Virus record (IMG/VR): IMGVR_UViG_3300037487_000900
Coordinates: 1-32,464 of that record
DNA length: 32,464 nt
Direction: 5' to 3' (one strand)
From: a virus
Shown here: piece by piece, positions 1 through 32,464 of the stretch
Layout: each line of letters starts with the position of its first letter
How positions within the stretch are numbered: the stretch's first letter is position 1
The notes under the pieces: generated by a model
What the model was told of the DNA's origin: nothing
What the model saw: only the letters and a program-made list of their open reading frames with translations
Database searches by the model: none
Program-made: the position numbers and the translations under genes

Positions 1-135
1 AGAAAGCAATGATCTCAGGCTATAATAGTATGGCTCCTAGCGGTTATAACCTTCAGAGTGGCGGATCTAATGGAAGACTCTCTGAAGAAACGAAGCAGAA
101 AATGTCTGATGCTTCGAAGGGAAAACCAAAAGCAC
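1..135. repeat. Terminal direct repeat, left copy
   Basis: Bases 1-135 are repeated at 32331-32464. The only difference is one C: this copy has CC at 126-127 and the right copy has a single C. This copy keeps the reading frame of the GIY-YIG/NUMOD3 gene, so it is probably the correct version. Joining 32330 to 1 restores one continuous gene. The overlap therefore most likely marks a closed circular assembly or a circularly permuted genome rather than a biological long terminal repeat. Confidence 0.9.
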
Positions 136-353
136 CTTTCTCTGAAGATCACAAACAACACATAGCTGATGCGCGAAAAGGAAAAGCTCGTTCTGCAGAG
201 ACAAAGCAGAAAATATCCGAAGCGCATAATGGGAAAACTTTGTCAGAAGAGCATAGAAGGAAGATCTCTGATGCTAAGAAAGGAAAGACTTTATCTGATG
301 AAACTAAGCGGCGTATGTCCGAAGCACACAAGAAGAGTGTGACAAATGTCTAA
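1..353 (+). CDS. GIY-YIG homing endonuclease, C-terminal part (NUMOD3 repeats), continues from 32129
   Basis: This is the C-terminal part of a 184-aa protein whose start is at 32129 on the other side of the join. The part here holds the end of the nuclease domain (SGYN...[10 protein letters not shown], typical of GIY-YIG homing enzymes). It is followed by five tandem NUMOD3-type DNA-binding motifs of about 15-17 residues (pattern SEE-K-KIS-A-KGK), ending at 353. NUMOD3 modules give sequence-specific DNA contacts in free-standing homing endonucleases; the role here is inferred from that family. The gene lies among small early genes just ahead of the terminase, a common site for phage homing enzymes. 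The stop overlaps the start of the next gene at 346. Confidence 0.88.
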
Positions 354-765
354 GTATAACATTGGAGATATGGTACAGTGGTATGAACTTATAGAACCTA
401 CGAAAATGTGTGCTAGCCCCTACAACTATGCCAATACTGTAGCTCCTACATTCGAACAATGTTATGAAGGACTTCACGAGGTTAAAGACTACAGTTTCTT
501 TAACAGTCCAATAAAATGTAAAGAAGATACGAAACAATATATCTCAAAGAAGTTCGGCATGATCACTGATCATAGACAGCAAAGAGTAATGAAAAGTACT
601 AGATACAATGATGATGGTGAGCTTGTTTGCTCATTATCAAGGCATGCTCCTAACTGTTCATGCGTTATCCCGATCATCTATACTATTCTAAACTTTCAGG
701 ATGCTAGAGAGGAAGTGCTTTTTGAAGATAGTATCACGCCATTCTTTCTAGAAGAGTGTGACTAA
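346..765 (+). CDS. Small SH3-like-barrel family protein (paralogue 1)
   Basis: A 139-aa protein I cannot match to a named family. It opens with YNIGDMVQW and has a central FGMI(T)D segment, then a [17 protein letters not shown] segment. The same layout recurs in the proteins at 765, 1045 and 30310: an IGD-V-W strand, then G-M-V-DI, then a V-LNF/LCF turn and an acidic E-L segment. The pattern suggests a small beta-barrel, such as an SH3-like or KOW-like fold; that is inference. It also carries a C-S-C pair near residues 104-106. Its start overlaps the end of the GIY-YIG gene by 8 bases and its stop overlaps the next start, so it is translationally coupled. The ribosome binding site is weak. 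Function unknown. Confidence 0.7.
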
Positions 766-1055
766 TGTCATTTGATATCGGAGATATAGTTCAGTGGCAA
801 GAGTATTCAGATAGTAGGATGACTAGTAACGGTCAACGGGGGTTTTCAGCACTTCCATATCCGCCCATTATTTTAAACTCATTAGTTGTCAAAAAGTCAG
901 GGATGGTATCTGATATCAAAGATCATACAGTACAACGCACAGGTGCTACTTTCAAAGTGTATACTGTCTTAAACTTTGAAGACAGAACAGAAGATACACT
1001 TTACGAAGAATGTCTTTTCGCATTTACAAATGATGAGGCACAAGATGAAACTTGA
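765..1055 (+). CDS. Small SH3-like-barrel family protein (paralogue 2)
   Basis: A 96-aa protein with FDIGDIVQW at the N-terminus, KSGMVSDIKDHTVQ in the middle and VYTVLNFEDRTEDTLYEE near the end. It is clearly related to the upstream neighbour ([24 protein letters not shown]) but shorter, lacking the insert with the C-S-C pair. The start codon overlaps the stop of the previous gene (TAATG), indicating coupled translation. No enzymatic motif is visible. Tandem duplicates in an early region often act on host factors, but nothing in the sequence shows what this one does. Confidence 0.7.
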   Translation: MSFDIGDIVQWQEYSDSRMTSNGQRGFSALPYPPIILNSLVVKKSGMVSDIKDHTVQRTGATFKVYTVLNFEDRTEDTLYEECLFAFTNDEAQDET

Positions 1056-1395
1056 AATAGCTGATGCCGTTTTCTGGTGGGAGGTAGAAGCTTCAAACTC
1101 ATTAGGCAAGCAGGAATATCATGGAAACATAGATGGCGGACCTATCTTCAAAACCAAGCGGGCGGCGAAGTTACATGTTACGAGAGAAAAGAACTATGTG
1201 GAGTGGATGAATGCTAACTGCCAAACGATGCTCAAGCGGCTAGAATACAGCGTCACTCAACACAGCGGCATGGTTAAAGATATCATAAACTATTCTCCGA
1301 AGGATGGTAAGAAACTTGTGAACGTACTATGCTTCACGGCAGGCAAAGAAGTGGTTATCGAAAGCAAATATCTGACTAAGTTCATAAAAGTATGA
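1045..1395 (+). CDS. Small SH3-like-barrel family protein (paralogue 3; WW-containing type)
   Basis: A 116-aa protein. I chose the ATG at 1045 rather than the in-frame ATG at 976 for two reasons. The upstream start would overlap the previous gene by 80 bases, and the paralogue at 30310 aligns from this point (KLE-A-AVFWW). Shared blocks with the 30310 product are AVFWW near the N-terminus, QHSGMV/QHCGLV in the middle, and VLCFTAG/VLCFTSG followed by LTKFI/LNKFI at the end. It belongs with the two upstream genes in general layout but is closer to the distant copy at 30310. Its stop overlaps the terminase start (ATGA). Function unknown. Confidence 0.68.
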   Translation: MKLEIADAVFWWEVEASNSLGKQEYHGNIDGGPIFKTKRAAKLHVTREKNYVEWMNANCQTMLKRLEYSVTQHSGMVKDIINYSPKDGKKLVNVLCFTAGKEVVIESKYLTKFIKV

Positions 1396-2882
1396 CCGAC
1401 CTACAAAAGATACTCAATAACCCAGTTGAGTTTATATCACGTTTGCGTATCAACTCGAAGTCAGGAAAAGTTATAAAGCTTCTGCCGAATGACGAGCAAA
1501 CTAAGATCATCGAAGCTCTTGAGACAGGTAAAGACTTGGTTTTATGTAAGCCAAGACAAATAGGTTCTACAACTATTATAGCAGCTTATCTCTTTTGGAA
1601 GGCTTATATCTCTGATGAGCCTTTTACAGTAGCACTTCTTTCACATAAACTTGACTCCGTAAAACATATTCTAAAGATCTTTCGCACCTTCTACGAGAAC
1701 TTGCCAAAGTTTTTAAAGAAACCACTCAAAGAAGACTCTGCTTCAAAGATGGTTTTTCATAATGGCGCAACTATTCTTTGCGCATCTGCTTCTTCACGCG
1801 GTGGGCTTAGATCATTTACCTGTAAATATCTTTTGCTGTCAGAGTTTGCGTTTGCCGAAGACTCGGATGAGCTAAAGGCAACCGCCGTAGCTGCTGTCAA
1901 TGCCGGTCAGATGATCATCGAGTCAACTGCTAACTACTTTGGTGATCCTCTTCATATAGAGCTTGAAACAGCCCAAAGAGGCGAGGCAAACTATAACTGG
2001 CTGATGTTCCCTTGGCATCAGCACGCAGAGTATTCAGCGACACCTAAGGATGATTTCGTTCTAACAGAAGATGAGCAAGATCTTAAGGATAGATATTCAC
2101 TATCACTTGGTCAACTTCAATGGCGTAGAACCCAGATAGAAAGAACAACACCTGATAAGTTTCGTAGGGAATATCCTGGTTGCCTTGCTGACGCATACTC
2201 TCAAGGCGGAGATGCTTATCTTACAGAAGATGATCTTAAATATGTCGATAGCATAAATACGGGTACTGAGATCTGGACACCAATACAGAATGCTAAAGCA
2301 GAAGACACATATGCTATCGGTGTTGACGTAGGATCAGGAACAGGCAGAGACTACTCAGTGGCTATTGTTGTAAGTAAGATGACAAATCAACCCGTAGGAA
2401 TCTTTAGATCCAATACAATCACTCCTACAGATTTAGCCTTACAGCTATATTCCATAGCTGCTGAATATAATGGAGCGAAGATTCTTGTAGAGAATAATAA
2501 CGTTGGAGTTGTAGTTAACCAAAACTTATCTGGTGCGAATCTGTGGAAAACTACAGATGATAAGTTTTGGACTACATCTCAGACCAATAAGCGCGTTGCT
2601 TTTGAGGAGCTAAAAGAAGGCATTAGAACTGGAACAATCAACCAGATAGATGCGCTGACGCTAGCAGAGTTAAGATCTATTAAACTTGACAAGCAATACA
2701 ATATATCTCTTGAAAGAGCAAATGGAGCACATGCGGATTCCGCGGTAGCGCTCGCCCTAGCTTATCAATGCTTAAAGATCGTTAGGTTACCAACCAAAGA
2801 GTTTCTTCCTGATTGGATTAAAACACGTCGCGCCAATAAGATTATCTCTAGAAATAACGCTACATCTGTTCGCAGATATTGA
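1392..2882 (+). CDS. terL: Terminase large subunit (DNA packaging ATPase/nuclease)
   Basis: A 496-aa packaging motor protein. The N-terminal ATPase has an adenine-binding-like NDEQ near residue 34, a P-loop region CKPRQIGSTT with K53 and R55, a Walker B strand ending in E151 (LLLSEF), and a coupling motif ESTAN. The C-terminal RNase-H-like nuclease shows its acidic triad at D312 (GVDVGSG), E367 (LVENN) and D449 (HADSA). The P-loop lacks the usual GKT lysine (GST instead), so the catalytic lysine is probably the deviant K53 or R55, as in some other terminases. Length is normal for the family. It overlaps the upstream gene by four bases and is followed by the late-type promoter motif and the portal gene. 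Confidence 0.95.
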   Translation: MTDLQKILNNPVEFISRLRINSKSGKVIKLLPNDEQTKIIEALETGKDLVLCKPRQIGSTTIIAAYLFWKAYISDEPFTVALLSHKLDSVKHILKIFRTFYENLPKFLKKPLKEDSASKMVFHNGATILCASASSRGGLRSFTCKYLLLSEFAFAEDSDELKATAVAAVNAGQMIIESTANYFGDPLHIELETAQRGEANYNWLMFPWHQHAEYSATPKDDFVLTEDEQDLKDRYSLSLGQLQWRRTQIERTTPDKFRREYPGCLADAYSQGGDAYLTEDDLKYVDSINTGTEIWTPIQNAKAEDTYAIGVDVGSGTGRDYSVAIVVSKMTNQPVGIFRSNTITPTDLALQLYSIAAEYNGAKILVENNNVGVVVNQNLSGANLWKTTDDKFWTTSQTNKRVAFEELKEGIRTGTINQIDALTLAELRSIKLDKQYNISLERANGAHADSAVALALAYQCLKIVRLPTKEFLPDWIKTRRANKIISRNNATSVRRY

Positions 2883-2885
2883 AAG

Positions 2886-2910
2886 TAAACAAATACATCA
2901 CTAATAGAGG
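2886..2910 (+). promoter_or_regulatory. Late-type promoter motif, copy 1 (before portal)
   Basis: This is TAAAC, eight bases, then CACTAATAGAGG, ending 9 bases before the portal ATG. It matches the copy at 15588 at 23 of 25 positions. The CACT(A)ATAG core resembles T7 and SP6 promoters (CACTATAG). The terminal GAGG also serves as the portal ribosome binding site. Activity is inferred from recurrence and placement. Confidence 0.65.
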
Positions 2911-2919
2911 CTAAACTAA

Positions 2920-4590
2920 ATGAGTCGTTCCGAGAAAGACGCCGCAAATCTAGTTCGAACGATTTACGGTAACCACAAGAAATACTGGAAAGCCGAAGCA
3001 GCCCAGATGAAACATCTGAAGAACTGTTATGAGACGAAAATGTTTAAAGATATTGAGTTTGACAAATCCAATATCCGCGTTGAGATAGCGGAAGCCTATG
3101 CCTTTGTTGAAGGATACATTGCTTCTCTGTTTTCAAAGTTCCCAGCCGTAGAAGTTGGAAAAGATTCTGTACGCAAAGGTAATGATAAGATTGTCAAGAC
3201 TCTAGCAAACAGATGGCTATATGATCAGCGCCAAGTGCTTGAGAATGCTTCTCGTCTTGCTATCATATATCCGAACTCTTTCTTTAAGCTAGCACACAAG
3301 GAATCTTCTGTTGTGTTTGATAAAGTAACGGTTAGACCTGTTCCTCCATGGGAAGTCATCGTTGACTTTGACGCTTCAAAATGGGATGAGCAGCGTTTTA
3401 TTGGTCACGCATATTATCTTCCGGTAGCACAAGCTAAGAAACTTTACGGCGCAAAGAAGTTTAATGTTGTAGTTAAATCAGATTACTTTGAACAGAATAT
3501 TAATCATTACAAGTCTTCCGAAGAAGAGGCTATTCCTGACGAGTATCAATATATAGAGGTTATAGAGTTATATGATCTATCTTACGATTGTCTCTATATC
3601 TGGAGTCCTAACTATTCTGGTGGGACTAAAATGCTTGACGAGATCTCCCCTATTCCAGTTAGAACTTACGACGACTGTCCCCTGCCTCCTATTGTCCCTT
3701 TATATTATTCACGTATTCCTGATTCTCCAATGGAAGGCTATTCGAGCCTTGCGCGTATCTATGACCAAATCTTTGAAAAGAATATTTGTAGATCGTTTTG
3801 GGCGAATGCTATAAGACGTGATTCGCGTCAGTTCCTTTACAAAGAAGGAGCACTTGATGAAGAAGCTCTAGCAAAGATTACGTCAGGTGTTGATGGAGCA
3901 ATGATTCCTGTTGATGCGGAGTCTCTTGAAGGACTTATTAAAGTTGTAGAGGTTCCGGCCCTCTCATCTAACTTTGATAGATATCTTGGTTCTATTGAAT
4001 CAGACCTTCAAAGAGGATCTGTTCTTGCTCCTTTCGTTCAGGGTAATGCTACAAATGCTACAGCAACCGAAGTAGCAGCGCTAGCCAACTATACTGCTTC
4101 TCAGATTGGAAAGATGGCACGTGAGCGCGATGAAGCGATCGAACAAATCGCTCATATTTATACACGCATGCTGATTGATATCTTAAATGCCGATGATACA
4201 GAAGATACACTTATTGCCGATGGCGAAGTCTATCGTGTAACTGCTGATAAGATTGATGGAAAGTTCCGTTTCGCCGCATCTGATCAGAGCAATACACCTG
4301 TAGCCTCTGTCATGAAGAGAAACGAGTTGATCCAGCTCCTTCCACTTCTACAGGGTCTTGGAATCGATCCTTCAAAAATCAAAGAAGAAGTTGTTCGTCA
4401 ATGGGATCTACCCAAAGGATTCAACGATGCTGCTCCTACGCAAGCTCCAGTTGCCGTTCCTGGTCAGGCTGGTCCAATGCCAGCACAAGAGTCACAGCTA
4501 CCCGCAGATCAGCTCGCAGCTCAACTACAAGCCGGTGTTCCGGACCAAGGTGTTGCGACACCAACAAACTACGTAAATCAGGGAGAATAA
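2920..4590 (+). CDS. Portal protein
   Basis: A 556-aa head-tail connector. It follows the large terminase and precedes scaffold and capsid genes, the standard position of the portal. The first 60 residues are helical and charged. The central region has the mixed, moderately conserved content of portal wings and stem (for example PPWEVIVDFDA, and DSPMEGYSSLARIYDQIFE for the helical part). The C-terminus is rich in Gln, Pro and Ala from about residue 500, as in many podovirus portals. Twelve copies would form the ring through which DNA is packaged and the terminase docks; that is family knowledge. The start at 2920 has a GAGG ribosome binding site within the upstream promoter motif. Confidence 0.88.
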   Translation: MSRSEKDAANLVRTIYGNHKKYWKAEAAQMKHLKNCYETKMFKDIEFDKSNIRVEIAEAYAFVEGYIASLFSKFPAVEVGKDSVRKGNDKIVKTLANRWLYDQRQVLENASRLAIIYPNSFFKLAHKESSVVFDKVTVRPVPPWEVIVDFDASKWDEQRFIGHAYYLPVAQAKKLYGAKKFNVVVKSDYFEQNINHYKSSEEEAIPDEYQYIEVIELYDLSYDCLYIWSPNYSGGTKMLDEISPIPVRTYDDCPLPPIVPLYYSRIPDSPMEGYSSLARIYDQIFEKNICRSFWANAIRRDSRQFLYKEGALDEEALAKITSGVDGAMIPVDAESLEGLIKVVEVPALSSNFDRYLGSIESDLQRGSVLAPFVQGNATNATATEVAALANYTASQIGKMARERDEAIEQIAHIYTRMLIDILNADDTEDTLIADGEVYRVTADKIDGKFRFAASDQSNTPVASVMKRNELIQLLPLLQGLGIDPSKIKEEVVRQWDLPKGFNDAAPTQAPVAVPGQAGPMPAQESQLPADQLAAQLQAGVPDQGVATPTNYVNQGE

Positions 4591-5109
4591 ATGCCGCTAA
4601 AAGATATTATCTGTAAGGTCTGTGTTTCAATAGAAGAGAATGCTCTTGTGCGTATGGATGAGTCCCCTTCTGGTTGTTCTAAGTGTGGATCTGTTCGCAG
4701 TTTTATGGTTTCAATGCCAGCAAAGACAGGATCTCTTTGGGGAGATAACTATGGGCATTCATCCAACGTAAACGGAACATTCGATCGTGGATTAGGTGCT
4801 ACATATCATAATAGCAGAGAGCGTGAATCAATAATGAAAGCAAAAGGATTGATTCCTCTATCTGATGTTGGCGGTGATAACTTTATTAAGGACAGGTTAA
4901 CATCCGAAGCAACCATTAAAGCACAGCAAGATCAAGTTGTTAAACTTTACAAAGATAAGGTTTCAGAATATGGTGGTGGTGATATAGGCCAAGTCAAAGC
5001 AATAGAGGAACTATTTCCAGCTAGAGAATGTCTAGATGGAACAGGTAACTCAGGAATAATCAACGCAAATCCTTTTACTGGCGAGCAAACTTCAACAGAG
5101 GAAATATAA
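4591..5109 (+). CDS. Zinc-ribbon virion-region protein (FmdB-like N-terminus)
   Basis: A 172-aa protein beginning one base after the portal stop, with ribosome binding site GGGAGA. Residues 8-32 form a zinc-ribbon-like C8-x2-C11 ... C29-x2-C32 pair of knuckles like those in small FmdB-type regulators. This is followed by GATYHNSRERESIMKAKGL (about residues 69-87), a helix-turn segment often seen in proteins encoded between phage portal and scaffold genes. The rest is charged and probably helical. Its place in the head operon suggests an assembly or minor virion role; the sequence alone does not establish one. Confidence 0.72.
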   Translation: MPLKDIICKVCVSIEENALVRMDESPSGCSKCGSVRSFMVSMPAKTGSLWGDNYGHSSNVNGTFDRGLGATYHNSRERESIMKAKGLIPLSDVGGDNFIKDRLTSEATIKAQQDQVVKLYKDKVSEYGGGDIGQVKAIEELFPARECLDGTGNSGIINANPFTGEQTSTEEI

Positions 5110-5110
5110 T

Positions 5111-5623
5111 ATGAAAAATGTAATGATGGAAATGGGCAGTGAAGATCTTGATAGAATGAAAGCTGGAGTTGAATCAGAGATTGAAGCTGGCGCATCAGAA
5201 GAAGATGCTGGCTTTATGTCTCTAGTTGATGGCGCTCAGGTTTCTCCCAAAGTTCTTATTGGCCTTATTGGAGCACTGAATAAGGTCCTGCCTCTATTCG
5301 GTCTTCCAAAGTTAGAGGGTAAGGATTTATCTCCAGAACTAGTTCGCGGGCTCAGCATGGTAGCTCAAGCAGTAACAGACGCTCTTGGTCAGGAAGAAGC
5401 TCCAGCAGAGTTGGAGTTTAGTATCGATGACATGAAAGGAGGTGATCAAGCAGTTATTGTTATAGCAGGAAAGTTAGATAGGCTCTCCAAAACTCCTTCT
5501 TTCAAGAAGTTTCTAAAGCAGAAACCATCAACTCCTTCAGAGCAACCTCCATCCGGGGATCAAGTTGTATTGGATAAGGTTGAGGAAACAGATACAGACG
5601 CTCTATTTGCGAGTAGGATGTAA
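5111..5623 (+). CDS. Acidic head-operon protein, unknown function
   Basis: A 170-aa acidic protein with ribosome binding site GAGGAAA and ATG at 5111. Residues about 40-95 are hydrophobic and probably helical (VSPKVLIGLIGALNKVLPLFG), while both termini are rich in Glu, Asp and Ser. It has no catalytic motif or transmembrane segment I would trust. The position between the zinc-ribbon gene and the scaffold suggests a head accessory protein. Its stop overlaps the start of the inserted HNH gene (TAATG), so the HNH gene is probably co-translated with it. Confidence 0.65.
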   Translation: MKNVMMEMGSEDLDRMKAGVESEIEAGASEEDAGFMSLVDGAQVSPKVLIGLIGALNKVLPLFGLPKLEGKDLSPELVRGLSMVAQAVTDALGQEEAPAELEFSIDDMKGGDQAVIVIAGKLDRLSKTPSFKKFLKQKPSTPSEQPPSGDQVVLDKVEETDTDALFASRM

Positions 5624-5949
5624 TGAAACAACCGAAAACAGAAATACAAAAACGATACACTGGAACAGTCAAAGGTAGATATACAAAATATAAGGAATGC
5701 GCAAAGTCACGCAACCATTCTTTTGAACTAACTCTCGAAGAGTTTACATCATTTTGGCAGATTCCTTGTTCGTATTGTGGTGGCGAAATATCAACAATAG
5801 GTATAGATAGAATAGACTCTTCAGTTGGATATGTGTTTACGAACTGTCGCACGGCATGTTGGTTTTGTAATAGTATGAAGTTAGATCATACAATAGAAGA
5901 ATGGCAAGATCAAATGTATAGAATATTAAAACACCAAGGAGTTATTTAG
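5623..5949 (+). CDS. HNH homing endonuclease (short form)
   Basis: A 108-aa HNH-type nuclease. Two zinc knuckles, C49-x2-C52 and C79-x2-C82, frame a GIDRID segment (62-65), then GY, N74 and the closing CN-x2-K. The usual DH of the first catalytic strand is DR here, a variant I have seen in phage HNH enzymes. It is closely related to the domain at 14203: both share CSYCGGEISTIGIDRIDS and end in QG-I. A 20-base stretch, ccttgttcgtattgtggtgg, is identical in the two genes, suggesting recent duplication or conversion. It lacks the N-terminal repeats of the longer copy. It is inserted between head genes, followed by a hairpin repeat copy at 5970-6004. Confidence 0.85.
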   Translation: MKQPKTEIQKRYTGTVKGRYTKYKECAKSRNHSFELTLEEFTSFWQIPCSYCGGEISTIGIDRIDSSVGYVFTNCRTACWFCNSMKLDHTIEEWQDQMYRILKHQGVI

Positions 5950-5969
5950 ATAGTGTAGGTTGTAAGGTA

Positions 5970-6004
5970 GGTATGCTTCCTATACATAGGGAGCCGAAGG
6001 CGAC
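5970..6004 (-). repeat. Double-hairpin repeat element, copy 1 (inverted)
   Basis: On the - strand this reads GTCGCCTTCGGCTCCC followed by TATGTATAGGAAG and C-ATACC. The 20-base core at 5976-5995 is identical to the core of the copies at 15501 and 29732. Stem 1 is GCC-TTC-GGC here and GCCC-TCC-GGGC in the other two, so pairing is kept while length and bases change. Stem 2 is the palindrome CCTATGTATAGG. A 12-bp palindrome (TCCTCTAGAGGA, 6020-6031) lies beside it. Confidence 0.8.
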
Positions 6005-6019
6005 CACCTTCTTCTAGGA

Positions 6020-6031
6020 TCCTCTAGAGGA
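6020..6031. repeat. Perfect 12-bp palindrome
   Basis: TCCTCTAGAGGA is its own reverse complement. It lies between the inverted hairpin repeat (5970-6004) and the scaffold gene. It could be part of the extended repeat unit or a protein-binding site. Function unknown. Confidence 0.5.
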
Positions 6032-6067
6032 AGCCACGGGAACCTTAACAATAATAAAGGAAAGACA

Positions 6068-6880
6068 ATGTCAGATACAGATAATGGGACTGCCGATTTA
6101 GGCACTACCTCAACAGAAGGTTCAACAGAGACTGGAGATATATCAGATGACTTTAGTTTAACACTAGACGATCTAATGAATGCTGATTTCAGTGAAGATG
6201 AGATTATGGGTACTACCCATAAAGGACTTCCAGAATATCAAGAGATATTAAAACATTTACCCATTAATGGCCGTAAGCTTATTTCGAATCTACGTTCAAT
6301 GGCTACCACAAAGACACAAGAACTCGCTCAAATGCGTAAGGAAGTTCAATCAGAGCGTGAATCCTTGATTAGAGAGCGTGAAGCACTTCTTGGTGGAAAG
6401 TTCAAGCAGCATATTGATGATCTTGCTGGGAAGCAGACAGAATATGATCCTTGGTCCGAAGAAGGAATCCAGGCAAAGATTCAGACTGAGTCAGCAAAGA
6501 TGTTTCAGCAAATGTTAGCTCCAATGACAGCAGAACTCGAAGCAGCAAAGCGTGGCTCTCAGCTCGAAGCGTTTAAATCGCAGAATCCTGATCTTATTAC
6601 GTATCGGGATGATATCGCCAAGTTACTTATGTCACGTGATGATCTTAGACTTGAAGACGCATATTACATTGTGAAAGGTCAAGCAGCAGCTTCTGCTTCA
6701 GGTATAGCAAGAGACGCGGCTAAGTCACGTGTAGCTTCTGTAAGCAAAACATCTACAGGAAATAATATAGCAAACACAACCGTACCTAAGTTTGGATCTG
6801 CCTGGGAAGCATATTCATATTTTAAAGATAATCCGGAAGCAAGCAAGACTGTAAACAAAATCGGAAATAAGAAGCGCTAA
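6068..6880 (+). CDS. Capsid scaffolding protein
   Basis: A 270-aa protein immediately before the capsid gene. The N-terminus (about 1-55) is very acidic and low in complexity. Residues about 85-175 are charged and heptad-like, consistent with a coiled coil. The C-terminus from about residue 215 is basic, ending NKIGNKKR; a basic C-terminal hook that binds coat protein is typical of phage scaffolds. Composition, length and place all fit a scaffold that shapes the procapsid and then leaves; the assignment is by analogy. Ribosome binding site AAAGGAAAG precedes the ATG at 6068. The 118-base upstream gap holds the hairpin repeat. Confidence 0.82.
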   Translation: MSDTDNGTADLGTTSTEGSTETGDISDDFSLTLDDLMNADFSEDEIMGTTHKGLPEYQEILKHLPINGRKLISNLRSMATTKTQELAQMRKEVQSERESLIREREALLGGKFKQHIDDLAGKQTEYDPWSEEGIQAKIQTESAKMFQQMLAPMTAELEAAKRGSQLEAFKSQNPDLITYRDDIAKLLMSRDDLRLEDAYYIVKGQAAASASGIARDAAKSRVASVSKTSTGNNIANTTVPKFGSAWEAYSYFKDNPEASKTVNKIGNKKR

Positions 6881-6883
6881 GAA

Positions 6884-6908
6884 TAAACGAAACCTACACT
6901 AATAGATA
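6884..6908 (+). promoter_or_regulatory. Late-type promoter motif, copy 2 (before major capsid gene)
   Basis: TAAAC, eight bases, then CACTAATAGATA. Spacing is the same as in the other five copies. It lies 141 bases before the capsid ATG, leaving an AT-rich leader of about 140 bases in which I see no gene. Confidence 0.55.
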
Positions 6909-7049
6909 CAACAACTTTTATAAACCTCCTTGCGAATACTTTATATCCGTCTGTTGATCCTCAGTAGGTAATAATCTAAACTCAAAATAAGAACTAACTA
7001 CAGAGATATTAACAGCATTTTAACAATATAAACATTTTCAGGAGCTTTT

Positions 7050-8063
7050 ATGCCTATTTCCAATGACCTCTTATCCTCGACTCTCTTTTCAATCCGCGAT
7101 GGCGAGGTTGACGAACTTTACAAGAAAGTTCCCTTCCTCGATGAAGCCAAGAAACATGGTGGTATTGAGCGTGAAGACGGTGGAACCAAAATCCAACGTC
7201 CTCTCGCAGTAGCAGAGCACTCAACCATCTCTCAGATGGTGACTGGTTACGAGCCAGTTTCTCTCGCAGTTTCAGATGTACTCAAGCCAGCCATTTATAA
7301 CTGGGGCGATTTCGTTGCTCCGATTGTTATCACCAAGAAAGAGGAAATGGAAAACTCTGGTGAAAAAGCTATCGTGAAGCTTGTCGAAGTGCGTACTCGC
7401 TCAGTCATGAGCCTTATGCGCAGAGAACTTAACAAGCAAATCATCGCAGGGTCTTCCGTTACTCTCACCCAGATCAATACCCTTAACGGTTCGACTGCTG
7501 GTACAGAGAAGTTCCTTGAGCCCCGCGTTCCTGGCGCAACTCAGACCTCAGTGGTTGGTGGACTTGCCAAGAACACTCTAAATGTTCCTGGTTTCTTCAA
7601 TCAGTTCGGTACTGCTGCTGGCGCATTCGGCACAAACGGTCTTGTTCAAATGAACCAGATTTATACCGCTGCTAACGTCATCACCCCTATGGGCGAGATC
7701 CACAGCGTTATTGCTTCTACTGCTGCGTTTGGTAACTACAAGCGCGCTCTATTCGCAAATGAGCGTTATATCGATGAAAAGACTCTTGATGGTGGACGTA
7801 TGGCTCTTGCTTACGCAGGCGCAGTAGTTTCCGCTGATTCTGACATGCCTCTAAACGGCGGCGGTGCTGCTGTCTATAGCATGTACTTCATCAACTTTGA
7901 TGGTATCAAAATGGTAATCCACAAGGATGGCGATTTCGAAGTTGAGCCATTCGAATATGTTTCTGGAACAACTGCTCGCGCAGCTCGTATCTACTTCAAG
8001 GGTCAGCTTATTGCTGATCATCTTGGCGGATGCGGTGTTCTTATCAACGGCGACGTATTTTAA
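7050..8063 (+). CDS. Major capsid protein
   Basis: A 337-aa coat protein directly after the scaffold gene with a strong ribosome binding site (CAGGAG). The gene shows markedly more C-ending, cleaner codon use than its neighbours, as expected for a very highly expressed product. There is no obvious cleavage site or decoration domain. It is expected to adopt the HK97-type fold, as coat proteins of tailed phages do; I infer this from context and did not identify a specific family. Late-type promoter copy 2 lies upstream and a small decoration-like gene follows. Confidence 0.85.
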   Translation: MPISNDLLSSTLFSIRDGEVDELYKKVPFLDEAKKHGGIEREDGGTKIQRPLAVAEHSTISQMVTGYEPVSLAVSDVLKPAIYNWGDFVAPIVITKKEEMENSGEKAIVKLVEVRTRSVMSLMRRELNKQIIAGSSVTLTQINTLNGSTAGTEKFLEPRVPGATQTSVVGGLAKNTLNVPGFFNQFGTAAGAFGTNGLVQMNQIYTAANVITPMGEIHSVIASTAAFGNYKRALFANERYIDEKTLDGGRMALAYAGAVVSADSDMPLNGGGAAVYSMYFINFDGIKMVIHKDGDFEVEPFEYVSGTTARAARIYFKGQLIADHLGGCGVLINGDVF

Positions 8064-8116
8064 TATAATCTGGCCAATCTTCATCTTAACAATATTAATC
8101 AAAGGAAAATAACAAA

Positions 8117-8590
8117 ATGGCTTCAAGCACTCTTCTTCAAAAGTTAGACAAGGTTACCGATCCACTGGTAGCTGGTACTGTTGGTTCAACTGATACGACT
8201 ATGGATCGCTCACAATCAGAGTGGTTTATCGCAGGAGCAGCAATCGCTCTTGGTGACTGGGTTGCGTTTGACGCAACTCAGACTGCGATTCCTGATCGTG
8301 TTTTAGTGGTTCTTCCTTGCGCAAACGTTGCTCTTGGTAATGCGCTTACAGTAGGCGTTGCTAAAGCAGCGGCTGCCTCCGGTGCTCGCGTTCAGGTTGT
8401 AATCTCAGGCGTAGTTTCTAAGGCAAAGGTTGTTGCTGGTGTTGCTGCTGCTGGTGTTCCTCTTGCTATCGTAGCAAACACCGTTTCAGCAGAAGCAAAC
8501 GTAGCGGCAAACATTGCTCCTCCATGTGGTGTTTCACTCGAAGCATCAGCCGCTGGTTTCGCAGCTTGTTGGGTCTATAAGTATTTCTAA
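8117..8590 (+). CDS. Capsid decoration-like protein
   Basis: A 157-aa Ala/Val-rich protein, 53 bases after the capsid gene, ribosome binding site AAAGGA. The pattern (AIALGDWVAFDA, then VGVAKAAAASGARVQVVISG, then PPCGVSLEAS) is a run of short beta strands with Gly turns. It resembles the small barrel decoration proteins, such as the DUF2190 type, encoded next to capsid genes. A hairpin terminator follows at 8615. The role in stabilising the capsid surface is inferred from family resemblance and position. Confidence 0.72.
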   Translation: MASSTLLQKLDKVTDPLVAGTVGSTDTTMDRSQSEWFIAGAAIALGDWVAFDATQTAIPDRVLVVLPCANVALGNALTVGVAKAAAASGARVQVVISGVVSKAKVVAGVAAAGVPLAIVANTVSAEANVAANIAPPCGVSLEASAAGFAACWVYKYF

Positions 8591-8614
8591 GGTTTAAACT
8601 TAGATTAACCCCGG

Positions 8615-8649
8615 AAAGGCCGGTTCTCTATAAACGGGGACTGGCCTTT
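8615..8649 (+). terminator. Hairpin terminator after decoration gene
   Basis: The left arm 8615-8626 (AAAGGCCGGTTC) pairs with 8638-8649 (GGACTGGCCTTT) over 12 bp with two G-T pairs and an 11-base loop; CTTATAT follows. An alternative pairing, CCCCG (8609-8613) with CGGGG (8635-8639), overlaps it. It separates the capsid unit from the connector unit. Confidence 0.7.
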
Positions 8650-8660
8650 CTTATATGAGA

Positions 8661-8685
8661 TAAACAAACCAACCACTTATGAGGG
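8661..8685 (+). promoter_or_regulatory. Late-type promoter motif, copy 3 (before connector gene)
   Basis: TAAAC, eight bases, then CACTTATGAGGG. It lies 12 bases after the hairpin terminator and 8 bases before the next ATG; GAGGG also supplies the ribosome binding site. A terminator followed directly by this motif supports it being a transcription start element. Confidence 0.62.
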
Positions 8686-8693
8686 CATAACTT

Positions 8694-10274
8694 ATGAATC
8701 TCTTAGACCTCCGCAGTAAGCTTAAAAGTATCACAGATTATAGCCCAGAGTTAAAAGCCTATAATGAGCAGCTAGACGATCTTTTGAATGACAGTTACTT
8801 CAATCTCTGGACTGCTAAACGTTGGCGTTTCTCGCAGGTTCGCGAGTTCATGAAAGTTTATCCAGATCTTTCATTTGGGCAGTCTACAAGAAATGCCAGT
8901 GTTCAAAACGGATCTCGCAGAGTTGTATTCTCCGGAACAGTTCCAATGCTCCTAGCCGAATCAACGATGGGACCATTCTCTTCTCAATCATTCTCAACAG
9001 CATATGGTGACACGGGTTCTGCTTATGAAGGACAGATCTTTGAAGCAGCAGGAAGAGAATACAATATTCTAAAGATTGTTTCAAGCACAGAAATACATCT
9101 TGATGAACAATATCGCGGAACAACAAACATAGCCAATACTGATTGGATTATAAAGAAGCGTTTTTATGATCTGCCTGATGATTGTATGGAACTTTTAAAC
9201 CTTTCTCAACGTGATATTCCTGGAGCCTCTGGAACACGTCCTATCTATGGAAAGATTTCAGGGATCTCAAAACGTAGAGAAGAAGAGCTTAATCTGCGTG
9301 AAGATTATACGGCAACTTATGCCGAGTGTTATATTGATACACCTCCAATCAATGTTCCGCCAGCTGAAAAGTTTAAAGTTATTTCTATTGCTGCTGGAGC
9401 TGCCGCACTTACAGCTTCAACAAGTTTTGAGTTATGTTGGGCGTTCCATTATTGGGGAGCAAAACTAGGACCACTTTCTGAGCCTATTATTGTTACTACA
9501 GGAGCAGATGTATCTCAACCACCAGGTTTACCAACCACATATACGATCACGCTTCAGTTTACATCACATGATGATAAGCCTATTGCTGCCGATCCTTTTT
9601 CAATCGTTCCTGATAGAGTGCCAAATAAATATGAAGGATTGCGCAAAGTCATTTTCTTCAATCAGAACTTCAACCCAGCAACAGGAAAACGTTTAGGTCT
9701 TCCGTGCTGGAGAATGCTTTCTGGTGGTGATGCTTCTTCTGGTCGTGAAGGAGCTACAACTACTTCGGGTAACCCAGTTCTTATATCCGATGAGACTGCT
9801 TCATTTATAATAGCAAATAATAATCAGTTCAATCCCGGTAATCCTAGATACCTAGAATGGGATGGTTCTATTCCACGTATTAGACCTTATCCACGTATTA
9901 TCGGATCTGACTTTCATAATGCCGCAGTTGCGGAGATTGTAGGTGAACTTCCTGGAGCAGATGAAGAGTATTTCCGTAGATTAGAAGTACGATATATAAA
10001 GAAGCCATTACGTATGGTAACAACTACAGATACACCGCAGATTCCATTTGAGTTTCATCAACTTGTAGTGTACGGAGCATTAGAGGATGTTTATAATAAG
10101 TCTGGTAATACTGAGCTCGCTGCTATATATCGAAAGCGTATTGATAAGGCAATGGTTGCTCTCGAAAAAAGATACATAGATTCTATCGATACTACATTTC
10201 AGCGTGGATCTTTTACTACATCAGCTGATGGTTTTTCAATATATGATGCGAGTTCACTTAAGCTGGTTCCGTAA
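8694..10274 (+). CDS. Head-tail connector / tail tubular protein A-like
   Basis: A 526-aa structural protein. The N-terminal ~50 residues are helical (SKLKSITDY..., LNDSYFNLWTAKRWRFSQ), a layout seen in podovirus adaptor and tube proteins. The body is beta-rich. A helical C-terminal segment (LVVYGALEDVYNK..., about residues 447-490) is also typical of connector proteins that sit under the portal. It is followed with overlap by the nozzle-like gene, matching the T7 gp11-gp12 and P22 gp4-gp10 order. At 526 aa it is much longer than T7 gp11, so it probably carries an inserted beta domain in the middle. Confidence 0.68.
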   Translation: MNLLDLRSKLKSITDYSPELKAYNEQLDDLLNDSYFNLWTAKRWRFSQVREFMKVYPDLSFGQSTRNASVQNGSRRVVFSGTVPMLLAESTMGPFSSQSFSTAYGDTGSAYEGQIFEAAGREYNILKIVSSTEIHLDEQYRGTTNIANTDWIIKKRFYDLPDDCMELLNLSQRDIPGASGTRPIYGKISGISKRREEELNLREDYTATYAECYIDTPPINVPPAEKFKVISIAAGAAALTASTSFELCWAFHYWGAKLGPLSEPIIVTTGADVSQPPGLPTTYTITLQFTSHDDKPIAADPFSIVPDRVPNKYEGLRKVIFFNQNFNPATGKRLGLPCWRMLSGGDASSGREGATTTSGNPVLISDETASFIIANNNQFNPGNPRYLEWDGSIPRIRPYPRIIGSDFHNAAVAEIVGELPGADEEYFRRLEVRYIKKPLRMVTTTDTPQIPFEFHQLVVYGALEDVYNKSGNTELAAIYRKRIDKAMVALEKRYIDSIDTTFQRGSFTTSADGFSIYDASSLKLVP

Positions 10275-12556
10275 TGAAAACAGTAACCTCACAAGAACTA
10301 CAGGCTGGTGGAGTTGACCAGCGCTTTAAGGCTGACGCAAACTCTGCTTACGAGATTGTCGGTCATTTTCATCCCGACCCCTCCGGGGGCGGTTGGCTAA
10401 ACAACCGAGGTATAGAGCCGCTTATTCCGTATGACTCTACAATGGTTTTTACAACTTCCAAGATTACAGCAGCACTTCAACCTGTTAGATTTCTATCAGT
10501 TGTTACTCGTCATCAATCAGCAGAGATTTATTACCTCTATGAGCAGAATGGCGAGCTTAAATATGATCTTGGAAATAAAGGTCAGAACGCTGGGTCACGC
10601 CAAACATCTATACTCGACTTTGGACGTAAACTTCCAAAGCCTGATGATTGCGGAACACAGCTGACTACTTATGGCAGATTTAACTTGATAGTTAATGGAT
10701 TTAACCGCATGCTGAAATGGTGGGGAAGGGATCTAGTTGCTGGATTTGGCTTTATAAATCCAACGCCATCTCCACTTATTGCTGATATCCAAACAAACTA
10801 TATTGCGTACAAAGATTCCGCAGTTCTCCCTATACCAGGAGAAGCGTATACTAAAAGACTTGAAAACGGAGCAACTGCTATAAGACTTCCTTCAAGCTCT
10901 TATTATGGTCTTGGATCTCCACTTGAAGGCGCAGTAAATCGTTATGACTATAAGATCTCCTTTATCACAGACACAGGTTCTGAATCACCTCTATCAATAT
11001 CAGCTTCTGTAAACTGGACAGTATCCGTATCTAGTTTTAGTGGAGTTGGTCCAAATAAGCCTTCTGATCTAAAGTATTCTGAAGGTAAATATGCTGTTTA
11101 TATTTCTAACTTTCCAACAGGACCTCAAGGAACCGTAGCAAGACGTATTTGGCGTACAAAGAACAGAGTTGATGGTGTAACTGGAGCTGGAGAGATTTAT
11201 TATCTCGTAACTCAGGTTGATAACAACTCTGATTCTGACTATATGGATTATATTCCTGATCAAGATCTAAACGTTGTAGCTCCATCAGCGACAGATTCAG
11301 TTCTCATATCTTCACAATGGAAATACTGTGCTACATGGAATAACTCTGTATGGCTTGGCGGCTCAGAACAGAATCCATATGGAATAATCTATTCAAAAGG
11401 AGGAGCGCCAGAACAGTTTGATGCTTTTAATACTTTTGATGTTGGTTTGCGTGAAGGTGGAGCAATAACAGCTCTCGTTCCTTTCTATGATGTCATGCTT
11501 GTATTTCGTGAGAGAGCCATTGAGATGATCTCTTACAATAATGGTGGATATTCTATCTCTACTTTAGATTCAAATATAGGAACTACAGCCACAAACACAA
11601 TCAAGCTTGTTGCCGGTGTTGGCATTATGTTCCTATCCAAAGATGGTATATTCTCTATCTCAGGATCTATTCGTGGTGGATCTACATATGAGATTACACG
11701 GATGTCAGAATCAATAGAAAAGGAGATGGGAAGAGTTTCTCTCTCGGCGCTACCAAGGGCAACTGCTACATATTCTGAACGTGAAAAGGAATACTGGGTT
11801 CATTATCCCATTGATGGTGAGACTGAGAATAGCCGTGGTTCAGTATTTCATCTTCAAAACCTTGAATGGTCTTTTCGGTATGGGAATGGGATAAGTGGTG
11901 ATGGTAATGGTATGCCATATACTCATCTCGCCTCTGATCCTAATGGATGGATTATTATTGGATTACGCCCAAAGATTACTGCCGATCTCATTACCGGATC
12001 GAGGGGATCACCAGGCATCGGACTTCAAGTATGGTCTGCTTCTAGGTTTTCTGGATGGCATCTTACAAATCCAGTTGTAGATCCTCAAGGCGCGACTACA
12101 ACTTACGATCTTACATCTATAGCAAAAGAGAAAGATACTTGGATCTCTACTTGGACAGACTTTGGCGATGACACCGTAAAGAAGCGCGTTATGTCAGTTG
12201 ATCTTGAAGTTATAACTACTGGTGAAAACCCTATAACACTTGAATGGGCTACTGATTGGGGATATACGTATACTCTATCTGGAACTCAGATTCCATTAAA
12301 ACCAGAAAATGTAGGAACAACATCAACAGAACCTTCTTATGGTTTACTTGGTGGAGCTCCAGCTGTTTGGGGAACTTCTCTCTGGTCGCAATCTCAGGTT
12401 ACACGTATTAGATGGGATATTGGAACTACTTTAATCTCTCAGTTCCAGTTTAAGCTCTCTTCATCCAATCTGTTTCACGTGCTCAGTTATAAGATTGAAT
12501 ATGTTGGAAGCACAAATCGTGTACTTAACCAAAATACACCTTCATCGAGGCAATAA
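10274..12556 (+). CDS. Tail nozzle / tail tubular protein B-like
   Basis: A 760-aa beta-rich virion protein. The segment around residues 355-460 (WNNSVWLGG..., NPYGIIYSKGG-PEQFDAF, then MLVFRERAIEMIS and IMFLSKDGIFSISG) is characteristic of beta-propeller nozzle proteins of the T7 gp12/P22 gp10 kind. It follows the connector gene with a one-base overlap (TAATG). The N-terminus (LQAGGVDQRFKAD) resembles the opening strand of these proteins. It should form the tail tube tip that holds fibres and the DNA gate. Length is close to T7 gp12 (794 aa). Confidence 0.75.
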   Translation: MKTVTSQELQAGGVDQRFKADANSAYEIVGHFHPDPSGGGWLNNRGIEPLIPYDSTMVFTTSKITAALQPVRFLSVVTRHQSAEIYYLYEQNGELKYDLGNKGQNAGSRQTSILDFGRKLPKPDDCGTQLTTYGRFNLIVNGFNRMLKWWGRDLVAGFGFINPTPSPLIADIQTNYIAYKDSAVLPIPGEAYTKRLENGATAIRLPSSSYYGLGSPLEGAVNRYDYKISFITDTGSESPLSISASVNWTVSVSSFSGVGPNKPSDLKYSEGKYAVYISNFPTGPQGTVARRIWRTKNRVDGVTGAGEIYYLVTQVDNNSDSDYMDYIPDQDLNVVAPSATDSVLISSQWKYCATWNNSVWLGGSEQNPYGIIYSKGGAPEQFDAFNTFDVGLREGGAITALVPFYDVMLVFRERAIEMISYNNGGYSISTLDSNIGTTATNTIKLVAGVGIMFLSKDGIFSISGSIRGGSTYEITRMSESIEKEMGRVSLSALPRATATYSEREKEYWVHYPIDGETENSRGSVFHLQNLEWSFRYGNGISGDGNGMPYTHLASDPNGWIIIGLRPKITADLITGSRGSPGIGLQVWSASRFSGWHLTNPVVDPQGATTTYDLTSIAKEKDTWISTWTDFGDDTVKKRVMSVDLEVITTGENPITLEWATDWGYTYTLSGTQIPLKPENVGTTSTEPSYGLLGGAPAVWGTSLWSQSQVTRIRWDIGTTLISQFQFKLSSSNLFHVLSYKIEYVGSTNRVLNQNTPSSRQ

Positions 12557-13320
12557 TGGCACGTACGTATACAACTTCTACACTTTTAGACTCTGGACAG
12601 CTCAAGGAATCAGATATTAACTCTGAGACTCAGGGTTTTATTCAGGAGTTTAATGGACAGTTAGATCAACATCAACTACCGCTTCAAGCATTTCAGCATA
12701 CACATCTTGCTCAGCCAACAGTAAGCACAACCTTTAGTCAATCTAATGGAACTTACTCTTCGTATATGACATCACAGTCATATCATGCTTCAGAATGGGT
12801 TGTAACAGCTGTGGATCCTTCAATGAGAGCTGACAATGTCTTATATCCTGGCTTTACTTGGATTAAACTTCAGGCTCTTCAACTACAGTCTACAGGAATG
12901 GTTGCTAACGCTACTGGTGGTGCTGAACTAAACTTTGACGCTCTTGAAGGAATGCTTGTGGGAAATGCTGTAATAGATTTCAACTGGTTTTGCGGAGAGG
13001 CAGTTTCAACCGTTGATGGTGGAGCTCCAGTCTCAACAAACTATGGAAGTCAATCAGTTATAGAGTGGGGAGTATTTGTTGATGATGTACTTGTCTCTAA
13101 GTCAGGATTTATATGGCCAAGAAGGTTAACCCTTAACCTTCCATTTAATGCTCCAATCTCTTCGAAGCCAGTTATAGTTGATATAAGATTCAGGGCACAG
13201 TTTATTGATCCCGAAGCATCTACAACTCCAACTGGTATTGTTATCAGCACTCAGATTGACAGATATCAAGAGCTAAAATATATGGGAGGGCAGTTATGGA
13301 CAAGAAATCAGTACCGCTGA
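12556..13320 (+). CDS. Tail-associated structural protein, unknown
   Basis: A 254-aa protein overlapping the nozzle gene by one base, ribosome binding site GAGG. It starts with a short polar helical part (GQLKESDINSETQGFIQEFNGQLDQ) and continues as beta-rich, Thr/Ser-rich sequence. No enzyme motif is seen. The architecture resembles the product at 14700: short helical N-terminus, then a beta domain of similar length. Both could be trimeric tail appendage or head-fibre-like proteins, but I do not recognise the family. The NUMOD3 micro-gene at 13296 starts inside its 3' end. Confidence 0.65.
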   Translation: MARTYTTSTLLDSGQLKESDINSETQGFIQEFNGQLDQHQLPLQAFQHTHLAQPTVSTTFSQSNGTYSSYMTSQSYHASEWVVTAVDPSMRADNVLYPGFTWIKLQALQLQSTGMVANATGGAELNFDALEGMLVGNAVIDFNWFCGEAVSTVDGGAPVSTNYGSQSVIEWGVFVDDVLVSKSGFIWPRRLTLNLPFNAPISSKPVIVDIRFRAQFIDPEASTTPTGIVISTQIDRYQELKYMGGQLWTRNQYR

Positions 13321-13439
13321 AATCTAATGAGCAAAAACAGAAAATCTCTGAAGCTAAGATTGGTAAATCATTTTCTGACGAACACAAACAGCGTATTTCT
13401 GATTCTTTAAGAAAATACCACCAAGAAGGAAATGAGTAA
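13296..13439 (+). CDS. Stand-alone NUMOD3 micro-protein (47 aa)
   Basis: A short gene with a strong ribosome binding site (GGGAGGG) and ATG at 13296, overlapping the previous gene in another frame. Its 47 residues contain two NUMOD3-type motifs, QKISEAKIGKSFSDEHK and QRISDSLRKYH, closely like those in the GIY-YIG enzyme at 1-353 ([18 protein letters not shown]). No nuclease domain is attached and none is encoded nearby in frame. It is either the remnant of a homing enzyme or a free DNA-binding peptide. The intact frame, strong ribosome binding site and tight packing favour a translated gene, but expression is unproven. Confidence 0.7.
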   Translation: MDKKSVPLKSNEQKQKISEAKIGKSFSDEHKQRISDSLRKYHQEGNE

Positions 13440-13445
13440 AAACTA

Positions 13446-14180
13446 ATGTCACAAGTTTCAAACACCAAAACGAATGCGGCAGTTGCTGGAGCAACAACTT
13501 CAGCAACTTCTTCTGCTGGTATCTATTCTGCTTTAGCCACGGCTTCAGCTGCTGTAGATGACACGAATACAAGAACAGAATGTATTTCTCGCAGACATCT
13601 CAAAGATCTTTTTGAAACACCAACAGGTGAACATCCAACATTCCATCAACTAGAAACAGTCTTCCAGAATGCTGCCTCAGCCACGTACAACAACACAGCC
13701 TATGCTGATATAGCCCATGGAGGAAACTGTCTCATAACGTTTCCTACAGCCATTACTCTGCGTACTGGAGAAGCTCTTAGACTTCAGGCAAACATAAACA
13801 TGAAGGCTTGTACAAAAGGAGCTGACGGAGGCGGAGCGCTTGCTTTGACAACAGATAGATATTTCTATTCTTTCTGGGCTACAATCGGTGGTGTGAATAC
13901 ACAGATATCACCAAACTATGGTTACTCATTAACGCAGAACTCTCAATCTACAAGTGCTGTATATCTTGGAAGAAACTCATCATTCTCAGATAAGATTCAG
14001 GCTTCACTTATCGTGGATCAGAAAGAAGCATTCTCATACGTATATTTTAACAAGACAGCGCCCAATGAAATAATCACAAACTGTTCTGTTCGAGTAAAAG
14101 TCGAATCTCCAGGCGGAACGGCTACAGCGAACACGATCACGCTGAAGGAATATCGTTTAGTTGCGCTAGGTTGCCGGTAA
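13446..14180 (+). CDS. Tail/virion structural protein, unknown
   Basis: A 244-aa protein. The N-terminal ~40 residues are Ala/Thr/Ser-rich (NAAVAGATTSATSSAG). Then comes SRRHLKDLFETPTGEHPTFH, followed by beta-rich sequence with many Thr/Gly/Asn residues. The composition fits a virion surface or tail protein. It sits between the nozzle genes and ejection genes and is flanked by two homing-type genes (13296 and 14203). No specific family recognised. Confidence 0.62.
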   Translation: MSQVSNTKTNAAVAGATTSATSSAGIYSALATASAAVDDTNTRTECISRRHLKDLFETPTGEHPTFHQLETVFQNAASATYNNTAYADIAHGGNCLITFPTAITLRTGEALRLQANINMKACTKGADGGGALALTTDRYFYSFWATIGGVNTQISPNYGYSLTQNSQSTSAVYLGRNSSFSDKIQASLIVDQKEAFSYVYFNKTAPNEIITNCSVRVKVESPGGTATANTITLKEYRLVALGCR

Positions 14181-14202
14181 CATAACGATAATGGAGTTTA
14201 CA

Positions 14203-14700
14203 ATGACTAAAGAAGAGAAAACTGCTTATCAGAAACAGTATCGAATAGATCACATAGAAGAGCTAACTACGAAAAGTAAACAGCGCTACGCAGATCATAA
14301 AGAAGAGGAACGTGCGAAATGTAAACAGTACAGAATAGATCATAAAGAGGAGTTAGCCGCTAAAAAGAAGCAGTACTACATAGATCATAAGGTTGAGGAA
14401 TCAGCTGCTCGTCAGACTGTTAACGGTAGATATACGAAATATAAATCAGGAGCTAAGCAGCGCAATCTAAGCTTTGAACTATCCAAAGACGAGTTTGCTT
14501 CATTCTGGCAAAAGCCTTGTTCGTATTGTGGTGGAGAAATATCTACAATCGGGATTGACCGAATAGACTCAAATAAAGGATATATAAAATCGAACTGTCG
14601 CGCCTGCTGTTCAATATGTAACAAGATCAAACTCGATCATAATATTGAGTTTATAAATGCTCACATGACTAAAATGCTTAAGAATCAAGGATTAATCTAA
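14203..14700 (+). CDS. HNH homing endonuclease with N-terminal repeats (long form)
   Basis: I place the start at 14203 (MTKEEK) rather than the ATG at 14191, because that ATG lies inside a good ribosome binding site (ATGGAG) six bases before 14203. The 165-aa product begins with three to four copies of a short module of the form KQYRIDHKEEL (about residues 10-68), probably helical and DNA-binding. The HNH domain follows: C106-x2-C109, GIDRID, N131, C136-x2-C139 and CN-x2-K. The domain is nearly the same as in the 108-aa gene at 5623, including the DH-to-DR change. The stop overlaps the next start (TAATG). Confidence 0.85.
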   Translation: MTKEEKTAYQKQYRIDHIEELTTKSKQRYADHKEEERAKCKQYRIDHKEELAAKKKQYYIDHKVEESAARQTVNGRYTKYKSGAKQRNLSFELSKDEFASFWQKPCSYCGGEISTIGIDRIDSNKGYIKSNCRACCSICNKIKLDHNIEFINAHMTKMLKNQGLI

Positions 14701-15494
14701 TGGCCTTCTCACCCCCAGTAACACTTACTTCTAATACACCTATACTAGCAACAGATTTGAATCTGTTGAATGATGCTGCGAGAAAATATATTAACAAGCA
14801 AGTTAATGTAGCTGATCTCGCTACTGACAAGTTTGACACCACAGAACTTGTTAAGGGTGAATACTATAACGTAGTTCCTGATCATCAGTTTACTACTGGT
14901 GATGTTTATACTCAGAATGTTCTTTCAAATGATAATGGTGGGAATCGTCAATATTTTTCATCTACAATCAAACCAGGTCTAGCAGCACAGTGGGTTCAGA
15001 CAGGACAATATCAAATCATAGGTGATACAGGTAAATCTGTTTACTTTGAACAGAATAACTCAGCAGATATTTCTGTAGGAAAAGCAGCAAAGATTATTAT
15101 CACTGGTCATCTTGGAGTACGCAACTGGACACAATACGTTGTCAATACAAGCTATACTGGAGCTAGCACACAAGATACACGATTCTATCTAATGTATAAA
15201 GCTGAAGGAATCATTGATGCGTGGACTCCAGTTCCTGATACTATCGGACAGGTTCTTGGGTTTGAGGAATACGAAAATACAGCTGGACCTACATCTGGCA
15301 CAAATAAGGTTAATGACAGGAGAACAATCCCATTTCTTTACGAAGTAGCCATAGACAATAAGTTTGCGATTAATCGTACGGATTCTCCGGCTCCTCAAAC
15401 ACTAGCCTATCGTTTCGCTATTGGTCTTGAAACTACAATAGATATGGGATGGATTACATCTAGGTTTGTCCAGTTGGAAGTGTTCTACGCATAG
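14700..15494 (+). CDS. Tail-associated structural protein, unknown
   Basis: A 264-aa protein with a short N-terminal helix (ATDLNLLNDAARKYINKQV) followed by a beta-rich body. The opening (SNTPILATDLNLLNDAARKY) is of the kind found in phage tail or appendage proteins that anchor through the N-terminus. There are no catalytic motifs. It ends just before hairpin repeat copy 2. It may be a structural analogue of the 12556 product, judging by size and layout only. Confidence 0.62.
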   Translation: MAFSPPVTLTSNTPILATDLNLLNDAARKYINKQVNVADLATDKFDTTELVKGEYYNVVPDHQFTTGDVYTQNVLSNDNGGNRQYFSSTIKPGLAAQWVQTGQYQIIGDTGKSVYFEQNNSADISVGKAAKIIITGHLGVRNWTQYVVNTSYTGASTQDTRFYLMYKAEGIIDAWTPVPDTIGQVLGFEEYENTAGPTSGTNKVNDRRTIPFLYEVAIDNKFAINRTDSPAPQTLAYRFAIGLETTIDMGWITSRFVQLEVFYA

Positions 15495-15500
15495 GTGCTT

Positions 15501-15536
15501 GTCGCCCTCCGGGCTCCCTATGTATAGGAAGATACC
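15501..15536 (+). repeat. Double-hairpin repeat element, copy 2
   Basis: This starts GTCGCCCTCCGGGCTCCC and continues TATGTATAGGAAG-ATACC. The 20-base core (15512-15531) is identical to copies 1 and 3. A downstream stretch, AGCATATTTTGATTGCG then ATTTTTA, resembles that after copy 3 (AGCCATATTTTCGTGCG then CGTTTTTA). It lies between a tail gene stop and the promoter motif at 15588. Confidence 0.8.
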
Positions 15537-15587
15537 CAGCTATCTACCAGCATATTTTGATTGCGATTTTTAAGACAGGTTCACCGA

Positions 15588-15612
15588 TAAACAAACACAT
15601 CACTTATAGAGG
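15588..15612 (+). promoter_or_regulatory. Late-type promoter motif, copy 4 (before ejection protein gene)
   Basis: TAAAC, eight bases, then CACTTATAGAGG, ending 8 bases before the ATG at 15621. Apart from two bases it is identical to copy 1 at 2886. AGAGG also acts as ribosome binding site. Confidence 0.65.
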
Positions 15613-15620
15613 ATAAAATA

Positions 15621-16475
15621 ATGGCTAGTCTAGCAGACCTTCTAAAACAAAAGTCGGGAGGAGTCACACCCTCACAGGCTGAAGGTGGAACTCCAAGCAT
15701 AGGAGGGTTAGGTAGCGGACTAGGAAGCGCTGTAGGAACCCTTATAGGAGGACCTCTTGGTGGTGCTGTAGGAGCTGGTGTTGGAGCCATTGGAGGCAAT
15801 CTCCTTACGGCAATACCCACATTTATTAAATCAGATTATGAGAAGGAAAACAAGAAGCGTCTAGAGGATCTTAAGCGTAGGCAAGAACTTGGAACACTTG
15901 GTTTTACTGAAGCAGAAAAACAGGCATTGTATAATGCTGGTTCATCTTCGATAGAAAAAGCAGGACAAGATGTATGGGATCTTCAAAGCGGAACAGCAGC
16001 TTCTCTAGCAACTGGAGCAGGCGCCGCAGCGGCAAAGCAAGTAGCTCAGCAAGAGCCAATCATTGCTGCTCGCGCTCAGCTTGAGAGAGATCTTCAAGCT
16101 AAAAATCTTGAAGAGGCACGTGCTCAAACTCAGGAACTGGAAGAGCGTATGGCTATTGCTTCTGAAGCTAAAGCCCGTAGGCAAGCAGCTGTTGTTGGAA
16201 TGGCTGCTGGTGGTTTAGCATCTGCTGATGAAATATTAGATCAGGCAAAAACACTTCGAGGTGCCAAGCCATCTTCAGAACAGCTTACTCAGTTTATGTC
16301 TGTTACTGGCATGGACAAGAAACAAGCAGCTAAAGCTCTTGGATTCATGGCAAGAGCAACTCCAGAACAGCAAGCACTTTTGTCGTCTCTATATACTCCT
16401 GGTTCTACTGGGATGGCTTCGGATGTATCAGAGTTTCCAGTAAAACCTGAAAAACCAAATCGAAAGAATAAGTAG
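15621..16475 (+). CDS. Glycine-zipper ejection (internal virion) protein
   Basis: A 284-aa protein. Residues about 25-65 are a glycine-rich hydrophobic segment (GGLGSGLGSAVGTLIGGP, then GAVGAGVGAIGG), a glycine-zipper membrane-inserting type seen in podovirus ejection proteins comparable to T7 gp14. The remainder (about 75-240) is highly charged and Ala/Gln-rich, likely a long helix or coiled coil. It starts the gene block that encodes two larger internal-protein candidates. The role, helping form the channel through the host envelope during DNA entry, is inferred from the family and gene order. Confidence 0.7.
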   Translation: MASLADLLKQKSGGVTPSQAEGGTPSIGGLGSGLGSAVGTLIGGPLGGAVGAGVGAIGGNLLTAIPTFIKSDYEKENKKRLEDLKRRQELGTLGFTEAEKQALYNAGSSSIEKAGQDVWDLQSGTAASLATGAGAAAAKQVAQQEPIIAARAQLERDLQAKNLEEARAQTQELEERMAIASEAKARRQAAVVGMAAGGLASADEILDQAKTLRGAKPSSEQLTQFMSVTGMDKKQAAKALGFMARATPEQQALLSSLYTPGSTGMASDVSEFPVKPEKPNRKNK

Positions 16476-16486
16476 AGGAGCATATC

Positions 16487-18493
16487 TTGGCAATAAAACC
16501 CATAAAAGAGCGTACTTTTGTAGCTGAGCAATACAAGGATTCTAGAGCAGAAGGGTATGTGACGTACTATACTAAAGCTAACTGGGATCGTTGGAATATG
16601 GCTACAGATCAGGTTGCTATCGATCTCGCAGCACATGAAGCTGATTATCAGACTGCGCTAGCCGCTTATGAGATGAAAGCAAAAGAGATTGCTGCTCAGC
16701 GTGAGTTTCTTACAAAGAAGCTAAGTGATATTTCAATGAAGCAAGCAGATGCTCAGGTAGATCAGGAAAAGTTCAAGGCAAAAGAAGAAGCGGCTAGAGA
16801 AGCTCAATACGCTGAAGATCTAACAGAGAGAGAGCAAAAGCTAGCTGTAGTTCCGAGCAGCTCTGCTTCACGCAGTTCTGGTTATGGATCAGGCAAAGGT
16901 GAATATACCTATCAGAATGCTGAAGATGATTTGCTTGATGAAATAACAACTACTGGAAATAAGCGGAAGCGAGCTGATAGTTCGATTTCTCTATTCAATA
17001 AAGTAACTCCCGAATCATTACCAAGTGCTGTTGCTAAGTTTGATAAAGCCACCAGACAAACATCATATGCTGGAGATTCTCAATCCGTTGAAGTTGCTGC
17101 CGCTGCCGCTGCTAATGCTGCTAAATCAGCACTTATAAATCAAGGCTTAACTGAAGAAGCTGCTGACGAAGCATTATTAGGTGCTATGGCAGGTTATCCC
17201 GATGTTATGGGAAATGTTGCTAAGGGTCGTGCTCGTATAGACGCAAAGGTTGCTGAGAAATCTGGATCTGGTTCCGGAAGAAGTCGCTCAAGTAGCCGTG
17301 GATCCTATCAGAAAGATTATGATATCTATAATCCAGCTCCTCTTGCTGACCAGCCACCAACAACTGCTTATGATGCTGAAAAAGCACGTATTGAGGCTGA
17401 GTTAGCTGGATTAGAGGCTACACCAGATGTTCCGAAACAAACTCCGTTTGATGCCATAACAGATGCTAGAAATATCTATAAAGATAAGTTTGGCCAACTT
17501 GGAGGGACTAAGTTAGGTGTCGGTGGCAAACCGGTTGGACATTATAAAGATCTAATGCCTTACGAGCTAACAAACGCTTTGGCTCAAACAGAATCATTCT
17601 TCAAAACTTATGTTGATGATTTTGTGTCTAAAGCAAGATTAGAAGCCAAGAGACAAGGAAGAGAGCTCACTGTAGATGAACTTAAGATTGCTGTTGAAGC
17701 TGGAAAGCAACGAGCAAGAGAAATCTTGTTTGGTGGAATGCCTGATGTACCAAGTGATCTAGGTTCAGAGTCTGATGCCGGATCTGAAACAGGGAATCCT
17801 CCGGTATCTACTCCTCCAACTTATAATCCTCCAGCAGAGACACCACCTCGTATTCCTGGACCACCCACTACACCTCCTGTAGTACCTCCCAATACTCAAC
17901 CAACTGATTCCGGATCAACAACTGGTCCTGATGGCTCGTCATCAGAAAATCCTCCAACAGTTCCAAAAACAAATCAGGAAGATATAGATTGGCTAAATAG
18001 TCCAGAAAATCCTCTAAATCATATTGGTACCTGGGACGGAAAAACACCATTAGACCCTGCTAGAGGGTATGGGCCAAACAAATATCCAGATTATGTAGAA
18101 CCGCCTCCGTGGAAGCCAACTCCTCAGCCTGGTTTGACTCCAGCATCAAAAGAACAAAAGCCTCCCGCTCCAAAAGAACAGCCAAAAGCTCCGCCACAAA
18201 CTGATGATGATAAGGATAAGAGCGCTAGAATAAATACATTCTTTAAGGGTGTTCAATCCATAGAGGATAATCCTAAGGCCGCAGCAAAAGGGATTACAAA
18301 AACTCCAGCTGGTCGGTTTGTAGCTGCTCTTTATGACATCAACAAATCTAAGGGTGCGGCAGCGCTGGGCATGAAAGAAATGACTGATCAGATTGTGCGT
18401 GAATACGCAGGAAACCCAGAGGCTCAAAGAAAAGCAGTACAAAGACTAGCAGAACTATCTATGCTTGATCTAAAATCTTCGAAACTCGGATAA
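16487..18493 (+). CDS. Internal virion / ejection protein, proline-rich C-terminal half (TTG start)
   Basis: A 668-aa protein starting at TTG 16487, six bases after a strong ribosome binding site (AGAGGAG); the first in-frame ATG is well inside the helical region. Residues about 35-130 are Ala/Glu/Lys/Gln-rich and probably coiled-coil. A Ser/Gly-rich linker lies near residue 255-275. Residues about 430-570 form a Pro/Thr-rich disordered region (PPAETPPRIPGPPTTPP), and the C-terminal ~90 residues are helical. The layout fits the middle protein of a three-protein ejection set (T7 gp14-15-16), but I see no enzymatic domain. Confidence 0.65.
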   Translation: MAIKPIKERTFVAEQYKDSRAEGYVTYYTKANWDRWNMATDQVAIDLAAHEADYQTALAAYEMKAKEIAAQREFLTKKLSDISMKQADAQVDQEKFKAKEEAAREAQYAEDLTEREQKLAVVPSSSASRSSGYGSGKGEYTYQNAEDDLLDEITTTGNKRKRADSSISLFNKVTPESLPSAVAKFDKATRQTSYAGDSQSVEVAAAAAANAAKSALINQGLTEEAADEALLGAMAGYPDVMGNVAKGRARIDAKVAEKSGSGSGRSRSSSRGSYQKDYDIYNPAPLADQPPTTAYDAEKARIEAELAGLEATPDVPKQTPFDAITDARNIYKDKFGQLGGTKLGVGGKPVGHYKDLMPYELTNALAQTESFFKTYVDDFVSKARLEAKRQGRELTVDELKIAVEAGKQRAREILFGGMPDVPSDLGSESDAGSETGNPPVSTPPTYNPPAETPPRIPGPPTTPPVVPPNTQPTDSGSTTGPDGSSSENPPTVPKTNQEDIDWLNSPENPLNHIGTWDGKTPLDPARGYGPNKYPDYVEPPPWKPTPQPGLTPASKEQKPPAPKEQPKAPPQTDDDKDKSARINTFFKGVQSIEDNPKAAAKGITKTPAGRFVAALYDINKSKGAAALGMKEMTDQIVREYAGNPEAQRKAVQRLAELSMLDLKSSKLG

Positions 18494-18499
18494 TAATAC

Positions 18500-21400
18500 A
18501 TGGCAAAACAACTAACATCCGAAGAGGCAGTAGCCTTAAGTAAGGCACGTAAGATCCCAGCATCAATGACTCCTCAGCAATACGCTGATTTTATTGGAGA
18601 TGCTGGAGTTAAGAAAGCCCTAGCTGCGCCAGTAGCTACAGTACCAGTTGTAGCAGCACCAGTTCAGACACCAAGCGTTAAACTGCCACCGAAAGCCACT
18701 ACGGCGGCTCTACCAGTCATTCCAGCAAAAGCAACATGGAACGGAACTGTTAAGCCGCAAGTAAAAACACTTGATGTATTGCCACTTGAAAGATCTTTAA
18801 AATCATCTGTCGTTATTCAACCAGAAAGTGGAATGGAGCCAAGATTATCTGAAAAGAGATTAGATGATCCTACTGGTGAAGATTATCTTGAAAAGATCTA
18901 TGACACCCAAACTGAGAAATATGAAGATGCTCTAAATCTATCTGATACGGCAAAAGAACAGCTAACACAGAAAGTAGATGATCTTGTCTCAGAACCTCGC
19001 ACACCATCAGGAGAACGTAGACCCTTAACTCCATCACCTCAAACAGTTGAGAGTATATTTGGTGGCGGAACACTCGGAACTATCCTTGGTGGATTAGCCC
19101 CACAAGAAATAGTATCTCCTCAGCAAGCAGCTGATCGTAAGGTAGAGGAAGATCTAGCATCAGCCGCTACCATGAAGTACAAAAGAGATAATCCCAAGAT
19201 GTTTGAAGGTCTAAGCCCTAAAGATCAAAACGATAGGATGCGTAAAGTATATAACGCATATCTATATGGTGAAGATCCGGGTTCTGTGGTCCTTAAAACA
19301 ATCAGTGACAGATTATTCACTCAAAAGATGCCATCAGGCTCTATCATTGAGTCGCCAATCACTACAGCTGCCAAGGTATTGAATATTCCAGAAGCAGGAA
19401 TAGTTGCTGGAGTTAAGAAGATTGGCGGAAAGCCATTTGTAGAATCTTTTGGCCAAGAGCTTAAATCAGGCATGGGTCTTATGGGTGGTGGTGCTGAGGC
19501 TGGTGCTGAACTTGGTAAGTGGTATGATCCAGAAGATAAGGAGCTACAGGATTTCCTTTCAAACGCTGGTGGTGTTGTCGGATTTGGAGCAAGTCTTCTT
19601 GTTCCACTAGATCTTGGTATTGGCTCTGCTGCCGCAGCAAGCGTTAAAGGTGCTACTGGTTCAGCAAAGGTAGCAGAAACATTTGGAAGATCTGGATTAG
19701 TTGCTGGAGCACGTGGTGGCGTTGCGGGTGGTATTGAGGGTGCGTGGGATGCTTACAAGTTAACTCCAAGAACAGGTGGAAATCTAGCAATCTCAAAAGA
19801 AGTAGAGAGATCATCTGCTGCCTTTCTAGAATCTCCAAAACTTAAAAGTACGACATCTTCTACATTAGATTTGGCAGCAGATCCTAATATTCAAAAGGCT
19901 GTTAACGAAGATAGAGCACTTGGTGAAGCATCCTTAAAGACTGGTGGCCCAGCTTATGACAAGTCTATCCTAGATGACGTTCTAGAACAAGAGTTTAATG
20001 CCCAAAAAGAATCTGGAAAGCATTCTAACTTTGATTCATTTGCTGATTACAAGAAAGCAGCAGAATCCTATGGTATTGACTTTACGAATACTGCTGGTAA
20101 GAGAGCAATAGACGCAGGAACGCCTCCTACAAATGTATTATCAAAAGAGGCAGAGACTGCCAAACTAAGGATTGGACAAAAAGGTCCACTTACATCCACG
20201 CATTTTGATGATCTAGCTACTGGTGGTAGATCCGATCTTTATTATCAGGCAGTTCTTGATTCTCTCGATGAAGATGTCAAGAAGGCATTACTTTCTGGAA
20301 GCACTATTAAGAGATCAGATCTTCTTCCAGCTATTGACTCATTTATGAATAAGGTTCGCGCACAAAATCCTAATCCATCAGATGTAAACAGGATTGCCGC
20401 TGATTTGAGCAACGAACTAGAATCAAGAGGAATAAGAATATCTGACAGAGTACTTGGTGGAACAAATGTTAGTACTGCTGGAAAGGGCGGATTTATTGTA
20501 CCATCATCAGGTACAGCCAGAGATGCGGTAGAAAAAGCTTTTAGAGTAGATACGGCAAGACGCATACTCAATAACTTCACATCGGAAACAGGTCTATCAG
20601 GAACACAGGTTAAGATTGGTGATATAACAATGTCAAGGCAAGATGCCAAGCGTGTTTTGTCTGATGTAAAATCAAAAGTTCCTGTTTTGGATAGTATCAG
20701 GGCGAAGTTCTCTGCTAATACATCGAAAGTTGTAGTTACTGATGATGAACTAAAAGTTCTTAATGATTATTTTCAAAAGCAGTTCTCTCCGATCATAGAA
20801 ACTAAGGGACTTGATGATTTACAAGTTCCATCGGCTAGACCAGTATCTTCATACTCTCCATACAGCACGCAACCAATACTTGAAAAGGTTGCTGAATCAG
20901 GATCAATATCTGCTGAGCAGTTTAATGGACTTGTTAGATCTGCTATAGCTATTGAGTCATCCGGAAAGGTATCAGCAAGGACTGGGCAAGATATTGCGAA
21001 TATTGGAACATCTCTTCTATCTAAAGACAAGAACGCTGAGTTTTCGCATTTTGTAAGAGAAACCTTCAAGCCAAAAGACTTCTCAGAGAATGCTGTTGGC
21101 GCAATGTTCATTGACTTTTCACGTAGATTTGTAGAACCTCAAAATAACTCTGGTTCAGCACAAGCTATTGTATCAGAAATCAATCAGCGCATGGCTACAC
21201 TACCTGATAGATTTAAAGCCTCTATGAGACAAGAGGAAGCAGCTCTTGGAAGGTTTAGTACCAAAAATAGGCCGATTGCTTTTGCCAATACACTTGTAAA
21301 AGAGTTTACTGAAGTTCCGCTTGTGATCACAAAGGAACAGGGCGCAGAGGAAATGTTCCTAACTAACTTTGCGGCCATGTTTGGCGGTTATGAAAGAACT

Positions 21401-24349
21401 ATAGATGCTATGGCTACAACAGGAAAGGGTCTTGAAGAAACCCATAAGTCTGGAGCTATCACTGTACAGGAAATGAGGGCATTAGCTTCTACATTAATGG
21501 AAGTTGAAGGTATCAAAAAGCATGTAGATGTCTTTGTTGCTGCTGTTGAATCTGGAGATAACGTTCAGGCTCTCAATACTCTTCAGCGCGTTCACGCAGA
21601 GTACTATGGTTATAGTATTGAACAGATCGTAACCAAATCGAAGAATCCTGATACACCTCTACGTAAAGCTCTAGAAGACGCTGGAAACAAAGCCTCTAAG
21701 AAACCAAGTGCTGATTTTTATTCAGCTAGATATAGTGGAGATAAGGGTTTTAGGTCCCCACTAGAATCATATGAAGCAGCATCAAGCCAAGCAATGGTTA
21801 TTGCTCCAGATAACTTCAAGGAAATGGTCGTGGGTAACTACTACACGAAATCACAGGCAAATATTATTGATCAGGTTATGGATAAGGCAGCTGTTTCGCA
21901 ACCAGAACTATTTCCATCCAAAGCAGTTATAAAAGATCTTTCCAGAAAAGATTTTGAAGTTATGCGTGCCGGCATTCTTCGTGGATTAGAGGCTAATCCA
22001 GCTAATAAACCGTTCATTGAATGGCTAAAATCAGTAGACCCTGTAAACCCTACGATAAATAGATCTTTAGAAGATCTTCTTGTTTCTGGTCTAGAAGATC
22101 GTGTTGCCTCTAGCTCATTATCAGGCGGCTCAAAATCAGGTTACGCAACAGAACTAGTATCTCTATTCAAGACCAAAGAGATCGCAGATGGCAAATCAGT
22201 TATAGATGTGATGTCTGGAGGTTCATATAGTAAGCTAGAAACAGAAGTACGTAAAGCAGTTGATAACTTAGCAACTCCTCCAGGTTCTGTATACGCTCAG
22301 ACTTATGGATCTACAATCTCTCAGGAAATGTCAAGCGAGATGTATGCTCAGGGTTTGGCTCATATCAAAAATGAACTTAAATCTCCGTATTCATCTTCTC
22401 TACAGGGTGTTGCTGAGAAGATCAGAAATATTCCATCAATCGCCAAGGATACCAAGGGTATCAAAACTCCTATAATCAAAGCAGCAAATCTAAAGTCTAT
22501 AACTGATACTATGGAAAGTATAAGTCTTGCTAAACAGTCAAATAAACTGGATCAGGTAGTTTCTGCTGGTGGAGATAGACTAATAGATGATATTGCCAAG
22601 GCAGAAGTAGCCTTCAAAAAGGCTCTAGACGGCTTAGATGAGTTGGAAAAAGATGCTGCTGGAGCTTATCTTGGGAAGGTTAAATCAAAGGCTATAGATA
22701 CACAAAATAGCAGGATTGCTGAGGCTCGTAAGCTTACAATGTCCACTCTTGAATGGATGTGGGATGGACTCGGAAAGATTAACAATATTGCGAAAGGCGG
22801 TGTGCTTGGAGGGAATCTTCCAGTTCCAAATATTGTCTATATCATGAACAACGTTCTTACCGCTCCATCTATCATTACTTCTAAGCTTGGCTTACGTCGT
22901 GGAGCTAAGTCTATTGGTACATTCTTTGATGCCGATCTACATGACATCATGGCATCTGTTTATATACCTACTGGAAAAGCTATAACTGACCGCGTAATCG
23001 TGACAGCGCCCGATGGTACAATACATACAACTAGCATGTTTAAAGATTATGTTGTAGGTGGACTTCTCGGACCTTCTCAGGGATCGGCAGAGCTTACAAA
23101 TGGTTTAATCCAAGATGCGATTAACTGGGCTGGAGCAACTCGCTTATATGGAGATAAGAGTCTAGCCTCCAAGGCTATTCAAAGAAACTTCTGGAACATG
23201 AATGGCATGAACTTTTGGAGTACTTTTGCTAACTCCTGTGATCAATACTACAGACTAGGCGTTCTTAAGTCTGCTCTTAAGGATGGCGAACAGTTAACAC
23301 AAGCTTCCAAACTAGCAAGAGAATCTCTGTTTGATTATGGAAACGTATCTCAAGCTGAACGTAATACAATAGCTCGCGTATTCTGGTTCTGGTCATTCCA
23401 ACGGGAAAGCTTTAGATCTGTAAGTACTAGCCTGCTTATGGATCCAAGAGCCCTAAAGGTTGCTTTTGCTCAGGGCCGTGGATGGAGTTACGTTTATGAT
23501 TTAACTTTTGGAGAAAACCCAGATGCTCCAGATTTAAGATATTCTATGAAAGATTACTCTGAGAGTAGAATGTATGTGAAGCTAGTAGAAGACGAAGAGA
23601 CTCAAAGAAGATATGCCGTATATGGCCCATCCATTCCTCAGATACAGGCAGTTGGAACTCTTATTGATTATCTAAGTATTCCTATAGCATTTGCCCTTAA
23701 CAATGATACACCTGAGGATTTTGCGAAGTCTGGAGTAAAGGCATTTGATGAAACCGTTGACATACTTACAAAGGGTGGCAATCCAGCAATACAGATTGTT
23801 GCCGCAGAAACATGGGGTATAGATACAAAAACTGGCAAAGATATCTCTGGATATCTCGATCCGAAGCTCATGTATTATGTTCGCAAAAATGAACAGATCG
23901 CAAAAATCTTTGATACTTTCGTTATGACTGAGCCCGTTCCTGAAGAAGAGGAAAAGCCTGGAGCTGGTTATTATCAAGGAAATCAATGGCGTATACCGCC
24001 AGATGATAAAATATCTCAGAAACGCTGGTTATTAATCAAGGCTTTGATGCTTGGAGTTGGCGTTCAAAGAACACTTGCTGATTACGGTCCACTAGCTCAG
24101 CAACTCAGCCCACCAGTTACTGATCCAACTCTGGATAATACACCAGATTTATTGCTAGATACTCAAAATGCTGAAACAAACTTTTGGCGTAATCTTGGTG
24201 TTATAACAGCTCAAGATGCTCCAATGATTGAAGAGATCCAAAGAGCAAATAGATATTCTACAGCAAGAGATATTCAAGAACTCAGTGGAACATCAGTTCC
24301 GATAGACCAACGTTATCAGACACCAGAATCACAGAAAGAGTCAGAATAA
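18500..24349 (+). CDS. Giant virion protein (1949 aa), likely ejected internal core protein
   Basis: The largest gene here, 18% of the genome. The N-terminal ~130 residues are Ala/Pro/Val-rich, then long helical Ser/Lys/Asp-rich stretches alternate with small hydrophobic Ala/Gly patches (about residues 320-420). A more conserved-looking C-terminal segment, about residues 1400-1640 (NIVYIMNNVLTAPS..., FDYGNVSQAERN, FWFWSFQRESFRS), resembles the membrane-associated region shared by very large proteins of other podophages. I find no transglycosylase, peptidase or polymerase motif by eye. Size and position match T7 gp16-like proteins that are ejected to make the DNA conduit. No frameshift is seen. 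Confidence 0.68.
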   Translation: MAKQLTSEEAVALSKARKIPASMTPQQYADFIGDAGVKKALAAPVATVPVVAAPVQTPSVKLPPKATTAALPVIPAKATWNGTVKPQVKTLDVLPLERSLKSSVVIQPESGMEPRLSEKRLDDPTGEDYLEKIYDTQTEKYEDALNLSDTAKEQLTQKVDDLVSEPRTPSGERRPLTPSPQTVESIFGGGTLGTILGGLAPQEIVSPQQAADRKVEEDLASAATMKYKRDNPKMFEGLSPKDQNDRMRKVYNAYLYGEDPGSVVLKTISDRLFTQKMPSGSIIESPITTAAKVLNIPEAGIVAGVKKIGGKPFVESFGQELKSGMGLMGGGAEAGAELGKWYDPEDKELQDFLSNAGGVVGFGASLLVPLDLGIGSAAAASVKGATGSAKVAETFGRSGLVAGARGGVAGGIEGAWDAYKLTPRTGGNLAISKEVERSSAAFLESPKLKSTTSSTLDLAADPNIQKAVNEDRALGEASLKTGGPAYDKSILDDVLEQEFNAQKESGKHSNFDSFADYKKAAESYGIDFTNTAGKRAIDAGTPPTNVLSKEAETAKLRIGQKGPLTSTHFDDLATGGRSDLYYQAVLDSLDEDVKKALLSGSTIKRSDLLPAIDSFMNKVRAQNPNPSDVNRIAADLSNELESRGIRISDRVLGGTNVSTAGKGGFIVPSSGTARDAVEKAFRVDTARRILNNFTSETGLSGTQVKIGDITMSRQDAKRVLSDVKSKVPVLDSIRAKFSANTSKVVVTDDELKVLNDYFQKQFSPIIETKGLDDLQVPSARPVSSYSPYSTQPILEKVAESGSISAEQFNGLVRSAIAIESSGKVSARTGQDIANIGTSLLSKDKNAEFSHFVRETFKPKDFSENAVGAMFIDFSRRFVEPQNNSGSAQAIVSEINQRMATLPDRFKASMRQEEAALGRFSTKNRPIAFANTLVKEFTEVPLVITKEQGAEEMFLTNFAAMFGGYERTIDAMATTGKGLEETHKSGAITVQEMRALASTLMEVEGIKKHVDVFVAAVESGDNVQALNTLQRVHAEYYGYSIEQIVTKSKNPDTPLRKALEDAGNKASKKPSADFYSARYSGDKGFRSPLESYEAASSQAMVIAPDNFKEMVVGNYYTKSQANIIDQVMDKAAVSQPELFPSKAVIKDLSRKDFEVMRAGILRGLEANPANKPFIEWLKSVDPVNPTINRSLEDLLVSGLEDRVASSSLSGGSKSGYATELVSLFKTKEIADGKSVIDVMSGGSYSKLETEVRKAVDNLATPPGSVYAQTYGSTISQEMSSEMYAQGLAHIKNELKSPYSSSLQGVAEKIRNIPSIAKDTKGIKTPIIKAANLKSITDTMESISLAKQSNKLDQVVSAGGDRLIDDIAKAEVAFKKALDGLDELEKDAAGAYLGKVKSKAIDTQNSRIAEARKLTMSTLEWMWDGLGKINNIAKGGVLGGNLPVPNIVYIMNNVLTAPSIITSKLGLRRGAKSIGTFFDADLHDIMASVYIPTGKAITDRVIVTAPDGTIHTTSMFKDYVVGGLLGPSQGSAELTNGLIQDAINWAGATRLYGDKSLASKAIQRNFWNMNGMNFWSTFANSCDQYYRLGVLKSALKDGEQLTQASKLARESLFDYGNVSQAERNTIARVFWFWSFQRESFRSVSTSLLMDPRALKVAFAQGRGWSYVYDLTFGENPDAPDLRYSMKDYSESRMYVKLVEDEETQRRYAVYGPSIPQIQAVGTLIDYLSIPIAFALNNDTPEDFAKSGVKAFDETVDILTKGGNPAIQIVAAETWGIDTKTGKDISGYLDPKLMYYVRKNEQIAKIFDTFVMTEPVPEEEEKPGAGYYQGNQWRIPPDDKISQKRWLLIKALMLGVGVQRTLADYGPLAQQLSPPVTDPTLDNTPDLLLDTQNAETNFWRNLGVITAQDAPMIEEIQRANRYSTARDIQELSGTSVPIDQRYQTPESQKESE

Positions 24350-24371
24350 ACAAACACGTCACTTATAGAGA
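24347..24371 (+). promoter_or_regulatory. Late-type promoter motif, copy 5 (before 24380)
   Basis: TAAAC, eight bases, then CACTTATAGAGA. It begins inside the end of the 1949-aa gene and ends 8 bases before the ATG at 24380; AGAGAGG is the ribosome binding site. It would drive the fibre and lysis genes. Confidence 0.65.
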
Positions 24372-24379
24372 GGATATTC

Positions 24380-24802
24380 ATGCCTATAACCGAAAAGCCA
24401 ATCAACGCAGTAAGCACAGGTGTAATCGCAACTGCGCTTACAAACGCATTTATAGCTCCTGTATCTCTTGATCTTTTCAGCGAGACAAGTCCAGATGGTT
24501 TCCCTTTGGCTGTCACTAATCTGAAGTTTAAGCTTTCAGCGTTTTACATCTATGTAACTACGATTGCTGCTGGCGCGACAGCGCTCACTCTCCAGGTATC
24601 TTCTGATGCTCTTGGTGATCGTATGCTTATCCCAGCAACTACGGCTACGTTAACTCCTGGATTTACTGATGCTACTAAGGGAAGCATTGTATTACGTGTA
24701 GACGTAGATATGAGTCTTATCACAGACAAGATCTTCTGGACTCTTAAGACAGATGCTGGAACATGTGTTGTAGCAGAAATAATCACAGTATTCGCGAGAT
24801 AA
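24380..24802 (+). CDS. Small beta-rich virion protein, unknown
   Basis: A 140-aa protein rich in Thr, Ala, Ile and Val with alternating strand-like segments (AFYIYVTTIAAGATALTLQVS; GSIVLRVDVDM). The pattern suggests a small beta-sandwich. It is the first gene behind promoter copy 5 and lies ahead of a fibre-like gene, so an appendage or fibre-adaptor role is plausible. I do not recognise a family. Confidence 0.62.
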   Translation: MPITEKPINAVSTGVIATALTNAFIAPVSLDLFSETSPDGFPLAVTNLKFKLSAFYIYVTTIAAGATALTLQVSSDALGDRMLIPATTATLTPGFTDATKGSIVLRVDVDMSLITDKIFWTLKTDAGTCVVAEIITVFAR

Positions 24803-24811
24803 GGAGCTATA

Positions 24812-25549
24812 ATGGGTGTTAATGACGTATTCGGTCCTACTGGTGGAACACCTCCTTCTGGAGCTGCTGGCGGAGATCTTTCTGGAACTTTCCCTTCTCC
24901 CACCGTAGCCAAGGTTGCCGGAGTAACTCCTGGTGTTGCCGGTCTTGCTGTTCTTGATGATGCTACAACTGTCGATATAGTTACGACATTAGGTCTTGGA
25001 TACATGGCCCCTCATGACCAAGATATCTTTACGAATACTCTTGCGAATGATAGTGCTGGAAACCCAAGTACATCTGGAGTTCTTCACGCTGTATTCGTTG
25101 GTAAAGTACAACGACCAGTTACTATAAACCATATATGCGCGTTTATGACAGCAGTAATGGGCTCAGCGAACCAAATAGGAGAGTTTGGCCTATTCTCTAC
25201 GCCTCTGCCTCCACAGGCAGCTGGCCAGACGCTAACATGCTTAGCTGTTGTTGGAGATACTGGAGTTCCAACAAATATAACTGCCTGGAACGCTGTGTCT
25301 CAGATCAAACAAAATGTTGTCGACCTAGCCTACACTGTGCCAGCCGGAACTTATCTATGGGTTGGTATGCGTACCGCGTGTACTGGTGGAACTGGAACTC
25401 AGCCAACATGGAGACGTGTTTTTCCTCTGGGAGATGGTCAGGCTTTATGGTGTGCTGCCTCTGGAGTTATAGTTGCTGCTGGTACTTATGTCGGCGCTGC
25501 CGCTGCTGTAGGGACTCAACCACCTAATATGTGGTGTACAAGGTTTTAA
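24812..25549 (+). CDS. Tail fibre-like / receptor-binding candidate
   Basis: A 245-aa protein, ribosome binding site AAGGAG. Residues 11-37 carry the GGTPPSGAAGGDLSGTFPSP motif followed by TVAKV, a Gly/Pro repeat typical of phage tail-fibre shafts (form G-A-GGDLSGTYPNPTV). The C-terminal ~150 residues form a beta-rich domain that could be the receptor-binding head; four Cys are scattered in it. Location before the lysis genes is typical of host-recognition genes. The fibre assignment rests on the shaft motif; the receptor role is inference. Confidence 0.68.
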   Translation: MGVNDVFGPTGGTPPSGAAGGDLSGTFPSPTVAKVAGVTPGVAGLAVLDDATTVDIVTTLGLGYMAPHDQDIFTNTLANDSAGNPSTSGVLHAVFVGKVQRPVTINHICAFMTAVMGSANQIGEFGLFSTPLPPQAAGQTLTCLAVVGDTGVPTNITAWNAVSQIKQNVVDLAYTVPAGTYLWVGMRTACTGGTGTQPTWRRVFPLGDGQALWCAASGVIVAAGTYVGAAAAVGTQPPNMWCTRF

Positions 25550-25560
25550 TAGGAGCTTAA

Positions 25561-25809
25561 ATGTATCAAGATCTAGAAGCTATTATCTCTGAACTAAGTT
25601 CTCATGATCCAAGTATAGACTGGCAAACTGTGTATTCGCGTGTTGATCTTGCTACATCTCAAGTAACTACTGATCTGGAAATAGCAAAACATCTAAAATA
25701 TATTCGTGGTGCGCTATTCTCTTATATATTAACTCAAGGCGTAGAAAATATGCCAGGGTTTCTTTTAAATATAGCAAAGACCGAACTGCTAAAGATAATC
25801 TGGCTGTAA
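25561..25809 (+). CDS. Small hypothetical protein before holin
   Basis: An 82-aa acidic helical protein with ribosome binding site AGGAG. The C-terminal half has hydrophobic stretches (GALFSYILTQGVENMPGFLLNI) that are amphipathic rather than clearly membrane-spanning. Its stop overlaps the holin-like start (TAATG), so it is probably part of the lysis operon. Function not recognised. Confidence 0.6.
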   Translation: MYQDLEAIISELSSHDPSIDWQTVYSRVDLATSQVTTDLEIAKHLKYIRGALFSYILTQGVENMPGFLLNIAKTELLKIIWL

Positions 25810-26099
25810 TGGAAACCCTATTATCGGCTATTCTCGGACCGTTTGGATCTCTCGTTATTCTCGCGGTTATCCTGTATGGTATTTACAAGATGGCAAACGA
25901 GAAAGCGTGGCCTATCATTGACAAATATGTCGATAATGTTGACACGAATATGAAGGCTATCCTGTCTGAACACAAAGCGGATAGAGAGGTATTCTCTTCA
26001 GCAATAACATCTCTTGTTGTTCGGATAGATAAGGTTGAGGAAAGCGTAGAAAGTATTCGCGATGATGTAAGTAAACTGTTAGATAGAAAGGATAAATAA
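25809..26099 (+). CDS. Holin-like membrane protein with coiled coil
   Basis: A 96-aa protein with one N-terminal transmembrane segment, residues about 6-27 (LSAILGPFGSLVILAVILYG). A charged helical tail with heptads follows (IDKVEESVESIRDDVSKLLD). Size, single membrane span and position two genes before an M15 endolysin make it the best holin candidate in this genome. A spanin-like role is the alternative, but there is no lipobox or Cys. Start overlaps the previous stop. Confidence 0.6.
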   Translation: METLLSAILGPFGSLVILAVILYGIYKMANEKAWPIIDKYVDNVDTNMKAILSEHKADREVFSSAITSLVVRIDKVEESVESIRDDVSKLLDRKDK

Positions 26100-26101
26100 T
26101 C

Positions 26102-26269
26102 ATGGAAGCAAAACAAGTCATTTCACACATTCCACTAAAGCAAGTTTTTCGTTTGATTGCTGATTTACTAAAGTTCGCTAAGGCGGGCATTAATGCCGAC
26201 GAGCGCGCTCAGCTTTTAGAAGATCTCGCACAGATTGCCCTAGCTGTAGCTCAGGATGTCGCTTCCTAA
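26102..26269 (+). CDS. 55-aa helical protein in lysis cassette
   Basis: A 55-residue gene between the holin-like gene and the endolysin. It has ribosome binding site AAAGGA about 11 bases ahead, and its stop overlaps the endolysin start (TAATG). The product is almost entirely helical (PLKQVFRLIADLLKFAKAGI, then ADERAQLLEDLAQIALAVAQ) and amphipathic, without a clear transmembrane span. Tight packing supports it being real. It could modulate lysis timing, as small genes in this place sometimes do; nothing in the sequence proves that. Confidence 0.7.
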   Translation: MEAKQVISHIPLKQVFRLIADLLKFAKAGINADERAQLLEDLAQIALAVAQDVAS

Positions 26270-26661
26270 TGCCTGTGTTCTCCAACTCCTCGAAGGCACG
26301 TCTCCAGACGTGCGCAATGCCTCTCAGGAAGCTTATGGAGAATGCTTTGGCTAAAGGTGTGGACTTCTCTGTCATTTGCGGTGAACGTGGCAGAGAAGCC
26401 CAAACAGAGGCATTTAACAGCGGTCACTCGAAGGTAAAGTTTCCAAACTCCAAACATAATAGCCATCCGTCAGAAGCTGTAGATGTTTGTCCTTGGCCGA
26501 TAGCATGGAACGATATTGAGAGATTTAAAGATCTTGCCGTTATTATTTGGGCTACCTGGAATGAAATGTCAGAAGAAGATAAAGATGGATACACACTTCA
26601 ATGGGGCGGCAGCTGGAAAAGTTTCCGCGACTATCCTCATTGGCAAATAGTAAAGGATTAA
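26269..26661 (+). CDS. Endolysin, M15-family peptidoglycan peptidase
   Basis: A 130-aa zinc peptidase of the VanY/M15 type, close in size to the T5 L-alanyl-D-glutamate endolysin (137 aa). Motif 1 is SKHNSHPSEAVDV, with zinc ligands probably H63 and D72. The C-terminal motif DYPHW supplies D121, the likely catalytic acid, and H124, the third ligand. It would cut peptide cross-bridges of the host wall after holin triggering. There is no signal sequence or SAR anchor, so release should depend on the holin. It is translationally coupled to the 55-aa gene upstream. Confidence 0.9.
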   Translation: MPVFSNSSKARLQTCAMPLRKLMENALAKGVDFSVICGERGREAQTEAFNSGHSKVKFPNSKHNSHPSEAVDVCPWPIAWNDIERFKDLAVIIWATWNEMSEEDKDGYTLQWGGSWKSFRDYPHWQIVKD

Positions 26662-26662
26662 A

Positions 26663-26869
26663 ATGATAAAGTCAAAACTAGAATCAACAAAGGAGTTTAG
26701 AGCACTTCCAAAATCTGAACCCGCAATAACTGAAAGACGTCAAGCAGATGAAGACATCTCATTGCGCGAAGAACTTGATAGCTTAAAGGCTTCTGTTGCT
26801 CGTATAGAAAAGCGTATAGAAGATCTTATTCTATACACCCAAAATCCAAGACCTCACAGGCAGTGGTAA
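26663..26869 (+). CDS. Small coiled-coil protein, unknown
   Basis: A 68-aa charged protein, ribosome binding site AAAGGA, one base after the endolysin stop. Residues about 28-58 form a heptad-like coiled coil (LREELDSLKASVARIEKRIE). It has no membrane segment or lipobox, so a spanin is unlikely. It is the last rightward gene of the late block; the leftward nuclease gene ends three bases away (26872), so the two blocks are convergent with no room for a separate terminator. Confidence 0.62.
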   Translation: MIKSKLESTKEFRALPKSEPAITERRQADEDISLREELDSLKASVARIEKRIEDLILYTQNPRPHRQW

Positions 26870-26871
26870 AG

Positions 26872-27321
26872 TTATAAGTTTATCGTGCCGAGAAATCCTG
26901 CTGCCTTACATTCATGATGGATTCTCATCGTACTTGCTGTTCCATAGCTTTGTGGTTTGGCTTCATCTTTATGTTCCACTACATATTTGGCAAAGTCTTT
27001 ACAGTCAAAGACATAGCCAACATCAGTAAAGCCATTTACCCAAATGATGTAATCGATCCTATCAGCATAGGCTATATAATCAGAAATACCTGTTGAATAC
27101 TGTTCATATTCTGCTGGAACTGTATAGAAACCACCATCTGGATTATATGATTTCACTTCTATGGACAATCTCCTGTCACCCTTGATGGCTGATAGATCAT
27201 ACTTGAATACCTTGTAATCTAGTTTGGTCACAAGAAATCCTTTTCCTTCGAAGTGCTCACGAACCTTTTGCTCTGCCGCATCACCAAGCTTAAATGTTCT
27301 AACGTAATCGACCCTGGTCAT
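26872..27321 (-). CDS. PD-(D/E)XK-like nuclease
   Basis: A 149-aa protein. I start it at 27321 (MTRVDY) rather than the upstream in-frame ATG at 27333, because the latter overlaps the ribosome binding site GGAGG (27327-27331), five bases before 27321. The N-terminal helix has E17 (AAEQKVREHF). Then come D42 (KYDLSA) and E55-x-K57 (SIEVKS) on adjacent strands, the core of PD-(D/E)XK nucleases such as archaeal-type Hjc resolvases and restriction-like enzymes. It could degrade host DNA or process phage recombination intermediates; with RusA also present, the substrate is open. A TATAAT box lies just upstream at 27340. Confidence 0.75.
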   Translation of the reverse strand: MTRVDYVRTFKLGDAAEQKVREHFEGKGFLVTKLDYKVFKYDLSAIKGDRRLSIEVKSYNPDGGFYTVPAEYEQYSTGISDYIAYADRIDYIIWVNGFTDVGYVFDCKDFAKYVVEHKDEAKPQSYGTASTMRIHHECKAAGFLGTINL

Positions 27322-27339
27322 CTTAACCTCCATACTAGC

Positions 27340-27345
27340 ATTATA
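27340..27345 (-). promoter_or_regulatory. Minus-strand -10 box for the nuclease gene
   Basis: On the - strand the sequence is CTAGTATAATGCTAG, with TATAAT at 27345-27340 about 7 bases before a predicted start near 27333, so the leader would be only about 12 bases. No good -35 hexamer is visible. A second TAGTATAAT occurs at 29602-29610 on the same strand. Confidence 0.45.
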
Positions 27346-27396
27346 CTAGATGAAAGTTAAGTAGCAGATTTCGCCTAAACTATATTACTGAATGAT

Positions 27397-27741
27397 TTAA
27401 TCGTACGGCCACCATGCTCGCTTATAGTTATACAACTCTTCCTCTTCCAATACGGATCTGGGAATAGTAGCTCCCGTTTCAAGTAGCACATCGCCCAGTT
27501 CTGATATCGCTATGATCTGATAGTATGCGTGATATGCTCCATAGGGATCATCACATTTCTCACATCCAGCATAAAAGATGTTTGGAATATTACATCCGCA
27601 TCGATATGATGCTTCTATTTTATTAGCTATTAAAACATAGTCACCAGCCAACAATACAAACGGCCCATCATGAGATCCAACATAGGATCCATTGATATGT
27701 CCAGTATGAAAGTCGTCGTTGGCGTTGTTGGTATGGATCAT
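27397..27741 (-). CDS. Small cysteine-containing protein, unknown
   Basis: A 114-aa protein. C48 and C50 (RCGC) with C59 and C62 (GCEKC) could bind one zinc. The frame around this insert (GPFVLLAGDYVLIANK ... YQIIAISELGDVLLETG) looks like strands of a small beta-barrel. In overall layout it recalls the SH3-like paralogues near 346-1395, though similarity is too weak to claim homology. The start overlaps the end of the GIY-YIG gene (ATGA), so it is co-translated. Function unknown. Confidence 0.6.
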   Translation of the reverse strand: MIHTNNANDDFHTGHINGSYVGSHDGPFVLLAGDYVLIANKIEASYRCGCNIPNIFYAGCEKCDDPYGAYHAYYQIIAISELGDVLLETGATIPRSVLEEEELYNYKRAWWPYD

Positions 27742-28151
27742 TTCGATATGCTCTTCACTAATCTGGTATTCAAAATATAATCATGATGCGTGGCCTTTAT
27801 GTACATCTTCTCTGAGATCCTACACTCCGTAGCTCCACAGCGCTCAACTACCTGATAGACAAAACAATCTTCTCCGTGTTGATCATAAGACGCTTGAAGT
27901 TTCTTACATTTATGATCACCAGATTCTAGATTACATTTATGAACAGCCCAACGAGGTTTAAATCCTACAGTTGTAGATCCTACATAGCGCTCATGAGTAA
28001 CTGTGTTGATAATCTCATAAACACCGATATCCCGCTTTGCTTTCTGAGCTTCACGATATGCCTTTTGTTCAGCGCGATGGGATTCACGGTATGCCTTAAT
28101 CTTGTCCGCATGCTTAACTCTATACGCTGCCTGGTCTGCTTTAGTTGTCAT
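27738..28151 (-). CDS. GIY-YIG endonuclease with N-terminal helical repeats
   Basis: A 137-aa protein. I chose ATG 28151 (MTTKADQ), nine bases after a GGAG ribosome binding site (28161-28164); the in-frame TTG at 28166 sits at that site. Residues 8-40 are repeats of AYRxxHxxK type, similar in style to the repeats of the HNH enzyme at 14203. The nuclease follows: GVY 43-45, YVG 56-58, R67, H71 and E114 (ISEKMYI), all the key residues of the GIY-YIG domain. There is no NUMOD3 tail, unlike the 32129 gene. It is likely a free-standing homing enzyme inserted directly behind the polymerase gene, a frequent target for such elements. Confidence 0.85.
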   Translation of the reverse strand: MTTKADQAAYRVKHADKIKAYRESHRAEQKAYREAQKAKRDIGVYEIINTVTHERYVGSTTVGFKPRWAVHKCNLESGDHKCKKLQASYDQHGEDCFVYQVVERCGATECRISEKMYIKATHHDYILNTRLVKSISK

Positions 28152-28152
28152 G

Positions 28153-29397
28153 TTAGTTCGCTCCAATATATTTGTTTGTAAAACTCATCCCAATGTCTAC
28201 GCCATATGTCTCTACAGAAAATAGAGAACATGCTTCTTCTACAGCTACTACATCCTTCTTCGAAACTCTGCCACGTGCTATCATACCGTCATGAATCCTA
28301 CAAGATACAGTATGTCCGGCTTCATGAAGTACTGCTTCTGCTATGTCACCAAACCTTGTCTCAACATCCTGTAGGCAATAAGAGATTCTCTTGGGAAGAT
28401 CCGAGATTGAAGCATATTTTGTAAATGCTGGATGCTGAACTAGCAGTTTGCCAGCAAGACGGCTTTGTGCCGAAAAATCTTTTACAAAATGTTCGTGGAT
28501 ATAATCCCCGTTAGAATCTGTAGGGACGATAGCTCCAGACTCAGCTATCCATGTGGTCATATCACCAGTGCTTGAAGCATTCTTCAGAAGCTTCATACCG
28601 TAGTTCATGGACTGATATAGGTTCTTTCCGGCAGAACGATCAACAGAATAATGATCCATTGTCCTTTTCAGGCTTGCTTCACGATCTTCTACATAAGACT
28701 TAAGAGCGGCAAGATTGACAGTTGGGTCTACTGCGGTGGCGAGAACTACTGTGCTTGTTGGATGGCAGTTCTTCATGTCAAGAACAGACTGATTGGATAT
28801 AATCGCATCTCTTATGTAGGAGGGAAGGTACATTTGAGATGGGCCCTTAGCATAATATCTTCCATCAAGATTAGATGATGTTGGAGCCATTCTTACATAT
28901 GCGATTCCGTGTTCGTCAACAGAAGCGATATGAGTCTTTAATAAGGTCATGTGTTCCTGGCTTACAAAGTTGTAAGGATTGGCGAGGAGAGCTTCTGCTT
29001 TTACAAGATCTGTGTATTCGATCTTGATACATCCGTTTGTAGGTTCTGGACGCTTAACGTAGCGGCGTAGGATGTTGGGGTCTTCTTTCAACCAAAGATC
29101 CAAGGTTTCTTGGAGTGTTGGGAGCGGCTTCACAGCTCTTGTAAAGCCTTTCTGGTCCTTAGCGTGTGCCCATTTGGCCGGGGTTACTTCATTAGAGGAA
29201 AAGTGTCTGTATTTTGGGTCGACAACTTCCAGGAAGTAAGAATACGCTTCTTTGTAATCTTCACCAAAGACAGCTTGCCATTCTTTGGTTGATGTAGTGT
29301 ACGCACCTTTGACTATTTTATGCTCATAACGCCCAGGACGTAGCTTCTGGGCCTCTGCTGCGAGGAGTCTTGCGCGTGGAGAAGAGGGAGTGATCAT
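28153..29397 (-). CDS. Compact family-A-like polymerase (TV-Pol / T7-RNAP superfamily)
   Basis: A 414-aa protein holding the three polymerase motifs of the DNA polymerase I/T7 RNA polymerase superfamily. Motif A is LDMKNCHPT with D207. Motif B is DRSAGKNLYQSMNYG with R254, K258, Y266 and G267. Motif C is RIHDG with H369 and D370. The R-x3-K-x7-YG spacing and the ~51-residue A-to-B distance match E. coli Pol I (R754, K758, Y766; D705). The GRYY-KG...LPSYIRD block (179-196) precedes motif A. No 3'-5' or 5' exonuclease is present; the ~170 N-terminal residues show no known domain. The residue five after the motif A Asp (steric gate, Glu in DNA polymerases) is H212. It may replicate the genome; transcription is an alternative. 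Ribosome binding site AAAAGGA. Confidence 0.8.
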   Translation of the reverse strand: MITPSSPRARLLAAEAQKLRPGRYEHKIVKGAYTTSTKEWQAVFGEDYKEAYSYFLEVVDPKYRHFSSNEVTPAKWAHAKDQKGFTRAVKPLPTLQETLDLWLKEDPNILRRYVKRPEPTNGCIKIEYTDLVKAEALLANPYNFVSQEHMTLLKTHIASVDEHGIAYVRMAPTSSNLDGRYYAKGPSQMYLPSYIRDAIISNQSVLDMKNCHPTSTVVLATAVDPTVNLAALKSYVEDREASLKRTMDHYSVDRSAGKNLYQSMNYGMKLLKNASSTGDMTTWIAESGAIVPTDSNGDYIHEHFVKDFSAQSRLAGKLLVQHPAFTKYASISDLPKRISYCLQDVETRFGDIAEAVLHEAGHTVSCRIHDGMIARGRVSKKDVVAVEEACSLFSVETYGVDIGMSFTNKYIGAN

Positions 29398-29416
29398 GTT
29401 ATGTTCCTTTTAATAC

Positions 29417-29434
29417 TACGAGGGCCACCTCGTA
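29417..29434 (-). promoter_or_regulatory. RBS-proximal hairpin of the polymerase gene
   Basis: On the - strand TACGAGG-TGGC-CCTCGTA forms a perfect 7-bp stem with a 4-base loop. It ends about five bases before the AAAAGGA ribosome binding site of the polymerase gene. It could be a translational operator, as the hairpin before T4 DNA polymerase gene 43 is; or a DNA operator. Function inferred. Confidence 0.55.
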
Positions 29435-29518
29435 TACCTAACGCAGAAATAATACCATATCGGGCTGGTTAGGCAAGTTTTATTTCATGCCGCGCAAAAG
29501 AAATATTTAGAAAAGGTA

Positions 29519-29593
29519 AATCCCCGCTTAGCAGGTTCCTATTGTGGCTCTCTCCCGGAATATTTAGGAGGCGGTTGCTGCTAAGCGGGGATT
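29519..29593 (-). ncRNA. Long 16-bp hairpin in polymerase leader, candidate small RNA or attenuator
   Basis: AATCCCCGCTTAGCAG (29519-29534) is exactly complementary to 29578-29593, giving a perfect 16-bp stem with a 43-base loop. The loop can form a further small stem (CTCC with GGAG). On the - strand a TATAAT box at 29607-29602 predicts a transcript start within one or two bases of the stem. The stem is followed by T-rich sequence (TTTACCTTTTCTAAATATT). It could therefore be a ~75-base RNA, a 5' stability hairpin or an attenuator for the polymerase gene. Confidence 0.5.
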
Positions 29594-29601
29594 ACGTAGA
29601 T

Positions 29602-29607
29602 ATTATA
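29602..29607 (-). promoter_or_regulatory. Minus-strand -10 box upstream of the hairpin leader
   Basis: TAGTATAAT on the - strand, ending 8 bases before the 16-bp hairpin. It shares TAGTATAAT with the box before the nuclease gene (27340). No convincing -35 hexamer is present at 16-18 bases. Confidence 0.45.
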
Positions 29608-29731
29608 CTATAGTACCATGGACAACCCACAAAAAGATTTCTAAGTTCCTTCAAAAAATCGCACGGCCATATTTCTCTTGTCTTCTCCTCTACTTGGAAG
29701 GCCCGTGGAGGAAGCCTGTCCTGATGAGTTT

Positions 29732-29768
29732 GTCGCCCTCCGGGCTCCCTATGTATAGGAAGGATACC
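29732..29768 (+). repeat. Double-hairpin repeat element, copy 3
   Basis: The sequence GTCGCCCTCCGGGCTCCC and the following TATGTATAGGAAGG-ATACC match copy 2 except one extra G. Upstream CCCGTGG (29702-29708) also occurs about 30-40 bases ahead of copy 1 on its own strand, so the unit may be longer than 36 bases. It lies just past the RusA stop, antisense to the surrounding genes. Confidence 0.8.
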
Positions 29769-29800
29769 ACAGGTAGGAAGCCATATTTTCGTGCGCGTTT

Positions 29801-30160
29801 TTACAGCTCCTCCAGCTTGACCTCGGTGCGCGTAGAGGAAGCTCGCAGGATCTTTGTAATAGTTAAACGAACCACCTGCGAATCATCTTTCCAGACACCA
29901 CCATTTAAAGAGTCCAATAAAATCTTGGCAGTATTGTCTATGTCAAACCGCCGTGCCGAATCTACGTAGAGGATAATCTCCACGGCCCATGGCCTTACCG
30001 AAGGCCCCGTAAATGGCACAGGAAGGGCTGTGCTAGCGATCACCTGTATAGCCTGCTCTTGCGCTCGGATCTTCGGATCCTTGAACATACGGCCCTTCCC
30101 AATGCGATTTGAGTTGGGCTTCGAAAGTAGTTTGAAAGGTAGTGTGAACTGGATAATCAT
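29801..30160 (-). CDS. rusA: RusA-family Holliday junction resolvase
   Basis: A 119-aa protein, the size of E. coli RusA (120 aa). The catalytic block RRFDIDNTAKILLDSLNG has D73, D75 and K79, in the same spacing as RusA D70, D72 and K76. It is followed by WKDDSQV with D92/D93, matching RusA D91. The N-terminus SKPNSNR corresponds to the family's conserved Pro-Asn-Arg segment. It should cut four-way junctions as a dimer, resolving branched DNA before packaging. The ribosome binding site TTAGGAG precedes the ATG at 30160. It is the first gene of the leftward block. Confidence 0.92.
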   Translation of the reverse strand: MIIQFTLPFKLLSKPNSNRIGKGRMFKDPKIRAQEQAIQVIASTALPVPFTGPSVRPWAVEIILYVDSARRFDIDNTAKILLDSLNGGVWKDDSQVVRLTITKILRASSTRTEVKLEEL

Positions 30161-30242
30161 ATGACTCCTAAAACTGGGAACTTATACAAGGGCTTAGTAG
30201 AAAATAAACCTGATTTCGTTTATACGCGAGTAAGATACAAAT

Positions 30243-30273
30243 ATCTGGTCCTATAATATAATATGATGTAGGG
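30243..30273 (+). promoter_or_regulatory. Early promoter-like motif, copy 1
   Basis: ATCTGGTCCT (30243-30252) runs into two overlapping TATAAT hexamers (30252-30262) and then GATGTAGGG. The same ten bases with a TATACT box recur at 30727. It precedes the rightward gene at 30310 in the divergent region. No -35 consensus is visible; the ATCTGGTCCT block may replace it. Confidence 0.5.
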
Positions 30274-30309
30274 TAGGTAAACGTCAGTGTCAGTAAAAGG
30301 AAATGAATA

Positions 30310-30726
30310 ATGTCAATGAATGTCGTGATTGCGTTTTACAACTGGTGCCAGTTATTTTTACAATCTCTTAAGAAACTTTCCTCACACCGACACATAAAAC
30401 TTGAATACGCTGAAGCTGTTTTCTGGTGGGGGATCGAGCGAGACAAAAGCATACCCTTGCCAATAATGAGCCACTTTTGGTTCCGGACTGAAAAGGAAGC
30501 ACAGGCACATATAGCCGATATAAAGTTGGGCATGAATATAGTTTGGCCAGGGCTTAGAGGAGAGAACATAATGTTTCCTTTGACTATGAAGCCTGTTCAA
30601 CATTGTGGGCTAGTTCAAGGTATCGATAACGATCGTATGGAAGCCAAAGTACTCTGCTTTACGTCCGGCGCAGAATATATGATCAGAACACGGCATTTAA
30701 ATAAGTTTATCGATGACGAAATATAA
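30310..30726 (+). CDS. Small SH3-like-barrel family protein (paralogue 4; WW-containing type)
   Basis: A 138-aa paralogue of the 1045 product. Shared blocks are KLEYAEAVFWW (residues 31-41), QHCGLV and VLCFTSG, ending LNKFID. It has an extra N-terminal segment of about 28 residues, including a hydrophobic stretch (VVIAFYNWCQLFLQSL) that could be a membrane or signal-like helix. The start at 30310 is preceded by AAAAGGA. It is the first rightward gene after the divergent region, so probably expressed early. Function unknown. Confidence 0.68.
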   Translation: MSMNVVIAFYNWCQLFLQSLKKLSSHRHIKLEYAEAVFWWGIERDKSIPLPIMSHFWFRTEKEAQAHIADIKLGMNIVWPGLRGENIMFPLTMKPVQHCGLVQGIDNDRMEAKVLCFTSGAEYMIRTRHLNKFIDDEI

Positions 30727-30757
30727 ATCTGGTCCTTAAAGTATACTAGATAGAGGT
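30727..30757 (+). promoter_or_regulatory. Early promoter-like motif, copy 2
   Basis: ATCTGGTCCT (30727-30736), five bases, TATACT (30742-30747), then AGATAGAGG. It begins right after the stop of the 30310 gene and lies before the 60-aa gene at 30762. The ten-base exact match to 30243 and similar downstream layout suggest the same regulator. Confidence 0.5.
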
Positions 30758-30761
30758 ATCA

Positions 30762-30944
30762 ATGTTCACAGAAGAAGTAGAAATCAAAGTAGGGACAAAA
30801 TGTCGATGGTGGGTGACACTAAATCACGAGGTTCAGTATTTTGAAGGAGAGGTGCTAGCAATAGTAGATCCATTTCTCGTATCTGTAATCACAGAAGATA
30901 ACGAAGTATTTTGCGTGCCAATCATAAAGTTGAATATACTATGA
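30762..30944 (+). CDS. Small SH3-like-barrel family protein (60 aa)
   Basis: A 60-aa protein, ribosome binding site AGAGG. The sequence is almost all strand-like with turns (VEIKVGTKCRWWVTLNHEV; FEGEVLAIVDPFLVSVIT), fitting a minimal SH3-like barrel. The WW pair and the G-EV-x-IV-D-V-V pattern echo the larger paralogues (AVFWW; GMVKDI), so it may be a reduced member of that family; this is inference. The stop overlaps the next start (ATGA). Confidence 0.6.
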   Translation: MFTEEVEIKVGTKCRWWVTLNHEVQYFEGEVLAIVDPFLVSVITEDNEVFCVPIIKLNIL

Positions 30945-31219
30945 AGATCCATCCCGCATTTGACTATAGAAAAGGCAACACACTAAATCTTGTTGAAACA
31001 ACAATGATCTATCAGTATCAGTTTGAGCGGTTAGAGAACGTAAAGGCAGCTCTATTGATGGTGAGGATAAAGCTACTGGCAGAAACAAGATTACCACAGA
31101 AATCAGATCTACTGAAACAACAAACAAGTCTAAAAGAAGAATCCATCATCCTCGAACGCAGTCTTAAACTATCATTACAATGCTGGGAAATCCTAGCGAA
31201 AAACAAGGAGTATAACTAA
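30941..31219 (+). CDS. Small coiled-coil protein, unknown
   Basis: A 92-aa protein starting at ATG 30941, which overlaps the previous stop. Residues about 28-90 form a long helix with heptad-like hydrophobics (YQFERLENVKAALLMVRIKL ... LKEESIILERSLKLSLQCWE). There is no catalytic or DNA-binding motif. Its stop overlaps the sigma-like gene start (TAATG), so the two products may be made together in fixed ratio and could interact. Confidence 0.62.
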   Translation: MKIHPAFDYRKGNTLNLVETTMIYQYQFERLENVKAALLMVRIKLLAETRLPQKSDLLKQQTSLKEESIILERSLKLSLQCWEILAKNKEYN

Positions 31220-31539
31220 TGTCATCAAACCAAAACTGGCGATATGTATCAGCAGAGAAAGCAAGACTTTCTAAGATTATGGATTACGATCAGGTAAGTC
31301 CTGAGGATAGCTGGATAGCAGCTATTGATGGAGAACAAGAAGAGAAGGAATACGGATTTGACGCACATGAGATTATCGATACAAACTTAACGCTACGTGA
31401 AGCTAATATAGTGAAGGAAGTACTTTTCAATAAAAGCACATTTTCTGCTACTGCTCTTAAGTTTGGTCTCAAAAAGGATAATACATATAGAATCTATAGA
31501 CGAGCTCTGCTTAAACTCAAAGGATGTATTGAGATATAA
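31219..31539 (+). CDS. Sigma-70 region 4-like DNA-binding protein
   Basis: A 106-aa protein with ribosome binding site AAGGAG. Residues about 57-102 (LTLREANIVKEVLF, then STFSATALKFGLKK, then IYRRALLKLKG) fit the helix-turn-helix of sigma region 4 / LuxR-like type: an LT-RE opening, a short turn, A--FGL, and a final helix with R-ALLKLK. The N-terminal half is acidic and lacks regions 2 and 3 of sigma factors. It could direct host RNA polymerase to phage promoters or act as a middle/late activator. A late-type promoter motif lies right at its end. Specific function unproven. Confidence 0.62.
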   Translation: MSSNQNWRYVSAEKARLSKIMDYDQVSPEDSWIAAIDGEQEEKEYGFDAHEIIDTNLTLREANIVKEVLFNKSTFSATALKFGLKKDNTYRIYRRALLKLKGCIEI

Positions 31540-31562
31540 ACAGAGTCTACACTAATATAGGG
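31537..31562 (+). promoter_or_regulatory. Late-type promoter motif, copy 6 (before groES)
   Basis: TAAAC, eight bases, then CACTAATATAGGG. It starts at the stop of the sigma-like gene and lies 35 bases before the GroES ATG. It is closest to copy 2 in the eight-base spacer (both end CTA). Confidence 0.55.
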
Positions 31563-31597
31563 TGCGAAAGGCATCCATTAGTTTTAAAAGGAACACA

Positions 31598-31903
31598 ATG
31601 ACAATAGCAGAACCAGCATTCAATAATATTCTAGTTAAGCGATACGAGAAACCAACAATGAGTAAGTCCGGTCTCTATATGCCAGAGACAACCAAGACTG
31701 ATGTACCCGAAGGTATCATAGTCTCTGTAGGAAAAGGTCTAGTTCAACCTGATGGTTTTCTAACACCAATGAGCGCAAAGGTTGGAGATCATGTCATCTA
31801 TTCTAAGCACGCAGGAACTATTATAAGAATAGATGGTGAAGAACTTATTCTTATTTTGGAAACAGATATACTCTGTACTCTTAAGGAACACAATGCCAGG
31901 TAG
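31598..31903 (+). CDS. groES: GroES-like co-chaperonin
   Basis: A 101-aa Cpn10 homologue. The ATG at 31598 with AAAAGGA is preferred to the in-frame ATG at 31562, which overlaps the promoter motif. It has the opening strand NNILVKRYEKP, a mobile-loop region (about 15-35, SKSGLYMPE) and the G-V-VG-G strand (GIIVSVGKG). VKVGD-like KVGDHVIYSKHAGT and the closing DGEELILILETDIL complete the family pattern. It would cap host GroEL to fold phage proteins, probably coat protein, as T4 gp31 does. No GroEL gene is present in the window. The 3' end overlaps the next gene. Confidence 0.92.
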   Translation: MTIAEPAFNNILVKRYEKPTMSKSGLYMPETTKTDVPEGIIVSVGKGLVQPDGFLTPMSAKVGDHVIYSKHAGTIIRIDGEELILILETDILCTLKEHNAR

Positions 31904-32132
31904 ACCAAGTAAAGCAGTAGCAGCAATGAAGAAGAAGGACTATGAGTCAACAGTCTGGGAACTTTTGCTCAATGAATATAGACACGCAAAAGCTGGCGAT
32001 GATATTGGTAGACTTGGAACAGGAGCTGTTCCTGCTTTGTTAAAAGCCTTGGCAGATCTACAAAAGGGCAAAAAGCCTGACGCAGAAGATGAACAGATGA
32101 TAAACGAAATGGAGGAGTGGTCAAAAAAATGA
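31893..32132 (+). CDS. Small protein upstream of terminase; candidate small terminase
   Basis: A 79-aa protein starting at ATG 31893, inside the end of the GroES gene in another frame. The N-terminus is basic (PGRPSKAVAAMKKKD) and the rest helical and acidic toward the C-terminus, with a run that could form a helical bundle (VPALLKALADLQKGKK). Size, charge pattern and position before the large terminase (with small genes between) resemble the T7 small terminase (89 aa). I cannot see a diagnostic motif, so this is only a candidate. The stop overlaps the GIY-YIG start (ATGA). Confidence 0.5.
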   Translation: MPGRPSKAVAAMKKKDYESTVWELLLNEYRHAKAGDDIGRLGTGAVPALLKALADLQKGKKPDAEDEQMINEMEEWSKK

Positions 32133-32464
32133 CTGGAATATATCTTATTACGAACACGATAAACGGAAAGTGTTATGTAGGTCAGAGCATAAATATTGAG
32201 AAGAGATGGAAAGAACATAAGACATGTAAAGAGAAGTTTGCTATTCATAATGCCTTTAGGAAATATGGTCTAGAAAGTTTTACTTTTGAAGTCCTTCTCG
32301 AATGTCCCGAAGAGAGTTTGGGTTTCCTTGAGAAAGCAATGATCTCAGGCTATAATAGTATGGCTCCTAGCGGTTATAACCTTCAGAGTGGCGGATCTAA
32401 TGGAAGACTCTCTGAAGAAACGAAGCAGAAAATGTCTGATGCTTCGAAGGGAAAACAAAAGCAC
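32129..32464 (+). CDS. GIY-YIG homing endonuclease, N-terminal part, continues at 1
   Basis: This is the start of the 184-aa gene that ends at 353. The nuclease domain has GIY (3-5), YVG (16-18), R26, H30 and the catalytic E68 (GFLEKAMI), all expected residues. Residues 70-90 match the typical tail of this domain. NUMOD3 repeats begin near residue 94. In this right-hand copy the single missing C near 32456 would shift the frame for the last few codons; the left copy is intact, so I regard it as an assembly artefact. The start overlaps the previous stop (ATGA). Confidence 0.9.
   Translation, partial: MTGIYLITNTINGKCYVGQSINIEKRWKEHKTCKEKFAIHNAFRKYGLESFTFEVLLECPEESLGFLEKAMISGYNSMAPSGYNLQSGGSNGRLSEETKQKMSDASKGKQKH
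32331..32464. repeat. Terminal direct repeat, right copy
   Basis: 134 bases identical to 1-135 except for one missing C at about 32456. See the left copy for interpretation. Confidence 0.9.

What the first reader, a model, noticed from the sequence alone, without database searches (positions are those of the whole stretch)
28153..29397. Stand-alone compact family-A-like polymerase, possibly the sole phage replicase or an unusual RNA polymerase
Seen: motif A with D207, motif B with R254, K258 and Y266, and motif C with H369 and D370, all within 414 aa and with no exonuclease domain. The R/K/Y spacing equals that of E. coli Pol I and the 51-residue motif A to B distance fits Pol I better than T7 RNA polymerase (94). 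Known: the TV-Pol (transposon-virophage) lineage of this superfamily has such minimal polymerases. Inference: this is a phage branch of that kind. H212 at the steric-gate position, where DNA polymerases have Glu, leaves the nucleotide choice open. HDG replaces HDE in motif C.
Basis: partly seen in the sequence, partly recalled or inferred. Interest (0 to 1): 0.8.

Follow-up and report, generated by a model that had tools for sequence, protein, structure and literature searches.

The report
Minimal phage DNA polymerase without exonuclease
A small, complete, uncultivated tailed-phage genome carries a stripped-down relative of DNA polymerase I (palm and fingers, no proofreading domain) as its only recognisable replication enzyme, and several related phages carry an even smaller, barely recognisable polymerase at the same place in the genome.

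Summary
ORF 29397->28153 (414 aa) holds, in order and at the right spacing, the hairpin Arg (R180), motif A (D207), motif B (R254xxxK258x7Y266G267) and motif C (H369 D370) of family A polymerases. It has no homologue in Pfam, PHROGs, PDB sequences, phage or plasmid records, or 2.9 million viral contigs. Motif profiles (2 of 5000 shuffles score as high), profile-profile comparison and a low-confidence AlphaFold model, whose palm matches almost only family A DNA polymerases, place it in that superfamily. Motif A 'LDMKNCHPT' (D-x4-H-P) is the usual motif A of TV-Pols and of some divPolA2 proteins, so H212 is the ordinary residue there, not a sign of odd substrate choice. HDG in motif C also occurs in relatives. 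The genome is probably complete (about 32.3 kb circle; 126-bp end repeat) and shows no other polymerase, helicase or primase. Five contigs of related phages (two complete) carry, upstream of terminase, a polymerase-like ORF with the same motif order. At least three other relatives lack one, so it is not essential to the group. Best reading: a TV-Pol-like, exonuclease-free DNA polymerase or prim-pol that starts or boosts phage DNA synthesis. Priming is untested.

The parts
28153..29397 (-). minimal family-A-like polymerase gene, 414 aa
28810..28866 (-). residues 178-196, hairpin block DGRYYAKGPSQMYLPSYIR with conserved Arg R180 (template-strand Arg of family A/TV-Pol)
   Evidence: placed here independently by hhalign, hmmsearch and the block profile
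28756..28782 (-). residues 206-214, motif A LDMKNCHPT: catalytic D207, H212 at the steric-gate position (D+5), P213
28597..28638 (-). residues 254-267, motif B RSAGKNLYQSMNYG (R254, K258, Y266, G267)
28276..28302 (-). residues 366-374, motif C CRIHDGMIA with H369 and catalytic D370 at the turn of a predicted beta hairpin
29398..29480 (-). likely promoter (TTGCCT-16-TATTAT, 29476-29449) and ribosome-binding site of the polymerase gene
   Evidence: consensus matches only
27738..28166 (-). GIY-YIG homing endonuclease directly after, and overlapping the end of, the polymerase gene
29801..30160 (-). RusA-like Holliday junction resolvase upstream of the polymerase on the same strand; only other DNA-metabolism enzyme recognised apart from nucleases and terminase
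1..126 (.). left copy of the 126-bp end repeat; joining the ends closes one GIY-YIG/NUMOD3 gene, so the contig looks circularly complete (about 32,330 bp)
32331..32456 (.). right copy of the 126-bp end repeat (8 further bases at the very end differ)

Best explanation
The gene encodes a catalytically competent minimal polymerase of the family A / TV-Pol kind: palm and fingers with two metal-binding aspartates (D207, D370), a template-contacting hairpin Arg (R180) and a fingers helix (R254, K258, Y266) that would bind the incoming nucleotide, with no recognisable 3'-5' or 5'-3' exonuclease domain. It most likely synthesises DNA from dNTPs on the phage template. In a small phage with no other replication gene, its likeliest job is to make or extend the first DNA strand at the phage origin (prim-pol-like, as CcPol does in SCC elements with its partner MP), with the host supplying helicase, clamp and bulk polymerase. 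Shown here: the ORF, the motif set and its statistical support, a palm-like fold prediction, the genome context, and a polymerase-like ORF at this map position in several relatives. Inferred: DNA rather than RNA synthesis, catalytic activity, and the initiation role. Not shown: priming.
For: Ordered motif blocks match a profile built from other proteins: 2 of 5000 shuffles reach the score; rank 1 of 488 real ORFs, with two syntenic polymerases of related phages next. hhalign against the TV-Pol/divPolA2 profile: P 0.0016, with R180, D207 and H212-P213 in register; 0 of 400 shuffles reach the score. hmmsearch with the syntenic family puts P0001 directly after the true members, aligned at HDG, though at E about 1. 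AlphaFold with 5 sequences: mean pLDDT 40.5, palm parts 50-75, order beta(203-209)-alpha-fingers-alpha-beta hairpin(363-375, HD at the turn)-alpha-beta. Foldseek hits are almost all family A DNA polymerases (apPol 1.5e-3, Pol1, T7 DNAP, Taq, Bst). VIA Z 8-9 to Bst Pol I and E. coli Pol II over residues 179-413. Motif A with HP and motif C HDS/HDG occur in bacterial TV-Pols and divPolA2. Five contigs of phages sharing structural genes carry a polymerase-like ORF upstream of terminase, in four of them shown to lie between the lysis-side genes and terminase; two of these are complete (end repeats 62 and 127 bp). CcPol of this kind primes with dNTPs when paired with MP (PMC7581432, PMC10061031).
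Against: No database method gives a significant whole-protein hit. The hmmsearch score against the larger TV-Pol profile is not above noise (rank 27). The structural model is low confidence, so its matches are supportive, not decisive, and no Foldseek E-value is below 1e-3. At least three relatives lack such an ORF (G004, G039, G014; also L073), so the enzyme is not essential for this type of phage. No D5-type helicase, which often accompanies TV-Pols, was found. No ssDNA-binding partner like MP was identified. RNA-versus-DNA preference cannot be read from the sequence.
Confidence: 0.66

Rival explanations
1. It is a single-subunit RNA polymerase of the phage: same palm and fingers, used to transcribe late genes from phage promoters.
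For: T7-type RNA polymerases share the superfamily and have HDS in motif C, close to HDG (general knowledge); divPolA2 was proposed as a possible RNA polymerase (PMC11348598). One mitochondrial RNA polymerase complex appears among the VIA rows.
Against: No promoter-recognition or N-terminal domain like T7 or mitochondrial RNAP was recognised; the D207-K258 spacing (51) is near Pol I (53), not T7 RNAP (94) (those two numbers from general knowledge); motif A D-x4-H-P is that of TV-Pols; the best structural matches are DNA polymerases. The phage carries a weak sigma-region-4-like protein (31219-31539) that could serve regulation instead.
Confidence: 0.12
2. It is an accessory polymerase (repair, recombination-linked synthesis or lesion bypass with RusA) and not part of genome replication.
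For: RusA lies upstream on the same strand; relatives with the same structural genes lack the ORF; divPolA2 phages have a separate replicative PolB (PMC11348598).
Against: No other polymerase gene was seen in this apparently complete genome; in relatives the ORF stands alone or with varied neighbours, not with a conserved repair set.
Confidence: 0.17
3. It is a decayed or catalytically dead polymerase remnant.
For: Orphan sequence and weak coding score relative to structural-type genes.
Against: 414 codons open, all catalytic and template-binding residues kept, own ribosome-binding site and promoter-like site; the syntenic family keeps invariant D, K and HD residues.
Confidence: 0.05

Closest known systems
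TV-Pol family (Iyer, Abhiman and Aravind 2008, PMC2579912)
   Same: 400-600 aa, minimal palm/fingers, conserved hairpin Arg, two Asp, RxxxK in fingers, no nuclease domain, mobile elements and viruses; motif A D-x4-H-P as in bacterial members recovered here
   Different: Sequence too divergent for BLAST or HMMER; K+8 is Tyr followed by Gly as in Pol I, where the TV-Pols recovered here mostly have Asn; HDG where most have HDS; no D5 helicase, resolvase or integrase next to it
divPolA2 (DNA polymerase swapping in Caudoviricetes, PMC11348598; PHROG 4756)
   Same: 430-aa-class phage protein, palm without exonuclease, hairpin RxY..Q..LP..R, motif A DxKxxE/HP, motif C HDS/FDE
   Different: Found mostly in 80-140 kb phages, described with a separate regular polymerase; no significant pairwise similarity to P0001; profile P 0.004
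CcPol of SCC elements, with MP (PolA-SSB primases; PMC7581432, PMC10061031)
   Same: Family A catalytic core reduced to a small enzyme of a mobile element; catalytic D169 and D324 are 155 apart (here D207 and D370 are 163 apart)
   Different: CcPol keeps the Pol I ribonucleotide-discrimination residues according to its authors and has the partner MP and helicase Cch2; neither was found here
Syntenic 335-361 aa ORFs of related phages (L038:159-1166 -, L035:64-1110 -, L097:7528-8550 -, L066:1510-2595 +, partial L216)
   Same: Upstream of terminase in phages with the same structural genes; R-x-Y..Q hairpin, D-x3-C-F motif A, K..R..L motif B, HDG motif C
   Different: 12-19% identity to P0001 in the alignment, shorter; Phe not His at D+5; not found in the papers searched

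Membership tests
Superfamily A polymerases (Pol I / T7-like) | motif A Asp, motif B RxxxK...YG, motif C HD, in order with usual spacing | tested here: met
Superfamily A polymerases (Pol I / T7-like) | palm (RRM-like) fold | tested here: inconclusive
   low-confidence model (pLDDT 40.5), but palm-type order of secondary structure and nearly all top Foldseek rows are family A
Superfamily A polymerases (Pol I / T7-like) | detectable sequence homology to family A models | tested here: not met
   no Pfam, PHROGs or PDB phmmer hit
TV-Pol | hairpin with conserved Arg before motif A | tested here: met
   R180 placed by independent alignments
TV-Pol | motif A D-x4-H-P (pattern of members recovered here) and motif C HDS-type | tested here: met
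   LDMKNCHPT; CRIHDGMIA, with G instead of S as in two recovered sequences
TV-Pol | no nuclease domain, 400-600 aa | tested here: met
   414 aa; no family hit; the N-terminal 175 residues have no assigned fold
TV-Pol | profile-level homology to TV-Pols | tested here: inconclusive
   hhalign P 0.0016 and 0 of 400 shuffles reach it, but HMMER not significant
TV-Pol | D5-like helicase fused or adjacent (frequent, not obligatory) | tested here: not met
   no Walker A ORF by pattern and no helicase family hit in the proteins scanned
PolA-SSB primase (CcPol-MP) | adjacent OB-fold ssDNA-binding partner | tested here: inconclusive
   the 114-aa neighbour 27397-27741 has no family hit; its fold was not predicted
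PolA-SSB primase (CcPol-MP) | de novo primer synthesis | not testable with these tools
   needs biochemistry

The most novel reading that the evidence does not exclude
In a group of roughly 30-kb tailed phages, an exonuclease-free minimal family A polymerase of about 340-414 aa is the only phage-coded replication protein and both primes and extends phage DNA: a one-gene replication system that has diverged beyond sequence recognition, or been swapped, at a fixed genomic site.
Probability: 0.2. Interest if true: 0.75.

Novelty: new variant of a known kind. Interest (0 to 1): 0.5.

Why it matters
It extends minimal TV-Pol-like enzymes to small tailed phages that otherwise seem to lack replication genes, and shows a polymerase gene that current profile libraries miss completely, so such phages would be annotated as having no replicase. 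It also gives natural minimal polymerases for asking what the superfamily A core needs in order to prime DNA.

Tried and rejected
Exact 8-mer scans with P0001 in viral contigs, and tblastn in phages and plasmids: nothing. Degenerate motif A pattern in viral contigs (4 hits) and in GTDB genome contigs (28 hits), motif B pattern (23 hits), CFPNIF pattern (12 hits, two of them the known relatives): otherwise all chance. The G014 144-aa BLAST hit is a chance match of charged sequence. Single-sequence AlphaFold failed (pLDDT 36). A1 could not be used as a degenerate query. A motif regex over Microcystis phage Ma-LMM01 positions 1-50,000, looking for its TV-Pol, found none there. A set of randomly altered copies of the protein was generated as pattern carriers and then dropped without use. 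Other families among the VIA rows (Pol alpha, Pol II, herpesvirus helicase-primase, IS608 transposase, ribosomal S6) probably reflect the common palm/RRM arrangement.

Full report
What is there. The ORF is on the minus strand, complement(28153..29397), 414 aa. Added here is the hairpin Arg R180, in a block that aligners place on the family A/TV-Pol hairpin without guidance. The gene has its own ribosome-binding site and a promoter-like site. It is followed, with a short overlap, by a GIY-YIG endonuclease gene; RusA lies upstream on the same strand.

Genome. The window is a whole IMG/VR record. Its first 126 bases recur at the end, and joining the ends restores one intact GIY-YIG/NUMOD3 gene, so I read it as a circularly complete genome of about 32,330 bp; the last 8 bases differ, which is a small caveat. 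Recognised genes: terminase, portal, major head protein, endolysin, GroES, HNH and GIY-YIG endonucleases, RusA, and a weak sigma-region-4 match. No Walker A ORF was seen by pattern, and no other polymerase, helicase or primase by family searches of the proteins scanned.

Is it a polymerase? Direct searches find nothing. The route that worked was the literature lead divPolA2 (PMC11348598): AUR84708 is 430 aa with the same block order. Its profile recovers TV-Pol-like proteins in bacterial genomes, 24 of 385 genomes of one class and 11 of 395 of one phylum, the weakest of these being marginal. Their motif A is typically LDxxxxHPxxL and motif C HDS. P0001 against this combined set: hhalign P 0.0016, 0 of 400 shuffles as good; in the same run three proteins of related phages scored higher, all at the hairpin/motif A region. 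A six-block test gave 40.6 for P0001 versus shuffles 22.0 +/- 4.0 (2 of 5000), rank 1 of 488 real ORFs, followed by two of those same phage proteins. The allowed gaps were set by hand around the observed ranges.

Relatives. Those proteins (335-361 aa) lie in contigs G018, G017, G026 and G036, whose structural genes are collinear with the window, between the lysis-side genes and terminase; a partial fifth contig has one upstream of terminase. G017 and G018 have exact end repeats of 127 and 62 bp. The family keeps R-x-Y, D-I-x-x-C-F, K-x2-R-x2-L and HDG invariant. MAFFT aligns D207, C211, E346 and HDG of P0001 with them unprompted, and hmmsearch ranks P0001 next after the members, though at E about 1. 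Relatives G004, G039 and G014 have no such ORF there; G004 and G039 have a 174-202 aa protein on the opposite strand instead. So a polymerase is common but not universal at this site. Whether P0001 and the shorter ORFs are diverged orthologues or independent acquisitions is open.

Fold. With five sequences AlphaFold gives mean pLDDT 40.5 but 50-75 in the palm, with motif A on a strand and HD at the turn of a hairpin. Foldseek returns almost only family A DNA polymerases, best E 1.5e-3; VIA Z is 8-9 against Bst Pol I and E. coli Pol II over residues 179-413, a level the tool notes can reflect a common arrangement. I treat this as consistent support, not proof. The N-terminal 175 residues remain unassigned; an exonuclease was not recognised.

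Function. H212 matches the TV-Pol His, so it says nothing unusual about substrate. CcPol, another reduced family A enzyme of mobile elements, extends primers alone and primes with dNTPs when bound to MP (PMC7581432, PMC10061031). By analogy, and because no other replication enzyme is seen, I favour DNA synthesis for the phage, probably at initiation, with the host replisome doing the rest. Priming, partner and nucleotide preference are inferred or unknown. Because some relatives lack the ORF, an accessory role stays a serious rival.

Noticed in passing
window 29519-29593 (-): Perfect 16-nt inverted repeat enclosing 43 nt, just upstream of the polymerase gene, preceded by a TATAAT-like site and followed by a T-rich run; folds at -35.6 kcal/mol, z -5.0; not in Rfam and not in other loci held. 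Possible small RNA, terminator or origin hairpin.
   Followed up: partly
window ends 1-126 and 32331-32456: Terminal repeat inside a GIY-YIG/NUMOD3 homing endonuclease gene; the genome looks circularly complete.
   Followed up: yes
window 27738-28166 (-), 14191-14700 (+), junction gene: Three homing-type endonucleases in a 32-kb genome; in G026 a NUMOD-like gene also follows the polymerase (6864-7538).
   Followed up: no
L089:2108-2716 (+), L099:3082-3606 (+): 174-202 aa protein with an HTH/sigma-like C-terminus (by eye) at the polymerase position in relatives without the polymerase; ORFs of similar size (173-198 aa, not compared) lie next to the polymerase in G017, G018 and G036. No Pfam hit.
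   Followed up: partly
window 31562-31903 (+): Phage-coded GroES-like co-chaperonin (phrog_3188, E 1e-18) in a 32-kb phage.
   Followed up: no
PHROG 4756: Listed as unknown function, but its members include divPolA2 and share motifs with bacterial TV-Pols.
   Followed up: partly
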